The position numbers were made by a program, and so were the translations under genes. 64,000 bases of DNA from Armatimonadetes bacterium Uphvl-Ar1 (GTDB lineage Bacteria; Armatimonadota; Fimbriimonadia; Fimbriimonadales; Fimbriimonadaceae), in NCBI GenBank assembly GCA_002162075.1, contig CP021423.1, forward strand, positions 1,798,001 through 1,862,000. Reading direction: 5' to 3'. Below, piece by piece: positions 1-64,000 of the stretch (the first letter of the stretch is position 1; the number at the start of each line of letters is the position of its first letter). Below the pieces are notes generated by a model. The model was given only the letters and a program-made list of their open reading frames with translations, made no database searches and was not told the DNA's origin.

Positions 1-402
1 GGCGGAAACTTCTCCGCAAATGATGAAACGAGCCTCAACCCAACAAAACCTGTCAATCTAAATACTGACAATACCGCGCTGATCATATCGCTATTCAAAA
101 AGAAAAATGAAGCAAGTGTTTCGTTTGATTTTGGTGAAATGGCGAACTACAAATCCCAGCGGACGGGACGAAAAGGGTTTCCCCCAGTCGCTGAGTTAAA
201 GGGTATCAATTGGCGCACTGGCCTCGAAATTGAAGGGGAAAGTACTCCTTTCAAAACCAGCCTCACATCCAAAAAAACAACCCACGGAACCACTCTCTAT
301 GAGGGTTTTGTCAGTCGCCATCTAACATTCAATAAAGAGAGAATCGGACGCGTCAACTTCGATTGGAAACTCGAAATCAAAGATCCGACTCCGCCAAAAT
401 AA
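1..402 (+). CDS. C-terminal part of an unidentified protein (5' end outside window)
   Basis: The frame that ends at the TAA at 400-402 is open without a stop back to the first base, so the gene starts before the window. The first ATG in the frame (139) is probably internal. About 133 residues are visible; they are polar, rich in Lys, Thr and Asn, and look like alternating beta strands, with no membrane segment. The protein ends in a Pro/Lys-rich tail (DPTPPK). The next gene begins 44 bases downstream on the same strand. I do not recognise the family and assign no function. Confidence 0.55.
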   Translation, partial: GGNFSANDETSLNPTKPVNLNTDNTALIISLFKKKNEASVSFDFGEMANYKSQRTGRKGFPPVAELKGINWRTGLEIEGESTPFKTSLTSKKTTHGTTLYEGFVSRHLTFNKERIGRVNFDWKLEIKDPTPPK

Positions 403-446
403 CACCCAACACCTCCTTAACAATCAGCCAAGGTAAAACCAGCTCC

Positions 447-1976
447 ATGCTCAGACGCGACTTCCTCGCCGGAACCGCCGCCCTTGTCAGCGGCCTCACA
501 TTCGGAAAAGTCAACCTCAACTTCCCCACCCAAACCCAAACCGCAAAGGGCCGAGTCACCAACGCAAAAACCGGACAGCCCCTCCCCAACGTCCGCATCA
601 GTAACGGCATAACTGTCACCAAAACCAACCGCAACGGCGAATATCAACTCCCCGTCACCGATGACACGATTATCCATGTCGTCAAGCCCCGGGGGTTCAA
701 AACCCCCGTCACCGCAAACCAAATCCCCCAATTCTTTTACATCCATAAGCCCAACGGTTCTCCTGCCACAAAGTACGAAGGCGTCAAGCCCACCGGCCCT
801 CTTCCAAGCTCGATTGACTTCGCCCTCACCCCAGAATCCGAACCCGACAAGTTCCGCATCGTGATGTTCGGCGATCCCCAACCCCGCAACCAAACCGAAA
901 TCGACTACATGTCTCACGACGTTATCGAACAAGTCATCCGCGACGCCGCCGACCAAGACTGCAAATTCGGCATCAGCCTCGGTGACATCATGTTCGACAA
1001 CCTTGAGTTCTATGAGCCGCTCAATCAATCCATCGCCAATATAGGCCTCCCTTGGTACAACGTCCTCGGCAACCACGACCTAAACTTCGATGCCCCCGAT
1101 GACGATTTGAGTTCCGAAACCTGGCAACGCATTTATGGCCCCCGTTACTACAGTTTCGACTTCGGCCCCGTCCACTTTGTGATCCTTGACGACATCAAAT
1201 ACAACGGACGCGAAAAAGGAGGCTACACCGGCGAACTCGGATACCAGCAACTCACCTGGCTCCGCAACGACCTCAAACACGTACCTGGCGACCAACTGGT
1301 TGTCGTATGCATGCACATTCCTCTCGGCGGAATTTCCGACCAAAAAGAGTTCCTCGAAGTGATCAAAGACCACAAGCACACGTTCTCACTTTCCGCCCAC
1401 ACCCACCTCCAACGTCACGATTGGTTTGGCCCCCAAAATCATCACCACCTGAACCATGCAACCGTTTGTGGATGCTGGTGGGGCGGTGCTCCTGATGAAC
1501 GCGGAATCCCCCACGCCACCATGTCCGACGGTGGCCCCAACGGATATAGCATCATCGAATTCAACCGCAACGATTACAAAGTCACCTTCCGCCCCGCTTC
1601 TCGACCGATGGACGAGCAAATGGCCATCTACCTCCCCGAAGTCATTGAATCCGCAAAGTCCGCCGAAGCTGAACTGGTCATCAACGTCTTCGCTGGTTCA
1701 ACCAAATCAACGGTCGAAGCGAGAATCAACAATGCAGAGTGGCGGGCCATCCCCAATGTTCCCGGCCTTGACCCCTACATCCAGCGGATCAAAGAACTGG
1801 AAGCCTCGGAAAAGCCCCCCCTCGGACGCAAAGTCGCTGGCCCCAATCCCACACCACATATCTGGAAAACCACCCTCCCCGCAAATCTCCCCGTCGGAAC
1901 TCATCGACTCGAAGTCCGGACGACGGACATGTTCGGCCAAACTTACCGCGACTACCGCACTTTCCGCGTGAGTTAA
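447..1976 (+). CDS. Tat-exported calcineurin-like metallophosphoesterase
   Basis: The 509-residue protein begins MLRRDFLAG followed by a hydrophobic stretch, a twin-arginine signal peptide, so it probably acts outside the cytoplasm. I chose the ATG at 447 rather than an in-frame ATG at 363 because the Tat signal starts there and the longer form overlaps the previous gene. Residues about 33-75 form a carboxypeptidase-regulatory-like beta domain (GxxLPNVRIS...GEYQLPV). The phosphoesterase core follows: FGDPQPR (about 141-147, with Gln where many relatives have His), SLGD (about 177-180), GNHD (208-211), MHIPLGG and SAHTHLQRHDW. This order fits the MetallophosN-Metallophos-MetallophosC architecture. 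The two-metal site implies phosphomono- or diester hydrolysis; the substrate is unknown. It converges on the serine hydrolase gene, with a shared hairpin between them. Confidence 0.88.
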   Translation: MLRRDFLAGTAALVSGLTFGKVNLNFPTQTQTAKGRVTNAKTGQPLPNVRISNGITVTKTNRNGEYQLPVTDDTIIHVVKPRGFKTPVTANQIPQFFYIHKPNGSPATKYEGVKPTGPLPSSIDFALTPESEPDKFRIVMFGDPQPRNQTEIDYMSHDVIEQVIRDAADQDCKFGISLGDIMFDNLEFYEPLNQSIANIGLPWYNVLGNHDLNFDAPDDDLSSETWQRIYGPRYYSFDFGPVHFVILDDIKYNGREKGGYTGELGYQQLTWLRNDLKHVPGDQLVVVCMHIPLGGISDQKEFLEVIKDHKHTFSLSAHTHLQRHDWFGPQNHHHLNHATVCGCWWGGAPDERGIPHATMSDGGPNGYSIIEFNRNDYKVTFRPASRPMDEQMAIYLPEVIESAKSAEAELVINVFAGSTKSTVEARINNAEWRAIPNVPGLDPYIQRIKELEASEKPPLGRKVAGPNPTPHIWKTTLPANLPVGTHRLEVRTTDMFGQTYRDYRTFRVS

Positions 1977-2002
1977 GTAGCCAGCTCAGACTCAACTCTA
2001 GT

Positions 2003-2035
2003 GATTTGATCCTCACTTCAACTGAGGATCAAATC
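2003..2035. terminator. Bidirectional hairpin between convergent genes
   Basis: A perfect 13-bp stem (GATTTGATCCTCA at 2003-2015 and its complement at 2023-2035) encloses a 7-base loop. It lies between the convergent genes ending at 1976 (+) and 2013 (-), and the minus-strand gene's TGA stop is inside the left arm. There is no long T run, so termination strength is uncertain. Confidence 0.6.
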
Positions 2036-3050
2036 CGAACGACTCGCTCACCGCTTTCAATAATTCGCGCGGGTCAGCACTATCACAGTTCACCAGAATC
2101 ACCATACAACTATCCGAAGCCAAGTCGCTCTTCAAAAACGTCATCGTTCCTAACCAACCCCCGGAATGAGAAACCAACGGGCGCTCTCCCGCTCGCTCGA
2201 TCATGAGACCGCCTCCATAGGGCGATTCATTCGTCACACTTTGCGCCGATGGTGTCCACAAATAATCCCAAGATTTACGGCTCAAAATCTTGCCCTCGAG
2301 CATCGAATCATGCCAAGCCACCAAATCTCTTGCTGAAGCCATCACCATGCCATCCCCCAAAGCAGAGTATCCCGGGGAGCAAAGTGATTCATTTCTAAAC
2401 TCCTTGCCAAACTTCGTATATCCATAAGCCCGCTTGGGCAAGACAATCAGCGGATTGCTGATTACCGCGGACTTCATCCCCGCTGGCTCAAACAATTGCC
2501 GGCTCACATAACTTCCAAATCTTGTATCACTCACTTTTCCAACAATGTAACCGAGGGCCATATAGCCAGAATTGCTGTATTCCCACTTCTCACCCGGAGC
2601 AAAAACAAGCGGTTTTTCCCGCAAATATTCGATCAAAAACTTATCCGTCGTCATCTTCCCCAGATCAACTTCGCCTTCTAAGTAGTCGGGTAAGCCACTC
2701 GTATGGTGAAGAAGATGCTCAATAGTGATTCCCTTCCAACTGTCCGGCGCACCGTCCACAAAACTCGCCAAAGTATCCGTCAACTTCAGCTCGCCCGACT
2801 CAACCAAAGTCATCACCGCGACCGCCGTGAACTGCTTACTCACACTTGCCAACTCGTGGATAGAGTCCATGCTCATCGGCGTCTCGGTTTCCAAATTCGC
2901 GTATCCGGCTGCCCGCTCGTAGACAACCTTCCCGTCACGTTTGACTAAAACAACAATCCCCGGAGACTGCTTCGACTCGATGAATTGATCAATCGCAACG
3001 TCAACCGGATTGGCTGAAATGAGAGCAAGGGTTGCAAGAAGCACCGACAT
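2013..3050 (-). CDS. Exported serine hydrolase, beta-lactamase / class C PBP-like
   Basis: The 345-residue protein has a short hydrophobic N-terminus (MSVLLATLALISA) that looks like a signal peptide. It carries the three active-site elements of the PF00144 family: SxxK as SVSK (Ser69-Lys72) in ELASVSKQFTA, YxN as YSN (Tyr158-Asn160), and HSGG near residue 300 in place of KTG. The conserved HHTSGLPDY segment (about 115-123) is also present. Members are esterases, D-aminopeptidases or penicillin-interacting proteins, and true beta-lactamase activity cannot be inferred. It lies downstream of the amidohydrolase gene on the same strand, separated by a terminator hairpin, and is probably transcribed on its own. 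Confidence 0.87.
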   Translation of the reverse strand: MSVLLATLALISANPVDVAIDQFIESKQSPGIVVLVKRDGKVVYERAAGYANLETETPMSMDSIHELASVSKQFTAVAVMTLVESGELKLTDTLASFVDGAPDSWKGITIEHLLHHTSGLPDYLEGEVDLGKMTTDKFLIEYLREKPLVFAPGEKWEYSNSGYMALGYIVGKVSDTRFGSYVSRQLFEPAGMKSAVISNPLIVLPKRAYGYTKFGKEFRNESLCSPGYSALGDGMVMASARDLVAWHDSMLEGKILSRKSWDYLWTPSAQSVTNESPYGGGLMIERAGERPLVSHSGGWLGTMTFLKSDLASDSCMVILVNCDSADPRELLKAVSESFGFDPQLK

Positions 3051-3079
3051 TTCATAACATTACAAACCAAAACAAAGTC

Positions 3080-3122
3080 AGGTTTCAGTTCAGGGCTTTT
3101 TCATGTCCTGAACTGAAACACC
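3080..3122 (-). terminator. Terminator after the amidohydrolase gene
   Basis: A long inverted repeat (GGTTTCAGTTCAGG at 3081-3094, complementary arm at 3107-3121 with one bulged base) follows the stop at 3129 on the minus strand. A T-rich run (ACTTTGTTTTGG) comes after it. It separates the amidohydrolase gene from the serine hydrolase gene. Confidence 0.65.
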
Positions 3123-3128
3123 TGCCAC

Positions 3129-4172
3129 CTACCAAATGCGCTTGGGCATCGGACGATTGCGGTACTTGTCATAGAACCGAGTCTGACGGTTCTCCAGCGG
3201 AACTTCTCGACTTTGAATCCACGCCCGTAGAACTTTGGTCGAAGTCTCCGTGATCTCCCCGTCGGTCAAGATCACGGTTCCATCCAATCCTGGTTGAATG
3301 GAACCCAGTCGATCATCTATCCCAAGGATTTGGGCCGTCCAATAAGTAATCGAGCGAGCCGCATTCTCTGAACCTAACCCATAGGTCGAAGCCCAACCTG
3401 CTTGGTCGCGCAACTGCCGCACATCATGGTTATCATTCGTCGTCAACCCGAACTTGACCCCTGCTTTTGCGAGCCGACCCGGCAGACCGTAGAAGTAATC
3501 CAGCGGCTGATCCGCCCTCGGCTGACCATAAACTGCCGCCAAGATCACGGGAACCTGCTTCGCCGCCAGCCACTCGGCAATCTCACCCGCTCCACCACAA
3601 CCATAGAGCACGACCTTGATTCCATTCGCCTCGGCCCAAAGCACCGCCGACTGAATCTCCGCACCCGTCGTGACCGAAATCATCACTGGCATCTTGCCGT
3701 CAACAACTTCAAGCATCGCGTCGAGTGCTTGATCTCTTGCGACTGGAGCATCTGGAGTTGCTGCTGCTCGTTTCTCGCGATAAGTCTTCGCTTCTTTCAA
3801 GCGATCTGTCAACGTGCTCAAGCGCTCCGGCGACCCCTGAACAAGCGGCACTCGACCAGAAGTGAACTCCATATCATGATCGCAGTCTTCGGTATGCAAA
3901 TGACCCTCTTGTTCACTCTCATGCTCATCATGGTTATGCCCAGATTCTTCGGTCATCTCACAGCAGCGCACCTGATCGGTTCGACCATCGCCGAATCGTC
4001 CCCCGCCCCCTCCCAAGGAATACATCAAAGCCGCGCCGGACTGAATCGTCATATCTTCCCATGTATAACCTTCTGTGTGGATCAAAGCCGCCTGACCCGG
4101 CATTCCGCCGCCACTCGGTTTCACAATCGCCGTCAAAATCCCTTGGTGTCTAGCCACCGCCAAAGAATCCAC
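3129..4172 (-). CDS. Third (C-terminal) domain of a large amidohydrolase, separated by a frameshift
   Basis: This 347-residue frame has a nominal GTG start at 4172, but its first residues (VDSLAVARHQGILTA) continue directly from the PERSMNPE segment of the upstream 1001-residue frame. One missing base near 4172 splits them, so this is very likely the last third of one protein of about 1,335 residues. It has the amidohydrolase cues GGGMPGQAALI, GLTTNDNHDVRQL (metal or catalytic region), SENAARSIT and a GSIQPGLDGTVIL closing strand. Between about residues 70 and 100 there is a low-complexity insert very rich in His, Asp, Glu and Cys. The domain's own HxH pair, expected in the previous frame, is absent (PGLIDPATG), so it may be structural. 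As an independent gene it has no convincing start signal. Confidence 0.75.
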   Translation of the reverse strand: MDSLAVARHQGILTAIVKPSGGGMPGQAALIHTEGYTWEDMTIQSGAALMYSLGGGGGRFGDGRTDQVRCCEMTEESGHNHDEHESEQEGHLHTEDCDHDMEFTSGRVPLVQGSPERLSTLTDRLKEAKTYREKRAAATPDAPVARDQALDAMLEVVDGKMPVMISVTTGAEIQSAVLWAEANGIKVVLYGCGGAGEIAEWLAAKQVPVILAAVYGQPRADQPLDYFYGLPGRLAKAGVKFGLTTNDNHDVRQLRDQAGWASTYGLGSENAARSITYWTAQILGIDDRLGSIQPGLDGTVILTDGEITETSTKVLRAWIQSREVPLENRQTRFYDKYRNRPMPKRIW

Positions 4173-7138
4173 TCCGGATTCATCGATCGTTCAGGTTTGT
4201 AATCGGGATGGAAGTTTCCTCGCTCCGAAGAATCATCACTCGCCGGAACCTGACCAATTTCGTTCATGCCAAGCCCCGTCGCCGGATCAATCAACCCCGG
4301 ATAAACGTGCTTGCCGGAACCATCAACAACGTCTGCTCCCTTTGAAGAGAGATCCTGGCCTACCTGCGCGATCTCTCCTTCCGCCGAAAGCAACAAATCT
4401 CCAACAAACGGCTCACCAGACATCGGGTGGATTGTTGCCCCTTTGATCAGCGTCGTGCCTCTCGAGTAACGCGCTGTCCCCGGTTGACCGCTTATCGTCG
4501 CCAAGCCGAATTGAGCTTTGGTTGGGCTCATGTCGACCTCCACCGCATCTTCCGGATCACCCGCTCGGAATGGGCTATCTGATCCCGCAAGAACTTTTCG
4601 CGCTTCTTCCAGCTCCTTGACCCGCGCCGCTCGCTGCTCTGCATCATTTTTCCGGTCAAACCGCTTCACCCCATCAACATAGGTTTCCAAAGCAATCGCC
4701 TTCATCGACATCGGCTCATGCGTCCACAAAACCATGTCCGCATCCTTGCCCGGCTCAATCGAACCGGTCCATTTGTCAATTCCAAGTTGCTTCGCCGGAC
4801 CAGTCGTCACAAAACTCAACGCCACTTCCGCCGATGCCCCGCCAAATCGCATCGACTTCGCCGCTTCTTGATTCATCCGCCTTGCATGGTTATCCGAGTC
4901 ACTATTAACACTCACCACGACCCCCCGCTCTGCCATCAATGCCGCGTTGAATGGTATTGCATCGTAGCTCTCCAACTTAAAGCCCCACCAATCAGAGAAC
5001 GTTGACCCACCAACGCCCATCTCCGCCATCTCATCCGCAATCTTGTACCCTTCCAAAACGTGCTGAAGGGTCGCCAGCTTCGGACCAAATTCCTTCGTAA
5101 TCCGAATGAGCATCAACATCTCATCCGCCCGATATGCATGGCTATGCACCCAACGCTCCTGGCTCACAATCTCACCAAGGGCTTCAAGCTGCAGATCTCG
5201 TCGCGGCTTGTCCTTTCGCCGCCCTGCCTTGAAGTCTGCCCACGCTTCGTTATATTCAATTCCTAGCTGCAGTGCTTTGCGAACCGCTTCCTCAACCCCC
5301 ATCCGGGTGCGAGGTCGGAAAGTTAAAAGCGTTGAACCAACCACATTCGATGCACCACCATCTTCCCGAATCGGATTCTGACCCAGTGCGAATTTGACCC
5401 CCTCTGGCGCGCCTTTCACCGCAAACTCATCCGGCTCCATTCCCCATCGCCACTTCACCGTATTCGACTGGCCACCAATCGCGTTTGCCGAGCCATGCAA
5501 CTGCATTGCCCCAATCGTCCCTCCGGAAAGCTGGGTGTAAACACTCGAATCAGTGTGATTGACCACATCACGAATCCGGCACTCCGCCGTAATCATGTTC
5601 GAGAATTCATTCACGCCCCCCGATATCGCCGTGTGACTGTGTGCATCCCAAAGCCCCGGCGAAATATGCTTGCCCGTTGCATCAATCACTTCACAACCCC
5701 GAGGAGCCGATAAGTTCTTGCCGACTGCAACGAATTTCCCGTTTTGAACCAAAACATCACAATTCTCGACTGTTCCTTGCTGCCCCTGCGTCCAAACCGT
5801 TGCATTTTTGTAGAGCCGAAATGCTTGCTTCGATTCCGCCGGAGCCGGGAAAAGAGCATAGTTCGGCTTGGGCAACTTGAGCGGCTCATCGGCCTTCAAA
5901 TCCTTAGCTTCCTTCTTTTTCGGCATCTCAAAGTCAACCGCCTTACCATCAACATAAGTCGCCATGACCTGACTTGAACTATCCAAAATATCCCCCTGAA
6001 CCATCACCAAATTAGCCCGCTTACCGACCTCTAATGTTCCGAGTTCACTTTCCAAGCCCAAAGCTTTTGCCGGATTAACGGTAAGAGCCGCGACCGCCGC
6101 CTTGCGGCTGAGTCCACCCTGAACATAAGTTCGCAATCCATCAAAAGGTGTCGTTTCCGTCGCAGGTTGATAAACAAAGTCAATCTTTGCCCGCTCCAAT
6201 TCCGCCCCAACTTGAACTTCCTTAAAATAGTCTCGAACTCCGCTCAGCGAAACCCCATCCAAGCTCGCGCCGATTCGCGGACGTGCTGGCGAAGACCCTT
6301 GCAAAACAACTGTCGCTCCCGCTAAGTGAGCCGCAACCGCCCCTGCCCCTGATCGAAATCCATACACGGGCTTAAGTCCAAACTCTTGCGCAATTCGCTT
6401 GGCTTGGAAAAACGACACTTCATTCAGATCAGGAAAATAGGATGACACTGAGCCATTGGTCGCCTGGCTAAGCTTCTTCAATCCCTCATCCGTTCCCCCG
6501 TATTCCTGGGAATCAATCAACGTTTGCCGAATAAACGCAATCGTGCCCATTGTCGAACCCGGATACCCACCCGCCCCTCGGCCGCTTACCGAAATCGGTA
6601 CCAAGTTAAGGGCTTTCGCTCCCTCAACCTCCGCCTTCCCCGTATTGACGACCGCCGGCTGAGCCCCTATCAAACCACCAGTCGCTCCTACCACCGCCGT
6701 CCCAAATCCATTCTTCGCCAGACCCGCTAACGCCGAAACCGACAACTTTTCCGCATTTGCAACGGAGGAGGCATAGCGGAAATTCGCCGCATAACTAAAC
6801 GGATCCTTGTCTCGTTCCGCTTGAGCTTCCCGCTCTTGAGCCGACCCCGGTGTCGGTCGCGCCCCCCTTTCCGGCGAAACTCCTGCGATGGTCGCATTCA
6901 CTCCCGAGTGCACAAACGCCGCATAAATCGTCATCCCACTCGCATCAACCGTCTCACCCGCTCCCGAAATCGCTCCCTTCTTGACCTCAACAATCTTCCC
7001 ATCCCGCACGCGAATCGAACCCGAATCAATCATATTCCCCGGCGAAACAACAATCCGAGCGTTCTTGAAAACCAGGTCTTGAGCTTGTCCCGGTTCCGAA
7101 GAACTAGCAATCAAGGTGAGAAGTGCGAAAACCGACAT
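4133..7138 (-). CDS. Exported multi-domain amidohydrolase (imidazolonepropionase-like), frameshifted at its 3' end
   Basis: The 1001-residue frame begins with a signal-like segment (MSVFALLTLIASSS). It contains three tandem units of the metal-dependent amidohydrolase fold. Unit 1 (about 22-405) opens with LVFKNARIVV and closes with LEVGKRANLVMVQGD but has VHSGVN where HxH is expected. Unit 2 (about 440-880) has the full set: ISPGLWDAHSHTA, a His-rich central region with HSHAYRADE, VSVNSDSDNHARR and a GSIEPGKDADMVLW exit strand, so it is probably the active unit. Unit 3 starts near residue 905 (TLIKGATIHPMSG) and continues in the other frame after residue 990. Relatives hydrolyse cyclic amides or dipeptides; the substrate is unknown. 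It is divergent from the EEP gene at 7191, with 52 bases between starts. Confidence 0.85.
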   Translation of the reverse strand: MSVFALLTLIASSSEPGQAQDLVFKNARIVVSPGNMIDSGSIRVRDGKIVEVKKGAISGAGETVDASGMTIYAAFVHSGVNATIAGVSPERGARPTPGSAQEREAQAERDKDPFSYAANFRYASSVANAEKLSVSALAGLAKNGFGTAVVGATGGLIGAQPAVVNTGKAEVEGAKALNLVPISVSGRGAGGYPGSTMGTIAFIRQTLIDSQEYGGTDEGLKKLSQATNGSVSSYFPDLNEVSFFQAKRIAQEFGLKPVYGFRSGAGAVAAHLAGATVVLQGSSPARPRIGASLDGVSLSGVRDYFKEVQVGAELERAKIDFVYQPATETTPFDGLRTYVQGGLSRKAAVAALTVNPAKALGLESELGTLEVGKRANLVMVQGDILDSSSQVMATYVDGKAVDFEMPKKKEAKDLKADEPLKLPKPNYALFPAPAESKQAFRLYKNATVWTQGQQGTVENCDVLVQNGKFVAVGKNLSAPRGCEVIDATGKHISPGLWDAHSHTAISGGVNEFSNMITAECRIRDVVNHTDSSVYTQLSGGTIGAMQLHGSANAIGGQSNTVKWRWGMEPDEFAVKGAPEGVKFALGQNPIREDGGASNVVGSTLLTFRPRTRMGVEEAVRKALQLGIEYNEAWADFKAGRRKDKPRRDLQLEALGEIVSQERWVHSHAYRADEMLMLIRITKEFGPKLATLQHVLEGYKIADEMAEMGVGGSTFSDWWGFKLESYDAIPFNAALMAERGVVVSVNSDSDNHARRMNQEAAKSMRFGGASAEVALSFVTTGPAKQLGIDKWTGSIEPGKDADMVLWTHEPMSMKAIALETYVDGVKRFDRKNDAEQRAARVKELEEARKVLAGSDSPFRAGDPEDAVEVDMSPTKAQFGLATISGQPGTARYSRGTTLIKGATIHPMSGEPFVGDLLLSAEGEIAQVGQDLSSKGADVVDGSGKHVYPGLIDPATGLGMNEIGQVPASDDSSERGNFHPDYKPERSMNPEWILWRWLDTKGF

Positions 7139-7190
7139 AAGCCGATCATACTGAACTCATCCCCCGAACTTCAAACAAACAAAAAGTTTC

Positions 7191-8182
7191 ATGATTGACC
7201 AACACACCCCAAAACGAGCCAAATCCAAGCCCCGGCCCGTCCTCCTCGCCCTGGTCGTCATCTACCAAATTGTCCTTTTCGCGGCTCCGTTTTTCCCGTA
7301 TGACTCCCTCACCCACTCACTCCTCACATACGCTCCACCTCAACTTCTCGCCATCCCGTGGCAATTTTCGCAATCATCTCCCTCGTCCGATCGTTCAAAC
7401 GCGGTCACACAAAACTCCAACTGCTGACTCTCGCCCTCATCACCCTCTCCATTCCATTTCTCTATTCCTACCGCCTACCCCTCTCCAAACCGGAGGGTCA
7501 ACCCGACCTCCGCGTCCTCACTGTCAACATCCTCTTCACCAACCGCGAAGTCCCCGACCTCGTCACCTACATCCAAACCGAAAAAATCGACCTGATCTTC
7601 CTGCAAGAAAACGAAGGCGGCCCCGAATCTCCTGCGAACTTCATCCATACCAAACTCCCCCATTTCCATCTCTTCAAAGATGGCAGTACCGCCATCCTCT
7701 CCCGTTGGCCCCTCACCGAGACCAAATCCATCCCCCAAAAATCCCTCGTTCACCGCCGAATTCTCACCGCCCGAGTAAACGCCCCCACCCCCTTCCGCGC
7801 CGGTACGCTCCACTGGTCTGTCCCCCAAATCAGCCAAGGACTCGACCGATTCGCCGCATCTGTTCCCAAGCAGATCGCCGACTTCAACCAAACCGTTCCT
7901 ATCTTTGAAAACGAGTCCCTGCCGCTCGTTTTTGGTGGCGATTTCAACAACCCCCCGCGCCACCACCACACGCGCATCCTTTCCCAAAAATTCACCAACG
8001 TCTTCACCGCCGTCGGCTCTGGCCCCGGCCTCACATACTCTTCCGAGACCCCGCTCGTCCGTATCGACCACCTCTATTCCAACGCCAAACTAACCCCCCT
8101 ATCCTGCTCCCCCGGCCCCAGCTTCGGCTCTGACCACCTCTCCCTCCGCGCTGACTTTACTTTCAACACCTCCGCCAAGTAA
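7191..8182 (+). CDS. Membrane-anchored endonuclease/exonuclease/phosphatase (EEP) family protein, frameshifted
   Basis: Two frames make one protein of about 330 residues. The first (from ATG 7191) gives a basic N-terminus and hydrophobic helix (PVLLALVVIYQIVLFAAPFF) and reaches LLAIP. The second, entered at about 7357, continues VAIFAIISLVRSF and a third helix before the soluble domain. One base is missing at the junction. The EEP domain has LTVNILFTN, LIFLQENEGG (catalytic Glu), GTLHWSVP, VFGGDFNNPP (Asp-Asn pair) and GSDHLSLRADF (catalytic Asp-His). Three membrane helices followed by an EEP domain is a common arrangement of YafD-like proteins; the domain would face outward. The substrate is unknown. 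If unrepaired, only the frame from GTG 7358 to 8182 would be made. Confidence 0.82.
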
Positions 8183-8191
8183 ATTCTCCCA

Positions 8192-8932
8192 ATGGAAGAC
8201 CAATACACAATTTTTCAACGAGAAGAACCCGCGGGCCCTGCCTTCCACCTCGCCCGAATCACGCACCCCAATCCCGCGCTCCCTAATCTGATTACTGTCA
8301 AAATTCCCTACCAAGGCAGTCGCAATGGACTGCCAACATCCTCCCAAAAAGCAAAGCTCGAACAGATCGAAGATCATCTGACTGACACCCTCGAATCCGC
8401 CCTCACAATCTTCGTCGGTCGCATCCTCCAACCCAACCTCTCTACCGTCTACCTCTATTCAAGCCAACCCAATCACCCCGAAATCACCGTTCGCACCGGA
8501 CTTTTCAAAAAGGAAACTTTCCGACCAGAATCCCGCCCCGACCCCGAATGGCATTTCTACCAAGCCAATTTCGTATCGTCGCCCATCGAAGAGCACATGA
8601 ACCGCAATATGCCGCTTCATATGGTCTTCGAACAGGATAGCAATGACGCTTCCAAACCTCGCCCCGTTGACTTCGCCTGTATTTTCCCCACCCGCTCCGA
8701 CCTCGAATCTTTCCTCGCCGAAGCCCAAACCCTTGGATTTACGCCGACCGACCCCGCAAGCTGGAACAGCCCCGAAGAGCCGGAAGAACCATCTGAAGAC
8801 TACTGGTGCGAGCTCGTCAAAACCACTTCCATTGAACCGAGCACCATCGCCCATATCTCCGTCGAACTTGAACAACTTGCCGAAAAATACAACGGCGAAT
8901 TCGACGGCTGGTCCTGCCCCGTTGTAACCTAG
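8192..8932 (+). CDS. DUF695 / RraB-like domain protein
   Basis: The 246-residue cytoplasmic protein starts nine bases after the EEP gene and is probably co-transcribed. Residues 1-135 resemble DUF695: repeated strands and an aromatic-rich segment (PEWHFYQANF) followed by a polar helix. Residues about 150-246 resemble the ribonuclease-inhibitor RraB fold: ACIFPTRSDLESFLAEAQTLGF, then a second half ending EFDGWSCPVV, the usual RraB-type ending. In gamma-proteobacteria RraB inhibits RNase E, but that role should not be transferred here because many such proteins in other phyla are uncharacterised. There is no signal peptide or membrane segment. Confidence 0.75.
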   Translation: MEDQYTIFQREEPAGPAFHLARITHPNPALPNLITVKIPYQGSRNGLPTSSQKAKLEQIEDHLTDTLESALTIFVGRILQPNLSTVYLYSSQPNHPEITVRTGLFKKETFRPESRPDPEWHFYQANFVSSPIEEHMNRNMPLHMVFEQDSNDASKPRPVDFACIFPTRSDLESFLAEAQTLGFTPTDPASWNSPEEPEEPSEDYWCELVKTTSIEPSTIAHISVELEQLAEKYNGEFDGWSCPVVT

Positions 8933-8961
8933 CTGGGGCGACATAGACGAAGAAATTGGGA

Positions 8962-9252
8962 TCATGGTCGGTAGTTCATGATGAAAATTATCAAAAGCAA
9001 TAGAAGCAGCAAAAATGCCATAGTTGACCGGTATTGACTCGGTGTATCTTTGAACAGATTTGATAATTTATCATCGTACAATGGTTTCGTTTCAATGTTT
9101 TCTTCTCTGCCCAGTAGAACATTAAAGTCAATCCGATCAATCTCGTTGTGAGCCACTGGTCTCGGTGGCGGAATAGACCTTCCATGAACCCTACGCTCCA
9201 AGTCCTTTATCTTCGACCGAAGACCCTTCACTTCCAATTCAACGGCATCCAA
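8962..9252 (-). CDS. Small coiled-coil protein with C-terminal membrane anchor
   Basis: The 96-residue frame (TTG start at 9252) has a charged heptad-like helix (DAVELEVKGLRSKIKDLERRV), a proline-rich linker, an acidic middle and a very hydrophobic tail (AFLLLLLLLIIFIM) that would anchor it in the membrane. No family is recognised. The frame just upstream on the same strand (9279-9482) may be its N-terminal half. The region between is open only in a third frame, so two frame changes would be needed, which makes the join uncertain. The start codon is weak support for an independent gene. Confidence 0.5.
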   Translation of the reverse strand: MDAVELEVKGLRSKIKDLERRVHGRSIPPPRPVAHNEIDRIDFNVLLGREENIETKPLYDDKLSNLFKDTPSQYRSTMAFLLLLLLLIIFIMNYRP

Positions 9253-9278
9253 CCGATTCCCGAACTACTCCTGCCAAC

Positions 9279-9482
9279 TCACCCCCGAATATCCGCAAGC
9301 ATCCGGCCCACCACCTCCGGCCCCACGCCTGAAACCTCACAAACCGCCCCCACCGTCCCCCCTTCTTCACCTCCACCCTCCGAAACCGCGAGCCGATCCA
9401 ACAAAGCCCGAGTCTCTTCCGCCGAAACCGGCTCCCGCAAAACCAAACCCCACTCTGGATCAAATCCATCTTCAAATCGCAT
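9279..9482 (-). CDS. Small protein with winged-helix-like sequence, possibly broken from the next gene
   Basis: The 67-residue frame reads as a genuine protein: ETRALLDRLAV followed by GTVGAVCEVSGVGPEVVGRMLADIRG, which looks like two helices and a recognition-helix pattern of a small DNA-binding or adaptor domain. It stops abruptly at TGA after a run of five G bases. In an alternative frame the sequence continues ELAGVVRESVG towards the coiled-coil protein at 8962-9252. Whether this is a complete small protein or the head of a longer membrane-tethered regulator is undecided. Confidence 0.45.
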   Translation of the reverse strand: MRFEDGFDPEWGLVLREPVSAEETRALLDRLAVSEGGGEEGGTVGAVCEVSGVGPEVVGRMLADIRG

Positions 9483-9588
9483 TACTCACCCGTATGACTA
9501 TCATTCTATCCCCACCGACCGACCAAACAAGCAAACCGATCTGATTGCAAAACACATCAAAGCATGACAAAAGAGACAATGAGAGTAC

Positions 9589-9615
9589 TTGAATGCAATT
9601 GAGACAATGTAAAAT
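9589..9615 (+). promoter_or_regulatory. Candidate promoter of the zinc carboxypeptidase gene
   Basis: TTGAAT at 9589-9594 and TAAAAT at 9610-9615 (preceded by TG) resemble -35 and extended -10 elements, though the 15-base spacing is short. The same TGTAAAAT string precedes the PEP-CTERM protease gene at 21591. The start codon is 46 bases downstream. Confidence 0.35.
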
Positions 9616-9660
9616 TCGGAGTAGCTGAGATTCATCCGCCAAACAGGAGCTTAAAACCAA

Positions 9661-10364
9661 ATGAAAAAAGTCATTTCCATCGCCATCGCTGCCGGACTCT
9701 TAACGGTAGCCAATGCCCAGTCCACAACGGTCTTCGGTTACAGCCACTTTGGACAACCCATCGAAGTCGAAACCTTTGGCGACGGCCCGCTCAAAATCCT
9801 CGTTATTGGTGGGCAGCATGGCAATGAACTGCCGTCAGTACCCTCGTCACTCGATTCAGAAACGAAATTGCCGCCAATCCAAGCCTCGTAGATGGAAGAA
9901 CCGTTCACTTCCTCCTCCGCGCAAATCCCGATGGTATTGATCTTGCAACTCGACAAAACGCCGCCGGTGTTGACCTGAACCGAAATATGAAGTATGGATG
10001 GGCACCATCATCTCCCGGATCATTCACCTACGGCGGCCCATCACCCTACTCTGAACCAGAGTCAATTGCTCTCGATAACTTAATTCAAACCTTAAAACCG
10101 TCGCGCATACTTTCTGTCCATGCTTACGCCGACCTCATAGACTACGACACCGATGGAGGACTGGTGCTCGCCCAGCTCATGGCAAAGAAAAACGGTATGA
10201 CGGTGGCACCAATCTCCTACCCAACTCCTGGCTCGCTAGGTCACTACTGCCGCTTTCACTCAATCTCACTCGTAACCCTAGAACTACCATCCGGCATCGC
10301 TCCCACCACCATGTGGAATTGGCAAAAGAGTGCGCTCCTGACCTTCATTCACGCCACCCTTTAG
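9661..10364 (+). CDS. Secreted M14-family zinc carboxypeptidase-like protein, frameshifted
   Basis: The gene starts at ATG 9661 with a clear signal peptide (MKKVISIAIAAGLLTVANAQ). The metal motif GGQHGNE (HxxE) follows near residue 60. One base is then missing at about 9830, and the correct frame continues AVSTLVTRFRNEIAANP, LLRANPDGIDLATR, GVDLNRN (substrate-binding Arg), LSVHAYADLIDYD (third zinc ligand) and LVTLELPSG (catalytic Glu). All M14 catalytic elements survive once the frame is joined, giving about 234 residues, a short M14 domain. It probably cleaves peptides or cell-wall-derived amides outside the cytoplasm. Uncorrected, the frames are 9661-9891 and 9987-10364. Confidence 0.82.
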
Positions 10365-10577
10365 CTATTCCGCTGACCAGGCCAATCTACAAATCATACG
10401 GGCTCTGGCCCGCCATGGACTGCCCGCCACCAAAGCACAACAAATACTTCAAACCCGATTCCCGAGCAATCAATCAACACATCCGATAACCGCCCACCTC
10501 GCCCCGAATCAAAAATCTCATGTCCCCTCATCCAAACACGCCCAGGCTTCCACAACACCAACGCCAAAGGCAATTAT

Positions 10578-12419
10578 TTATTTCTTGATAATGAGATTAT
10601 CAAACATGCGACCTTCAATATCGAACGCACTCATCTCAAAAGTGTTTCCGAAGAGCGAAACAACGCAATAGTGATGGCCATGCCGGATGCGTCGACTGAA
10701 TTCAGGACGTGTTGGACCATGCCGTTCCAATCCACCACCGCCGCCGCCGCAGACAATATAAACTGGGCCACTCTCATTTGCCTGACCAGCCAAAAGAGGC
10801 CAAGTCCGCTCATAGCTATGGATATGACCAGTCCAAACAACATCTACTCCGTACTTTTCGTAAAGCTTAACGAGCGCTCGCAGCCGTAAATCACCTCTGA
10901 CCGATTGACCCTCCCACAAGTTGCCATAATCGTCCTCATCACTCGAATAAGGAGGATGATGATGAGCAACAAACTTCCACTTTGCCGTACTCGCTGCTAG
11001 TTCTTTTTCAAGCCATTTATACTGTTCGCTGTTCGGGCCAACATCTCGGTTCGAATCAACAATAAAGAAATCGGCAGACCCATAACTAAACTTGTACCAA
11101 TATTCCGGCTCTGGAACGGACATGTAGTCATAGTAAAGGCGTGCATCACCTTCGTGGTTACCAATTACAGGGACCAAAGGAACCCTGTCAAGCAGCGGTC
11201 GCATTGACCCAAAGAAGTCTTGTGTCCAGTGCTTTTTGTTTGCGCCTGTACCAACCAAATCACCAACAATCATAAAAAAGTCAGGGCGCTCATTCCACAT
11301 GTGCTCCGCAATGCGGGTGTTGACCTTGGGCTGATCCTGTGTATCTCCCACAACGGTAAAGCGAATCGCCCGATCTGACTTTGGCGCGGTCCGAAAAGTC
11401 AACAGTGGGCTCTCAAGCTTACGTCCTTCGCTATCAACCGACTCAACCTTATAGACATAGTGCGAATCGGGATTTAATCCAGACAGGACAACTTTGTGAA
11501 TAAGCGACTGTGGGTTCTTTGTAGCTACACCCTGAGCTTCAACTAAGCGCGACTTACTTGAACCGTAAAGAACTTTGCTCGACCCATTTCGAGTTGTTTC
11601 CCACATAATCGTCATTTCAGAAGAAGTAGGAAACTGTAAATAAGGCTGCACAACCCACTCAAAGTTAGGGTTCTCCTGTATGACCGGAGCCTCTAAAGTC
11701 AGCTCCTTTCGGTGTTCAAAAAGGTGCTGCACCGCTGCGTCTGTCGCAACTAAGTCATAGAGAGCAATGTTCACCAATCGTCCGTTGAAAGGAAAATCCT
11801 CATCGTCATCCTTGTAGCAGCCCATCGTCCATGGTGCTTTCGCTGGATAAAGAATATCGCCGGACTGATTTTGAGATGAGCCATCCAGTTTTCCATTGAC
11901 ATAGAGCTTCATCTCTTTACCATCATATGTCCCAACAACATGATAAAGCCTTCCCAGCTCATAAGCTGTCTTGCCCCGCAAATAAGTCATCAACCCATCT
12001 CCATCATCAGATCCAGTAGATGCTAAGGCAAAGACAAAACCAGTTCCGCTATAACCCAAATGCCAACCTTTTTCCGCCGACCCATTGTCCTGCATCACCC
12101 CTATCACTGATCCAAATCCAATTGGCTCGTTGACCGCAAACCACGCTTCGACCGTCATCTTGCGGGTTGGCAATGCTGATTTCACGGCATTGAAGTCGTC
12201 CGCCAAAATAAGACGATCATTCACTCCATCAAATTGGAGACAATTTCCTTGCGCAGTTTTAGCCTCTTCCAACTCACCCACAACACGGGCATCAAGACCA
12301 ACTCTGGCCCTCAAAGTTCCGTCAACCACGTGACGACTGTGAAAATCCCAGGCCCCAATAGGATCTGGACCGTCGTGACCCAAAACAACCATCGCCAAGA
12401 GCGACGCCACCAAACTCAT
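10578..12419 (-). CDS. Secreted LamG - fibronectin-III-like - metallophosphoesterase
   Basis: The 613-residue protein starts with a signal peptide (MSLVASLLAMVVLGHDG). Residues about 20-235 form a concanavalin-like LamG domain (AWFAVNEP, YHVVGTYDGKEMKLYVNGKLDG, NIALYDL). Residues about 250-350 look like the purple-acid-phosphatase N-terminal Ig domain (WVQPYLQFPTSSEMTIMWET). The phosphoesterase domain then shows VVGDTQDQ, VGDLVGTG, GNHEGD, AHHHPPY and GHIHSYER. This is a complete metal-binding set, and the HSYER ending is typical of purple acid phosphatase relatives. It probably acts on extracellular phosphoesters, with LamG binding glycans; the substrate is unknown. Codon use matches its neighbours. 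Confidence 0.88.
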   Translation of the reverse strand: MSLVASLLAMVVLGHDGPDPIGAWDFHSRHVVDGTLRARVGLDARVVGELEEAKTAQGNCLQFDGVNDRLILADDFNAVKSALPTRKMTVEAWFAVNEPIGFGSVIGVMQDNGSAEKGWHLGYSGTGFVFALASTGSDDGDGLMTYLRGKTAYELGRLYHVVGTYDGKEMKLYVNGKLDGSSQNQSGDILYPAKAPWTMGCYKDDDEDFPFNGRLVNIALYDLVATDAAVQHLFEHRKELTLEAPVIQENPNFEWVVQPYLQFPTSSEMTIMWETTRNGSSKVLYGSSKSRLVEAQGVATKNPQSLIHKVVLSGLNPDSHYVYKVESVDSEGRKLESPLLTFRTAPKSDRAIRFTVVGDTQDQPKVNTRIAEHMWNERPDFFMIVGDLVGTGANKKHWTQDFFGSMRPLLDRVPLVPVIGNHEGDARLYYDYMSVPEPEYWYKFSYGSADFFIVDSNRDVGPNSEQYKWLEKELAASTAKWKFVAHHHPPYSSDEDDYGNLWEGQSVRGDLRLRALVKLYEKYGVDVVWTGHIHSYERTWPLLAGQANESGPVYIVCGGGGGGLERHGPTRPEFSRRIRHGHHYCVVSLFGNTFEMSAFDIEGRMFDNLIIKK

Positions 12420-12467
12420 GCCGAAAACATACCGGACTTTTGTTAAGGGTGAGTTGTCAAGCTCAGC

Positions 12468-12914
12468 TCATATTCGCCGGTAAGTTGTCTCCATAAACTG
12501 AACCCACTCCCCTGTATCCGTCGAATGTTCACCGATCAACCGCCGAACGTCCGGTCCATCAAACACAACAATGTCCCGATACTTCCCGAGCCCCGGCTGA
12601 TCATCAAACCTTGGCCCCTCGCTTTCCAAAATCAGCCGATCCCCCTCCAAATACCCCTCATAAACCCACTGATAATTCATCATCGATCCCACCCAACTCC
12701 CAACAAACTTCCCCCGGTCCGGGTCAAATCCAACTGTCACCTGGCTCACCATCACCGACCCATCCGGCCCCGGCCCTTCACTCCGCCCAGAAATCCAATT
12801 CTCCCCGATTGAACTCACAATTTCGCGCCCCTCAGCTTCCCCCCAGTCCACCACCCATTCCCCAACTAAACGGTGAAGCCACTCATGTTCTGGTAAAGCC
12901 CGCAAGTTTTCCAT
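12468..12914 (-). CDS. DUF1579-like small protein
   Basis: The 148-residue protein has the hallmarks of DUF1579: EHEWLHRLVGEWVVDW at the N-terminus (a heat-stable beta-barrel opening with GEW), then alternating strands with SQVTVGFDPDRGKFVGSWVGSMM and YEGYLEGDRLILESEGP. There is no signal peptide. It lies 10 bases upstream of the LpqC-like esterase on the opposite reading order of the same strand, so the two may share a transcript. The biochemical role of the family is unknown. Confidence 0.75.
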   Translation of the reverse strand: MENLRALPEHEWLHRLVGEWVVDWGEAEGREIVSSIGENWISGRSEGPGPDGSVMVSQVTVGFDPDRGKFVGSWVGSMMNYQWVYEGYLEGDRLILESEGPRFDDQPGLGKYRDIVVFDGPDVRRLIGEHSTDTGEWVQFMETTYRRI

Positions 12915-12924
12915 TTGTCAGAGT

Positions 12925-13673
12925 TTAGTCAAACTCCTGGAAAAACTTCACCATCAACTCACTCGACCGGTTCCAATATTCATGTCCGCCCCCGTGTGTC
13001 ACAAAGACAACTGGCGCACCAACTTTGCTTTCCCATCGCTTCGCTCCCGCAACATCCCTCCACGCCTGAGCAGAATCCTCACACTGGTTGATCGTCCGCA
13101 CCCGGCCCACCGCTCGGCTTTGGCCCGAATAGCGAACCAGAGGATCTTCCGTCCCCCAATATGAATCAATGGAGCAGGTTTAATCCCGTCAACCGTCCGA
13201 AACCCGCCTGCACTCACCCCAATCGCCGCAAATGTGTTCGGCCGAGACATCCAAAGCAGATAGCTAAATCCACCCCCATTGGAATGCCCCATTGTAAAAA
13301 CCTTGTCAACCTTAATCTCCTTCTTCGCCCAAGCAAGCACCGCATCAAACAACTTCAAATCTCGATCCTCCATCTCTCCTGCATTGCCCTGCCAACCCGG
13401 CTTCTTCCCCTCCGGATCGCTTAACCGCCCCGGAGTATTCAACCCCTGTAAATAGATAACCGCCGCCTCCGGCCAAGCCTTCTCAATTCCAAAGCTCCGT
13501 TGCGCCTGCCGCGCCCCGCCCCCATGTCCATGCCACGCAAAAACCAAAGGCACTCCCTCCTCAGGAATACTCGCCGGAACAACCATGGCTCCCGTCCGAG
13601 CCACTCCATCCACCATTAACTCAATCGGTTTCACCGACTGGGCTGTTATGAGCAACGAAAGAACTGCGATCAT
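12925..13673 (-). CDS. Exported esterase of the LpqC / PHB-depolymerase-like alpha/beta hydrolase family, frameshifted
   Basis: The start at 13673 gives a signal peptide (MIAVLSLLITAQS), then VFAWHGHGGG (oxyanion region) and GHSNGGG with the nucleophilic Ser. At a run of five C bases (13153-13157, G on the coding strand) the frame is lost. With six the protein reads IHIGGTEDPLVRYSG (acid residue) and continues to FVTHGGGHEY (catalytic His) and the stop at 12925, giving about 249 residues. The complete triad after repair shows that the gene is probably functional. Family members cleave aryl esters (feruloyl, acetyl) or polyesters; the substrate is not predictable. Uncorrected frames are 12999-13673 and 12925-13110. 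Confidence 0.83.
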
Positions 13674-13710
13674 ATCCCGCTAAACGAAGACAGAACAGAA
13701 AGGTTCAAAC

Positions 13711-13741
13711 AAAAAAAATTCCCGAAGAAAGCCCCGGGAAC
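13711..13741 (-). terminator. Rho-independent terminator after the redoxin gene
   Basis: On the minus strand TTCCCG and CGGGAA (13735-13740 and 13719-13724) form a stem with a 10-base loop, followed immediately by eight T bases (13711-13718). It is 21 bases beyond the stop of the redoxin gene at 13762. Confidence 0.8.
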
Positions 13742-13761
13742 TTTGCTATCGTCAATCCTAA

Positions 13762-14376
13762 TTAGTTGCCGTATTTAACCGAGCAACCATAAGGTCGGGT
13801 CGTCTTCATCGTAACTTCTTTGCCACTTGAATGCTCACCGTAAGCTCGCAACAAATAGTTCTCAGCCTTGTCGATATCTTCTTTCTTATTGCTCGAAATC
13901 GAGTCAATCGCACCGTTATAAACCATCTCTCCATTCGGCGCGATCAGCACCATTTGTGGTGTTGTCTTAGCTTCGTACATCTTGCCTACTTTGCCATCAT
14001 AATCGAGCAAGATATGTGCTGGCGAACCCGCCTGCTTCTTCATCACTTCGTTCGCTCCTTCCGCCGTAACGTAACCTTGCTTGCCCGGCGCGGAACTCAA
14101 AACGGTTAACCACACAACACCCTTATCCTTCATTTGCTTTTGCAACTTCTGCATGTTGCCCGCACCGTAATGCTTCACCACAAACGGGCATTCATGGTTC
14201 CACCATTCCAAGACCACATATTTGCCCTTGAATTGATCCAGCGATACATTCGCTCCATTTGAACTGGGCAAGCTAAAAGCTGGTGCCGCACCCAAAGTCG
14301 TGGCTGGACTCACCAGCGCGTTGCCGAAAACCGCCGCCGCTACTGCGACCGCCAGAAATGCATGTTTTAGTTTCAT
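13762..14376 (-). CDS. Exported peroxiredoxin/thioredoxin-like redoxin
   Basis: The 204-residue protein starts at ATG 14376 (MKLKHAFLAVAVAAAVFG), a signal peptide followed by the mature redoxin. An open extension upstream to 14706 is the misread tail of the previous gene. The core has PAFSLPSSNG, GKYVVLEWWNHECPFVVKHY with the probable reactive Cys, and TTPQMVLIAPNGE (cis-Pro). A second Cys is in the C-terminal RPYGCSVKY motif, characteristic of this redoxin subfamily, so a two-Cys mechanism is possible. Its ATG overlaps the TGA of the upstream DsbD-N-like gene as ATGA, so the two are translationally coupled. Together they suggest periplasmic thiol chemistry. Confidence 0.88.
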   Translation of the reverse strand: MKLKHAFLAVAVAAAVFGNALVSPATTLGAAPAFSLPSSNGANVSLDQFKGKYVVLEWWNHECPFVVKHYGAGNMQKLQKQMKDKGVVWLTVLSSAPGKQGYVTAEGANEVMKKQAGSPAHILLDYDGKVGKMYEAKTTPQMVLIAPNGEMVYNGAIDSISSNKKEDIDKAENYLLRAYGEHSSGKEVTMKTTRPYGCSVKYGN

Positions 14377-15157
14377 TGTTGTGTCTCTCCGCGCTCCAAA
14401 ACCGGAGCATCTACCCAAAAATTCTCTCGACCCACCTGCAAAACTCCTCGTAGACGCTTGACGTTTCCGTCCCCATAGGGAGAACGCTTCAATCCCAGGG
14501 TCATCCATCCATTCGACTCCGCAACCATTTGCTCGGCCCTGGCTCAACCCAATCCGCTGACTCAGAAAAGAAGAAAGCCGACTCCGCCGATACCCCACGC
14601 ACTTCCAACTTGAAATCACCCGACCCCTCGCGCCAAACCCGAACCTCTCGGTCAATCCGCTTGGGCAAACCAGACCGCATCGCCGCCAACCGCTCACTTT
14701 TTCCAAGATCAGGAATCATTTGACGACCCACTCGAACCAAACTCTGTACTTCTGCCGAGCCCGGAATACAACTTTCAATACAAGCCAACCAACTGACAAC
14801 TCCCTTCAAATCAACCGAGGATCCAGACCGAGCACTCTCTGGCACCGTTACCCAGACGACAAAGTCCACTTTCCCCTCGTGAACATAACTAACTATGTCC
14901 CCATCAACATATTTTTTGGGGGACGGAAACATCGGTTCACTCACCCTCCATCCGTCCGGCAAATACCACTTCATCCGCGTTTGAATCCCCGTATCTCCTG
15001 GATTCACCCAGTAAACATGCCACGGCTCCTCAACATCCAACCGCACCCCGACCGGAAAAGTCTCACCTGCTCGAACAACAGAATACGGCACGACAAGCTC
15101 CGCCGAAACATCCGGAGCATCCTGAATCAAAGCAACCGATAAAAGCCCCGCCAACAT
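14373..15157 (-). CDS. DsbD N-terminal-like periplasmic protein, frameshifted
   Basis: The protein starts at 15157 with a signal peptide (MLAGLLSVALIQ). It shows a DsbD-alpha/DsbC-type beta-sandwich: VVRAGETFPVGVRLDVEEPWHVYWVNPGD, the TRMKWYLPDGWRV strand and SWLACIESCIPGSA with a CxxxC cysteine pair. The annotated frame stops at 14501. With one base added near 14535 it continues EQMVAESNGWMTLGLKRS, RLRGVLQVGRENFWVDAPV and ends TQQ at 14373, where TGA overlaps the redoxin ATG. The restored protein is about 262 residues. It has no transmembrane DsbD domain, so it may receive electrons from another protein or serve as a partner for the coupled redoxin. Confidence 0.8.
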
Positions 15158-15220
15158 ATCCTTCGTAACGCAACTTCTGGGACAAAGTTCGCCGAATCAT
15201 GAAAATTTAATCCAGATTCG

Positions 15221-15952
15221 TCAGTCAACCTCGCCCAAGCCAAGCATCCGCGCATATCGCTCCCGATTCTCCAAGAAATCCCGCATCATCTTGTAATTCT
15301 GTGTCTCACGATATCCCCGCCGCTCAATCCCGTCTTCCGAAAACTCATAAATCCAAGCGCTCCCAAATCCCAACAAAATCGGCGAGTGAGTCGCAATCAC
15401 AAATTGTGAGCCCTCATCAATCAGCCGCTTCATATGCGCCATCAAAGTCAATTGCCCCTGGAAAGACAACGCCGATTCCGGCTCATCCATCAAATAAAAA
15501 CCCGGCGGTTTCAGCGAGGCAATCGCATCCAAAAACCCTTCCCCATGCGACCGGGAGTGAATATCTCCAAACCGGGCAACTCCTCCCGCCTCCCGTGCCA
15601 TCCGGTTGACATAACTCGCCACATTGTAAAAACTCTCCGCCCGCAGGAACATCGCCTCCGCCTCATAATCACCCCGTACCAAAATCAACGAATCCCAAAA
15701 TTCCGAATGAGAATCATATGTCGAAAACGAGTGCTGTCGCATCCCTCCTTCCGCCGGCAGCTTCGCCTGGATCGCGATCGCCTCCATCAAAGTTGACTTT
15801 CCGCTCCCGTTTTCACCCACAAAAAAAGTCACATCTTGGTGAAATTCCAAACTATTGAATCCCTGAAATACAGGCAAAGTGAAAGGATAAACCGACCGAT
15901 CCACCTCCTTGTGTGGGTTCACCATCACCGCCTGCGCATACCGCCCCGCCAT
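15221..15952 (-). CDS. AAA family ATPase (ABC-type ATPase domain)
   Basis: The 243-residue protein has Walker A GENGSGKST (about 46-54), a central region with a signature-like SHGEGFLDA, Walker B FYLMDEPESAL (about 170-180) and the switch His in ATHSPIL. No membrane partner, nuclease domain or RecF-like coiled coil is present. Stand-alone proteins of this kind are widespread in bacteria, and some belong to defence systems such as Gabija- or Retron-type effectors. Here the neighbours (DsbD-N protein, small membrane protein) give no defence context. The start MAGRYAQAVMVNP is the only ATG before the first strand. Function is unknown. Confidence 0.85.
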   Translation of the reverse strand: MAGRYAQAVMVNPHKEVDRSVYPFTLPVFQGFNSLEFHQDVTFFVGENGSGKSTLMEAIAIQAKLPAEGGMRQHSFSTYDSHSEFWDSLILVRGDYEAEAMFLRAESFYNVASYVNRMAREAGGVARFGDIHSRSHGEGFLDAIASLKPPGFYLMDEPESALSFQGQLTLMAHMKRLIDEGSQFVIATHSPILLGFGSAWIYEFSEDGIERRGYRETQNYKMMRDFLENRERYARMLGLGEVD

Positions 15953-16059
15953 CTTCAGGAGTGTACTTTGCCTCGGTGATCCAGAAGATTGCAGCCAATA
16001 AAATCGTCTCGCAATGACTCAAATTGCAAGCACGAGAACGTCAAAATAAATCCAACCCC

Positions 16060-16407
16060 ATGAACCAAGCCGACTGGCAACCCAACTCCCTCGAACGAAC
16101 CTGCCTCACCCACCTCGACTCCCCCGAAAACTGGGAGAACATCCTCAAACGCCCCATCCCGCCCCAAACCCAAGTCCTCCCCTGGACACCATTCCTCAAA
16201 ATCTTCGGCTTTAACCTCTTCCTTTTCACCGTCGTCCTCGGGGCCCTCCTCTCCGTCATCCTGGTCGGAACATCCGGCCCCCAAGCTCTTGCCGAAGACC
16301 TCCCCATCCTCATCGGTTTCATTCTAATCTCCGCAACCGGAGTCGCCGCATATTCAACCCACCTCTACCGCCGATCCTGGAACCGACGCGCCAAATCCCT
16401 AAACTAA
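16060..16407 (+). CDS. Small protein with two membrane helices
   Basis: The 115-residue protein starts at ATG 16060, after which MNQADWQPNSLERTCLTHL forms a soluble N-terminal part. Two hydrophobic helices follow: FGFNLFLFTVVLGALLSVIL and PILIGFILISATGVAAY. The protein ends in a basic tail (RRSWNRRAKSLN), so both termini are probably cytoplasmic. I do not recognise the family. Its TAA overlaps the stop of the convergent PadR gene by four bases (CTAA, 16404-16407). Confidence 0.6.
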   Translation: MNQADWQPNSLERTCLTHLDSPENWENILKRPIPPQTQVLPWTPFLKIFGFNLFLFTVVLGALLSVILVGTSGPQALAEDLPILIGFILISATGVAAYSTHLYRRSWNRRAKSLN

Positions 16408-16982
16408 AACTTCCCCAGCGCCGACCGCACCGTCTCCGCCCATGGTCGCTCCAAATCCTCACCCAATGCCAGCCATTCCCGCGCCAGCTCCAACCACTGA
16501 ATCCTTGCCCGATTCTCCAATACCGCCGAAGCCGAAGCCATCACCCCAAACTGGTCATTGATCGCCTCGCATTTGTCCAGCAGCCCATCACAAACCACCA
16601 AAAATTCGCGCACCTCCCGCAAACAATTATCAATATAAGCAAGCCGCTCTTCCACCGTCAACAACCCCAAAAAATAAAACCTCAACCGGATCAAATCAGA
16701 CGAAAAAGCCACATCCTGGGGAGGAACCGGCGTCGCTACCCACTCCCGCAAAACTTTCGCCCCGAGATCCGTGACAGATAACTCATCTTCACCTTCCAAA
16801 TACCCCATTCCCATCAACCGCTTGGTCACCGAATAGGTGGTCCCCGCCCGCGACTGATAAAACGTCGAGGTCGCCCGCGACAACCCCTTCATCACGCAAT
16901 ATGTTGTGCATGGCCCACTCGTCCAGAAAATCCCCAAAATCGTCAGCTCAATCGTCGAAAGCTTCCGCGCACCCTGTTTCAC
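16404..16982 (-). CDS. PadR-family transcriptional regulator
   Basis: The N-terminal winged helix is recognisable: LSTIELTILGIFWTSGPCTTY, SYSVTKRLMGMGYLEGEDE-type wing (actual TTYSVTKRLMGMGYLEGED) and TDLGAKVL. A C-terminal helical dimerisation region begins LRFYFLGLLTVEERLAYID (Vir-like). The frame is open to 17144, but that would cross the divergent gene's start at 17058. I prefer GTG 16982, just before KQGARKLSTIEL, although its Shine-Dalgarno-like AAGG is very close. It is divergent from the PDZ-hydrolase gene, and a palindrome (17042-17054) sits in the shared region, suggesting local and self regulation. The ligand is unknown. Confidence 0.78.
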   Translation of the reverse strand: MKQGARKLSTIELTILGIFWTSGPCTTYCVMKGLSRATSTFYQSRAGTTYSVTKRLMGMGYLEGEDELSVTDLGAKVLREWVATPVPPQDVAFSSDLIRLRFYFLGLLTVEERLAYIDNCLREVREFLVVCDGLLDKCEAINDQFGVMASASAVLENRARIQWLELAREWLALGEDLERPWAETVRSALGKF

Positions 16983-17041
16983 TCCCTTAACTATAGCAAA
17001 CTTTCTAGAATCCTGGAACCAACTTGTTTCAATTTGGTATA

Positions 17042-17054
17042 TTACAATTTGTAA
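17042..17054. promoter_or_regulatory. Palindrome, candidate operator of the PadR regulator
   Basis: TTACAA-T-TTGTAA is a perfect dyad three bases before the ATG of the PDZ-hydrolase gene and 60 bases from the likely PadR start. PadR proteins bind short AT-rich dyads of this size. The assignment rests on position and symmetry only. Confidence 0.45.
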
Positions 17055-17057
17055 CTC

Positions 17058-18443
17058 ATGGTCATCGCATCTACCCTCGCCCTCATCGCCCTCGCCAGCG
17101 AACCAACCGTACCAATTCTCCCCGACCTTCCCCTGATCACCCAAGCCGACACTCTCCCCCGTCGGGGATCACTCGGCGTAGCATTCTCCGGGCTCCCCGC
17201 CGAAGAAGCCACAAAGTTCAAACTCAACCCCGGCGAAGGACTTGTCGTAACAACCATCGTCCCCGGTCTCACCGGAGAAAAACTCAAACTCCAAGTGGGC
17301 GACATCGTCCTCAGTTCAAAGCTCGGCAACGTTACCGTCCCCAAAATCAACCAACTCGTTCGCGAAACCCCCACGGGTCAAAACATCACATTCAATATCA
17401 ACCGCAAAGGCGAGAACCTTGCCGTGAGTGCTCCCCTCGTCGAAAAACCCCGCGACCCCGGCACCGCCAACTATGAAGTGATCTACAGCCATATTGTTGC
17501 CAATGGGCAACGGATGCGCACCATCATCACCAAACCCAAAAAGGCTGGCAAGCACCCCGGATTTTTCTTTATCCAAGGATTCTCCCCCGTCTCTTACGAC
17601 TACACCCTCGCCACTTCAACCGGAAACGTCCAAACCATAGACGGACCAATCCTTCACCACTTCGCCGAAAACGGCTACGTTACCGTCCGTGTCGAAAAAC
17701 CCGGAGTCGGAGATAGCGAAGGCGGCCCATTCGCCGACCTCGACTTCAACTCAGAAATCGACATCTACCGCCAGGCCCTCCTCCAGCTCAAATCCCAGCC
17801 TGAAGTTGATAAAGACAACGTTTTCATTTTCGGCCACAGCATGGGTGCCTCCTTCGGCCCCATCGTCGCCAGCGAAATCCCCGTCAAAGGCATTGCCATC
17901 TTCGGCGGTGCCTGCCGCACCTGGTTCGAATATCTTCTCGACACGATCCGATACCAAGGCCTCGTCGGTGGAGCAACCTTCGAACAAGCCGACCAAGAAG
18001 CCCGGATCGGCGCCCAAATCATGGCCCTCGTCATGATCGAAAAGAAATCGCCCGCCGAAGTCAAGGTCAGCCATCCTCAACTCGCTCCCTACCTCGATGC
18101 CTATTTCCCTGGTGGATTATTCAACGGCAAGACCCTCGAATTCTGGCGACAACTCCAAGAAATCAACTTCCCCAGCTACTGGACCAAAACCAACGCTCAC
18201 GTCCTGGCTGTCAAAGGGGAATCCGACTTTGTCGTTTACGAAGCCGACCACAAGCTCATCGCCGATATCATCAATCGAAAAAACCCCGGCTTCGGCACCT
18301 TCAAAATCTGCCCCGACACCGACCACCTATTCCATAACTTCGATACGGAACCCGACAGTCTCCGCAACTTCCAGCGCGGAACATTCAACAACAACTTCAC
18401 CATCATGCTAGATGAATGGATCAACTCCATCAGGAAGAAATAA
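17058..18443 (+). CDS. Secreted PDZ-domain alpha/beta hydrolase
   Basis: The 461-residue protein has an N-terminal signal-like stretch (MVIASTLALIALAS). Residues about 36-125 form a PDZ domain (LGVAFSGL, GLVVTTIVPGLTGEKLKLQVGDIVL). Residues about 140-460 form an alpha/beta hydrolase with PGFFFIQGFSP as oxyanion loop, RVEKPGVGDSEGG, the nucleophile in FGHSMGASFG, an acid in KGESDFVVYEADH and the His in DTDHLFH. The order resembles S9-type or dienelactone-like hydrolases fused to PDZ. It is divergent from the PadR gene and is followed by a strong terminator. The substrate is unknown; an extracytoplasmic peptide or ester is likely. Confidence 0.85.
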   Translation: MVIASTLALIALASEPTVPILPDLPLITQADTLPRRGSLGVAFSGLPAEEATKFKLNPGEGLVVTTIVPGLTGEKLKLQVGDIVLSSKLGNVTVPKINQLVRETPTGQNITFNINRKGENLAVSAPLVEKPRDPGTANYEVIYSHIVANGQRMRTIITKPKKAGKHPGFFFIQGFSPVSYDYTLATSTGNVQTIDGPILHHFAENGYVTVRVEKPGVGDSEGGPFADLDFNSEIDIYRQALLQLKSQPEVDKDNVFIFGHSMGASFGPIVASEIPVKGIAIFGGACRTWFEYLLDTIRYQGLVGGATFEQADQEARIGAQIMALVMIEKKSPAEVKVSHPQLAPYLDAYFPGGLFNGKTLEFWRQLQEINFPSYWTKTNAHVLAVKGESDFVVYEADHKLIADIINRKNPGFGTFKICPDTDHLFHNFDTEPDSLRNFQRGTFNNNFTIMLDEWINSIRKK

Positions 18444-18467
18444 GCACCCAAAAAGCTCATACTCATT

Positions 18468-18499
18468 CCCCCGGTTTCTCGCGAGCCGGGGGCTTTTTT
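18468..18499 (+). terminator. Rho-independent terminator
   Basis: CCCCCGG (18468-18474) and CCGGGGG (18486-18492) form a seven-bp stem with an 11-base loop, followed by C and six T bases. It ends the PDZ-hydrolase transcript, 25 bases after the stop. Confidence 0.88.
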
Positions 18500-18526
18500 G
18501 TCTCACCCCGGGTAACGTCAAACTCA

Positions 18527-19501
18527 ATGAAAGTCCTCTTCATCGGTGGCACCGGCATCATCTCCTCCGCCTGCACCGATCTCGCCCTCCAGCAAGGAAT
18601 TGACCTCCACCTCCTCACCCGGGGCCAATCCGTGCGCCCCATCCCCGCCGGAGCAAAAGTCATCACTGGCGACATCAGCAACGCCGAATCCTTGCTAAAA
18701 GACCACTCCTGGGATGCCGTCGTCAACTGGATCATCTTTACCCCCGATCAAATCGAGCGCGACCTCGCCCTGTTCCGAAACAAAACCAGCCAGTACATCT
18801 TCATCTCCAGCGCGTCCGCCTATCAAACTCCCCCAAGCCACCTCCCCGTCCGCGAATCCACTCCGCTCGACAACCCGTTTTGGGAGTATTCCCGCAATAA
18901 AATCGCCTGCGAAGAACGCCTCACCCGCGCCTACCGCGAAGAAAAATTCCCTATCACCATTGTCCGACCATCTCACACCTACGACAAGACCCTCCTCCCC
19001 TTCGATGGCGGCTACACCATCCTTCATCGGATGCTTGAGGGCCAGCCCGTCTGCGTCCCCGGAGATGGCACGTCCCTCTGGACACTCACTCACAACACCG
19101 ATTTCGCCAAAGGCTTCAACGGCCTCCTGGGTCACAGCGGTGCCATCGGCGAGAACTTCCACATCACCAGCGACGAGTGGCTCACCTGGAACCAAATTTA
19201 CGACCTCGTTGCTCACGCTGCTTCTCGTCTCACCGGTCGCGAAGTCAAAGCGAATGAATTTTATGTCCCAAGCTCAAAAATCGCCGAACTCGATCCCGCC
19301 CGCGCCCCCGGCCTCCTAGGCGACAAAATGCACAGCATGATCTTCGATAACTCCAAGATCAAATCCCTCGTCCCCGGCTTTCAATGCACCACCCCCTTCT
19401 CCCGTGGCGCGATGGAAATCGTCTCCCATTTCCTCGCCCATCCCGGCTCAGTTGATTTCTGTAGGAACGAACTAGAAAGTCAGCTTTGTTCGTTGGGATA
19501 G
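18527..19501 (+). CDS. NAD-dependent epimerase/dehydratase-family protein
   Basis: The 324-residue protein begins MKVLFIGGTGIISSACTDLA, a Rossmann GxxGxxS/xxA nucleotide-binding motif. I chose ATG 18527 because the longer frame runs back through the terminator. Other landmarks are VITGDISNAESL, FISSASAYQ (Ser/Thr of the active-site region), YSRNKIACEE (the YxxxK pair) and VVRPSHTYD-like TIVRPSHTYD. The second paralogue at 47970-48953 has the same layout. Members of this atypical SDR group include CSP41-like RNA-binding and sugar-nucleotide-like reductases; the substrate is unknown. The ATG is only 28 bases after a terminator, so its promoter probably overlaps the hairpin region. Confidence 0.82.
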   Translation: MKVLFIGGTGIISSACTDLALQQGIDLHLLTRGQSVRPIPAGAKVITGDISNAESLLKDHSWDAVVNWIIFTPDQIERDLALFRNKTSQYIFISSASAYQTPPSHLPVRESTPLDNPFWEYSRNKIACEERLTRAYREEKFPITIVRPSHTYDKTLLPFDGGYTILHRMLEGQPVCVPGDGTSLWTLTHNTDFAKGFNGLLGHSGAIGENFHITSDEWLTWNQIYDLVAHAASRLTGREVKANEFYVPSSKIAELDPARAPGLLGDKMHSMIFDNSKIKSLVPGFQCTTPFSRGAMEIVSHFLAHPGSVDFCRNELESQLCSLG

Positions 19502-19640
19502 GTTGCACAGAATTCCTACCCCAATTCTGGAAAGGGGGATCCAATCCCATTGGGTGGGGTTATTAAACAATCATCAATTCTGGAACGAATAGCAGAAAGA
19601 ATTCCCTATATTTCTCGCGATTTTATTCATAATATCTCCG

Positions 19641-19973
19641 ATGAGAATCGTCTTTGTGATTCTATGCCTCATGATCCTTGTTGCTTGCTCCTCCGCCCCA
19701 ACCGTCGCTGGAAAGTACAACATCGAGCAAGAAAACAACGCCTTTGGTGAAGGTGCAGAAAAAGCCGTTCTCGATCTTCGTACCGATAAAACCTACGATC
19801 TCACCATGGGTCAGCTAACCCTGTTTGAAGGAAATTGGTCCGAATCTGCCGGAGTTGTAAGCCTCACAAACGGAGGCGGAAACATGGCTCTCACTTACAA
19901 AGTTGATGGAAACAAACTCATCCCCCAAAAGGATGGCAAAGACATCACATTTTGGAGGTTTGCAAAGAAGTAA
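19641..19973 (+). CDS. Small lipoprotein
   Basis: The 110-residue protein starts MRIVFVILCLMILVACSS, a lipoprotein signal with lipobox LVAC, so Cys16 is probably acylated. The mature part is a compact beta-rich domain (GKYNIEQENN, AVLDLRTDKTYDLTMG, FEGNWSESAGVVSLTNGG, ITFWRFAKK). The pattern resembles small bacterial META/DUF-type barrels that report substrate-like strands, but no family is certain. It ends three bases before the start of the alpha/beta hydrolase at 19977, so the pair is probably one operon. Confidence 0.7.
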   Translation: MRIVFVILCLMILVACSSAPTVAGKYNIEQENNAFGEGAEKAVLDLRTDKTYDLTMGQLTLFEGNWSESAGVVSLTNGGGNMALTYKVDGNKLIPQKDGKDITFWRFAKK

Positions 19974-19976
19974 CTC

Positions 19977-20990
19977 ATGTTCACCACCCTGACCGCCCTC
20001 ATCACCCTCGCCACCCCCATCCTGGTCGACCGCGGTGAATACACCATCCACGCCGAAAAACTCGGCACCGGAACGCCCATGGTCGTCCTCCCCGGCGGAC
20101 CCGGGTTCACAGGAAGAGCCGTCTGGGGCATCGGTTTCGCCACCCGCACCAACATCACCTCCTACCTTTTCGACCAACTCGGCACCGGAAAATCCCAACC
20201 CAAAACAACCACCAAATCCCTCACCGAACTCATCTCCCTCAACAACACCATTCAAGACCTCGAAGCCATCCGAAAATCAGAAAAGCACGACAAGTGGATC
20301 GTCTGCGGCCAAAGCTGGGGCGCAATTGTCGCACTCGTTTATGCCGCCCGCTACCCAGACCGAGTTCAGCATCTCATCCTTACGAGCATCCCCGGAATTG
20401 GCTACGACGGAACCATTCTCGGCACCAATCTCAACCGATCCGTCCCCGATTCTGTCAGCCAGCAACTTGTCGAAATCGAACTCGACACCAAGCTAACCCC
20501 CGAAGAGAAAGTAAGCGCCCAACTCCTCCTGATCACCCCCTACTACTTCTTTTCCCCCGAAGACGGAGAATTCTATACAAGTCTCGCCCCGGCGGATCTG
20601 TTCGCACCCAAGGTTTTCATCGCTCTCCAACAGCACATTCTCAGCTCAACTGACTACTACGACGATCTCACAAAACTCCCCAAAACAAAATTCCCTGTCA
20701 CGTTGATCCAAGGCCACCAAGACCCCACCGGTGCCGCAATGCCATATCTCCTCAAAGAACAATTCCTCTCTCGCGCCAAAGTCCACATGATCAACCAAGC
20801 GGGGCACTTCCCGTGGATCGAAAACTCCGACGCATTTTTCACCGCATTCTATTCCGATCTAGGGCTGACTCCTCCTGCCTACGTCACCCAGTACGACAAC
20901 GAAGACGTCGTCAAAAAGGAGTCCGATACGCGCATTCAAAATGGCTGGCCGTTCAACTACATTCCACCCACTTCTAATTCAAGAAACTAG
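19977..20990 (+). CDS. Secreted alpha/beta hydrolase, proline-iminopeptidase-like
   Basis: The 337-residue protein has a short signal sequence (MFTTLTALITLATP). The hydrolase core contains VVLPGGPGFTG (HGGPG-type oxyanion hole), FDQLGTGKS, CGQSWGAIVALVYA with the nucleophilic Ser, LIQGHQDPTGA with the acid and NQAGHFPWIE with the His. The GGPG and DQLGTGKS segments are typical of prolyl aminopeptidase (S33) relatives, though many family members have other substrates. It follows the lipoprotein gene with three bases between. Its TAG overlaps the stop of the DinB gene on the other strand as CTAG (20987-20990). Confidence 0.85.
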   Translation: MFTTLTALITLATPILVDRGEYTIHAEKLGTGTPMVVLPGGPGFTGRAVWGIGFATRTNITSYLFDQLGTGKSQPKTTTKSLTELISLNNTIQDLEAIRKSEKHDKWIVCGQSWGAIVALVYAARYPDRVQHLILTSIPGIGYDGTILGTNLNRSVPDSVSQQLVEIELDTKLTPEEKVSAQLLLITPYYFFSPEDGEFYTSLAPADLFAPKVFIALQQHILSSTDYYDDLTKLPKTKFPVTLIQGHQDPTGAAMPYLLKEQFLSRAKVHMINQAGHFPWIENSDAFFTAFYSDLGLTPPAYVTQYDNEDVVKKESDTRIQNGWPFNYIPPTSNSRN

Positions 20991-21475
20991 AGCCGCCCCC
21001 GCCACAACCCCCAAACATTCTCCTCTTCCCACTCCGCGCTCGGTTCCGCCTCACCCTGTCGCAACGCCAAATGCAACATCCCAAAGTGGTACCCCTCATG
21101 CCATAACTGGTGCTGCAAAAAAATCACCGGATGGTCATAGCATCCCACCGGCCCATCCCCTGCTGACCGAACAAACTCCTCAACCTCCGCCGCACTCCGT
21201 TCCAAGCAATCCCGAATCACCGCCAAGTCCGTCACAAAATCCCAACTGTCCTCTGTCGTGAACCACAAATCCCCCTCCTCTGGCTCTGGCAACCCCTGCG
21301 CCCGCGCCAACCACCCCACCCGGCAACCATGAATATCCGCGAAATGCCCCGCCGCAATCCAACTGTCTTCCGCCGGTTTAACCCGGATCAACCGCTCATC
21401 AAAGAGCCCCAACAGGTTCAAAGTCATCCGGCTCTGCCGCCGCCAACTTTCCAACACCGCCTCAAAAGCATCCAT
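20987..21475 (-). CDS. DinB-family (four-helix) putative metalloenzyme
   Basis: The frame is open to a TTG at 21508, but the ATG at 21475 (MDAFEAVLESWRRQ) is the better start. The protein of about 162 residues has a DinB/YfiT pattern: His residues in GHFADIHGCRVGWL and the closing HQLWHEGYHFGMLHLALRQ, which supply the usual three-His metal site. Members include bacillithiol- or mycothiol-transferases and glutathione-like transferases; the thiol used here is unknown. The window holds two more DinB genes (23343-23834, 26451-26936). The stop shares CTAG with the convergent hydrolase gene. Confidence 0.8.
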   Translation of the reverse strand: MDAFEAVLESWRRQSRMTLNLLGLFDERLIRVKPAEDSWIAAGHFADIHGCRVGWLARAQGLPEPEEGDLWFTTEDSWDFVTDLAVIRDCLERSAAEVEEFVRSAGDGPVGCYDHPVIFLQHQLWHEGYHFGMLHLALRQGEAEPSAEWEEENVWGLWRGRL

Positions 21476-21533
21476 CACCCCCAAACTTACCTGTGCCAAT
21501 CTGAACAACTCTCATAAAAATTAGCAAAATTAC

Positions 21534-21564
21534 TTGGCAAGCAACCAGCATTGACTTGTAAAAT
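21534..21564 (+). promoter_or_regulatory. Candidate promoter of the PEP-CTERM protease gene
   Basis: TTGGCA (21534-21539) and an extended -10 TGTAAAAT (21557-21564) are 19 bases apart measured to TAAAAT. The -10 string is the same as before the carboxypeptidase gene. GAGGAG (21573-21578) is the Shine-Dalgarno sequence, 12 bases before ATG 21591. Confidence 0.4.
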
Positions 21565-21590
21565 GAGGCCTTGAGGAGAATTCCTTCACA

Positions 21591-22919
21591 ATGAATTTGC
21601 ATGCTTGCCCAAGGAACGGAACACAAAACCGCACCATCACGAAAACCTTCATCACCCTTGCCGGATTGCTCATCGTATCCGCCTCGTTCGGTCAAACCGT
21701 CCCCGATATAAGTCGCTGGAATGGCGGTACCGCCCTTGCACCGTCGAACGGGCACACCCTCGGCAATGCCTTGACCCTCACCTGGGGATTATTGAGAGAC
21801 GGAACAAACACCATCAATTCAAGCAATGGGAACTCCAGCGGGATTGCCAGCAACCTAATCACTCGCTTCGACACAACATTTGGTTCCGGACCCGGAGGAT
21901 CAGATCTCACCCAACGACCATGGTTCACCTATTTCAACGAATCATATAACCGTTGGGGCCAAGTTTCTGGTCTGTCATTCCAATACGAAGCAAATGACGA
22001 TGGAGCAAACCAGACCGGTGGAAACGGTGGAGTCCTGGGAGTTCGTGCAGATATGCGGGTTGGTGGTCGCAATCTCGACGGTGCCGGCGGTGTTCTCGCT
22101 TACAACTACTTCCCGAACGGAGGCGACATGGTGATCGATACTGGTGATATGGCCAATTATGGACAAAGTGGCGACTCATTTCGGTTCCTTCGAAACGTGC
22201 TAACCCACGAAATCGGACACGGAATCGGGTGTGCGCACTGTGAATCAAACAATCGAAGCATGCTGATGGAGCCATTCATCAACACGAGCTTTGACGGCCC
22301 CCAACTCCACGACATCATGCTTGCCCACCGCGGTTACGGTGACAAAAACGAGAAATCAAACGCTGGAGCTGGCAATGACACCGCCGCAAATGCAACTTCG
22401 CTCGGCGTTCTCAACTCGGGCGGAAGCTTTGCCATCGGAGAAGATGCAAGAACAACCGACGGTGTCGTTTCCCGGACCGCAACCGACTTCGTGAGTATTG
22501 ATGATCAAACGGATACCGACTTCTACAGCCTCGCGCTCGCTCAAGACGGTACGTTGAACCTTACCGTTGAAGTCCTCGGTGACATTTACAACATCACTTC
22601 TCAAGGTGGTCCGGCCCAAGCATCATTCAATACGTTCCAACGTCAAGACCTAACCCTGTCGTTGTTCGATGCCGCAGGTCTAACCCTGATCGCTCAGTCC
22701 AACCTCACCGGACTTGGTGGAAACGAAAGCCTGAGCCGATTCCTCACCGCTGGAACCTATGCCATTCGCATTACTGGCGTTGACAACGATGATGCTGTTA
22801 CGGTTGACACTCAGTTCTATTCACTCTCTGGTAGCTTCGAAGCGGTCCCCGAACCCGCCACCATGGCTGTTCTCGGACTCGCTGCCGCCGCCGTCATCCG
22901 ACGAAAGCGCAAAGCATAA
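21591..22919 (+). CDS. Secreted matrixin-like metalloprotease with PPC domain and PEP-CTERM tail
   Basis: The 442-residue protein has a signal peptide (TFITLAGLLIVSASFGQ, about residues 20-36). A zincin domain follows, with the extended zinc motif HEIGHGIGCAH near residue 205 (HExxHxxGxxH) and a downstream SMLMEP methionine-turn element typical of matrixin-like metzincins. Residues about 270-425 resemble a bacterial pre-peptidase C-terminal domain (TDTDFYSLALAQDGTLNLTVE, AGTYAIRITG). The C-terminus, VPEPATMAVLGLAAAAVIRR followed by KRKA, is a PEP-CTERM sorting signal: Pro-Glu-Pro, a membrane helix and basic residues. Known biology suggests recognition by an exosortase, which is not in this window. 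It probably acts on the surface or matrix. Confidence 0.88.
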   Translation: MNLHACPRNGTQNRTITKTFITLAGLLIVSASFGQTVPDISRWNGGTALAPSNGHTLGNALTLTWGLLRDGTNTINSSNGNSSGIASNLITRFDTTFGSGPGGSDLTQRPWFTYFNESYNRWGQVSGLSFQYEANDDGANQTGGNGGVLGVRADMRVGGRNLDGAGGVLAYNYFPNGGDMVIDTGDMANYGQSGDSFRFLRNVLTHEIGHGIGCAHCESNNRSMLMEPFINTSFDGPQLHDIMLAHRGYGDKNEKSNAGAGNDTAANATSLGVLNSGGSFAIGEDARTTDGVVSRTATDFVSIDDQTDTDFYSLALAQDGTLNLTVEVLGDIYNITSQGGPAQASFNTFQRQDLTLSLFDAAGLTLIAQSNLTGLGGNESLSRFLTAGTYAIRITGVDNDDAVTVDTQFYSLSGSFEAVPEPATMAVLGLAAAAVIRRKRKA

Positions 22920-22940
22920 GGCAAATCAAAACCAGAAAAT

Positions 22941-22970
22941 CGGGGGGCGTGATCAAAGCCACGCCCCCCG
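22941..22970 (-). terminator. GC-rich hairpin inside the end of the VOC gene
   Basis: CGGGGGGCGTG (22941-22951) and its complement (22960-22970) form a perfect 11-bp stem. On the minus strand it is followed by ATTTTCTGGTTTTGATTT, so it should terminate the glyoxalase-fold gene whose stop (22953) is inside it. It may also stop the convergent protease transcript. Confidence 0.8.
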
Positions 22971-23297
22971 ATCTGTTATCTGAACCACATTCCCCGCCGG
23001 ATCAACAAAATCCGCAAACCGCATTCCTTCCCACTCAAACTCTCTCACAAACTTCACCCCAAGCTCCTCCAACCGAGTCTTCTCACCCAAAACATCACTC
23101 GTGAGCCAACAAATCTTCGCGTTCGAACCCTCACCATCGGCTCCTTTCGCCGCATGAAGCCCCAAATTACACCCCCGCCCATCCAATTCGATCCACCCCT
23201 TTTCCTTGCTCACAACCTCCATTCCAAAACATCGCTGATAAAACTCCGCCAAGCCCGCAACATCATCCACAAAAAGAACCACGCGTCCAATTCTCAT
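22953..23297 (-). CDS. VOC / glyoxalase-fold protein
   Basis: The 114-residue single-domain protein reads MRIGRVVLFVDDVAGLAEFYQ, then GMEVVSKEKGWIELD, VKFVREFEWEGMRFADFVDPAGNVVQI, the classic beta-alpha-beta-beta-beta VOC layout with DP(A/D)GN near the end. Such proteins are often dimers and include glyoxalase I, fosfomycin resistance proteins and lyase-like enzymes, so no specific reaction is assigned. Its last residues (TDRGAWL) are encoded by the terminator hairpin. Confidence 0.85.
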   Translation of the reverse strand: MRIGRVVLFVDDVAGLAEFYQRCFGMEVVSKEKGWIELDGRGCNLGLHAAKGADGEGSNAKICWLTSDVLGEKTRLEELGVKFVREFEWEGMRFADFVDPAGNVVQITDRGAWL

Positions 23298-23342
23298 TTC
23301 ACAATTCTACCAAAAACCGCTTGATTCAGTATAATATTTTCT

Positions 23343-23834
23343 ATGCAAATGATCGCCGGATTCGAAAGTCAATACCGCGCCGCCCTCGCCATGCTCCGCC
23401 AATCCATCGAACGATGCCCCGACGAGTTATGGAACTCCGGCGACCACCCCCGCACCTTCTGGCGAATCGCTTACCACGCACTCTACTACACCCATCTGTA
23501 CCTCGCGCCCACCCACAAAAAGTTCATTCCGTGGGAAAAGAACGTCGAACACGCCCGCATCCTCTGGGATGATGATGAAACTGGTATCCCTCCCACCGAT
23601 CTCCTTTACTCCCAGCAAGATCTTCTCGATTACTGCACGTTCATCGAACAAAACCTCACCAGTTTCCTCGCTAACATTGATTTCAACGCGCCCACATCCG
23701 GGTTCTCTTGGTACCAAATCCCAAAATTCGAGCATCAACTCGTGAACATCCGCCATATCGGAATCCACATCGGCCAACTTCAAGAACTCATCTACGCCGC
23801 TGGAATTGATCTCGACTGGGTTTCCAAACGCTAA
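23343..23834 (+). CDS. DinB-family protein
   Basis: The 163-residue protein starts at 23343 (MQMIAGFESQYRAALAML; the ATG at 23349 is also possible). His residues expected for the metal site are in RIAYHALYYTH and NIRHIGIHIGQLQEL, which closes the four-helix bundle. SGDHPRTFWRIAYHALYY corresponds to the DinB SPWWHxxHi-type motif. It is likely a thiol-dependent transferase or an unassigned metalloprotein. The DUF1905 gene follows six bases after the stop and is probably co-transcribed. Confidence 0.82.
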   Translation: MQMIAGFESQYRAALAMLRQSIERCPDELWNSGDHPRTFWRIAYHALYYTHLYLAPTHKKFIPWEKNVEHARILWDDDETGIPPTDLLYSQQDLLDYCTFIEQNLTSFLANIDFNAPTSGFSWYQIPKFEHQLVNIRHIGIHIGQLQELIYAAGIDLDWVSKR

Positions 23835-23840
23835 TCTCCA

Positions 23841-24122
23841 ATGCAATTCACTTTCACCGCCGAAACAATAGAATGGCGCGGCCCCGCCCCGTTTATGTTC
23901 CTTCCCATTCCCCAGGAACTCTCCGCCCAAATCAAATTGATCGCTGCCGAACTCACCTACGGCTGGGGCGTCATCCCCTGCACAGCCACCATCGGCGCCA
24001 CAACATTCACGACCTCTCTCTTCCCCAAAGATGGAGCCTATCTCCTACCCATCAAAGTAGCCGTCCAACGCACGGAAAACATCCAATATGAGTCAACCGT
24101 CACCGCAACAATTGAGATTTAG
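23841..24122 (+). CDS. DUF1905-like small protein
   Basis: The 93-residue protein fits the DUF1905 pattern: FTAETIEWRGPAPFMFLPIP (opening strands), a short helix IKLIAAELTYGWG, then CTATIGATTFTTSLFPKDGAYLLPIKVAVQ. Members are small beta-barrels of unknown function. Its TAG overlaps the stop of the convergent phosphoesterase as TTAG (24119-24122). Six bases separate it from the DinB gene. Confidence 0.75.
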   Translation: MQFTFTAETIEWRGPAPFMFLPIPQELSAQIKLIAAELTYGWGVIPCTATIGATTFTTSLFPKDGAYLLPIKVAVQRTENIQYESTVTATIEI

Positions 24123-25165
24123 CCCGCTGACTCAAGTTTCCATTTTTCAAGAGTACTACTCCATTCTGATTTTTCAACTGCCTGATCAGCCAAAACGACC
24201 CGTGTTTCACCGCGTCCAGTTCTGACATCGATATCAATCAATCGCCCCCCTCGGTGCCAATCACCATAACCATTAAAGCCGCTACATCGACCATAAACTA
24301 AGGCAACATCCCGATATATTCCCGTGTAGTCATTGACGTGATCATGACCACAAAACACCGCTCTAACCCGCTTAGAATCAACATACTGAGAGAAAATTTC
24401 TCCCTTATCAATTTCAAAACAAACCGCTTCGCCACGCCGACCAATAGCTAACTTTTGTTCAAAAACCTCGTGATATTCAATAGTCGGAATATGCTGCATA
24501 ACGAGAAAAGGGCAATCAATGCCTTTTGCTTGATCAGTTGCCAATTGCTTCCGAAACCACTCAGTCTGCGTTGCGTTAACTTTCATACCCGACTGCGGGT
24601 CGCCTGTATTGAAAGCTAGCAAACTCGCAAATGGCTTCGAATTCTCACGTCTGAGATCTATGCGAAAACAATAGTCACGACCACCAGCACCTTTGTCCGC
24701 AAATCCAACAGTCGCTCCTTTCAGACCCTCATAGTATTGCTCCAAACTTTTTTGTCCAGATTTTCCATTGGGATGATCGTGGTTACCAAAGACAACCGAC
24801 CATGGAACGCCAAGAGAATTCATAAAATCAAGGGCACCGAACTCTGGATTCTCTCGGTCATTGTTTATGAAGTCACCAGTATGGAAGATGAAGTCTGGTC
24901 GATGTTCCTCTACCAGGCCTCGAATCAACGTTTCAGACATCCGGTCCTTGATCCGCGCATCTGGAGCTGCCGTACCAAAATGAGTATCGGTCAATTGCAG
25001 AATGCGGAATTTCTCTTGACCACCCAAAACGACATCAAATCGGTCCGTTTCAAAACGCTTCACTCTTAAACGAGAAGTGTCTTGCGACGGGGTCAACCCC
25101 TGCAAATCTAAATTGGGTACGGCTAACATCCCCATGGCTCCGAACAAAAATTGACGACGATTCAC
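24119..25165 (-). CDS. Tat-exported calcineurin-like metallophosphoesterase
   Basis: The 348-residue protein starts MNRRQFLFGAMGMLAVPN, a twin-arginine signal. The phosphoesterase core is complete: LQLTDTHFG (DxH), FHTGDFINN (GD), VFGNHDHPNGK (GNHD), FLVMQHIPT and VFCGHDHVNDY (GHxH). It is of the simple class, without the extra beta domains of the proteins at 447 and 10578, and resembles YaeI/ShlB-like secreted phosphoesterases. The substrate is unknown. It is convergent with the DUF1905 gene, sharing four bases. Confidence 0.88.
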   Translation of the reverse strand: MNRRQFLFGAMGMLAVPNLDLQGLTPSQDTSRLRVKRFETDRFDVVLGGQEKFRILQLTDTHFGTAAPDARIKDRMSETLIRGLVEEHRPDFIFHTGDFINNDRENPEFGALDFMNSLGVPWSVVFGNHDHPNGKSGQKSLEQYYEGLKGATVGFADKGAGGRDYCFRIDLRRENSKPFASLLAFNTGDPQSGMKVNATQTEWFRKQLATDQAKGIDCPFLVMQHIPTIEYHEVFEQKLAIGRRGEAVCFEIDKGEIFSQYVDSKRVRAVFCGHDHVNDYTGIYRDVALVYGRCSGFNGYGDWHRGGRLIDIDVRTGRGETRVVLADQAVEKSEWSSTLEKWKLESAG

Positions 25166-25272
25166 ACCATTTAGTCTGCTACCACTCTGTTAACGGGCCA
25201 TTATTACTTTCTGGAATTGCAACACCGAACCAATAGTTTCAATTCACTCAGAGGGTCGAAGTCACTCAAATT

Positions 25273-25614
25273 CTAATGAAACTGCCGCACTTCAACCGGA
25301 GCCTGGCAAGCTACGACGGCCTTCCGCCCCCAACCCAAAGCCTCATCCAAACTCGCACACTCCAAAACCCAAAATCCTCCGACATGCTCATCCGTCGCGA
25401 GGTAAGCACCGTCAAGCATCTCAACCCCACCTTCTTCCGCCAATCGCAAAGACTTCGCCTCAATCGCCCGGTGCAATCCTCCTACAAAAACCCGTACCCC
25501 CGCCTCCACCATCTCATCATTTAGGTCATCAATCGCCTGCCGCATTGCGTCATCTTCCCGAGCGGAAGGATCAATATCATCCGCATGATGAATCGCCACC
25601 AAAAACCTCGCCAT
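25273..25614 (-). CDS. YCII-related domain protein
   Basis: From ATG 25614 (MARFLVAIHHADD) the protein of about 113 residues has the YCII fold: N-terminal strand with His, a helix (MRQAIDDLNDEMVEAG), VFVGGLH, and near the end DGAYLATDEHVGGFWVLEC where DGPF-type residues sit in the active pocket, then EALGWGRKAVVA. Such proteins are sigma-factor-associated or dehalogenase-like small enzymes of unknown role. It lies eight bases beyond the SIMPL-domain gene on the same strand, which it probably follows in an operon. Confidence 0.78.
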   Translation of the reverse strand: MARFLVAIHHADDIDPSAREDDAMRQAIDDLNDEMVEAGVRVFVGGLHRAIEAKSLRLAEEGGVEMLDGAYLATDEHVGGFWVLECASLDEALGWGRKAVVACQAPVEVRQFH

Positions 25615-25627
25615 TCTCAAACCATAC

Positions 25628-26358
25628 CTATTTCTGAGGAAGAGCGTAAGTAACGTTCACGGTGAGCATTACTTCAACCGACCCAGAACTCAAAACTTGA
25701 TCTGATTCACGACCACCCGCGAGATTTTCACCAACACTCATGGACTGAGTCATCGTATTTGCTCCATAAAACCAACCTCGTGGCGAATTCTCTTCGATGT
25801 AAATCGGAGAACCCAGTTTCAACCCGAAATTCTGAGCGTACTGTTCCGCTTTGTCTTTTGCTACTTTGCACGCTTCATCGCGAGCTTTCGCGCGAACTTC
25901 TTGTAATTCTTCAACCGTGTACTCAACTTGATTGATTTGGTTTGCGCCCGCCAAAATCGCTGCTTGCAAAACCCGGCTCGCCGATTCCACCTCTTTGACC
26001 CGGATTTCTAGCACACTAGAGCACCGCCATCCCCTCCCTGCTGGGGATCATTTTGCGCTAATTTGAAGGAAGTTGTCTGAACGTCTTCAGCAGGAACCCC
26101 TGCTTTTTTCAGAGCCGCCAGAATAGCGGTAATGGTCTTATCAGTCTTTGACTTTGCTTCAACCGGACGGACATCTGAAAAACTTGCCCCGAGTTTCAAA
26201 ACAACCAGAGTTGGCTTCACTCGAACCGTCGCAGTACCGGACAATACCAGTCCCTGGCCCCCCATACCGTTTGGGGCAGAAACCACAATAGGCTCCGGCG
26301 ATTGACATCCAATAAGTGCCAATCCGGCACCTAAAAAAACCAGAGCAGAGCGGGACAT
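25628..26358 (-). CDS. SIMPL-domain (DUF541) lipoprotein, frameshifted
   Basis: The ATG at 26358 gives MSRSALVFLGAGLALIGC, a lipoprotein signal with lipobox LIGC. The domain then reads LVLSGTATVRVKPTLVVLKLGASFSD, the IAALKKAGVPAEDVQTTSFKLAQ repeat-like segment and, in another frame from about 26014, LEIRVKEVESASRVLQAAILAG, KARDEACKVAKDKAEQYAQNFG and a final SVEVMLTVNVTYAL. These are the two halves of SIMPL. One missing base around 26012 breaks them. The known functions (BP26, lipoproteins at the outer membrane) are structural. The first half alone (26008-26358) ends at a TAG soon after the junction. Confidence 0.78.
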
Positions 26359-26450
26359 ATCTGATGCAACAAACAGTATTCTCATTAAGTTCCACTTTTC
26401 TTTTGTCCAAACGCCAGGTGATTGATGGGAAGGAAAAAGAACCAAGTCAA

Positions 26451-26936
26451 ATGAAAAACCCCATTGAAATCGCAAAGAAGAACCTCGCCGAAAACGCCGA
26501 AATCTTCCTCCGCAACTTCTCCCATGTCCCCGATGACAAGCTCAACTGATCACCCACCCCCAACTCCAAATCACCCATCCGGATCGCCGCTCATGCCGCT
26601 CTCTACCTCGATCGATTCGCCCAAATGATCGCAAACCAGCAAGTCCCTGCCGTCGAAAACCTCGACGCTTGGCTCGCCCAAGTCGAATCCGAAGAACGCA
26701 CCATCACCTCCCGCGACCAAGTAACCGAGGCATTCCAAAGTGGCATCCGGGCCGTCAGCGCGGCCCTCGATTCCCTCACCCCCGCCGACCTCGATAAATC
26801 CCTCGACTCCGGACAAGGCTGGTCAATGTCCATGACCTTTCTCATCAACCTCCCCGCCTGGCACACTACACTCCACCTCGGACAAATCGACTACCTCCAA
26901 ACCTGCAGGAACGATCAAACCATCTACACCGACTAA
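26451..26936 (+). CDS. DinB-family protein interrupted by one in-frame TGA
   Basis: From ATG 26451 the protein reads MKNPIEIAKKNLAENAEIFL, then DDKLN and a TGA at 26547-26549. The same frame continues SPTPNSKSPIRIAAHAALYLDRFAQM, EERTITSRDQVTEAFQSGI, TLDSGQGW-like SLDSGQGWSM, NLPAWHTTLHLGQIDYLQT and ends at 26936. In homologues as I know them a Trp precedes SPTP, so TGA probably replaces TGG. The joined protein has about 161 residues with the DinB His set (AAHAAL, HTTLHLGQ). It could be a nonsense mutation, an assembly error or readthrough. The intact second half could start from ATG 26625. Confidence 0.72.
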
Positions 26937-26954
26937 TCCACTCAAAATTCTTAA

Positions 26955-27806
26955 TCACGGTAGGAGCATTATGTTGTTAAAATCGCCAGACTTTCCCTTT
27001 AGAAAAGTACAGATAGTCTCACGGACTGTTTCAGCTTGCTGAGCATCTTCAAAAAAGTAATGATCCGAATTGAGAATCTCAACAACTTGGGCATGCGGAA
27101 CATCTTTACGAAATTGAGCTATATTATCCATCTGATATGGGCGAATGTATTCCTTGAAAAACTTTTCTGCTTTAACTTTCAGCTCTGGCGCAGTATCATC
27201 ATCCACCGCCGGATGACGATCAAAGATGGAATAGAAACTTAATACCGGTGCCTTTATTGACTTGAAGTCGGGTCGAAATGCATCCATCCCCTTCCAATGC
27301 AACTCTTGCTCTCTTGAAGAAGGCTTGCCCGCCCCCATGGGATCTAACCTTTCGAGTTCAGGCACTTTTTCTCTGTTGTATGCGGCTTCCATATAGACCA
27401 GCCTTCCCACTCTTTCGGGGAAATTAACTGCAAGATAAGTCGTCTCATCCCCGCCCGCTGAGTGACAAATAATATGAGCCCTCTTGATGTTACTATGATC
27501 CATAAATCCAAGAACATCCTGAGACAAAGTCGGAATATCATATCCTGATTCCGGCTTATCAGACTTACCGTAACCGCGTCGTGTAAGCGCAATCACTCGG
27601 AACTGATCCGTAAATCGAGGAGCAAATTTCTCATATGCATATGCCGTGTCACCAGTACCCGTAATGATGAGAACAACATCACCTGTTCCGCCCCAATCCA
27701 AGTAGTGAAGCCTCACTCCATCAACAACGTAATATCCCGATATCTGCGCGCCCTTCACCTCATCAAAGGAATTCGCAACCAACACGAGACTCAATGCAAA
27801 CATCAT
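26955..27806 (-). CDS. Exported alpha/beta hydrolase
   Basis: The 283-residue protein has a signal sequence (MMFALSLVLVANS). The core reads VLIITGTGDTAYAYEKFAP (oxyanion), IALTRRGYGKSD, IICHSAGGDETTYLA (nucleophile Ser), an acid in SFYSIFDRHP-containing strand and His in NSDHYFFED. The arrangement is that of epoxide hydrolase/haloalkane dehalogenase-like enzymes, but the family is too broad for a substrate. AT content is slightly higher than the neighbours. It is followed by an intergenic region with no visible gene (27807-27975). Confidence 0.83.
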   Translation of the reverse strand: MMFALSLVLVANSFDEVKGAQISGYYVVDGVRLHYLDWGGTGDVVLIITGTGDTAYAYEKFAPRFTDQFRVIALTRRGYGKSDKPESGYDIPTLSQDVLGFMDHSNIKRAHIICHSAGGDETTYLAVNFPERVGRLVYMEAAYNREKVPELERLDPMGAGKPSSREQELHWKGMDAFRPDFKSIKAPVLSFYSIFDRHPAVDDDTAPELKVKAEKFFKEYIRPYQMDNIAQFRKDVPHAQVVEILNSDHYFFEDAQQAETVRETICTFLKGKSGDFNNIMLLP

Positions 27807-27975
27807 CGTCCTATTTTAACCAGGTCGGCAGTCCAATTTACTCTTCGCCTGATTTAAAGTCCACTCCAGGTGGTTCCACCAACAATAAACAAAACAGCAA
27901 GCGCAGATAAAACGATCGCCGTTCAAATCTCGCAAATAAATTAACCACCTACACCACTTAACCCAAATCCGTAAC

Positions 27976-28503
27976 CTAACTCAAAACAAATCCACCATCA
28001 TCATAAAAGGCAATCTCCTCCGGAGTCGGAGCCTCATATCCGCCCCACCTGTGCTCGTGATCCACGCGCACCATCACCCAAGTCGGACTGTCCAAGGTCA
28101 GATTCCGCGCCTCAATCCGCCGCCACAGCTCATCCAAATCAGTCGAATCCATCGCCCAAAGCTCGATCTTCGCCCCCACTTCGACCGCCTCCATCGCATA
28201 TTGAGTCCGCTCCTCCTCTGACCAAAACCCGTTCTCCAAAATCACCGTGAACCCCTTCGCCAAGTAACCCTTGGCCAAATCCCACTGCAGGTTCTCAATC
28301 ACGTCGCGCAGCCGCGACTTCTCCGCCTCATCATCGGGCCGCGCCAAAACCGCCTCAATCCACTCATCCGGACACATCCGAATCGCATTCCGCTCCCGCT
28401 CCAACCGCTTCGCAAAAGTCGTCTTCCCCGACCCCGGCAACCCACTCACCAACACCATCCTCCCCGGAGAAACACCCACATTCACATTATGCCAAATGAC
28501 CAA
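27976..28503 (-). CDS. P-loop kinase-like (AAA_33) protein
   Basis: The frame begins at TTG 28503; ATG 28458 (MVLVSGLPGSGKTT) is a plausible shorter start. The P-loop GLPGSGKTTFAKRL is unmistakable. CPDEWIEAV, NGFWSEEERTQYAMEA and HRWGGYEAPTPEE follow, a pattern of small ATP-dependent kinases related to polynucleotide or zeta-toxin-like kinases. There is no antitoxin neighbour. The substrate is unknown, possibly a small molecule or nucleic-acid end. It stands alone between two other isolated genes. Confidence 0.78.
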   Translation of the reverse strand: MVIWHNVNVGVSPGRMVLVSGLPGSGKTTFAKRLERERNAIRMCPDEWIEAVLARPDDEAEKSRLRDVIENLQWDLAKGYLAKGFTVILENGFWSEEERTQYAMEAVEVGAKIELWAMDSTDLDELWRRIEARNLTLDSPTWVMVRVDHEHRWGGYEAPTPEEIAFYDDGGFVLS

Positions 28504-28645
28504 CCAACATCAACAACCATTGATCAATGACTGATCTTGAGATATCCAAAGCAGCATTGCAAATCAAAGGCGAAAAGACCCGAACGAACGCTTACACGAC
28601 ACCTGCTTTCTCTTAGAATAAGAGTCCATGACATACTGACCACAG

Positions 28646-28999
28646 ATGTCCAATTTCCTCTTACCCGCTCCGATTGCATCATTTTTCGCCGCAAAAGGTG
28701 AGGACACCGATCAAACCGCCGCTTGCTTCACCGAAGACGCCGTCGTTTGGGATAACGGCGAGGACATCAAACTCCAAGGCATCCCTGAAATCAAAATGTG
28801 GCTTTCAGGCACAACCACCGAATACAAACTATCCACCGAAGTTGTATCTGGCGAAATCGTCAACTCACAATTCATCGCGGCGGTCGTCGTGAAGGGTGAC
28901 TTCCCTGGCAGCCCCTATAAGTTTGAGTACGCCTTCACCCTGCATGAAGACAAAATAGCCGAACTTACCATCAACCCAATCGGCTCACTGAGTGAATGA
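28646..28999 (+). CDS. SnoaL-like (NTF2 superfamily) protein
   Basis: The 117-residue protein starts MSNFLLPAPIASFFAAKGEDTDQTAACF, then EDAVVWDNGEDIKLQGIPEI and VKGDFPGSPYKFEYAFTLHEDKIAELTI. This is the cone-shaped NTF2 fold with the usual ALYDEDAVV-like segment. Members catalyse isomerisations or act as polyketide-type cyclases, or are non-enzymatic ligand binders. No signal peptide is present. It is a single gene between the kinase and tRNA-Glu. Confidence 0.8.
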   Translation: MSNFLLPAPIASFFAAKGEDTDQTAACFTEDAVVWDNGEDIKLQGIPEIKMWLSGTTTEYKLSTEVVSGEIVNSQFIAAVVVKGDFPGSPYKFEYAFTLHEDKIAELTINPIGSLSE

Positions 29000-29045
29000 A
29001 CTCGAAAAAACTGTCTTAAAACAATTCAACATAATTCAAACAAAT

Positions 29046-29121
29046 TGGTACTCCGGACGGGATTCGAACCCGCGACCTCCGCCGTGAAAGGGCGGCATCC
29101 TAACCGCTAGACGACCGGAGC
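29046..29121 (-). tRNA. tRNA-Glu (anticodon TTC)
   Basis: On the minus strand the gene starts GCTCCGGTCGTCTAGCGG. It has an anticodon loop CTTTCAC with TTC, a TTCGAAT T-loop and a 3' acceptor arm (CCGGAGT) pairing with the 5' arm; the first pair is G-U. The discriminator A is followed by a genomic CCA at 29046-29048. The full cloverleaf is 76 nt with no intron. Confidence 0.95.
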
Positions 29122-29185
29122 ACGTTAGTTGAGTCGTAATTCTAGCCCAAACCAGTGGCGACTCGCAACCACCGTGGGACTCCTG

Positions 29186-30400
29186 TCAACCGCCAGGCTC
29201 AGTAATCGGCAAAGGCCCTTCCTCTTCCGGAACCGCCTTCTGACCAAGCTCCGCTTTCGCCGTATCAAGGAACGTCGAGCTGAACTTCCCAACCCGACGC
29301 GCCCCCGCATACCGCTTCGCATAGTACGCTGTGCTCAAAGCATCAATCCGAACCCGTCCGCCCCCGCTCGAAGCATGGATGAACTTCCCGTCGCCGATAT
29401 AAATCCCAACGTGGCTCACCCGGCTCCCGCGTGTAATAAAGAACACCAAGTCACCCACGATCAAATCGCTCTTTGCGACCTTCGTGCCAACTCCGGACTG
29501 GGAAAGCGACGTCCGAGGCAATTTCACCCCGTGCTTCGCAAAAACAAACTGAACAAATCCCGAACAGTCAAATCCGCTCCGGCTCGTACCACCATAGCGA
29601 TACCGAACACCAATCTGGTCTTTCGCCGTGTCAACCAAAGAAGCCGCCGCCCCACTCAACTTCGGTGCGCTGGACTTCCGCGCCGGAGCCGGCTTCACCG
29701 GATCTTTTGCATCTGCAGAAGTCGGCTTCACAAAATCACCATGAACCCAACCAATCGTTCCGTGCGCAAACTTCACCTTGTACCAGCCGTCCTTTTTGGC
29801 CAGAACGTCCGCCACACGCCCTTTGTCAACCTGCACAACCCGGGCCGCTTTGGTGCTAGGCTCTTTCCGGATGTTGACGTCATTCCCTTTAATCTCCACC
29901 TTCAGCGGCGCTGCTTTCGCCGGCTCAGGAGCCTTTTCTACGGGCTTCTCTTCCGCCACATTGCTGATAACGATCTTTGTCGGCTGAGCCTCCGGTGTTT
30001 CCGGTAATCCTTCTGCTGGCTTCTCGATCGGCTTTTCGGCTGGCTTAGCCGCTGGCTTTGCAACCGGTTTTGCTGCTGGCTTTGCCGCTTTCGGAGTCGC
30101 TACAGAGAGCATGTCTGCTCGAATCCACCCCGTTGTCCCCCCGGAAAATTTGAGTTTGTACCATCCGTTTCGGCTTTCCAAAATCTCAGCCGAACGCCCC
30201 TTGTCCACTTTCGCTACTCGGTCGTAACTTGTCCCCGGACCCGAGCGAACAATCACATCAGTCTTTGCAACTGTCGCCGTTTTTTGTGCTTTTTGCTGCC
30301 CAAGCAGGGTGCCCGTCAAGGCGGTCATGCTTCCCATTGCCATCGTAGCCATCAAAAGGCTCGCCATGGTCAGCGCGATCAAATTTTTTCTTTGTCCCAA
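29186..30400 (-). CDS. Double SH3 - NlpC/P60 cell-wall endopeptidase
   Basis: The start is TTG at 30400 with a strong AAGGAGG five bases before it. The first 30 residues form a hydrophobic signal (IALTMASLLMATMAMGSMTA). Two bacterial SH3 domains (DVIVRSGPGTSYDRVAKVDKG, DVNIRKEPSTKAARVVQVDKG) surround an Ala/Lys/Pro-rich linker. The NlpC/P60 domain has RYGGTSRSGFDCSGFVQFVF (catalytic Cys), SRVSHVGIYIGDG (His) and FIHASSGGGRV (third residue His). It should cleave peptidoglycan stem peptides outside the membrane. The protein of 404 residues ends with a short acidic tail. The tRNA-Glu gene lies 64 bases downstream. Confidence 0.9.
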   Translation of the reverse strand: MGQRKNLIALTMASLLMATMAMGSMTALTGTLLGQQKAQKTATVAKTDVIVRSGPGTSYDRVAKVDKGRSAEILESRNGWYKLKFSGGTTGWIRADMLSVATPKAAKPAAKPVAKPAAKPAEKPIEKPAEGLPETPEAQPTKIVISNVAEEKPVEKAPEPAKAAPLKVEIKGNDVNIRKEPSTKAARVVQVDKGRVADVLAKKDGWYKVKFAHGTIGWVHGDFVKPTSADAKDPVKPAPARKSSAPKLSGAAASLVDTAKDQIGVRYRYGGTSRSGFDCSGFVQFVFAKHGVKLPRTSLSQSGVGTKVAKSDLIVGDLVFFITRGSRVSHVGIYIGDGKFIHASSGGGRVRIDALSTAYYAKRYAGARRVGKFSSTFLDTAKAELGQKAVPEEEGPLPITEPGG

Positions 30401-30585
30401 GTTTCCTCCTTGTGCGTGTGCCAGTAAAAGAACGAGGCATGCCTAAGCAACAACAACTCCTTTATACCGTCTTTATGGCAAAAAGTCACCATAACCGCAC
30501 TTCCAGTGGGCCAACCGAACCGGGCCCATCACCCCCAAGACGATGAAAATCCCCCGAAGTTCTCCCCAGGTAAATTAATCCCCGC

Positions 30586-31464
30586 ATGGTCAGCGTCGTC
30601 ATTGTCAATTGGAACACCAAGGACAAATTACGAGCCTGTCTCACCTCTCTCCAGGTTCAAACCCAGCCGCCCGCCCAGATCTTCGTCGTGGATAATGCTT
30701 CATCAGACGGCAGCGCCGATATGGTGAAAACTGACTTCCCATCCGTCACCCTTCTCGCCGAATCAACGAACCACGGCTACGCCAAAGGCAATAATCTTGG
30801 CCTAAACTTAGCAATATCTGAGTTCATCTTGACGCTCAACCCAGATACCGAACTCCCCACTGATAACCTCGAAAAAGCCACCCGATCCCTTTCAAGCCAC
30901 CCAGAATGTGGTGCCCTCTCCATCAAATTCATCGGCCCAGAAGGAGAAACCCAGGCGTCCGTCAGGGGCTTCCCCACGATCCTCGGGATCATCGGCCAAC
31001 TCACCCAACTCGACCGCAAATTTCCCGAGTCGCCATTAGCCAACTATTCCCTCCCAAACTTCAACTACGAAAAGTCCCAATTGGCCCCTCAACCCATGGG
31101 CACATATCTCCTATTTCGCCGATCAATCCTATCCAAATTCACTGACCCCGCCCAACCCTTCGATGAAGAATTTCCCATTTTCTTTAACGAAGTTGACCTC
31201 CTTCATCGAATGCACCAGGCCGGCTACGCTTGCTGGTACGACGCTGATCTCTCAATTTTCCACCACCACGGGGCCAGCACTAAACAACGCCGAAAAAGTA
31301 TGATCTGGGAATCACATATCAGCCTCATTCGTTACTTCAAAAAGCACCTCCGAGGAATCAGCCGCATCGCCCTGCCCCTGATCGCGGTTGCTAGCATCGC
31401 CGCCGCTTTCGTTCGCGCAAAAGGATATCATGCCGGATTTCGACCTCAGCATCACAATCTGTAG
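30586..31464 (+). CDS. GT2-family glycosyltransferase
   Basis: The 292-residue protein has the GT-A fold cues of rhamnosyl- or galactosyl-type GT2 enzymes: VSVVIVNWNTKDKLRACLTSL at the N-terminus, VDNASSDGSADMV, TLNPDTELPTDN (DxD-like) and MGTYLLFRRSIL, EEFPIFFNEVDL (ED-type catalytic segment). A C-terminal hydrophobic helix (IALPLIAVASIAAAFV) may tether it to the membrane. It overlaps the start of the next GT2 gene by 35 bases and the two are clearly one operon, together with the O-antigen-ligase-like gene. They probably build a surface glycan. Confidence 0.88.
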   Translation: MVSVVIVNWNTKDKLRACLTSLQVQTQPPAQIFVVDNASSDGSADMVKTDFPSVTLLAESTNHGYAKGNNLGLNLAISEFILTLNPDTELPTDNLEKATRSLSSHPECGALSIKFIGPEGETQASVRGFPTILGIIGQLTQLDRKFPESPLANYSLPNFNYEKSQLAPQPMGTYLLFRRSILSKFTDPAQPFDEEFPIFFNEVDLLHRMHQAGYACWYDADLSIFHHHGASTKQRRKSMIWESHISLIRYFKKHLRGISRIALPLIAVASIAAAFVRAKGYHAGFRPQHHNL

Positions 31465-32329
31465 CTGGAACACCATTGATGACCTCCGCGCCTGCCTCCA
31501 GAGCCTGCGCGAAGCGAAATCCGAAGCCAACTTTGAAGTCATCGTCGTTGATAACAACTCTGAAGATGGATCCCCCGATATGGCCGAATCAGAATTCCCC
31601 GAATTCACCATCCTCCGCCAATCGCGAAATCTTGGCTTCACCGGCGGACACAATCTGGCCCTGACTCATTGCCGAGGCGAACACAAAGCCCTCCTCAATA
31701 GCGACACGATTGTCCACCCCGGAGCCATCGGAACAGTCGTTGAATTCATGCAAAATAACCCCGAATCCGGAATCGTCGGCCCCAAGCTCCTCAACCCGGA
31801 CGGATCGCTCCAATATTCCTGCCGACGCTTCCCCAACCCCGTCGCTGCCGCGTTCCGAAACACCATTCTCGGGCGTCTCTTCCCCAATAATCGCTACACC
31901 CGTGAATACTTGATGCAAGACTGGAAGCACGATGGCCCGAGAGACGTTGATTGGGTCAGCGGGGCCGCACTCTTCATCCGGGGCAACGTCCTCGCCGAAA
32001 TCGGCCCCCTCGATAACAACCTCTTTATGTTCTGCGAAGACGTCGACTGGGCCAAGCGAACTTGGAACGCCGGATACAAAGTCACTTATCTCCCCAGTGC
32101 CGTCATCACTCACGCCATCGGGCGGAGCACCGACAAAGCCCCCAACCGCATGATCGCCCGCTTTCATCGGTCCATGTTCCGCTATTACAAAAAGCACAAT
32201 GTCCCCGAGTCACCGCTCCTCGCCCGACCATTTCTCCTTGCTTTTGCCGCAACCGCACTCACCATCCGGGCCTCGCTCTTCCTCACAAAGAACAAAATAG
32301 ATATCATCCGAAGGAAGTTAGGCCGATGA
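31430..32329 (+). CDS. GT2-family glycosyltransferase
   Basis: I chose ATG 31430 (MPDFDLSITICSWNTIDDLRA), within the end of the previous gene, because the longer frame starts inside its hydrophobic helix. The protein has 299 residues: VVDNNSEDGSPDMAESEFPE, NLGFTGGHNLALTHCRG, LLNSDTIVHPGAI (DxD-like), WVSGAALFIRGNVLAEIGPLD and FMFCEDVDWAKRTW, the ED motif. It has a terminal helix (LLARPFLLAFAATALTIRAS). It is a paralogue of the preceding enzyme. Its TGA overlaps the ATG of the following gene (ATGA). Confidence 0.88.
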   Translation: MPDFDLSITICSWNTIDDLRACLQSLREAKSEANFEVIVVDNNSEDGSPDMAESEFPEFTILRQSRNLGFTGGHNLALTHCRGEHKALLNSDTIVHPGAIGTVVEFMQNNPESGIVGPKLLNPDGSLQYSCRRFPNPVAAAFRNTILGRLFPNNRYTREYLMQDWKHDGPRDVDWVSGAALFIRGNVLAEIGPLDNNLFMFCEDVDWAKRTWNAGYKVTYLPSAVITHAIGRSTDKAPNRMIARFHRSMFRYYKKHNVPESPLLARPFLLAFAATALTIRASLFLTKNKIDIIRRKLGR

Positions 32330-34445
32330 CCGATTCAAGACGCACCGCCCCCCAATCGAGCAAATTCTCCTGCTCATCGCGGCTTTTCTTGCTCCACTCA
32401 TCGGCGGACATGTCAGCATCGCCCCCCGCCCGATAACCGAAGGGTTCCTCGGCGAAATTTTTGGCGGAGGCTCACTCCCCTATCTCTCTCGCCTCATCTT
32501 GGGCCTCCTCATTCTTGGCGGACTTGCTACGATGGCTCTCCGAAACCGAGTGATCCAACTCCCAAATGTTCGCATCATCGCGCTCCTCACCATCCTCGTT
32601 TTTGTCCTCGGATTCTCAATCCTGTTCGGATCATTTCGCTTCGCCGCCCTCGGAGAATGGCTCACATGGTTCATTTATGGCGGAGCCCTGTTCCTCACCG
32701 TCGGAGCTATCGGGCGCGATCGAGGCCCCCTCCTCCTCGCTTCGGCTCTTTCCGCCGGAATCACCGTCGCCGCCGTACGGGGCATTCTTGAATACACAAG
32801 CATAATGGCTGCTGAGCCCACTTATCGCATTTTTGCCGGGTGGAACAACCCCAACGCCGCCGCCAGCATGTTTGTCGCGGGAACTCTTCTCCTGACCGGC
32901 ATTGTCGGAAAAGTGCAATCTCCTTACCGTTACATTGCCCTCATCGCGACCAGTCTCTCATTCACCGCCCTGGTTCTCACCCAGTCAAAAGGCGGTTACC
33001 TCGCATTCGGTGTTGGACTCTTCATCTACATCGCAACCCTTATTCTTCGACGGGCTCCCCTCAAACAATCGACCATCTCACTCGGCGGAATTGTTCTCGG
33101 TGCCATCCTCGTTATTGGCCTTTCTCAAGCCGCATCATCCGCAAACAAATCCGCAACCACTGCCCCACTTTCTCGCATCACCGCCTCCGGAAGCTCCGCC
33201 GAGCAAAGCGTCGGCTTCCGCCAAAATCTGTGGAAATCCGCCATTCAAATCGCCACAGCTCATCCCGCCGGACTTGGCCCAGGCACATTCCGCTTCTATT
33301 CGACCCAACCTGGAATCATCGAAAGTACCGTTTTCGCCCACCAAGCCTATCTACAACTCGCCGTCGAAGGCGGATGGCTCAGCCTCTTGCTGTTCACTTG
33401 CCTTGCCGGAATCTGGCTCACCTACGCCTTCCGAGGGATCAAAAAGCAGCCCACTGAACAAACTGCGTTCCGTGCCGCTGCTATCGCGGCAACCCTCGGC
33501 ATTGCCGCTCACGGCTTTGTCGAAAGTAACTTCTCATTCATTGGCTCTGGGCTGGCTCTTTTCTTTTTAGTTGGTCTCACCCTTCAACTCAGCACCGATG
33601 GCTCTTCACCTGAAGCCGTCCCCCGTCCAATTCGCCTCGTTACTGTTCTCGTTTCTTGCGTTCTTCCCATTTTTGGACTAGCGATTTACGCCGCCGGAGA
33701 AAGCCAAAAGGCCGCCATAGCCTCGGCACTCTCCGCCCAAGATATTCCGCGTGTCATTGAACTCGGTAGCCAGCTCAAGACCAGCAGTTACGGTGATCCA
33801 GAATCACTCTACATGTATGCGATCTATGCTGCCCCGAACGTTGAAGAACGGCTGGATGCCCTCCGGAAAGTAGTGCCTCAAATGCCTCAAAGTCGCGTCA
33901 TCCGGACAACCGCCCGCTCCTTAGCCGAAACTGATCGACTCGATGAAGCTATCGCAATGAACGACCAGGTCTTTGAACTCGATCCCAATAATCTCAAAGC
34001 CCACGCTCAACGCACCGAATTCCTTCTCGACAAAGGAGATCGGGAAGCCGCCCTAGAATCCGCACGCAAAACCATTTCCGTCGAATCGCAAACCAGCTTC
34101 CAAACTCGCGCCATTCCCGAACTCATCCCCACCGAAACCCTAGAAGCTCGCCTCCTCCTCGCCGAATCAGAGCAAAACCCCGAGACCAAACGCGAACTAC
34201 TCGAACAAGCACTCGCTGGATACCAAAAGTACTTTGAAATCACCGCCCCCATGGTTAAGCGCATGACCGATGCCGGTCTGCCTGACTATGGCGGAGAGAC
34301 GCGAGATTCTGTCACTAAGAATCAAGAAATCGCCAAGAAGGCATTGCAAGACTTAACTACACTCTATTCTGATTCGGGCATGTCGTCTGACGAATCTGGC
34401 TCTAAGCTCAAACCAATTTTAACTGCGTTGGAATTCACTTTCTGA
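32326..34445 (+). CDS. O-antigen-ligase-like membrane protein with TPR tail, frameshifted near its start
   Basis: The ATG at 32326 overlaps the previous stop (ATGA) and reads MTDSRRTAP. With one C added to the run at 32348-32353 it continues IEQILLLIAAFLAPLIGGHVS, into the main frame that is open to 34445 (the longest uninterrupted frame starts at 32499). About 12 hydrophobic helices follow, with a large loop in the ligase style (GLGPGTFRFYS, FAHQAYLQLAVEGGW), which matches Wzy/WaaL-type PF04932. The C-terminal 230 residues are tetratricopeptide-like (LDEAIAMNDQVFELDPNNLKAHAQ). It probably transfers or polymerises the glycan made by the two GT2 enzymes. Its 3' end overlaps the PBP2 end by 82 bases. 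Confidence 0.85.
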
Positions 34446-35881
34446 TTGCGGTCACGGAGGTATGTCGAGACGACTTGCTTCGCAATCGGGGCCGCGACCG
34501 ATCCGCCATGTCCCGCCGTTTCAACTAACACCGCAAAAGCAATCTTGGGCTTCTCTGCCGGGGCATATCCGACAAACCAAGCGTGTGTCCGGCGGCTCTG
34601 AGAATTTTCCGCACTTCCCGTTTTCCCCGCCACCTGAATTCCCGAAATCTGGCTGCTCCGCGCTGTCCCCGCATTCACGACGTTAATCAATGAGCTTTTC
34701 ATTGTTCGCCAAAATTCTTCGGTCGCATCAAATCGGTGCAACTCCTCAGGTTTGGTCAACTGAACCTTTGCCCCTTCTGATTGCTCAATCACACCCCTCA
34801 AGACGCGAGGCTTGTAACAAACACCCTCATTGGCAACCATGCTCACCAAAAGTGCCATTTGCAACGGCGTGACCAAAACATCACCCTGACCAATCCCAAT
34901 ATTGTTCGCGTCACCGGCAGAGTAGGGCCGCTTGTGTGCTTTCTTGATAAAGTCACGATCCGGAAACACTCCCTTTCGTTCTCCCGGCAAATCGATGCCC
35001 GACCGCACACCAAACCCCAGCTGATCTGCGGTTGCTTTGAATTCTTCAGCCGTTATTCGCTGACTCATCTTGCCAAAAAAGCTGTTGCAGCTCTTGGTCA
35101 TCGCCATGTGAAATCCGTAGGTCGCGGCCGGGTGGTTTTCACACTTGACCCGCCGATTCCCGACCGTCAAATATCCTGGACAGCTGACCGCGGCAGACGG
35201 ATTAAATTTCCCCGCCTGATATGCTGCCATCGCCGTAACAATCTTGAACGTCGAACCCGGCGGATACTCTCCCGCCATTCCCCGCTTAAGTAGCGGTGCA
35301 TTCTTATTGAGATTAATAGAATCGAATTCAGTTTGGGTCAATCCCCCCTCGTAAATCCTCAAGTCATATCCGGGGGTCGACACCATCGCCAAAACCTCAC
35401 CCGTATTCGGATCGAGCGCCACGACCGCCCCTTTTCGATCGCCAAGTGCTTCCCGAGCTACTCGCTGCGTTTCCATATCAATAGAAAGCACAAGCGATTC
35501 GCCCGGAGTGGGCGATTCCGACATCACAACTCGGAGTGGTCTCCGCTTCCGATCCAGTGTATAAGTCGTGGATCCCGGCTTCCCCATCAATTGGCGATCA
35601 TAAATCCTCTCAATCCCATCCCGCCCCACATAAGGTGGAATGAACTCCATTCCCTCTTCTTTGTATTCCTCTTCGATCGAAGCCGTCGGAACCCAGACAA
35701 ACCCCAAGATGTGCTCCAAAAATGAAGTATCGCCATAACTCCGCATGGGTAGAGTTTGCACCCCAACCCTGGAAAAGCATCTTCGCCCGACTCGGCTATT
35801 TTTGTCGCCTGCTGAACTGTGGCTCCCACAAAAATCGTTGTCGGAAAATTCCCCTTGCTCCACTGCTGATTCAAGGTCCAT
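34364..35881 (-). CDS. mrdA: Penicillin-binding protein 2: dimerisation end and transpeptidase domain (frame-broken)
   Basis: From about residue 39 this frame reads VGVQTLPMRSYGDTSFLEHILGF and then the transpeptidase domain: YPPGSTFK (SxxK, Ser210-Lys213), TKSCNSFF (SxN, 264-266) and VAGKTGSAEN (KTG, 420-422). All three active-site motifs are intact. A class B PBP of this arrangement (rod-shape elongation enzyme) is normally essential. Residues 1-38 of the frame are misread; the real preceding sequence is in the other frames at 35768-36215. One base is missing at about 35765. It overlaps the end of the upstream O-antigen-ligase-like gene on the other strand by 82 bases. Confidence 0.9.
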   Translation of the reverse strand: MDLESAVEQGEFSDNDFCGSHSSAGDKNSRVGRRCFSRVGVQTLPMRSYGDTSFLEHILGFVWVPTASIEEEYKEEGMEFIPPYVGRDGIERIYDRQLMGKPGSTTYTLDRKRRPLRVVMSESPTPGESLVLSIDMETQRVAREALGDRKGAVVALDPNTGEVLAMVSTPGYDLRIYEGGLTQTEFDSINLNKNAPLLKRGMAGEYPPGSTFKIVTAMAAYQAGKFNPSAAVSCPGYLTVGNRRVKCENHPAATYGFHMAMTKSCNSFFGKMSQRITAEEFKATADQLGFGVRSGIDLPGERKGVFPDRDFIKKAHKRPYSAGDANNIGIGQGDVLVTPLQMALLVSMVANEGVCYKPRVLRGVIEQSEGAKVQLTKPEELHRFDATEEFWRTMKSSLINVVNAGTARSSQISGIQVAGKTGSAENSQSRRTHAWFVGYAPAEKPKIAFAVLVETAGHGGSVAAPIAKQVVSTYLRDRNQKVNSNAVKIGLSLEPDSSDDMPESE

Positions 35882-36215
35882 TCAATCTTCTTGGTTGTCG
35901 TTCCCAATATCTTGGCGAGCCGCTCCATTGCCTCCGGGTTACTTTTGAGCACAACTGGCTTAGCCGTGATAACAACCCGAGGCTTCACATCCGCAATCGG
36001 CCTCATTGTCCGATCATAAATCTTCCCTCGGGGGCCAAAGTATGATCAAGGACAAGCCCCGTCATTTTGGCTTCCTCCCTCAGCTCATCCGCGCGAACGA
36101 TCTGAAGCAACCAGAGCTGCGAAATCGAAATGGCGAAGAAGATCAACAACAGAAGCGGAACGATGAGGCTGCGAAACGTGACTCTGTTTTCGTTCGGAGT
36201 ATGTATAACGGACAT
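35768..36215 (-). CDS. mrdA: Penicillin-binding protein 2: N-terminal anchor and linker (frame-broken)
   Basis: The ATG at 36215 gives a cytoplasmic tail and one membrane helix (SLIVPLLLLIFFAISISQLW), then LDHTLAP and a stop. Adding one base to the five-base run at 36030-36034 restores RGKIYDRTMRPIADVKPRVV, the typical class B PBP RGxIYDR motif, followed by a PBP-dimer-like region (ERLAKILGTTTKKIEWTL) to about 35768, where a second missing base leads to the transpeptidase frame. Together 34364-36215 encode about 617 residues, a normal PBP2 size. The first part overlaps the upstream PBP1A reading frame by 131 bases. Confidence 0.85.
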
Positions 36216-38514
36216 CGCGCAACCAATCCACTGTAATCACTATTGGCCCGACGGGCACTTCGGCGGTCGCCCCGTGGAGCGGGCAACCCCCTTTTGGTTC
36301 AGATCCCTTAAAGAACGGTCGTCGAACCGTTTCCGGACAGTAAGCATTTGCCCTCTGCCCCGAATCCGCACACACACTGACATAAACAACGTCATCCCCA
36401 CCTCCCTGGTTCCCTCCACCTGTGGAAGTACCGCCCCCTGTCGTTCCGGTTGTATTAGTCGCCGGCGGAGTTGAGCCCCCGTCGCCCGTATCGTTCGGGT
36501 CAACAACCGGTGTCACTTGGTCTTCAGGCTGTTCAGGGACTTCAATCGGCTCATCGGGAGTCGTATTGTCCGGGTCGTTTTCTTCGTCATCAGGTGCAGA
36601 AGTAGAAACGTTCGGCATCCTTCCAAAGCTACGGGATTTTTCACCCACTTCTTTCTGGATATCCCCCATGATGTCGTTCCAAACCCGCGCCGGCCCCTCT
36701 CCCCCAAAGAGACCCCGCATAGGTTGTGCACTCGGGCGCCCATCAATGATCTGCTCGTTGGCTACCCAGACTAGCCCAACCAACTTATCTGTATATCCAC
36801 AGAACCACGCGTCTTTGTGGTCACTTGTTGTTCCCGTTTTGCCCCGTGCATTCCGCACTCCACTTGCCGCTCGACCGGTTCCACCCGTCACAACCTGCCG
36901 CAACGACAAATCTATATATTCCGCTGAAGCCGAATCAACTACTGCCCGCGCTTTCTTCGGAGCAAGCGATTCCTCGCGCCCGTCGGGATAAATCACCCGC
37001 TCAATCGCGTAAGTCGGATACCGATCCCCATGGCTTTGCAGAACCGAATAGGCTTCAGCAACTTCGGTCATATAAACCTCACCCGACCCCAAAGAAAGAC
37101 TCTGAACCGCCATCAAATTACTACGGCGGAATCCCAAACTCCGCCGACAAAGGTTAAGCGTATTTTGCTCACCCACTTCTTCAATGGCCCGTGCAGCGGC
37201 TGTATTATTGGAGGCCGCGAGCGCAGATGCAATCGAGATATTCCCTCGGTTAGCTCCACCTTTAACATATTCCCTGGTCCCCGATTTCCGAATCGGTTTG
37301 GTCGAAATCGTCGACCCTTCGCTGTAAATTCCACGATCAAGCCCCGTCAAATAAACAAACGGCTTCATGCTCGAGCCTAGCTGACGACCCGGCCCCATCC
37401 AAATCATATTGAATTCGGATTTGTCATAGTCTGGACCACCAACCATCGCCACAATCCGACCATTGTCGTCCGTCACCAGCATTGCCATCTGGTTGACTCG
37501 GTACCCTTTCAGACGATCAATCCACTTATCAACTCCCTTCTCCGCAATCCGTTGATATTTGGTTTTCAAAGTTGTCTTGATCTCATACCCACCCGCAGAT
37601 ATGTCAATCTTTTTCTTGGCCAACTCGTTTAAAACGTAATCCACGAAGTAAGGGTGTACTTTGGATCCAGTAACTGCTCGCGGACGCTGATCCGCCAACT
37701 TCACTGGCTCACTCTTCGCCGCTTGATACTCTGCCGAAGTGATCATCCCCTCTTCCCGCATGATTGCCAAAACAACGTTGCGGTTCTTGATCGCTACTTC
37801 CAAATCCCGAACTGGATTCTCATCGCTCGGACGGCGAACACAGCGCATCAGCATTGCCGCTTCAGCAATCGTAAGCTCTTCCAAAGTCTTCCCAAAATAG
37901 ACATCCGCCGCCGCGCTTATCCCGTAAGCCCGCTCACCAAAAAATACTTGGTTCATGTACAGAGCGAGAATCTGATCTTTCGTAAATTGCTTCTCAATCT
38001 CAACAGCCAAGGCCATGTCGTCGAGCTTTCGATCAAGCGTTTGCTTATCGCTCGTGAACAACCGCTTGGCAATCTGCATCGTCAATGTTGAACCCCCTTG
38101 CGATGCCTCTCGATCTTTCAGAGCGACAACCGCAATCCGCGCTAAGGCAATTGCATCTACCCCGCTGTGCTCATAAAACCGCTTATCCTCCGCCGCAAGC
38201 ATCGCATTCCGAACCATCTCCGGAATATCCCCATAGCTCACAGCTTTACGATATTCCGTCTGAATCGAATAGAGTAGCTCCCCATCTGCGGAATAAATCT
38301 TTGAGGGTCTTGTGTTGAGCTGCTCAATCATCCCCGGCAAATCCGGAACCAAGAGCTTTGCCTTTTCAAGCTTTTGGTAAGCCACAACCGAGGCTCCCAT
38401 GAACCCAACCATCCCCAAAATTGATGCCCATGCAAACACCACTTTCAATTTTCGCTTCCACGAAGGTTTCACCTTCGTCTTAGTTGAAGCTTTTTTCCGA
38501 ATTGTGATTGCCAT
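36085..38514 (-). CDS. Bifunctional penicillin-binding protein 1A-type enzyme
   Basis: ATG 38514 has AGGGA eight bases before it. The 809-residue protein has an anchor helix (VVFAWASILGMVGFMGASVVAY). A GT51 glycosyltransferase domain follows: AAEDKRFYEHSGVD (catalytic Glu109), GGSTLTMQIAKRL and FGERAYGISAAADVYFGK. The transpeptidase has LGSSMKPFVYL (SxxK), SNNTAAARA (SxN) and GKTGTTSDHK (KTG). A Pro/Gly/Thr-rich linker ends with a Cys-containing segment (VSVCADSGQRANAYCPETV, GGCPLHG). The last 44 residues overlap the PBP2 start by 131 bases and look less protein-like, so the true end may lie near 36230. It polymerises and cross-links peptidoglycan. Confidence 0.9.
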   Translation of the reverse strand: MAITIRKKASTKTKVKPSWKRKLKVVFAWASILGMVGFMGASVVAYQKLEKAKLLVPDLPGMIEQLNTRPSKIYSADGELLYSIQTEYRKAVSYGDIPEMVRNAMLAAEDKRFYEHSGVDAIALARIAVVALKDREASQGGSTLTMQIAKRLFTSDKQTLDRKLDDMALAVEIEKQFTKDQILALYMNQVFFGERAYGISAAADVYFGKTLEELTIAEAAMLMRCVRRPSDENPVRDLEVAIKNRNVVLAIMREEGMITSAEYQAAKSEPVKLADQRPRAVTGSKVHPYFVDYVLNELAKKKIDISAGGYEIKTTLKTKYQRIAEKGVDKWIDRLKGYRVNQMAMLVTDDNGRIVAMVGGPDYDKSEFNMIWMGPGRQLGSSMKPFVYLTGLDRGIYSEGSTISTKPIRKSGTREYVKGGANRGNISIASALAASNNTAAARAIEEVGEQNTLNLCRRSLGFRRSNLMAVQSLSLGSGEVYMTEVAEAYSVLQSHGDRYPTYAIERVIYPDGREESLAPKKARAVVDSASAEYIDLSLRQVVTGGTGRAASGVRNARGKTGTTSDHKDAWFCGYTDKLVGLVWVANEQIIDGRPSAQPMRGLFGGEGPARVWNDIMGDIQKEVGEKSRSFGRMPNVSTSAPDDEENDPDNTTPDEPIEVPEQPEDQVTPVVDPNDTGDGGSTPPATNTTGTTGGGTSTGGGNQGGGDDVVYVSVCADSGQRANAYCPETVRRPFFKGSEPKGGCPLHGATAEVPVGPIVITVDWLRDVRYTYSERKQSHVSQPHRSASVVDLLRHFDFAALVASDRSRG

Positions 38515-38573
38515 AAGACAGTCCCTCATTATGACGTTTCCTTCACCAGACAGGTGTCAGCCAGTACCTATTC

Positions 38574-39506
38574 TTAGGCCTTCACTCGCGAAGCGAACTT
38601 TTTCAGCTCAGCTTCCGAATAGTCCCCGATTAAGATCAAAGTCATACCACCTGAATTCCACCGATGCACTTCAACCCCCCGCATCGAGAACCGCATCTCA
38701 GCATCTGTCTGTTTCATAACGAACAGGCTCAACCTGCGCTCACCATCAGTATAAAACTGACGCAAAATATTCTGCCCCCGGACTTCCATTTTGCCCGTTG
38801 AAACCAAAGCCATCTTCCCGCTATCAGGGATCATCATCGGCTTAATACTCAGTTCTTTAGCCAAACGCCGCACATCATCCTGAACCGTGATCAACTTCGC
38901 TTTCGCAGGCCACTTGAATTTGCTACTAGATATCTTCGCCGAAAAATCTATCTTCAGAACCTCGAACCCACCAATTTCCTCCGAGGATGAAACGGCAAAA
39001 CTACGCTTCAGAACCACGTATTTTTCGCGATCAATCCAAATTCTGTGGGTTCCTCGACCTCGATCCGAAGCAATCTCGACGAAGAATGTCGCCCGACTGG
39101 CAACCGCATCGCCTCTCGTTACTTTGACCGCACTCTTTTTCGCCGCCTCGGCCAGTAATTTATAAGTCTCAAGCCCCCCGCCACGAATCGGTGCAACTCT
39201 CAACTCATTATTGGACTTAGTATACGTGTACCGCTTCCCCCCAACTTCATAAATCTGTTGGTCAGCATAGGGTGTCCCAGAGTCATATGACAAGTACATT
39301 TTGTCGCCTGACCTCAAAACTCGCTCTTCAAATGTCCTGTTACCCCGCTCGGATCGAATGGTGATGGAACGAACCGCCGCATAACTTACGGTTTTCCCTG
39401 CCCGCTCTATTCGCGCCGCCAGTTCACTTGCCGTCGGGACTGACTGGGCCAAACTCAGTCCGCCAAGGCCGAGTAACACCCCAATCAATCCACTTCGAAT
39501 CCTCAT
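38574..39506 (-). CDS. RseB/MucB-like sigma-factor regulatory protein
   Basis: The ATG at 39506 gives a signal peptide (MRIRSGLIGVLLGLGGLSLA). The 310-residue mature protein has LolA/RseB-like beta strands: SYAAVRSITIRSERGNRTFEE, KMYLSYDSGTPYADQQIYEV, HRIWIDREKYVVLKRSFA and a C-terminal small domain (FVMKQTDAEMRFSMRGVEVHRW, MTLILIGDYSEAELKKFASR). This two-domain layout matches MucB/RseB, which binds the anti-sigma factor and senses envelope stress. It is the last gene of a three-gene operon, overlapping or within ten bases of the anti-sigma gene, with the ECF sigma gene upstream. The assignment is by fold pattern and gene order. Confidence 0.78.
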   Translation of the reverse strand: MRIRSGLIGVLLGLGGLSLAQSVPTASELAARIERAGKTVSYAAVRSITIRSERGNRTFEERVLRSGDKMYLSYDSGTPYADQQIYEVGGKRYTYTKSNNELRVAPIRGGGLETYKLLAEAAKKSAVKVTRGDAVASRATFFVEIASDRGRGTHRIWIDREKYVVLKRSFAVSSSEEIGGFEVLKIDFSAKISSSKFKWPAKAKLITVQDDVRRLAKELSIKPMMIPDSGKMALVSTGKMEVRGQNILRQFYTDGERRLSLFVMKQTDAEMRFSMRGVEVHRWNSGGMTLILIGDYSEAELKKFASRVKA

Positions 39507-39514
39507 GAAACCCC

Positions 39515-40027
39515 TTACCAATTATTGTAGTCAAGCTTCACGTTTTGCATTCGCGGAGTGCTTCGAGGAGACCGAACTCCAACCGACACCTGAGCTGTGT
39601 CCGATTGATGCGCTGCAATCAATGCCGAACCAAAATCAGAACTTCCGGACAAACCATCCGGTGAAACCGAAGGCTCACTCTCAGCAACAATCTGTCTCGA
39701 AGATCCCACTTCAACTGAGTCACCACCTTTCATAAAAACCATCGCAACCGCGGCCGCACATGCCACCGCAGAAGCCGCTACCAAACCACCAAAGCCAAGC
39801 CACTTGAACCGACTCCCCTTGTCTGCGACTGGCTGTGGCGCGATCTCGCGCAGCTTCTCATTCAAACTGCTACGCCAAGCCATGCTTGGCTCAACAAAGT
39901 CTTGGTCAGCCAGGTAATGAGCAACCAACGACTGATCCCCCGCCTCCAAAGCTTGCTCCAGCTCCAGATGCTCTGCCGCCGTCAGCGGCTCCTCATTCTT
40001 CAACTTCAAATATAGCTTTTCATTCAT
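39515..40027 (-). CDS. Anti-sigma factor with one membrane helix (RseA-like)
   Basis: The 170-residue protein has an N-terminal helical domain (NEEPLTAAEHLELEQALEAG, WRSSLNEKLREI) typical of anti-sigma (RseA/zinc-less) domains. A membrane helix (LGFGGLVAASAVACAAAVAMVF) and a periplasmic tail rich in Ser follow. Its ATG overlaps the stop of the sigma factor gene by one base, so the two are coupled. The periplasmic part may be bound by the RseB-like protein encoded next. No cysteine motif for zinc is visible. Confidence 0.78.
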   Translation of the reverse strand: MNEKLYLKLKNEEPLTAAEHLELEQALEAGDQSLVAHYLADQDFVEPSMAWRSSLNEKLREIAPQPVADKGSRFKWLGFGGLVAASAVACAAAVAMVFMKGGDSVEVGSSRQIVAESEPSVSPDGLSGSSDFGSALIAAHQSDTAQVSVGVRSPRSTPRMQNVKLDYNNW

Positions 40028-40680
40028 CAGAAAGCACCTCGCGGGTTCACCCGCGCTTGTCCATCATCGTCCAAATAAGCCCGAACACATTTTTGCACAT
40101 GTGCTCGTGCCAAAAACAGTCGGCTTTTCACCGTCCCAACCGGAACGTCAATCGTCTTCGCGATCTCTTCGTAGCCCAAGTCTTCCTGGTCATGCAAAAC
40201 CAGAACTGTTCGCAACTTCTCACTCATCGAGTTCATTGCTGACTCTAAGACCAAAACCAGTTCGTCCGTAATCAAATTCTCGGAAGGATCCCATCGCGAA
40301 TCTGCAAAATCAAACGGTTCATCGCCCACAACGGCTGGCTCCATGCTCAGCTCCTGAGGCGATCGGTCACGTTTCCTCGCTCGATCGATACAGAGATTGT
40401 GCGCAATCCGAAATAGCCAACTCCGAAGACTCGCCCGCCCATCAAACCCTGCCATTGCTTGGAATGCCTTGATGAACACTTCTTGTGTGACATCCAACGC
40501 CTCTTCCTCGTTCCGAACAAATCGCCGAACATAGCCTAAAACTCGAGCCTGGTAAGCATCAACGACTCGACCAAATGCGTCGAAGTCTTGCTGTCTGCAT
40601 TTCGCGACCAGCGCTTGCTCTATTGCCGAATCAAATTCATGCCGCGCTGACAACGTTCTTGTACCTACCCATTGGCTCAT
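40027..40680 (-). CDS. ECF-type RNA polymerase sigma factor
   Basis: Region 2 reads FDAFGRVVDAYQARVLGYVRRFV, EEALDVTQEVFIKAFQAMAGFDG and SWLFRIAHNLCIDRAR (core and -10 binding). Region 4 reads MSEKLRTVLVLHDQEDLGYEEIA and VPVGTVKSRLFLARAHVQ (-35 helix-turn-helix). ATG 40680 is preferred over a TTG at 40725, giving 217 residues. Upstream on the same strand GAACTT (40723-40718) and ATCAGA (about 40697-40692), 20 bases apart, could be an ECF promoter, but the spacing is unusual. It is the first gene of the sigma / anti-sigma / RseB-like operon and probably drives envelope genes. Confidence 0.88.
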   Translation of the reverse strand: MSQWVGTRTLSARHEFDSAIEQALVAKCRQQDFDAFGRVVDAYQARVLGYVRRFVRNEEEALDVTQEVFIKAFQAMAGFDGRASLRSWLFRIAHNLCIDRARKRDRSPQELSMEPAVVGDEPFDFADSRWDPSENLITDELVLVLESAMNSMSEKLRTVLVLHDQEDLGYEEIAKTIDVPVGTVKSRLFLARAHVQKCVRAYLDDDGQARVNPRGAF

Positions 40681-40755
40681 GGCGTTCGTATTCTGATAAA
40701 ACGCTGAACCCCCTCGAAAGTTCAATAATCGAGAACAGACCTAGCAAAAACCAAA

Positions 40756-40797
40756 GTGACCGCCCTCTGAACCAAAACAGCTCTCGCGGGCGGCCAC
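40756..40797 (-). terminator. Terminator after the beta-barrel gene
   Basis: GTGGCCGCCC and GGGCGGTCAC (minus strand, 40797-40788 and 40765-40756) pair with one G-T, followed by TTTGGTTTTTGC. It lies 18 bases beyond the stop of the beta-barrel gene at 40815. Confidence 0.6.
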
Positions 40798-40814
40798 TCA
40801 ATGCCAAACCAGTT

Positions 40815-41324
40815 TTAGAAGCGGACGCCGCCCACAATCGCAAAACCACTCAGGGCCGTACGACCGGAGCCAAAATATCGCGCTTCAACGAAGAACGGAT
40901 TGCCACCAAAATTCAAATCCTTCCCAATCGAGAACTGATAGTTGAAATCAAGCGTGCTGTCAGAGCCAGCCGATTGAGTTCGACCAAATCCAACTCCCGC
41001 ACCGACTGAGTAGTAGAACTCGGTTTGGCGTCCAACGTAGTTGTAAAGCACCGGAACGTTGCTAAAACCACCCTTGCCGTAGTAGTCCAAGCTCAAGCTC
41101 CAATGGGCCATATAATCCGGGTTACCCGATTTAATGTCCATCATCTTCTTCTCAACCCCAATGGTAAACCAGTTTTGCCCTTCAAACTTCTTACCATCGC
41201 CCTGCGCCAAGAAAAATCCTGCGCGCAAAGACAAATCCATCGGCTTAGCATAATCTGCCATCGCCGGAACTACGAGTGCCGCACAAATTGCCGCGGTCAG
41301 ACCGAATTTCACCATGCTCTTCAT
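40815..41324 (-). CDS. Outer-membrane beta-barrel-like protein
   Basis: The 169-residue protein starts MKSMVKFGLTAAICAALVVPAMA, a clear Sec signal. The mature chain has repeated amphipathic strands with aromatic ends (DLSLRAGFFLAQ, NWFTIGVEKKM, WSLSLDYYG, EFYYSVGAGVGFGR, FNYQFSIGKDL, FFVEARYFGSG) and finishes with GGVRF, a C-terminal Phe as in Omp85-dependent barrels. No family is named. It is next to the ECF sigma operon but transcribed as a separate unit with its own terminator. It supports a diderm cell. Confidence 0.75.
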   Translation of the reverse strand: MKSMVKFGLTAAICAALVVPAMADYAKPMDLSLRAGFFLAQGDGKKFEGQNWFTIGVEKKMMDIKSGNPDYMAHWSLSLDYYGKGGFSNVPVLYNYVGRQTEFYYSVGAGVGFGRTQSAGSDSTLDFNYQFSIGKDLNFGGNPFFVEARYFGSGRTALSGFAIVGGVRF

Positions 41325-41464
41325 CCGTTAAACCTCTCGTAAAAACGAGTTCACCTGGCATACCCAAAGGCCCGCCAATTCCCAAACTATAGCACGTCTG
41401 ATCTCAAAAGGTCCAGCCTCTCCGCACTCATTCTTTCAAAAAAGTCATTCATACTCAAACCATC

Positions 41465-42667
41465 ATGCTCGCCCCATTGGTCTTCTCCCTCCTGACTCAA
41501 ACCCAACCCATCAGCCCCGCAACACTTTTCGCAAATCGATTCCAATCAAATGCCGCCCTCTCACAAGACGCTCAAGAGTCTCTCAAAACCCTCCCGTGGC
41601 GAGAAGAATTTCGGGAAATTGCCTGGCGCGCTTACCGAGAATCGGACATCCACAGCGACATTCGCGCTGAGTTCAATGCGAACACCATCCGGACTGATGA
41701 TCGTGTAAGTCCGTTCAAATACCGCATTGTCGGGACCCCAAAACCAGGACAACCCATGCCGATGGTAATCGCCCTCCATGGTGGCGGAGGAGCCCCCAAG
41801 GCAGTCAATGACCAGCAATGGGATGGAATGTTCACCAGCTACTATAAAGACGCCACCGAATCCGCCCCCTATATCTATTGCGCACTCCGCGCGCCAAATG
41901 ACGAATGGAACGGATTCTATGACGACAGCATCGCCCAAGTCATCGAACGTCTGATCCTCGCATTCGCAATTGAGGGTCTTGTGGATCCCAACCGAGTGGT
42001 CACAACGGGTGCCTCGCACGGTGGCTACGGAAACTTCGTCATCGCGACCAAAATCCCTCATCGATTCTCCGCCGCAAACGCCAGCGCATCTGCCCCCACC
42101 GATGGCGAAACCCAAGGCGAAAACCTCCGGAATCTATACTTCACATGGGTCATCGGCTCCGAAGACAAAGCCTATGGTCGCCCCGAAAGATGCCAAGCCT
42201 TCGCAAAATCATGGGAAGAATGGCGTTCCGAACACGGCGGCTACCGAGGCGGGATGAACTGGCTGGAAGGCGTAGGACACTCCGTTCCTGATCGGGATAA
42301 ACCAGCCGAACTCCTCCGCGAAAAACGTAGTCTCGCCCCCGACAAACTCATTTGGAACCAAACCGACGAAAGAGTCAAAACCCACTACTTCGTTCAAGAT
42401 CCCGCGCCAAAATCGGGACGACGAATCACTCTCCAAATCGAAGGGAAATCATTCATCATCGTGAACCGAGACGCCGAAAATCTTATCCTGTATCCCCCCG
42501 TAAGAGTGGTCTTAAAAGAAATGATTGTCATTTGGGGCCGAGCAAGCACGACTATGCACCCGGAACCCAACACGGAGAATTTTGCCGAATCTCTCCTTCT
42601 CTATGGCGACCCAAAACTCGCCTCTCCCTACAAAATTGAAGTCTTCAACGACGGAGCATCCAACTAA
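41465..42667 (+). CDS. Secreted alpha/beta hydrolase (esterase)
   Basis: The 400-residue protein has a short signal (MLAPLVFSLLTQTQP). The core shows MPMVIALHGGGGAPKAVND (oxyanion), TTGASHGGYGNFVIA (nucleophile Ser), LYFTWVIGSEDKAYGRPE (acid strand) and WLEGVGHSVPDRD (His). This matches the PHB-depolymerase / feruloyl-esterase-like group. A C-terminal beta domain of about 100 residues (THYFVQDPAPKSGRRITLQI) follows. Six bases separate it from the M20 peptidase gene, so the two are probably co-transcribed. Confidence 0.82.
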   Translation: MLAPLVFSLLTQTQPISPATLFANRFQSNAALSQDAQESLKTLPWREEFREIAWRAYRESDIHSDIRAEFNANTIRTDDRVSPFKYRIVGTPKPGQPMPMVIALHGGGGAPKAVNDQQWDGMFTSYYKDATESAPYIYCALRAPNDEWNGFYDDSIAQVIERLILAFAIEGLVDPNRVVTTGASHGGYGNFVIATKIPHRFSAANASASAPTDGETQGENLRNLYFTWVIGSEDKAYGRPERCQAFAKSWEEWRSEHGGYRGGMNWLEGVGHSVPDRDKPAELLREKRSLAPDKLIWNQTDERVKTHYFVQDPAPKSGRRITLQIEGKSFIIVNRDAENLILYPPVRVVLKEMIVIWGRASTTMHPEPNTENFAESLLLYGDPKLASPYKIEVFNDGASN

Positions 42668-42672
42668 AAACC

Positions 42673-43818
42673 ATGGTCAACGAATCCCGACTCATCCACC
42701 TCTTCAAAACCCTGATTACCATCAATGCCCCCGCACTTGCCGAGCGAGAGTGCGTGGACTATGTCAAAGACTATCTCACCCAACTTGGCCTTGAAGTCAA
42801 AGAAGACGACACCGCATCAAAAATCAACGGGAACGCCGGAAACATCATTGCCCGACTCCCCGGCACCAAAGCCGACGCTCCGACAATTTTTCTCTCCGCC
42901 CATTTTGACACCGTAGAACCGACCGCAGGACTCAAAATTGTCGAAGAAGGCGATCTAATCAAATCCGACGGAACGACGATCCTCGGTGCCGACGACAAAG
43001 CCGGAATGGCTTCCTCAATCGAAGCCATCCACCTTCTCCTTGAGCAGAAACCCGATCACGGCAATGTCTATCTTTTGTTCAATGTCGCCGAAGAAATCGG
43101 ACTCCTCGGCGCCGCCAATCTCCAGCTCAAAGACCTCAACATCGACTACGGCTATGTTCTTGACACCGGCCCACCCGTCGGAAGCTTTGTCAACCGCACC
43201 GCAACCCATGACGCGTTCGATGTCACTTTTATCGGAAAACCCGCCCATGCTGGCAAACATCCTGAAGATGGAATCTCCGCCATCCAAGTCGCCGCCGATG
43301 CCATTTCGCGCATGAAACTGGGGAGAATCGGCCCCGAAACAACGGCAAATTTCGGCAAAATTCACGGCGGAACCGGCACTAACGTTGTGCCCGCCCGAGT
43401 CACTATCCACGGCGAAGCTCGATCAACTTCTGTCGAGGACTTGGACGCCCAGATCGCCCACATGCGCGATTGCTGTGAATCCGCCGCCGCTGAATGGGGT
43501 GCAAAAGTAGAAATTGTCCACGAACGCCATTACTCCGGCTATCTGATCGACGAAAACTCGCCCGTAATCCAAAACGCCAAGCAAGCAAGTCGAAATTGCG
43601 GATTCGAGCCTTTCTTACGCACCACCCTTGGCGGAAGCGATGCCAACATGATCAACGCTCAAGGCGTCCCATGCATCGTCGTCGCCACCGGAATGGACAA
43701 AATCCACACCCATGAAGAGGAAGTCAGCAAACAATCTCTCATCGAAAACGCTCGCCTCGCTTACGAACTCATCACAAACGCCGCAAATGAGTTGCCCCCT
43801 CTCCCTAACCAAAGTTAG
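42673..43818 (+). CDS. M20/peptidase T-like zinc aminopeptidase
   Basis: The 381-residue protein has the dinuclear zinc pattern of M20/M28-like peptidases: IFLSAHFDTVEP (first His-Asp), ILGADDKAGMAS (bridging Asp), LFNVAEEIGLLGAANL (Glu-Glu) and DTGPPVGSF with a distal His in GTGTNVVPARVTIHGEARS and near the end THEEEVSKQSL. The dimerisation insert (about residues 175-290) is present. The layout is that of PepT-like tripeptidases. Its stop codon lies inside a 15-bp inverted repeat (43795-43828), and the last codons (LPPLPNQS) come from the repeat. Confidence 0.85.
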   Translation: MVNESRLIHLFKTLITINAPALAERECVDYVKDYLTQLGLEVKEDDTASKINGNAGNIIARLPGTKADAPTIFLSAHFDTVEPTAGLKIVEEGDLIKSDGTTILGADDKAGMASSIEAIHLLLEQKPDHGNVYLLFNVAEEIGLLGAANLQLKDLNIDYGYVLDTGPPVGSFVNRTATHDAFDVTFIGKPAHAGKHPEDGISAIQVAADAISRMKLGRIGPETTANFGKIHGGTGTNVVPARVTIHGEARSTSVEDLDAQIAHMRDCCESAAAEWGAKVEIVHERHYSGYLIDENSPVIQNAKQASRNCGFEPFLRTTLGGSDANMINAQGVPCIVVATGMDKIHTHEEEVSKQSLIENARLAYELITNAANELPPLPNQS

Positions 43819-43828
43819 GGAGAGGGGG
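43795..43828. repeat. Inverted repeat spanning the M20 stop codon (REP-like)
   Basis: CCCCCTCTCCCTAAC (43795-43809) and its perfect complement (43814-43828) flank a CAAA loop. It resembles the CT/GA-rich hairpins of the repeat block inside the RqcH gene (52765-52976), with a shared TTAGGGAG core. It could act as a terminator for the M20 gene or be a mobile palindromic element. Confidence 0.7.
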
Positions 43829-43843
43829 GTTGGGGGGTGTGGG

Positions 43844-44710
43844 TCATTTTTCGCTCTTCAACGCTTCGACCACAACTCGAGTCGCCGGACTTTTGTTCAA
43901 GGTATAAAAATGAATCCCCGGTGCCCCTGCTCCTAAAAGCTCAGTGCATTGAGCAATTGCGTGCGCCACTCCAATATGATAAACCGCCGCCGGTGCTAAC
44001 TCATACTGATCAAGTAACTTCAATAGGTGAGATGGAATCGATGCCCCGCACATCGACGTAAACCGCCGAACCTGCGCCACCCCTTGAATCGGCATGATCC
44101 CCGGCACAATCGGCTGAGTAATCCCCATACTCCGCGCCCGCCCGACAAACTCAAAGTACTTATCGTTGTCAAAAAACAACTGAGTAATAAAAAAATCAAC
44201 TCCCGCATCCGCTTTCCGCTTCATCGCTTCCAAATCGCTCTGCTTGGAGGCAGCCTCAGTATGTTTCTCCGGATAACACGCCGCCGCAATGCAAGCATCA
44301 GGCATCGTTTCCCTCACTAATCCCACCAAGTCAGAGGCAAATTGACAATAGCCTTCACCAACCTCACTTCCGTCCATCGGCATATCCCCCCGAAGCGCCA
44401 AAACGTTCTTCAAACCCAACCCCTGAATCGAGTCCACCGTTTCCCGGATCTCCCCTTCCGGAACCCCCAAACAAGTCAAATGGACAACGGGTTCAATCCC
44501 GATCTCATGCTTAATCTTCCCTGCCCAATCAACTGTCTTTTCTCTCGTCGATCCGCCCGCCCCGCAGGTCACGCTCACAAAACCTGGTTCCAATTCCGCT
44601 AGCTGTCGAATTGCCCCAAAAAGAGAGGCCTCTCCCTTTTCCGTCTTCGGAGGGAAGAACTCGAAAGAGAAGCACGGCTTCTCACCTGCCAAGTGGTCAA
44701 TGATTCGCAT
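43844..44710 (-). CDS. metF: Methylenetetrahydrofolate reductase
   Basis: The 288-residue protein shows the MetF TIM barrel: SFEFFPPKTEKGEAS at the N-terminus, PGFVSVTCGAGGST, VVHLTCLG, LKNVLALRGDMP (FAD/folate site), CYPEKHTEA, KADAGVDFFITQLFFDN and PIVPGIMPI. It reduces 5,10-methylene-THF to 5-methyl-THF in methionine synthesis using FAD. Length is normal. It faces the M20 gene convergently. No methionine riboswitch or other metabolic control element is visible in the 75-base leader, which instead holds the terminator of the upstream gene. Confidence 0.93.
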   Translation of the reverse strand: MRIIDHLAGEKPCFSFEFFPPKTEKGEASLFGAIRQLAELEPGFVSVTCGAGGSTREKTVDWAGKIKHEIGIEPVVHLTCLGVPEGEIRETVDSIQGLGLKNVLALRGDMPMDGSEVGEGYCQFASDLVGLVRETMPDACIAAACYPEKHTEAASKQSDLEAMKRKADAGVDFFITQLFFDNDKYFEFVGRARSMGITQPIVPGIMPIQGVAQVRRFTSMCGASIPSHLLKLLDQYELAPAAVYHIGVAHAIAQCTELLGAGAPGIHFYTLNKSPATRVVVEALKSEK

Positions 44711-44739
44711 CGGAACTCAACCAGTATAGCCGCCAAATA

Positions 44740-44775
44740 AAATAGCCCCTTCACCATCAAGCGAAGGGGCTATTT
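44740..44775 (-). terminator. Rho-independent terminator of the PEP-CTERM nuclease-fold gene
   Basis: A perfect 13-bp stem (AAATAGCCCCTTC at 44740-44752, complement at 44763-44775) with a 10-base loop. On the minus strand the 3' arm ends in TATTTTATTT. It lies 11 bases after the stop at 44786 and upstream of metF. Confidence 0.85.
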
Positions 44776-44785
44776 CAAAACTAAA

Positions 44786-45895
44786 TTAGGATTTTTTGCG
44801 TCGCCGCGTCGCAATCAAAGCCAATCCACCCAAAACCGCCATCGTCCCCGGCTCGGGTACTGCCTCATAATTCACATCCAGATAAACGGGCAAGTGTCCC
44901 CCCTGGGTTCCCGCCACATCCACCAACGCTTGAGCAATCGTTGAACCAACCATGGCATTGCCATTGATCGTCAAATCGGTATTGAAACTCGTCCCATCAT
45001 TCCCCCAAGTCCGATAAGAATGGTTCAAATCATTCCAAGTCGAAGTAGAGAATGCCGTGTTCCAAAGACCAGAGTATTCAGTTCCAACGCCATCGCCAAA
45101 ACCACCTCCCATCAAAATTGCATCAAGCCGATCATCCATTCCCGCTCCCGAAGGATCCTGGGTGTGGATGAACCGAAAGTTGTTATTATCGTTCCAAGTC
45201 CCCGGGGAATTAATCGGGTCAAAAACTCGACCCCGGGAATTCGATCCATTCGTGATCAAAGTCTGCCAAGCCTGCTGGTTTGAACTCTGAATGTTGAAAT
45301 CACCCATCACCATATGCTGAAAATTCGAAGCCAATCCATTCGCGTTCGCCCGAATCGCCGCCGCCTCGACTTGCCGACGATTCTGATCATCCGTCGAAGA
45401 GCCACTCTTCATATGAATGTTGTAAACCGCAATCCGCTCATTTGCCGCCGCATTTCCATTGATCGAAAAATCGAATCGCCAAATGTCACGCGGATTTCCA
45501 CTCGTCCCTGCCGCTCCGGCTACCAAAGTCGTCGAAACCGAACCCACGCGTCCTGTTCGGTAAAACATCGCCGTATCGCTGGTCGCCCCTGTCCCGGTCA
45601 AACTCCCAAACGAAACATCCCAATCACCTGTCGAACCGCTAGCTGTATTGAGCAAATTCTTCAAAACCCCTGCCGCCGTCGGACTCTGAATCTCCTGCGC
45701 AAAAAGCACGTCCGGTCGGAAGCTCCTCCCCTGGAACTGTCCAAAAATTGCCGTCTGAACCGCCGAATTCTGTCCGACCAAATCGCCATCAAAGTCGCTG
45801 ATATTCCAAGTCGCCACCCGCAAACTCTGACCAAACCCCAAAGTCGCCAAACCTGCAAACGCAAAAACGCTCACTCTCCGAAGCAAAAAACGCAT
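44786..45895 (-). CDS. Secreted EEP-domain (nuclease/phosphatase-fold) protein with PEP-CTERM tail
   Basis: ATG 45895 gives a signal peptide (MRFLLRRVSVFAFAGLATLG). The EEP domain shows RVATWNISDFDGD, DVLFAQEIQSPTAA (catalytic Glu), IAVYNIHMKSGS, MVMGDFNIQSSNQ and a final HLPVYLDV with the Asp-His region. The C-terminus VPEPGTMAVLGGLALIATRR followed by RKKS is a PEP-CTERM signal. About 369 residues. Relatives are DNases or phosphodiesterases; this one is probably extracellular or surface-bound. It has its own terminator at 44740-44775. Confidence 0.87.
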   Translation of the reverse strand: MRFLLRRVSVFAFAGLATLGFGQSLRVATWNISDFDGDLVGQNSAVQTAIFGQFQGRSFRPDVLFAQEIQSPTAAGVLKNLLNTASGSTGDWDVSFGSLTGTGATSDTAMFYRTGRVGSVSTTLVAGAAGTSGNPRDIWRFDFSINGNAAANERIAVYNIHMKSGSSTDDQNRRQVEAAAIRANANGLASNFQHMVMGDFNIQSSNQQAWQTLITNGSNSRGRVFDPINSPGTWNDNNNFRFIHTQDPSGAGMDDRLDAILMGGGFGDGVGTEYSGLWNTAFSTSTWNDLNHSYRTWGNDGTSFNTDLTINGNAMVGSTIAQALVDVAGTQGGHLPVYLDVNYEAVPEPGTMAVLGGLALIATRRRKKS

Positions 45896-45955
45896 TGACC
45901 AAATATACACACCTTTGACATTAACCCAGCGGGCACTTTTACCAGGTCAGACCCA

Positions 45956-46546
45956 CTAGCTCGGGATTTCCCCCACCACTCGCTCCATCAATACCCGAAC
46001 CTCCGGCTCCGCCACACTCCGTCTCACCCCCATACTCCCCCGATCAACCTCCAAAAATGGTCGCCAACCATAAGCTCCCGCCGCGATCAGCAACGCTCCC
46101 GCCTGACCATGCGGCTTGAAGAGCTTCTCTTGCTGCAAAAACTCTGGCATCGCCTCATCTTCAAACTCCGTCCCCATCACCGCCATCACCTCAGCCAAAA
46201 ATGCCGCTGACCAAGTTAAATCAACTTTATGAGGCGGTGGATCTCCAAAGCTCGTCTCCAGAATCTCCAATCGTTTCTCTTCCACCGCCATCGCAAAAAT
46301 CTGCGGCGTCAATTCTTCTAGACAATAAGCTAGGCTCCACTTTTTCTTAAACCGAACCCCAACTGTCCGAGTCTCATCGTCATACTCAAAACCCTTCGGC
46401 CCAAACAATCGCGGCTCTCCGTCCAACTGCCGGACACGCAGATGCATTCCCGTGAACCGCTCACAAAGCCATTCCAACCTCCGCAGAATCAGATCATCCA
46501 ACCGACACCATCCATGGTTCAGTCTTTCCCAAAAAGCGACTCCCAA
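45956..46546 (-). CDS. Unidentified protein
   Basis: The 196-residue protein is acidic and helical: FWERLNHGWCRLDDLILRRLEWLCERF, then a strand segment FEYDDETRTVGVRFKKKWSLAYCL, KVDLTWSAAFLAEVMAVMG and an C-terminal VRVLMERVVGEI. No signal peptide, membrane segment or known motif is visible. It starts inside the last codons of the M61 peptidase gene (28-base overlap), so it is probably in the same operon. I cannot assign a function. Confidence 0.6.
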   Translation of the reverse strand: MGVAFWERLNHGWCRLDDLILRRLEWLCERFTGMHLRVRQLDGEPRLFGPKGFEYDDETRTVGVRFKKKWSLAYCLEELTPQIFAMAVEEKRLEILETSFGDPPPHKVDLTWSAAFLAEVMAVMGTEFEDEAMPEFLQQEKLFKPHGQAGALLIAAGAYGWRPFLEVDRGSMGVRRSVAEPEVRVLMERVVGEIPS

Positions 46547-47988
46547 ACCACCATTTGATTTACTGTGAGATCACTTCCTTTTACCAGTCGGCCCGCCCGG
46601 TCAACAATGCCTGCTTTAACTAAGTTGGCATTCCACGGAACTGGCTCTGCCGTTTCAATCAGCTTGACAAGTTCCTCCGCTCGCTCTTCACCCGGAACAT
46701 CTGCCCTAACCAAATCCAAGATCATCGTCCGTCCATAACTGACTTCATCCCGGGTCTCCTTGTACAAAGCGCGAAACGTGTCGCTCAAAGTCCGCTTCCC
46801 TTCCGAAGCATCCCGAATCATCAAATCCAAGATAAACCCAATGACTTTCCCCTTAGTGTAGTAACTCACTCCGCCAAATCCCTGACTCCCGCGCACCTCA
46901 AATACCCGCCGACTTGACTCCGCCGCACTCACCTTGGCATAAGCCGGATTCCGCAGAGTTGACTCGTAAGCCGAGCGCATTTCCGCCAAAAACTCCTCGT
47001 TCTTGATCACCCCCGCCCGCAAACGCCAAACTTCCGAAAAATAGTCAGTCACCCCCTCCAACCACCATAAAGAATCAACGACCGGCGGATTCAGAGGATC
47101 AATGGGCCGCAACTCCTTCGGTCGAATCGCTTTGACATTAAACGCATGAACATATTCATGGAAAATCAATCCACTCATTTGCCGGGCATCAGTTCCCCAA
47201 AATCCCAGGCGGCAACTCGTTCCGTGCTCTAGCCCCGCTGGATAATTTCCGAATTCGCCAAAGAATGTGTACCGAGGATAGGGCAAATCCCCAAACTCCT
47301 TGAGTCCCTGCTCCACCGCCTTCTGGCACATAGCTCCAAAGGCGGCCACGTCAACCCCCGCCAAATTACCAAATCCGACGAAGAAGTGGGGTTTGCCCCC
47401 AACCTCAAACTTCACCGTCGCCAGGTTCCTCCCCATCACGACGGGCGAATCACCGATCTCTTCGTGATTCTTCGCATCCAGCGTGTATCCCGAATCAGTC
47501 GACCGGCCCTCAATCGCCCCGTGAATCTTCCAACCATCAATTTTCTTAACCGTGAGCGAAACAGGTTTAGCCAATCCTCCTTCCGCAAATCCAAGCACCC
47601 CCGCCGGACTCAGCCAGGCGTAATCCCGCCCCAAGAACAAGTTGTAACTGAAGTTCCCCCGGCTCGGCTTGACTGTGTACTTAACCGCATCAAACTTGTC
47701 TTCAGCCACAAAACCATTAACCCCATCTCTCCCCGCCAGTTTCACCTCCTCCCCATCCTTGAAGAACGAGATCGCCGTGACCGTCTTTCCGTAATCAAAC
47801 CGCTCGTAATCCCCCGGCACCCAAGCACTCATCCAGAACTTCTCCGCCGTCTCCCCTTCTGGCAAATCCATCTCCACAAGTACCTGGTTTCCCAGCGGAT
47901 CAAACTGGATCGTGTATTCAACTCGATCTGCGGCCAGACTAAACGAGGCCCAACCAACTAAGATCAGCGCTAACCCTGCTCGTACCAT
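46519..47988 (-). CDS. M61-family (glycyl aminopeptidase-like) exported metallopeptidase
   Basis: ATG 47988 (MVRAGLALILVGWASFSLAADR) gives a signal peptide. The 489-residue protein has the family N-terminal beta domain (VEYTIQFDPLGNQVLVEMDL, WVPGDYERFDYG) and the active site in LIFHEYVHAFNVK (HExxH variant of HEYFHxWN), with the third ligand region in WWLEGVTDYFSEVWRL (Glu). A PDZ domain usually found at the C-terminus is absent, so it is a short member. Substrates include Gly- or Ala-starting peptides in Sphingomonas. The start overlaps the upstream epimerase gene by 19 bases. Confidence 0.85.
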   Translation of the reverse strand: MVRAGLALILVGWASFSLAADRVEYTIQFDPLGNQVLVEMDLPEGETAEKFWMSAWVPGDYERFDYGKTVTAISFFKDGEEVKLAGRDGVNGFVAEDKFDAVKYTVKPSRGNFSYNLFLGRDYAWLSPAGVLGFAEGGLAKPVSLTVKKIDGWKIHGAIEGRSTDSGYTLDAKNHEEIGDSPVVMGRNLATVKFEVGGKPHFFVGFGNLAGVDVAAFGAMCQKAVEQGLKEFGDLPYPRYTFFGEFGNYPAGLEHGTSCRLGFWGTDARQMSGLIFHEYVHAFNVKAIRPKELRPIDPLNPPVVDSLWWLEGVTDYFSEVWRLRAGVIKNEEFLAEMRSAYESTLRNPAYAKVSAAESSRRVFEVRGSQGFGGVSYYTKGKVIGFILDLMIRDASEGKRTLSDTFRALYKETRDEVSYGRTMILDLVRADVPGEERAEELVKLIETAEPVPWNANLVKAGIVDRAGRLVKGSDLTVNQMVVWESLFGKD

Positions 47989-48953
47989 TCCTTCAAAAGC
48001 TCCTTCTCTCTTTCGACGCTCAACCCACTCTTTTCGGGTCGCGGCCGCTGAGTTTCTTGAATCCACGTCCATGTATCTCTCATGGAATCAATCAGGGGTC
48101 GCTCCTTGAGACCAACACCCACTGCTTTCGTGACATCTCCCAGCGAAGCATCCGCCGGGAGTAAGTTCGGGATATTTACCCATTGCCGCACCTCCCGTTC
48201 AAGCAACCAGTCCATCGGGATCGCCACTTCTTCCACATCAACCCCAAGCTCGACGGCAAACTGCCGCATGGTCGCCCGCAGGTCGCCGAAGGTCGCCGAT
48301 AACTTGTCCACATTGAAAATCCCACTCAACCGCCGATCAATAACCAATCCCAAGAACTCGGCAAAATCGCGCACATCCAAGCCGGTAATCGCCATCTCAT
48401 CCTGGTCACCCGGAATCACCATCTTGCCCCCTTCGCTTATTCGCCAAGGCCAATAAGCAAATCGATCCGTATGGTCGTGCGGCCCAATGATAACCCCGGG
48501 CCGGAGAATTGTCGCCCGCTCGCCCCAATGATCCAAAACCTCACCTTCGCAAATCACCTTATAGGCCCCGTAAGTCTCCGCCGTGACTTCCCCCGTATCT
48601 TCTTTCAATTCCAGAAGCGGACCGTCTTCGTCCAATTTCTGAGTCTCACCTTGATCATAAACACTGATCGTGCTCACAAAAACGAACTGCTGAACCGAAT
48701 CCGTCAGTGCTTCATTCAGTCGCTCCGTCTGGTGCGGCAGGTAGGCATTGACATCAACGATAATGTCCCACTCTCGTGCTGCAATCTCCCCCAAATCCTC
48801 ATTCCGATCCCCTACAATGGTCTCAACGCCCGCAAACAAACCGGGTGCTGTCTTCCCTCGATTGAAATGCGTTACTGAATGCCCTGCTTTCAGCAACTCC
48901 TCTGTAAACGCTCGACCCACAAATTGAGTCCCCCCCATCATCAAGATCTTCAT
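47970..48953 (-). CDS. NAD-dependent epimerase/dehydratase-family protein
   Basis: The ATG at 48953 (MKILMMGGTQFVGRAFTEEL) gives the Rossmann GGTxFxG motif. VETIVGDRNEDLGE, FVFVSTISVYDQ, TYGAYKVICEGEV (YxxxK) and ATILRPGVIIGPHD follow. The 327-residue protein is a paralogue of the one at 18527-19501 and also belongs to the CSP41-like / atypical SDR group. Its last residues overlap the start of the M61 gene, indicating coupling. The nitrilase-family gene lies just upstream (20 bases). Confidence 0.84.
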   Translation of the reverse strand: MKILMMGGTQFVGRAFTEELLKAGHSVTHFNRGKTAPGLFAGVETIVGDRNEDLGEIAAREWDIIVDVNAYLPHQTERLNEALTDSVQQFVFVSTISVYDQGETQKLDEDGPLLELKEDTGEVTAETYGAYKVICEGEVLDHWGERATILRPGVIIGPHDHTDRFAYWPWRISEGGKMVIPGDQDEMAITGLDVRDFAEFLGLVIDRRLSGIFNVDKLSATFGDLRATMRQFAVELGVDVEEVAIPMDWLLEREVRQWVNIPNLLPADASLGDVTKAVGVGLKERPLIDSMRDTWTWIQETQRPRPEKSGLSVEREKELLKEWYEQG

Positions 48954-48973
48954 CCCCAAATGCTACCCGTGAC

Positions 48974-49816
48974 TTAATCCACAAGTTCCCGATACAACCC
49001 CGGCTGACGGCACCCAAACGCGTCCGTCTCGAACACGCCAGGAATAATCACCGAACGCTTCTCCCGCGCCACACTCAAATCCATCTCCGCCAGGATCACC
49101 CCCTCCTCAGCACCAATCGAGTCCAGCACCTCCCCTCCGACCCCATAAATCGCACTTTCACCCCGGAAGCTGAATCCATTCTCATCCCCCACCCGGTTGC
49201 AACTCGCATAGAAAATCTTATTCTCCATCGCCCTCGCCGCACACATAACCGCAGGCGTTGTTCCCTTCCGAACCGGCCAGTTCGTCGGCAAGATAACAAT
49301 CTCCGCCCCTCGCAATGCCATGACTCGTGTGGCCTCCGGAGGACGCAAATCGTAACAGATCAATAGCCCAATCGCCCCCAACTCAGTTTGAAAAACCGGA
49401 AGTGCCGTACCCGCCGTCGCAAACTGGTCAAAACCCAAACACGGCAAATGCGTCTTCACGTACCTCCGCATTCGTCCATTCGGCTCAATCAAAAGCGCTC
49501 CGTTATAAAGCCCAAAGTCATCCACCCCCGCAAAACCCACCACAACATGCAATCCCCGCTCGATCGCCGCGATTTGAACACTTAATACTTCATCACAAGC
49601 ATCCGTCACCTCAAAATCCGAATCACAGCTCACGCGAATTGCAATCGCCTCCGCTTTTTCCTTAGTTCCCACACAGTAGCCCGTCAAGAATGCTTCCGGA
49701 AAAACCGCTAGATCAACTCCTTGATCAACTGCCCAATCCAAGCCCTCAATCAGTCGATCCGCATTCGCCTTAGGGTCGCCAAAAACAACATCCCATTGAA
49801 AACAAGCTAGTTTCAC
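48974..49816 (-). CDS. Carbon-nitrogen hydrolase (nitrilase/omega-amidase superfamily)
   Basis: The GTG at 49816 overlaps the homoserine dehydrogenase TGA (GTGA), and reads KLACFQWDVVFGDP, a typical start. The catalytic triad is visible: Glu in DLAVFPEAFLTGYC, Lys in RRYVKTHLPCLGF and Cys in GLLICYDLRPPEA. About 280 residues. Members include omega-amidase, beta-ureidopropionase and N-carbamoyl hydrolases. With hom upstream, amidase or amino-acid-related metabolism is likely but not proved. Confidence 0.86.
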   Translation of the reverse strand: MKLACFQWDVVFGDPKANADRLIEGLDWAVDQGVDLAVFPEAFLTGYCVGTKEKAEAIAIRVSCDSDFEVTDACDEVLSVQIAAIERGLHVVVGFAGVDDFGLYNGALLIEPNGRMRRYVKTHLPCLGFDQFATAGTALPVFQTELGAIGLLICYDLRPPEATRVMALRGAEIVILPTNWPVRKGTTPAVMCAARAMENKIFYASCNRVGDENGFSFRGESAIYGVGGEVLDSIGAEEGVILAEMDLSVAREKRSVIIPGVFETDAFGCRQPGLYRELVD

Positions 49817-51114
49817 TCTTCCACCCGGAACCATCCCTCAAGCCGACTCACACAACCCAAACTTGCCACCGCTTCCAATGCCGAACGGAAATTCCCCTCC
49901 TGACAAACATGGGTCATAAAAGCAATCTCCCCTTTCCCACCCACCTTCGTCACCATCTCCATTTGAGCCAATCCTACTTGATACCGACTGAAACTCGTAG
50001 CAATATCTCCAAGTGTTCCCGGTTGATCTTCTACTTCAAATCGAACGTAATAGCGAGACTCCAACTCCTTAATCGAAGTAACCCGCATCCCAACCCCATA
50101 AGGAATCGCACTCCCACTTCCCCCCGCGACCAGATTACGCGCTACATCAATCAAGTCCCCAACCACCGCACTCGCCGTCGGATCTGCGCCCGCCCCGCGC
50201 CCACTAAACATCAGATCCCCAACAAAATCTCCGTGCAACCACACCGCGTTGTAAACACCGTTCACATTCGCCAACTGGTGCCCCAAAGGAACAAATGTCG
50301 GATGCACCCGAACCATCACCTCGCCCTCCCCAATCTCTTCACAAATCCCCAGCAACTTAATCTTGAATCCAAACTGCTTGGCATACTTCATGTCCGCCGC
50401 GCTCACTGACCGTATCCCCTCACGGTGAACATCCTCCAACGGAATCTGCTTTCCAAAACAAATCGCCGCCAAAATCGAAATCTTGTACATCGTATCAAAC
50501 CCATCCACGTCCGCCGATGGATCAGCCTCCGCGTATCCCAGACGTTGCGCCTCGGCCAAAACCTCGCCAAAATCCGCCCCTTCTGCCTCCATCTTCGAAA
50601 GAATGAAGTTCGTCGTCCCGTTGAGAATCCCCATCATCTTGATGACATCATTGCCAGCCAACTGATGCTTCAACGGCTGAACCACCGGAATCCCACCTCC
50701 CACCGCAGCCTCAAAATGCAAATCCAATCCCCGAGACTTTGCCTCCCCGATCAATCGAGAACCATGTTTGGCGATCAGTTCCTTGTTAGCGGTGACCACA
50801 TGCTTTCCTTGCTCCAAAGCAAGTTGAACCATTTCACCCGCTGGCTCCTCGCCCCCCATCAATTCCAAAATCACATCAATAGAAGGATCCAAGACCACCG
50901 ACCGCAAATCATCCGTAATGAATTCCGCCGCTACCCCTCGTACCTTCGTTAAGTCACGAACCCCCACCCGAACAACTTCAAACTTCGCCGAAGTTTTCGC
51001 AAAAACTTCGTCCGCATTGCCCACCAACATTCGGTAAGTCCCCTCCCCGACCGTACCAAAACCTAAGAAACCAAGGCGAATCGTCCGAATGTCAGCCGAT
51101 GTAGAGGATTGCAT
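49813..51114 (-). CDS. hom: Homoserine dehydrogenase
   Basis: ATG 51114 (MQSSTSADIRTIRLGFLGFG) gives the NAD(P) motif GFGTVGEGTYRML. The catalytic domain reads VILELMGGEEPAGEM, ALEQGKHVVTANKELIAKHG, GGGIPVVQPLKHQLAGN, MGILNGTTNFILSKM, EAQRLGYAEADPSADVDG. Residues about 355-430 form the ACT domain (YYVRFEVEDQPGTLGDIATSF), so threonine inhibition is expected. It converts aspartate semialdehyde to homoserine. The 433-residue size is standard. It overlaps accB upstream by 23 bases and the nitrilase gene downstream by four. Confidence 0.95.
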   Translation of the reverse strand: MQSSTSADIRTIRLGFLGFGTVGEGTYRMLVGNADEVFAKTSAKFEVVRVGVRDLTKVRGVAAEFITDDLRSVVLDPSIDVILELMGGEEPAGEMVQLALEQGKHVVTANKELIAKHGSRLIGEAKSRGLDLHFEAAVGGGIPVVQPLKHQLAGNDVIKMMGILNGTTNFILSKMEAEGADFGEVLAEAQRLGYAEADPSADVDGFDTMYKISILAAICFGKQIPLEDVHREGIRSVSAADMKYAKQFGFKIKLLGICEEIGEGEVMVRVHPTFVPLGHQLANVNGVYNAVWLHGDFVGDLMFSGRGAGADPTASAVVGDLIDVARNLVAGGSGSAIPYGVGMRVTSIKELESRYYVRFEVEDQPGTLGDIATSFSRYQVGLAQMEMVTKVGGKGEIAFMTHVCQEGNFRSALEAVASLGCVSRLEGWFRVEE

Positions 51115-51550
51115 CCCCCGGTTGTACCAAGTCGCCATTCTTCGCCGCGACCTTCGTCACTCTTCCGCTTACCGGTGCTGTGATCTCATTGAACACTTTC
51201 ATCGCCTCAATCAATCCCACAACTTGCCCCGCCTGGACGTTATCACCCTCCTTCGCAAAAGCCGGCGATCCCGGACTACTCGCGGAATAGTAAATCCCCG
51301 TCATCGGGCTGCTTACCGGAATCCCTGTCGGGCTGCTACTCTTCTTCTCCGCCGCCGGACGCGCCACTTTTTTCACTGGTGCACTTCCACCCGCCGCGAC
51401 AACTGCCCCCGCCGCGACCGCAACTCCACCCCGAACTTCTGGCTCAACCCCAAGCTCAACCACCCAACCCTCGCCCGCAAGTCGCGCTTTTTCCAGACCG
51501 AACTCCGTCATTATCGAAGCCAGTTCGTCCACCTTCTCGTTCAGGTCACT
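51092..51550 (-). CDS. accB: Biotin carboxyl carrier protein of acetyl-CoA carboxylase
   Basis: The C-terminal biotinyl domain has VGLIEAMKVFNEITAPVSG with the biotin Lys in EAMK and an SPMTGIYY-type opening of the swivel domain. A Pro/Ala-rich linker (AAVAAGAVVAAGGSAPV) is preceded by the N-terminal helix SDLNEKVDELASIMTE. Start GTG 51550 is preferred to a more upstream ATG because the family begins at this helix and the neighbouring gene ends at 51561. Length is about 152 residues. No accC is nearby, so the complex partners are elsewhere. Confidence 0.9.
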   Translation of the reverse strand, partial: SDLNEKVDELASIMTEFGLEKARLAGEGWVVELGVEPEVRGGVAVAAGAVVAAGGSAPVKKVARPAAEKKSSSPTGIPVSSPMTGIYYSASSPGSPAFAKEGDNVQAGQVVGLIEAMKVFNEITAPVSGRVTKVAAKNGDLVQPGDAILYIG

Positions 51551-51560
51551 CACAACGAAA

Positions 51561-51962
51561 TTATACTTGCTCCGACCGATTCGACCCGTTTTCAAAAGCC
51601 CGCTGCACTTCGGGCCGCACCCAGAAGATAATCAAAGGCACCGCAACCGGAATGCAGCAGCACTTCAAAACCCCCATCACCAAATTGAACATGTGGGCCG
51701 CCCACCAAATCTTCGTCCGGGGCGCAAAGACCAAAATCAAATTCAGAATCACAAGGACAAAAGAGAGCAAACCAATCACTCCGTACATCAAACCCAACTG
51801 ACTTTTCTCGATTCCCGATGCCTCAAACATCTGCGCGCTCGTTTCATAAACCATATCCACTTGTGTCCGAGCCCAAAAGCATCCCAACCCGGCCAAAAAC
51901 CAGCTCACGGACAAAGCACAACAGTAAACACGATTCCAAAAGATCACTTTCTCAACGTTCAT
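51561..51962 (-). CDS. Small membrane protein with three to four helices
   Basis: The start ATG 51962 (MNVEKVIFWNRVYCCALSVSW) gives a protein of 133 residues. It has hydrophobic helices at about 11-30, 55-78 (LMYGVIGLLSFVLVILNLILVF) and 88-115 (AAHMFNLVMGVLKCCCIPVAVPLIIFWV), the last with three consecutive cysteines. The tail is polar (RPEVQRAFENG). No family is recognised. The short membrane protein on the other strand (52005-52178) shares the same intergenic region. Confidence 0.65.
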   Translation of the reverse strand: MNVEKVIFWNRVYCCALSVSWFLAGLGCFWARTQVDMVYETSAQMFEASGIEKSQLGLMYGVIGLLSFVLVILNLILVFAPRTKIWWAAHMFNLVMGVLKCCCIPVAVPLIIFWVRPEVQRAFENGSNRSEQV

Positions 51963-52004
51963 CTCGTACAAAACCCACCGCAATTATGCCATCCTAGAGT
52001 CTTC

Positions 52005-52178
52005 ATGAGTTGGCGATTTGCCACCTCGCTTGCATGCCTCATCGCCGGACTCGTCTGCTTCAGCCTCGCCAATTTTCGCGTGGTGACAGGAGCACTGGCC
52101 CTGATCATGATCGTCCTGGCGGTCGTTAACTTCGTCCTCGCCGGGGCCATTTTCATGTCTGGATCAAACCACAAGTAA
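52005..52178 (+). CDS. Small two-helix membrane protein
   Basis: The ATG at 52005 starts a 57-residue protein: MSWRFATSLACLIAGLVCFS, ANFRVVTGALALIMIVLAVV and NFVLAGAIFMSGSN. Two hydrophobic segments suggest a small integral membrane protein. It ends two bases before the RqcH start, so the two genes are almost certainly co-transcribed. The N-terminal hydrophobic segment could instead be a signal peptide. The gene is too small to assign to a family. Confidence 0.6.
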   Translation: MSWRFATSLACLIAGLVCFSLANFRVVTGALALIMIVLAVVNFVLAGAIFMSGSNHK

Positions 52179-52180
52179 GC

Positions 52181-54016
52181 ATGCGCATCCCGTTCGATTC
52201 CATCACCCTTGCCTCCCTGCTCTACGAAATTGACTTCCTTCGCGGGGCCAAAGTTCAGCGCATCATCCAACCCACGGAAACCGAAATCGTCTTCGGCCTT
52301 TACACCAAAGGCATCGAACACCCCCTCATCATTTCGTGGCATCCCGAGCTGTTCCGCATCCACACCCTTAGCCAGCGCCCGTCCGCCCCAACCGAGCCCC
52401 CGACACTCTGCATGACTCTCCGCAAATACCTCGGCGGGGGACGATTAGAATTTATTCGCCAACGCGGACTTGATCGGATTGTTGACTTCGGTTTCACTTC
52501 CGCCCACGGTGATTTCCAACTCGTTGTCGAACTCATGGGTCGCCACAGCAACCTCATCTTGGTCGACTCAAACCGCCGCGTTCTTGCCACCGCCAAGACC
52601 GTCTCGGCTAAGCAAAGTAAGCGTCCCGTACGAACTGGTCAACCCTACGAACCACCCCCCTTTGAGCCCAAACCATCAATCCTCCAGGCCAAACCCACAG
52701 ACAATCTCAAAGATTTTGAAGGCTACTCCCCCTTCCTCGCTCGCCTCATCGATTCAAAATTTTGCCCCACCCTGCCCTCTGGGGAGAGCCTGCCCCGGAC
52801 TCGATCCGGGGGACTTAGGGAGGGACAAAACCTAGACCAAACTCATAGGGTGCAAGACAACTCCCCCCTCCCCCCTGGGGAGGGACTTAGGGAGGGGCAA
52901 AGCCTAGACCAAACTCATGGGGTGCAAGACAGCTCCCCCCTCCCCTCTGGGGAGGGACTTAGGGAGGGGCAAATTCAGATTGCAGTTTCAACTAGCCAAC
53001 CCAATTCTCCAACCCTCGAAATCATCCAAACCATCTTAACAAAAAACATCTGGCAACCGTACTTCTCCCACGAATCCGGTGCCTACCCCCTCGACTTCAC
53101 ACCCCTCGACCCCACCGCAATCCCCCGCCCAACCCTGAGCATCGCCCTCGAACAAGCCTACGCCCTCCGCGAATCTCGCGACGCCCTGGCAAGCCAGCGA
53201 CAATCCCTCCTCAACCAACTCCAGCGGGTTGCTGATGCCCGCCGAGCCGCCCTCCGAGGCATAACCGAAGCCATCGCCACCGCCAACCGAGCCCCCGAAA
53301 TTCAAGCTCAAGCCGAGCTCATCCTCGCCTACCAAGGGTCAATCCAACCGGGTCAAGAAACCCTCGAAGCCTACGACTACCAAGGCAACCCCATCACCAT
53401 CCCCCTCGACCCCGAAAAAACTCCCGTCGAAAACGCCAACCGCCTCTTCAACCGCGCAAAACACGCCAAAGAACGACGCGACGAAGTCGCAACCCAAGGC
53501 GACCGCCTCCAACAAGACCTCACCTCCGTCGAATCCCTGATCCACCTCGTCCAAAACGCCACCACCCGCGAAGAACTTGACCAACACCGCGCCGAAGCAA
53601 AATCCCGGAACTACCTCCACCTCACCGGAGCCCCCAAAGCCAAAGAAGACCGCCCATTCGAAGGCAACCCCATCCGCGAACTCCTCAGCCCTGCCGGATA
53701 CCGCGTGCTCTACGGCACCAATTCAACGAGCAACGATTACCTCACCAACCGCGTCGCCAAGGGCAACGACATCTGGCTCCACGTCCGCGGCCAAACTTCG
53801 GCTCACGTCATCATTCAAACCCAAGGCAACCCCGACAAAGTTCAAAAGCCCGACCTCCTTTTCGCCGCCCTTGTTGCAGTCAAAAATAGCCCCGCCAAGC
53901 ATGGCTCATACGTCCCCGTCGACTACACTCTCAAAAAATACGTCCGCAAACCCCGAGGCTCCGCCCCCGGACTTGCGGTCTACGAACGCGAAAAAACCCT
54001 CCATGTTGACCCTTAA
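52181..54016 (+). CDS. rqcH: RqcH / NFACT-family ribosome-quality-control protein with in-frame repeat insertion
   Basis: The 611-residue protein has the NFACT-N domain (MRIPFDSITLASLLYEIDF, MTLRKYLGGGRLEFIRQRGLDRIVDFGF with the Asp-Arg pair in GLDRI that RqcH uses) and ends with NFACT-R (GNDIWLHVRGQTSAHVIIQ, then VKNSPAKHGSYVPVDYTL). Helical middle domains at about 310-490 are also present. Residues about 195-265 are an insertion of 24-residue repeats, discussed separately; without it the protein is normal. In Bacillus RqcH adds alanine tails to peptides on stalled 50S subunits. The gene follows a small membrane protein and overlaps the PAP2 gene by 14 bases. Confidence 0.88.
   Translation: MRIPFDSITLASLLYEIDFLRGAKVQRIIQPTETEIVFGLYTKGIEHPLIISWHPELFRIHTLSQRPSAPTEPPTLCMTLRKYLGGGRLEFIRQRGLDRIVDFGFTSAHGDFQLVVELMGRHSNLILVDSNRRVLATAKTVSAKQSKRPVRTGQPYEPPPFEPKPSILQAKPTDNLKDFEGYSPFLARLIDSKFCPTLPSGESLPRTRSGGLREGQNLDQTHRVQDNSPLPPGEGLREGQSLDQTHGVQDSSPLPSGEGLREGQIQIAVSTSQPNSPTLEIIQTILTKNIWQPYFSHESGAYPLDFTPLDPTAIPRPTLSIALEQAYALRESRDALASQRQSLLNQLQRVADARRAALRGITEAIATANRAPEIQAQAELILAYQGSIQPGQETLEAYDYQGNPITIPLDPEKTPVENANRLFNRAKHAKERRDEVATQGDRLQQDLTSVESLIHLVQNATTREELDQHRAEAKSRNYLHLTGAPKAKEDRPFEGNPIRELLSPAGYRVLYGTNSTSNDYLTNRVAKGNDIWLHVRGQTSAHVIIQTQGNPDKVQKPDLLFAALVAVKNSPAKHGSYVPVDYTLKKYVRKPRGSAPGLAVYEREKTLHVDP
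52765..52976 (+). repeat. 72-base in-frame repeat block within rqcH
   Basis: A 72-base unit starts CTCCCCCCTCCC and ends GGGGTGCAAGAC. It is complete at 52861-52932. A variant with a 24-base palindromic insert (core CCCCGGACTCGATCCGGGG) occupies about 52765-52860, and a truncated third copy is at 52933-52976. Each encodes 24 residues around PLPxGEGLREGQ. Because 72 and 24 are multiples of three the gene stays in frame. Each unit can fold into a CTCCCC/GGGGAG hairpin. Confidence 0.85.
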
Positions 54017-54644
54017 TGCCCTGAGCCTGTGGACGCTTGACCAAAACATCTTCCGCCTGATCCATGTCGATCTCCACCGAGATTTCCTCGACCAAATCAT
54101 GCTCATCATCACTTACACCGGCGATGGTCACATCCAAATCCCAATCCTCCTCTTCCTCGCCATCAACAAAAAAACCCGCGCCTATGGCCTCGCCATGATC
54201 GCCGCCTTCTGCTCCGCCGGAATCTTGCGCATCATCGTCAAACAAATCGTCGACCGCCCCCGCCCCTCCAACCTCGATTTCGCCAACCCCCTCACCTGGC
54301 CCGGTGGATTCCCCGGCGGCCCCGAAGGCTGGCTCTCCAAAACTTTCGACGTCATCCCCTACGGCAATTCCAGCTTCCCCTCCGGTCACAGCACGACGAG
54401 CTTCGCAATGGCCTTCATGCTCGCCTGGCTCGTTTACCGAACCGAAAACGCCTGGATCGGCTGGCTCGCTGCCCTTTGGGCCACCCTCGTCGGCCTCAGC
54501 CGAATCTACGTAGGCGTCCACTACCCCGGCGATGTCATCGCCGCCGCCGCCCTCTCCGGCATCGTCACCTCCGCCCTCTACCTCCTTTGGCAATCCAAAA
54601 ACTGGCTACCAGCACCTGCCCGGTTATCGACCAGCGATTCCTAG
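54003..54644 (+). CDS. PAP2-family phosphatase
   Basis: ATG 54003 gives a 213-residue membrane protein with about five helices. The three-part phosphatase signature is clear: VKQIVDRPRPSN (KxxxxxxRP), SSFPSGHSTTSFA (PSGH) and SRIYVGVHYPGDVIAAA (SRxxxxxHxxxD). Substrates are probably undecaprenyl or phosphatidate phosphates. It overlaps rqcH by 14 bases and its TAG is shared with the SMP-30 gene as CTAG (54641-54644). Confidence 0.9.
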   Translation: MLTLNALSLWTLDQNIFRLIHVDLHRDFLDQIMLIITYTGDGHIQIPILLFLAINKKTRAYGLAMIAAFCSAGILRIIVKQIVDRPRPSNLDFANPLTWPGGFPGGPEGWLSKTFDVIPYGNSSFPSGHSTTSFAMAFMLAWLVYRTENAWIGWLAALWATLVGLSRIYVGVHYPGDVIAAAALSGIVTSALYLLWQSKNWLPAPARLSTSDS

Positions 54645-55489
54645 AACCCTGGACGAACCCCCACCACCCGAACCCGCAACGAATAAACCCCCTTGCGAGC
54701 CGTCACAAACAAAGTCTTGCCATCCTCTCCCCCAAAACACAAATTCGAGGGCTGCTCCGGAAACTTAATGTTCTCCAGCAAAGCCCCGTCCGCCGAATAC
54801 ACATTCACCCCATCTCCACACGCCGCCCAAACCCGACCATCCACATCAACTCGAACCCCGTCCGGCCCCTGAGAATCAAACTTCTTGATGTGCTTCACTG
54901 TCCCCGGCGAATAGTCAAAGAGATCAATCCCCCCATCCTCACTATCCGCAACATAAAGCCGCTTCCCATCCGGAGAAAACACCAATCCATTCGGCTGATT
55001 GCGCCCCTTCCAAAGTTGTTTCAACTCCCCACCGGGGACTAACTCATAAACATACTTCCCGTCAACTTCCATCTGCTCCGGTCGAATTCCATAACTGGGA
55101 TCAGTGAACAAAACCCGCCCCGAAGAATGAATTGCCACATCATTTGGCGAATTCAGCTTTTTTCCGCCAAACTCCTTCGCCACCGGAGTAGGAACTCCAT
55201 CTCGATAAACAACCACGCTCCTCGAACCGTGCTCACAACTCCAAACATTCCCCTCTCCATCAACCGTGTTTCCGTTCGCATTATTGCTACCGTCACGCCA
55301 AACGATCATCTCCTTACCGTCCCACTCGTAGATCTTCGACATCGGAATATCGCTGAAAATCAGCGTTCCTTTCTTAGTCCAACAAGCCCCCTCCGTGAAA
55401 CGGTACGTCCCCGGCAATTTCTCAATTGCCGCTCCCGGCGCAATATAACTCTCAGTCATCATCAGTCCTCCTAGTAGCAACGCAATCAT
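54641..55489 (-). CDS. SMP-30/gluconolactonase-like lactonase
   Basis: ATG 55489 overlaps the TGA of the upstream isomerase gene (ATGA). The 282-residue protein has a short hydrophobic start (MIALLLGGLMM) that may be a signal peptide. Beta-propeller landmarks are RFTEGACWTKKGTLIFSDIP (metal Glu), NGNTVDGEGNVWSCEHG, LNSPNDVAIHSSGRVLFTDPSYG (Asn-Asp) and NGLVFSPDGKRLYVADSEDG. These are the SMP-30 metal ligands. It hydrolyses sugar lactones in this family. With the sugar isomerase gene it probably forms a small carbohydrate operon. Confidence 0.87.
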   Translation of the reverse strand: MIALLLGGLMMTESYIAPGAAIEKLPGTYRFTEGACWTKKGTLIFSDIPMSKIYEWDGKEMIVWRDGSNNANGNTVDGEGNVWSCEHGSRSVVVYRDGVPTPVAKEFGGKKLNSPNDVAIHSSGRVLFTDPSYGIRPEQMEVDGKYVYELVPGGELKQLWKGRNQPNGLVFSPDGKRLYVADSEDGGIDLFDYSPGTVKHIKKFDSQGPDGVRVDVDGRVWAACGDGVNVYSADGALLENIKFPEQPSNLCFGGEDGKTLFVTARKGVYSLRVRVVGVRPGF

Positions 55490-56385
55490 TTCGGATTCTC
55501 CACAAATTCCCCACCTCGGCACCATTTCAAATAGTTCAAGCCATGAACTTGACCCGTCATCTCCAGCTCGTCTCGATAAACCGGATCATGCCAACCCTCT
55601 ATATCAATCGAACCCGTCCAACCCGCTAATCGCAAAACCGAAATCACATCCCGCCAATTCGTATCCCCAAAGCCCGGCGTCCGGTGATGAACAAAATACT
55701 CCCCGCACCGAATCCCATCTCGCTTCACTTTTTCCCAATCCACCGTCGCATCCTTGCCATGAAGGTGCACCACCTTCCCGACCCACTTCCGAAGCTGAGG
55801 CACCGGGTCAATCAAGCTCACCATTTGGTGACAAGGCTCCCACTCCAGCCCGATGTGATCGCTCTGCACCACATTAAACATCATCTCCCAAGCTCGCGGG
55901 GAATGGGCAATGTTCCAATTCGGCTTATCCCAAGTCCCTCCCATCTCACAATTCTCAAACCCAATCTTCACGCCGTGGTCTTCCGCCATCTTCGTCAACG
56001 GCCCAAAAACTTCACCAAACCGATCTATCGTATCGCCAACCGATGTTTCAGGCAAGCATCCCGTGAACCCACAGACTGTCGTCGCCCCCCATTCTCCCGC
56101 AGATTGAATCAACGTCTCCCAAGCAACCCGTGTCACTTCATCCGTCATGGGGTTCCCATAAACCCCAATGCTGTCCACAATCGCCTGATCCCCCAACACA
56201 CTTTTCGCCCGCTTTGCAAGCTCCTTCTGACCCTCAACCGTATCCGCTCCGTCCGGCAACTTCTGCCAATTCGTCAGCTGAAAACTCTCAAACCCATGCC
56301 CCACGATCTGCGGCAAATACTCCTCGCACCCCTCCATCTTCGCCAGCGTCCCGATCCGAATGTCCATATGCCCAACCCGACTCAT
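55486..56385 (-). CDS. Sugar phosphate isomerase/epimerase-like TIM-barrel protein
   Basis: The 299-residue protein (MSRVGHMDIRIGTLAKMEG; ATG 56367 is an alternative) has the xylose-isomerase-like AP_endonuc_2 barrel: SFQLTNWQKLPDG, VCGFTGCLPE, VKIGFENCEMGG (metal Glu), HIGLEWEPCHQM, VVHLHGKDATV (His) and SIDIEGWHDPVYRD (Glu-His). Substrate specificity is not recognisable. Its TGA overlaps the ATG of the lactonase gene, so they are coupled. Confidence 0.85.
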   Translation of the reverse strand: MSRVGHMDIRIGTLAKMEGCEEYLPQIVGHGFESFQLTNWQKLPDGADTVEGQKELAKRAKSVLGDQAIVDSIGVYGNPMTDEVTRVAWETLIQSAGEWGATTVCGFTGCLPETSVGDTIDRFGEVFGPLTKMAEDHGVKIGFENCEMGGTWDKPNWNIAHSPRAWEMMFNVVQSDHIGLEWEPCHQMVSLIDPVPQLRKWVGKVVHLHGKDATVDWEKVKRDGIRCGEYFVHHRTPGFGDTNWRDVISVLRLAGWTGSIDIEGWHDPVYRDELEMTGQVHGLNYLKWCRGGEFVENPK

Positions 56386-56426
56386 GCTTCCCTTTTACCA
56401 GAACGACCTTCGTTTTTCCTTGATTC

Positions 56427-57767
56427 TTAACTTCGAACCGGAGCTTTCACCCGAGTTGGGCTCAACGCCTCCACAACCCATCCCAAAACCACCGGCCCCA
56501 TCACCGCCACAAACAGCGCGTAAAACACCGAAGGCAAATAGTGATAATGCGCGAAGAACTTCAGCCAAGCCATCGGAAGATAAGCCACAAACCCCATCAA
56601 CAAAGCCCCAAGCCCCCACCAACGGCGGGGACTCCCCCAAAGTCCAACCATCGAAACCGAATTCCCCACCATGGCAAATCCCAAAACCCAAGGCATTGCC
56701 GTCAAGAGCGCAATCGCCCCCAAGCTCACGCTGCCCCAAAACTGCCCCACCGTATCAAATCCTGGTAACAAATAGCTCAGCAAATCAAGGTAAAGCCCCG
56801 CCCCTGTCCTAAACTGCTGATCCTGATACCCACTCACCTCCGAAGGAACAACCGACGCCCTCAAAACAAAATATCCCACCAACAACCCCCACATCCACAC
56901 CAAGTTGATCCATCGAACCCGCCGCCGCTGCAAACCAAACCAAATACAAACCCCCGTCAGCAATCCGGGAAGAATGACCGCCTGCTCATAACTCCCCAAT
57001 GCCAAAACTAGCCCAAGAGCCGATACCGGTAGCCAAACCCAATTCCATTTCCCAGCTTGGGTAACTACTGTCCCCTTCGTCGCCGGCAAGTCCATCGCCG
57101 TCGGCTCAGACTCTCGCACCCCTGCACCAATCCTTTCGTACCGAGCATAAGCCGCCACCGATATCAATGCAAAGACAGTCATCACACTCGCCGTCCGGCC
57201 CGGTAACCACCCCACAACCCGATACCAAATGTCCATCTGGCCCGGTAACAAGTCCGCAAAAAAGACACATCCTCCAACCCCTAGTAATACCGGCCACCAC
57301 CGATCACGCAACTTCCCCCGCCCAAGTCCCGCCAAACACAGCAACGCCAAAGCCCAAAACCACCCCCCAACCATTCCCAAAAATCCAACATTCACGTGAG
57401 CAATTCCAAAGATCAAAGTCGCAATCCCCACTGTCAAAGGGTGATCGGTCAACTCCCTCACCACCCAAAAACAGAGCCAAATGCAAATCACCGCCAAAAT
57501 CGCATTGGTAAGTCCGAATCCCGCCGCATTCTTCCCCCAAATTGCTAAATCCAACTCGAACGCCAAGGTCGATACCGGGCGGTAAAAGTGGTTAAACAGG
57601 GGCCAATCCCCCGCAAACCAACTCCAAGGATTTCCACGCTCCTGGATATTTGCGAGCAACACGCGTGTATCAGAATCTTCTAGCAACCCCGACCCGCTCG
57701 CTCTGGTGACCAACACCCAAACGCTGAACACCAAAGGAATCACAAACCAAGGCAACCAGCGCTTCAT
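56427..57767 (-). CDS. Polytopic membrane protein, glycosyltransferase-like
   Basis: ATG 57767 has GGGGGTG before it; the frame is open to 57821. The 446-residue protein has about 10-12 hydrophobic helices (WLPWFVIPLVFSVWVLVTR, LTNAILAVICIWLCFWVV, ATLIFGIAHVNVGFLGMVGG) and DSDTR and YRPVS loop motifs. This pattern (acidic first loop, YRPxS) is common in PMT/GT39-like or DUF2029-type membrane proteins. The donor and acceptor are unknown. The start is divergent from the TlpA-like gene, with 74 bases between. Confidence 0.72.
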   Translation of the reverse strand: MKRWLPWFVIPLVFSVWVLVTRASGSGLLEDSDTRVLLANIQERGNPWSWFAGDWPLFNHFYRPVSTLAFELDLAIWGKNAAGFGLTNAILAVICIWLCFWVVRELTDHPLTVGIATLIFGIAHVNVGFLGMVGGWFWALALLCLAGLGRGKLRDRWWPVLLGVGGCVFFADLLPGQMDIWYRVVGWLPGRTASVMTVFALISVAAYARYERIGAGVRESEPTAMDLPATKGTVVTQAGKWNWVWLPVSALGLVLALGSYEQAVILPGLLTGVCIWFGLQRRRVRWINLVWMWGLLVGYFVLRASVVPSEVSGYQDQQFRTGAGLYLDLLSYLLPGFDTVGQFWGSVSLGAIALLTAMPWVLGFAMVGNSVSMVGLWGSPRRWWGLGALLMGFVAYLPMAWLKFFAHYHYLPSVFYALFVAVMGPVVLGWVVEALSPTRVKAPVRS

Positions 57768-57841
57768 CACCCCCGATTTAACCCAATCTCCCGGGACAAA
57801 TGAACTCAAATCCCTTTTCATGCGTTATAGTCCACAGAACC

Positions 57842-58369
57842 ATGAACAAAAACACACTCCGAATCGGATTTCTTGGTGCCGCTCTCATCGCTGGAAGCGC
57901 TTTTGTCGCCATCGCGCAAAATCAGACTCCAACGCTTGAAGGCAAAACCGCCCCCAAATTTAGTATCAAAACCACCGACGGGGCCACCCTCACAAACGCG
58001 AACCTTAAAGGCAAAGTCGTCCTCATCGATTTCTGGGCAACCTGGTGCGGTCCGTGCAAAAAAGCCAGCCCCCACATGCAAAAAATTCACAAAGAGCTAA
58101 ACGCAAAGGGTGTCCGCGTCATTGGCCTGAGTGCAATGGAAGAAGACCCCAAAGACGTCAAGTCCATCAAAGACTACAAGTCAAAGAACAAATACACTTA
58201 TACATTCGGCTATGACGGAGACAAAGTGGCTGACGACTTCAAGGTGCGAGGACTCCCCGCTTTCGTCATGATCAACAAAAAAGGTCAAGTCGTCGACTCA
58301 TGGGAAGGCTACAGCGAAGCAATCATGGCGGATATTGCCAAGCGAGCCCGCGCTGAAGCCGCAAAGTAA
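57842..58369 (+). CDS. TlpA/ResA-like thiol-disulfide thioredoxin
   Basis: ATG 57842 gives MNKNTLRIGFLGAALIAGSA, a signal or anchor. The 175-residue protein has a thioredoxin fold with the active site FWATWCGPCKKASPH (WCxxC), PxxxNAxGVRVIGLSAMEED-type insertion and cis-Pro in GLPAFVMINKKG. It probably reduces disulfides or matures cytochromes outside the membrane. It is separated from the following gene by an inverted repeat at 58397-58428. Confidence 0.9.
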   Translation: MNKNTLRIGFLGAALIAGSAFVAIAQNQTPTLEGKTAPKFSIKTTDGATLTNANLKGKVVLIDFWATWCGPCKKASPHMQKIHKELNAKGVRVIGLSAMEEDPKDVKSIKDYKSKNKYTYTFGYDGDKVADDFKVRGLPAFVMINKKGQVVDSWEGYSEAIMADIAKRARAEAAK

Positions 58370-58396
58370 CTCATAATTACCGACAAAGTCGAAAAG

Positions 58397-58428
58397 ATGC
58401 CAGGCCGCGCCAACACGTTGCCTGGCAT
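58397..58428 (+). terminator. Inverted repeat after the thioredoxin gene
   Basis: ATGCCAGGC (58397-58405) and GCCTGGCAT (58420-58428) form a perfect nine-bp stem with a 14-base loop. No T run follows, so termination is only possible. The downstream gene starts at 58451. Confidence 0.45.
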
Positions 58429-58450
58429 TAACCGTCTAAACAACTAGCAA

Positions 58451-59410
58451 ATGCTTGCCGCTACCTTCGCTCTCGCTCTCCTCAATGTCCAAGATGACTC
58501 CGATTGGCAAACCCATCGCCTCGGAAAGTCGGGCCTCCGCCTCGATCTCCCCGTCAAACCAACCATCACCGAAACCAGCGAAGAAACCCAACTCACCGCA
58601 ACTTTCAAATCCGTCAAGATTTCAATCATCGCCCGGCCCGCAACCGCGGAAACCAAACAGAATTCCGGTCAAGCCTATTCCCAAGCCTTCAGCGAACTCC
58701 GGGATCGCTACGGCCGAAATATCAAATCCATCCTCAACGAAAATCCCGTCCTGGAAGCATTCCAATTCGGTGCCGAAGAGTCACTCGGATTCGTCATCGA
58801 AACCGATGAACAAGGCGGCAAAGCCCACGCCTGGCAACAAATTTTCATCGACAATTTTGAATACACCATCCAAATTGAGTCCTCTCGACGAGATCAGGTT
58901 ATTCTCGAAAAAATTCTTGCGTCCGCTCAATATATCAATCCCGAGACCGGCGACTTCCGCGTTTCTGCTCTTGGTAATACCGGACTCGAAAGTTATCTGG
59001 GAATCGCCTTCCTCCCTCAAACTGACATCCCCCGCTCTGAAGCAAATTCCGTCGTCCTCCAATCAGATCAATTCCCCGCAATGGTGCTAGCCACCGTCTG
59101 GACCGACGACTCTGTGGACTACGAAGACCCCGACGAACTCAAAGCCGCAATGACCAAATGGCTCACAACCTTCGTCCAAGGGGCAGAATCAAAACTCACC
59201 CTCACCCCTTCAGTCCAAGACAACCAAACCACCTACGACATCAAAGGAGAAGTAATTGTTCAAGGCGTCCAAATCAACCTCCTCGGCAAAGCCTTCGCCC
59301 GCCGCGATGACGCCCAAGTCGCCATTGCCGTCATTGACCCCCGAACCAAAAACGCCGAAGCATTTGCCAAAAAAATCCTTGCATCAGTCAAGCAAAAGTC
59401 CGGTGAATAG
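58451..59410 (+). CDS. Unidentified exported protein with two similar halves
   Basis: The 319-residue protein begins MLAATFALALLNVQDDSDW, a signal-like stretch. Residues 20-165 have THRLGKSGLRLDLPVKPTIT, VKISIIARPAT and ILEKILASAQYIN. Residues 180-310 have ALGNTGLESYLGIAFLPQTD, VLATVWTDDSVDY and AEAFAKKILASVKQ. The two halves share a beta-rich pattern ending in KKILAS, suggesting an internal duplication. The LRLDLP strand resembles DUF1795-type proteins. No catalytic motif is visible. It is adjacent end-to-end with the CobW gene (stop codons touch at 59410/59411). Confidence 0.65.
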   Translation: MLAATFALALLNVQDDSDWQTHRLGKSGLRLDLPVKPTITETSEETQLTATFKSVKISIIARPATAETKQNSGQAYSQAFSELRDRYGRNIKSILNENPVLEAFQFGAEESLGFVIETDEQGGKAHAWQQIFIDNFEYTIQIESSRRDQVILEKILASAQYINPETGDFRVSALGNTGLESYLGIAFLPQTDIPRSEANSVVLQSDQFPAMVLATVWTDDSVDYEDPDELKAAMTKWLTTFVQGAESKLTLTPSVQDNQTTYDIKGEVIVQGVQINLLGKAFARRDDAQVAIAVIDPRTKNAEAFAKKILASVKQKSGE

Positions 59411-60592
59411 TCAGGCCAATGGATCAGGAAGAGTCTTCCAGTAGTCTGGCCCTTTCGCAAATTCCTCATCGGAAACCAAGCAAGAGTCGAACAATCGAGT
59501 TAAACCCTCCTGATCCATTCCCATCCCAATCAAAACAATCTCCTGACGCCGATCCCCGTATGGCTCCTGCATCAAGCCATGAATCCAAAGCCGCGTCTCC
59601 TCATCATCGGGCCAATAGACTTTTGGTGCCGCCGACCACCAAGTACCAGCTTGCTCATATCGACATGCACCACCCGCCTGACTCCACCCTCCAATCCACT
59701 CCATCCGCGTTGCTAACCAGAAAAACCCCTTGCTCCGCACTACACCAGGCCAGGGCTGTTGAATCAATGTGAAAAATCGCTCCGGGTGAAATGGCTTTCG
59801 TGTCCGGTAAACAAAGCTCGAAATCCCATACTCCTCCGTCTCAGGCGTATGCTCATTCATCAATTCTCGTAGCCACCCGGCACTGAGCTGAGCTTTTTCC
59901 ATATCAAACAATCCTGTATTCAAAATTTCTTTCAGCGGCACCTGCCCATGCTCAATCGGTTTCAACCGTGCAACCGGGTTCAGCTTCCGAATAACTCCCA
60001 TCACACGATCAAGCATCACTTGATCAACCAAGTCCGTCTTGCTCACCAAAATGACATCTGCAAATTCAATCTGATCAACCAAAAGATCAACAATCGTTCT
60101 GTCGTCCTCGTCACCCAAACTCTCACCTCGATCCCGGATGTACTCCGCCTCGCTAAAGTCCTTGAAGAAGTTAAAAGCGTCAACAACCGTGACCATCGTG
60201 TCCAATTGCGAAACATCCCCCAAACTAATCCCGTGTCCATCCTCAAAAGTGAAGGTCATTGCAACCGGAAGCGGCTCGCTTATCCCGGTTGATTCAATCA
60301 ATAGATAGTCGAACCGACCCTCCTGAGCTAGTCTCGAAACTTCCTGGAGCAAGTCATCCCGCAAAGTACAACAAATGCAACCATTTGTCATCTCGACCAA
60401 CTTCTCCTCGGTTCGGCTAAGGTTCGCGTTCCCTCCCGCAACGAGTTGAGCATCAATATTTACCTCGCTCATGTCATTGACAATCACGGCAACCTTCATC
60501 CCTTCTCGGTTCGAGAGCACTTGGTTCAAAACAGTCGTCTTTCCCGCACCCAAGAACCCGGAAAGAACCGTCACTGGCAGCTTGCTTTTCAT
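59411..60592 (-). CDS. CobW/COG0523-family zinc-handling GTPase
   Basis: The 393-residue protein shows the GTPase and metal motifs of this family: [11 protein letters not shown] (P-loop), [10 protein letters not shown] (switch I), [21 protein letters not shown] (GCICC metal site), [12 protein letters not shown] and a VSKTDLVD (N/TKxD) element. The CobW-C domain begins [19 protein letters not shown]. Known relatives (YeiR, ZagA, ZNG1) deliver zinc to target proteins. The palindrome 5 bases before the start resembles a Zur box, which fits zinc-repressed expression. Confidence 0.9.
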
Positions 60593-60596
60593 TATT

Positions 60597-60611
60597 GCAA
60601 TATTATTGCAT
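60597..60611. promoter_or_regulatory. Zur-like 7-1-7 palindrome before the CobW gene
   Basis: TGCAATA-T-TATTGCA is a perfect 7-1-7 dyad, four bases before the ATG at 60592. Cyanobacterial and actinobacterial Zur sites have the same 7-1-7 form (TGATAAT-N-ATTATCA, TGAAAAT-N-ATTTTCA). The sequence itself differs, so this is a candidate. Confidence 0.6.
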
Positions 60612-60655
60612 TAAAAACTAAACACGAAGAAGGAGTACCCTCTGCTGATGGGAAT

Positions 60656-61135
60656 TCAAACCACAGTTGCCCGTTTCTTCCGTGCATCTTTCTGCATCCG
60701 CCGGACAATCTCCGCAAAATCTCCTGGACAATCAAAGGCACGGTAAACACTCGAATAACGAATATAAGCAATCGAATCGAGCTCAAACAGCTCATCCATC
60801 GCTTTCTCCCCTATATCACTCGAACTCACTTCAAGTTCTGCCCCATCCATCAAATCTCGCTCGATATTCACAACCGCCGCCTCGAGCCGCTCTGCCGTAA
60901 CTGGTCGCTTCCCACACGCCAGCAAAAGTGAATTGAGAAGCTTTTCCCGGTCAAACAACTGCCGGCTCCCGTCCGACTTAATGACATAAAGCCGTGGTTT
61001 TTCAGGCTCCTCAAAGGTCGTGAACCGACGACCACACCCCTCACACTCCCGGCGTCTACGGATAGCATCCCCATCCCGTGCGGGACGTGAATCCAAAACC
61101 TTTTGCTCCCCATGACTGCAATACGGACAATTCAT
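60656..61135 (-). CDS. nrdR: Transcriptional repressor NrdR
   Basis: The 159-residue protein has the zinc ribbon MNCPYCSHGEQKVLDSRPA with CECEGCGRRFTTFE-like second half (ECEGCGRRFTTFE) and an ATP-cone (VIKSDGSRQLFDREKLLNSL). The C-terminus AYIRYSSVYRAF is conserved. It senses dATP/ATP and represses ribonucleotide reductase genes. It is divergent from the LuxR-type gene. No nrd gene is present in the window, and I see no clear NrdR-box pair upstream. Confidence 0.95.
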   Translation of the reverse strand: MNCPYCSHGEQKVLDSRPARDGDAIRRRRECEGCGRRFTTFEEPEKPRLYVIKSDGSRQLFDREKLLNSLLLACGKRPVTAERLEAAVVNIERDLMDGAELEVSSSDIGEKAMDELFELDSIAYIRYSSVYRAFDCPGDFAEIVRRMQKDARKKRATVV

Positions 61136-61409
61136 CGGCCCTCCTCAATATAACGCCCACGAAAATGAACCCAAACACGAATCCCCCCAAGTTTTCCACA
61201 AGGTTCTTTCGCTAGGACAACAGAAGTTATCCCCAAGAATTAAGGCTCTTAACGAAATTGAGTCCCAACAAATAACTACATACTCAAAATCAGTTTTAAC
61301 GTGCTGTCCCTATTTATTCTAATTTTCATAAAATAACCATGAACGTCCCGAAATTTTGCCTAACAAAACGAACGCCCAAGTCACAAATCAAGTAAGAAGA
61401 GGAGGCTTT

Positions 61410-62168
61410 ATGGGGCGATCTATTCCGAGACATCCTAGTTTCACAAAACGCGAAATCACAATCATCGAACTGGCCATGCAGGGCCTGACAGACCGCGATA
61501 TCGCGGCTGAACTCGAAATCAGTATCCACACGGTCGTCACTTATTGGGGCCGAATGCGCGAAAAATATAAGACGAAATCGCGAACGGCGACCGTCACCTG
61601 CTATCTCGCCAGTCTATATGAATCCAAATTGACCACACTTCAAAAAGAGAACGAAAAACTCTCCCAAAGGATCTCCTCATTCAAGAACGGAAATTCCAGC
61701 TATGAATCAGATTTCATCGCTCAACTTCAATCCGCAAGCCTAAAAGCGGTCAACTCGGAAAAGTACGACAAAATTGAAGAGTGCCTCACTCAAGTAGAAG
61801 CATTCCTTTACTGTGCCAACACCCTCGCCCCGTTCAACTGCAAAGGCATCACTGATTCCGCCACAACCCTCGGCCTTAACCCCGATGAGATACTAAAAGG
61901 GAAGGAAAGTCTAGCGTCAAATATCCCTCCCGAAGAACTTACGGAGATTTTTGGCAACCTCTCTAAAGAAGATTTTCAACCCGGAGAACGAGTTTTCGTC
62001 GTCAACAAGATCAACTCGCCACAAGGACAAATCCATACCCTCTCCGTCGCCCGAATCACACCTGATGGAATCGCAAACGGACTGGTGATCAACATCCAAC
62101 CGTTAATCGATGCCGGAATCTTGCCTTCAGAAATCACGGTTACCCGCGAAAAAAGTCCCCAAAATTAG
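61410..62168 (+). CDS. LuxR-type helix-turn-helix regulator
   Basis: ATG 61410 has a strong AGGAGG seven bases before it. The first 80 residues are a LuxR/GerE HTH (FTKREITIIELAMQGLTDRDIAAEL, ISIHTVVTYWGRMREKYKT), close to the N-terminus, which is unusual since this domain normally ends the protein. The following about 175 residues start with a coiled coil (SKLTTLQKENEKLSQRISS) and continue with a helical and beta region containing HTLSVARITPDGIANGLVIN, with no known sensor domain. The 252-residue protein is probably a transcription regulator with an uncharacterised signal domain. Confidence 0.8.
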   Translation: MGRSIPRHPSFTKREITIIELAMQGLTDRDIAAELEISIHTVVTYWGRMREKYKTKSRTATVTCYLASLYESKLTTLQKENEKLSQRISSFKNGNSSYESDFIAQLQSASLKAVNSEKYDKIEECLTQVEAFLYCANTLAPFNCKGITDSATTLGLNPDEILKGKESLASNIPPEELTEIFGNLSKEDFQPGERVFVVNKINSPQGQIHTLSVARITPDGIANGLVINIQPLIDAGILPSEITVTREKSPQN

Positions 62169-62231
62169 TGACAAATACCGGCGAATGTGCAGAAATTTAC
62201 AACTTCTAGCGATAGAGATTGCGAGATCAAC

Positions 62232-62342
62232 CCGCCTACAATAACAACCGGAAGAAGCATTTCTCCCGGCAAGCACTTAACTCGGATACATTCCGAAGTC
62301 TGATAGGCGGCGAGCCCTTGGGCCACGACCGCCACTTTTTTT
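62232..62342 (+). ncRNA. Candidate structured RNA (riboswitch-like or sRNA)
   Basis: CCGCCTA (62232-62238) can pair with TAGGCGG (62304-62310), enclosing two hairpins: 62248-62269 (CCGG arm with AAGAA/TTTCT pairs) and 62280-62299 (ACTCGGA, TACAT loop, one bulged A). The 3' arm overlaps a terminator. The structure has alternative pairings as in riboswitches, but no gene lies downstream on this strand. It matches none of the families I know. Confidence 0.45.
62306..62342 (+). terminator. Rho-independent terminator at the end of the structured RNA
   Basis: GGCGG (62306-62310) pairs with CCGCC (62329-62333) and GCCC (62314-62317) with GGGC (62320-62323), followed by AC and seven T bases (62336-62342). 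It may end the LuxR transcript or a small RNA. The T run overlaps the stop codon of the small gene on the other strand. Confidence 0.7.
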
Positions 62343-62508
62343 ATCTTCCTGTCAATCCCGCGATCAACCCCAAAACCAATCCCGCAACGACCGGCACCGC
62401 CGGCACTTGGCAAGTAATTCAGCCAGGGTTACCCGCTTTCATTAGCATCAAATAACCAAATCCCATCGCACCGCCAATCAGAGTCGAAGCAACCAATTTC
62501 ATGACCAT
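62341..62508 (-). CDS. Small two-helix membrane protein interrupted by an in-frame TGA
   Basis: The ATG at 62508 starts MVMKLVASTLIGGAMGFGYL and MLMKAGNPG, then TGA at 62419-62421. The same frame continues ITCQVPAVPVVAGLVLGLIA and GLTGR before TAA at 62341. The joined 55-residue form has two membrane helices separated by a Cys-containing loop, recalling DUF6132-type small membrane proteins (uncertain). The TGA may replace TGG (Trp), be a nonsense mutation or encode selenocysteine (UxxC with the Cys three residues later). Without readthrough only 29 residues are made. Confidence 0.4.
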
Positions 62509-62569
62509 GACTCATTAAAGCCGAATCAAGCCATCAAAGTTCCGATCGCGCAAAAATCCGCAATCTTTG

Positions 62570-63742
62570 TCAAGCATCAAGAAGTGCCGCAATCCCCGGC
62601 AGAACTTTTCCTTCCAAAAATTCCAATGAAGCACCACCGCCCGTTGAAACATGGCTCACCCGATCCGCCAAACCAAACTTTTCAATCGCCGCTGCAGAAT
62701 CTCCTCCGCCAACAATCGAAATTCCCTGGCACTCCGTCAACCCCAAGGCAACCTCGCGAGTCCCATGAGCAAACGCGTCAAACTCAAAAACTCCCATCGG
62801 ACCGTTCCATAAAACGGTTCCCGCTCCCGCCGCAATCTCTCGGAATCGTTGGGCCGTCTCCGGTCCAATATCAAGCCCCATCTGATCGCTTGGAATGGCA
62901 TTGCTCGCCACCACCGTCGGCGGGGCATCCGCCGCAAAAGTCGGGGCAACCACAGTATCCATTGGTAAAACAATCTTGCCTGTCTTCATCACTTCGAGGC
63001 AATACTCCATCGAATCCGCATCTAGCAAGGATTGCCCAATCTCCCAACCCTGAGCCTTGTAAAACGTATAAGCCATCCCACCACCAATCACCAGTTGATC
63101 AACCTTGGGCAAAAGCGAATCAATGACCTGAATCTTATCCTTCACTTTCGCACCACCCATGATCGCCACAAAAGGTCGCTTGGGATCCTCGACCGCCTTA
63201 CCCAAAAAGTCAATCTCTTTCTCGATCAAAAAGCCCGCCACCGCCGGAAGCAAATGCGCCACTCCTTCAGTTGAAGCATGCGCGCGGTGTGCGGTGCCAA
63301 ACGCATCGTTGACAAAAACATCAGCTAACCTCGCCAACTGAGCCGCAAATTCCGGATCATTGTCTTCTTCTGCTCCGTGAAAACGGACGTTCTCCAGCAA
63401 AACCGCCTTCCCAGTATCCAAACCAGCAACCGCCGACTCGGCTGCTTCGCCAATACAGTCTTCCGCCAAAACCACGTCAAATCCCAGCAACTCCGAAAGC
63501 CGCTTCGCAACGGGCGCAAGCGAATACTTCATGTTGCGTTCTCCATTTGGTCTCCCCAAATGTGAACACAAAACCACCTTTGCCCCCGCCTCTAAAGCAA
63601 ATTGGATCGTCGGCAAACTTGCCGTGATCCGAATGTCATCCGTGATCCGGTCTCCATCCAGGGGAACATTAAAATCGCAACGCATCAAAACCCGCTTCCC
63701 CGTCAAATCCAAATCACGAATCGTCTTCTTGCTCAGAGCCAT
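62570..63742 (-). CDS. pgk: Phosphoglycerate kinase
   Basis: The 390-residue protein has the complete PGK pattern: GKRVLMRCDFNVPLDG, LCSHLGRPNGE, VFVNDAFGTAHRAHASTEG, IMGGAKVKDKI, WNGPMGVFEFDAFA (nucleotide domain) and VGGGDSAAAIEKF with TGGGASLEFLEGK at the end. It transfers phosphate from 1,3-bisphosphoglycerate to ADP in glycolysis. Length is normal. GAP dehydrogenase, its usual neighbour, is not in the visible part. Confidence 0.96.
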   Translation of the reverse strand: MALSKKTIRDLDLTGKRVLMRCDFNVPLDGDRITDDIRITASLPTIQFALEAGAKVVLCSHLGRPNGERNMKYSLAPVAKRLSELLGFDVVLAEDCIGEAAESAVAGLDTGKAVLLENVRFHGAEEDNDPEFAAQLARLADVFVNDAFGTAHRAHASTEGVAHLLPAVAGFLIEKEIDFLGKAVEDPKRPFVAIMGGAKVKDKIQVIDSLLPKVDQLVIGGGMAYTFYKAQGWEIGQSLLDADSMEYCLEVMKTGKIVLPMDTVVAPTFAADAPPTVVASNAIPSDQMGLDIGPETAQRFREIAAGAGTVLWNGPMGVFEFDAFAHGTREVALGLTECQGISIVGGGDSAAAIEKFGLADRVSHVSTGGGASLEFLEGKVLPGIAALLDA

Positions 63743-63783
63743 TCGACCATTCTACATCCCCAAACAATCCTTAACCCGTCGCG

Positions 63784-64000
63784 CTACGAAAGTCCAACAC
63801 TCGCCCGGAGCTTCTCGTGATCTTTCTTACCGATCAGCCGCATTTCCCCCTGCTCCATACCTTTAACTCGGAAATTCCCGATCCGAACCCGTCGAAGTGA
63901 AATCACCGGGTGCCCCACCATCTCCGCCATCTTACGAATCTGCCGGTTCCGCCCTTCGTGCAAGATAATCCTCAATCTCGCCTGGTTCTCACTTTTCACC
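63784..64000 (-). CDS. RsuA/RluB-family pseudouridine synthase, C-terminal end (partial)
   Basis: The frame is open past the window edge. The last 72 residues include LRIILHEGRNRQIRKMAEMV and GHPVISLRRVRIGNF, the conserved C-terminal part of RsuA/RluB/RluE/RluF synthases (EGRxRQVRRM, LxRxxIG). The catalytic Asp and S4 domain would be further upstream, outside the window. The final MRLIGKKDHEKLRASV is a typical tail. It probably modifies 23S or 16S rRNA. The pgk gene lies 41 bases downstream on the same strand. Confidence 0.9.
   Translation of the reverse strand, partial: VKSENQARLRIILHEGRNRQIRKMAEMVGHPVISLRRVRIGNFRVKGMEQGEMRLIGKKDHEKLRASVGLS

Follow-up and report, generated by a model that had tools for sequence, protein, structure and literature searches.

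The window, a stretch of 64,000 nucleotides (nt) from Armatimonadetes bacterium Uphvl-Ar1 (contig CP021423.1, positions 1,798,001 to 1,862,000; genome G000 below), contains a gene for the ribosome-rescue protein RqcH that is interrupted, in frame, by a block of short palindromic repeats (Table 1). The identity of the protein is firm: B. subtilis RqcH was the top match both by Foldseek (7aqc) and by phmmer. The block begins with a degenerate earlier copy of the element, continues with two 72-nt tandem copies, and ends with a 20-nt partial copy. The tandem copies differ at 5 of 72 positions, and 4 of the 5 differences change an amino acid. CTCCCC/GGGGAG hairpins lie at positions 52868 to 52882 and 52940 to 52954. 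The core GGGGAGGGACTTAGGGAGGGG is found twice in the window, both times within this block, compared with 0.01 occurrences expected from shuffled sequences.

Table 1. Features of rqcH and its repeat block. Positions are those of the window.
Feature	Position	Strand	Remarks
rqcH CDS, 611 aa	52181..54016	+	Open ORF; Pfam NFACT_N and NFACT-R_1; one match in own genome
Element 1, degenerate class-A element enclosing a nested palindrome	52765..52829	+	Sister species has a CCCCGGACTTGATCCGGG module at the orthologous position
Nested 24-nt palindromic module AGCCTGCCCCGGACTCGATCCGGG	52787..52810	+	Same module at other loci; variant in the sister's stand-alone DUF559 arrays
72-nt tandem copy 1 (end of element 1, spacer, most of element 2)	52810..52881	+	
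Element 2, class A, TCCCCCCTCCCCCCTGGGGAGGGACTTAGGGAGGGGCAA	52862..52900	+	Model R1 match, E = 1.9e-11
72-nt tandem copy 2	52882..52953	+	93% identity to copy 1
Element 3, class A, CTCCCCCCTCCCCTCTGGGGAGGGACTTAGGGAGGGGCAA	52933..52972	+	Model R1 match, E = 7.2e-12

An earlier reading of this DNA, made from the sequence alone, had described two full 72-base copies and a partial one with CTCCCC/GGGGAG hairpins at positions 52765 to 52976, and a reading frame preserved across them; both descriptions are accurate. It had also noted a 24-base palindromic insert in one copy. The insert is there, with the exact limits given in Table 1, but it is not a one-off: it is a second module that recurs elsewhere in the genome and in a sister species. 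The placement of the block in the NFACT-N region is correct for the Pfam NFACT_N model, which spans both the N-terminal and the middle domains and brackets the insert, but the insert lies past the NFACT-N fold itself.

The repeat encodes the peptide SPLPxGEGLREGQ plus a spacer peptide. The insert occupies approximately residues 194 to 264 of RqcH and is flanked by helices at residues 184 to 191 and 277 to 288. In the AlphaFold model, residues 195 to 275 have pLDDT values below 50 while the remainder is mostly well modeled; thus, the loop, whose structural placement the sequence-only reading had left to be checked, is predicted to be disordered. The folding energy of the whole block is within the range for its composition (z = −0.95 versus shuffles). 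A known structured RNA family was rejected, as an Rfam search of positions 52600 to 53100 gave no match up to E = 1. We consider the block to be an element because it recurs, not because of its folding energy.

The unit that recurs is about 40 nt long. Its C-rich and G-rich arms, in that order, are separated by a short loop and are followed by a short linker (ACTTA in rqcH) and a further run of Gs. A blastn search of the genome found 12 further places with the ∼38-nt element alone, without the spacer. A pattern search identified 25 exact cores, which fall into two size classes (A, GGGGAGGGACTTAGGGAGGGG; B, GGGGGAGGACTTAGGAGGGGG). With a sequence model built from these cores, the number of matches was 37 at a cutoff of E < 1e-3 and rose to 43 at E < 0.01; the 43 matches group into 25 separate clusters. 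Class C (CCCTCCCCTGATGGGGAGGGG...GGGGTGGGGAG) and the nested module (AGCCTGCCCC...GGGG) share mosaics with classes A and B. The stems are all C/T against G/A and start with a C-run, and the tail is mostly CAA. The genome-wide search that the sequence-only reading had proposed thus revealed a dispersed palindromic element with copies both within and between genes. We conclude that the rqcH block is a small cluster of REP-like, nonautonomous palindromic repeats, and that it is an element is almost certain.

Other repeat families were also seen in this genome. Repeats of the CGTCATTCCGGGCGTGACCCGGAATC type, which resemble CGTC-tagged REPs, adjoin class A/B elements near G000 positions 812389, 891913, 1489034, 2588982, and 2963177; thus, several repeat families occupy common blocks. 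Two Y1 transposase (IS200/RAYT-like) genes, at 447.8 kb (L055) and 959 kb (L056), have distinct repeats of their own nearby, of the GACCCCTCCGGGGTC and TGGTCTCTGACCAATGCCAC types.

Many element copies are intergenic, and rqcH is one of several host genes. By Pfam, the others encode the CCA-adding enzyme, ArgS, an FAD amine oxidoreductase, an ADP-ribosylglycohydrolase, CT_C_D and CT_A_B carboxyltransferases (PxpB/PxpC-like), and a two-domain ABC ATPase. In the CCA-adding protein the elements occupy the linkers between the DUF559, PolyA_pol, RNA-binding, and HD domains. Housekeeping proteins such as RqcH, the CCA-adding enzyme, and ArgS carry hairpin-encoded peptides in their loops and linkers. 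The genes for the CCA-adding enzyme, ArgS, the PxpB/PxpC-like proteins, and the ABC ATPase have frame breaks beside or within palindromic blocks (L165, L167, L170, and L171). The orthologous open reading frames (ORFs) for the CCA-adding enzyme and ArgS are intact in the sister species. Frame breaks near such homopolymer-rich elements may be sequencing indels or real decay. ArgS also has a nonpalindromic stretch of ∼290 nt that is wholly unlike between the sister species, with flanks that are 85 to 93% identical (L104, 935 to 1223, versus L109, 244 to 529).

The closest named relatives are metagenome-assembled genomes of the Fimbriimonadaceae (Armatimonadota). Among 61 genomes, class A/B or class C elements were found only in the window species and its sister species G006 (isolate BC.035), and an order-wide distribution of these classes was accordingly rejected; the broader CCCTCCCC palindrome was present in 24 of the 61. 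The distribution of the RqcH insert is equally narrow. It is present in the window species and G006 and absent from the 26 other aligned RqcH proteins, including that of the nearest outgroup, G007, so that the conservation in distant RqcH proteins that would have spoken against a mobile insert was looked for and did not appear. Relative to the G007 loop, the loop is 50 residues longer in G006 and 76 residues longer in the window species. In G006 the insert consists of class C elements at the same site, with the same CCCCGGACTYGATCCGGG module, and the encoded peptides differ between the two species.

The same situation, a common site with a different palindrome class in each sister species, was found for the CCA-adding enzyme, ArgS, and intergenic loci. 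The shared site and shared CCCCGGACTYGATCCGGG module fit an insertion into rqcH that predates the split of the two species, and we read the retention of sites with a swap of families as old insertions followed by turnover. Alternatively, repeated insertion into a few permissive sites might explain the differing families at common sites. There is a precedent in Xanthomonas, two species of which have different REPs at about the same site in recB (PMC3733652).

We determined the GC skew at 20 sampled places in the window species' genome. Its sign switches near 1.12 Mb and again between 2.63 and 2.78 Mb, and its magnitude is 0.2 to 0.3. All 43 model matches are on the minus strand on one side of these switches and on the plus strand on the other (sign test over the 25 clusters, P = 6e-8), and class C elements follow the same rule (9 of 9). 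Likewise, all of the G006 copies that were scored occupy the strand whose skew is locally negative. Strict replichore polarity is not supported as a general property: it is clear only in the window species and its sister, and the elements of another class in G003 and G005, where skew is weak, show only a tendency. Insertion into single-stranded lagging-strand DNA yields this kind of orientation bias, as in IS608 and ISDra2 (PMC6006769), and is the simplest known cause of the polarity, although other causes are possible. The skew itself, 0.2 to 0.3 in the window species and its sister, compares with ∼0.05 in most sampled stretches of the congeneric G003 and G005; one lineage shows a very strong strand asymmetry (sampled G000 loci L059 to L078 plus the window; G003/G005 loci L224 to L247).

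The densest element cluster of the genome (812 to 817 kb) holds its only DUF559 domain, and for this reason we tested the flanks of DUF559 genes in relatives. DUF559 is a PD-(D/E)XK, Vsr-like nuclease family (PMC1189080, PMC12907096), and a Caulobacter member has been described as a Vsr-like repair endonuclease (PMC12907096). In the window species the domain is fused in frame to the N terminus of the CCA-adding enzyme (G000:C1:817057-817335, minus strand, L165) and has class B elements on one side only. G006 has the same fusion, in an intact 750-aa ORF (L166:2583-4832), and the fused copies contain an E-x-D-G motif. The stand-alone DUF559 of G006 is located within an element array of another class, some units of which carry a AGCCTGCCCC module like that of rqcH.

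The DUF559 loci of relatives were chosen by profile score, independently of repeats, and a second set came from plasmids of Alphaproteobacteria, Gammaproteobacteria, Deinococcota, and Cyanobacteriota. C/G-rich hairpins with a pyrimidine-rich arm were found within 500 bp of DUF559 at 15 of 22 Armatimonadota loci and 14 of 18 plasmid loci, compared with none of 26 RqcH loci and none of 7 Y1_Tnp loci. At the Armatimonadota loci these hairpins have a density of 2.64 per kb over the nearest 250 bp, compared with 0.09 per kb at 500 to 750 bp. Matched repeats (a local alignment score of ≥50 between the two sides) bracketed DUF559 at 18 of 22 Armatimonadota and 11 of 18 plasmid loci, and were mostly palindromes of the same architecture; the controls gave 1 of 44 and 1 of 36 (internal positions), 0 of 26 (RqcH loci), and 1 to 2% (mismatched pairs). 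Several brackets are near-perfect inverted copies resembling terminal repeats (L211, L214, L207, and L220).

The architecture common to the window and the DUF559 flanks is a C-arm, a loop, a G-arm, a few nucleotides, and a further G-run. Examples, each given as two segments, are CCTCCCCCTTGAGGGGGGAGG / CTGGGAGGGGGTG (D. psychrotolerans), CCCTCTCCCCGCCTGCGGGGAGAGGG / TTAGGGTGAGGGG (S. meliloti), CCCTCCCCAGGACTGGGGAGGG / TTAGGGATGGGTCGA (the relative G004), and CCCTCCCCTCTGGGGAGGG / ACTTAGGGAGGGGCAA (the window). Downstream of DUF559 on Photobacterium plasmid pGJ3-1 (L212), CCTCCCCCTT and CCCTCCCCTT hairpins alternate with a period of ∼148 bp for more than 1.4 kb.

DUF559 also occupies varied positions. 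On a Sphingomonas plasmid it is located between sufB and sufC, in a compact operon that has palindromes only at the borders of DUF559, and in three Deinococcus species the plasmid-borne hpa cluster has it in a different intergenic region each time, always near palindromes (L211, L219, and L223). Such variation is the behavior expected of a mobile gene. For the putative DUF559-palindrome unit, neither an empty site nor a duplicated target was recovered. At the level of genomes the correlation is modest: DUF559 is present in 10 of the 11 genomes with at least 10 CCCTCCCC palindromes and in 26 of the 50 others (61 genomes; Fisher's exact P = 0.02, with kinship ignored). Our search for earlier reports of DUF559 mobility or of palindromes flanking DUF559 covered the open-licence literature and found none.

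The joint explanation that we favor, and consider fairly probable, is a REP-like system in which DUF559 takes the role of the RAYT. From the association, architecture, and polarity observed, we infer nicking, copying, and a dependence on DUF559 as follows. A palindrome-DUF559-palindrome unit would be mobile, and the dispersed repeats would be its miniature relatives. Extruded hairpins, both those in the nuclease's own bracket and those in the dispersed copies, would be cut or nicked by this Vsr-like PD-(D/E)XK enzyme, most likely where lagging-strand DNA is single stranded. Copying would then be into exposed lagging-strand DNA, so that the replication fork would set the orientation of the copies. 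Insertions that leave the frame open and fall in surface loops would survive selection. Later copies would land in, or recombine with, existing ones, which would account for the different families at the same sites in the sister species. This explanation assigns no benefit to RqcH. That DUF559 is what mobilizes the repeats is a proposition we hold to be evenly balanced. Several observations speak against it: the sole DUF559 domain of the window species is the CCA fusion with its one-sided elements, the DUF559 copies L204 and L205 lack flanking palindromes, the palindrome-rich G055 has no DUF559 match, and the function described for the Caulobacter protein is repair. The broadest form of the proposal is more tentative still: DUF559, a widespread family whose role is poorly understood, might mobilize a pan-bacterial superfamily of C/G-rich hairpin-plus-G-run repeats, and palindrome-DUF559-palindrome might be a minimal mobile element that makes REP-like miniature copies, replication-strand specifically, by a mechanism involving neither Y1 nor DDE enzymes.

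The main rival reverses the roles, making the palindromes targets into which a homing-type DUF559 gene inserts while they spread by other means (hairpin-templated copying or recombination). Palindromes on both sides of DUF559 would also result if the gene had inserted next to an array of them or within it. In addition, palindromes exist at sites free of DUF559, and palindromes are missing beside some DUF559 copies. Against this model are the near-perfect, terminal-repeat-like inversion of several brackets and the suf locus, where an otherwise compact operon has palindromes only at DUF559's own borders. We consider it rather unlikely.

It is improbable that these are ordinary REPs moved on lagging-strand single-stranded DNA by a Y1 tyrosine transposase (a RAYT or an IS200-like TnpA), with DUF559 being incidental. 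Single-strand transposition of the IS608 type would produce such a fixed orientation relative to the replichores (PMC6006769), and the window species has two Y1_Tnp genes. However, both of these adjoin different repeats, no RAYT flanked by the present repeats was found, none of the 7 Y1_Tnp loci of this genome and its relatives has such hairpins within 500 bp, and G006, which is at least as rich in repeats, has no Y1_Tnp match in its 99%-complete draft. Lacking both an association with the element class and a match in G006, RAYT/Y1 was rejected as the mobilizer.

It is very improbable that the insert serves a function in RqcH and is maintained by selection. The frame is open and an insert has persisted at this site in two species, but the peptides differ between those species, the loop is predicted to be disordered, most of the differences between the tandem copies alter an amino acid, and all other aligned relatives do without it; functional selection on the loop is thus unsupported. 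Least credible is an assembly error or mere local slippage: although C/G homopolymers, and broken frames next to the elements of several further host genes, suggest some indel errors, the independent G006 assembly has an insert at the same site (which argues for the insertion itself and not for its exact copy number), the element recurs in 25 clusters, and slippage accounts for the 72-nt duplication but not for dispersal.

Palindromes within genes are already known from the Rickettsia palindromic elements (RPEs) and from the GTAG and CGTC REPs (PMC2229807, PMC3733652), so the insertion in rqcH is in itself another example of an established phenomenon. The sequence-only reading had considered the tolerance of the insert in RqcH to be notable, a view that does not stand, as REPs within genes have been recorded in many species, including in tRNA synthetases (PMC3733652). 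The new parts are the DUF559 bracket, the strict polarity, and the swap of families at conserved sites. For many families of short bacterial palindromes, such as the CGTC REPs, no mobilizing enzyme has been identified (PMC3733652). The bracketing of DUF559 in Armatimonadota and on plasmids of Pseudomonadota, Deinococcota, and Cyanobacteriota provides a concrete, testable candidate for the mobilizer of one such family.

RPEs are palindromic repeats found in and between genes, with open frames, that are tolerated in conserved proteins (PMC2229807). The likeness to them that the sequence-only reading had drawn is correct for behavior, since the present elements also sit in frame in protein genes and in intergenic DNA. 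It fails for family: by description an RPE is a stem-loop of 105 to 146 bp with terminal inverted repeats, whereas the unit here is a ∼40-nt hairpin plus G-run, linked to DUF559, that forms arrays with spacers in a different lineage and is nearer to REP/BIME-type repeats. GTAG REPs are short hairpin repeats in dimers and clusters, also within genes, and in REPtrons the gene for the mobile enzyme is flanked by its own repeats (PMC3733652). The present system has the same short hairpins in clusters and in genes and likewise an enzyme gene flanked by repeats, but the flanked gene is DUF559, encoding a Vsr-like nuclease, and not a Y1 tyrosine transposase, and none of the aligned element copies has a GTAG tag at the hairpin end. 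CGTC REPs are short palindromes found in several phyla, including in genes, reportedly without a dedicated transposase (PMC3733652). Their tag is CGTC 5′ of the hairpin, and 19 of 34 of our element copies have a CG(T/C) motif ahead of the C-run. CGTC REPs have a stem of 8 to 9 bp that starts with AT pairs and a CCA tail, whereas our stems start with a C-run, have mostly a CAA tail, and are followed by a further G-run. BIME-like mosaic blocks combine several palindrome types and short spacers in one block. The present blocks do the same but, unlike BIME mosaics, their units hold a strict orientation relative to replication. Finally, the nuclease domain that the palindromes bracket is that of the DUF559/YcjD family (PD-(D/E)XK, Vsr-like), a known relative of Vsr (PMC1189080, PMC12907096).
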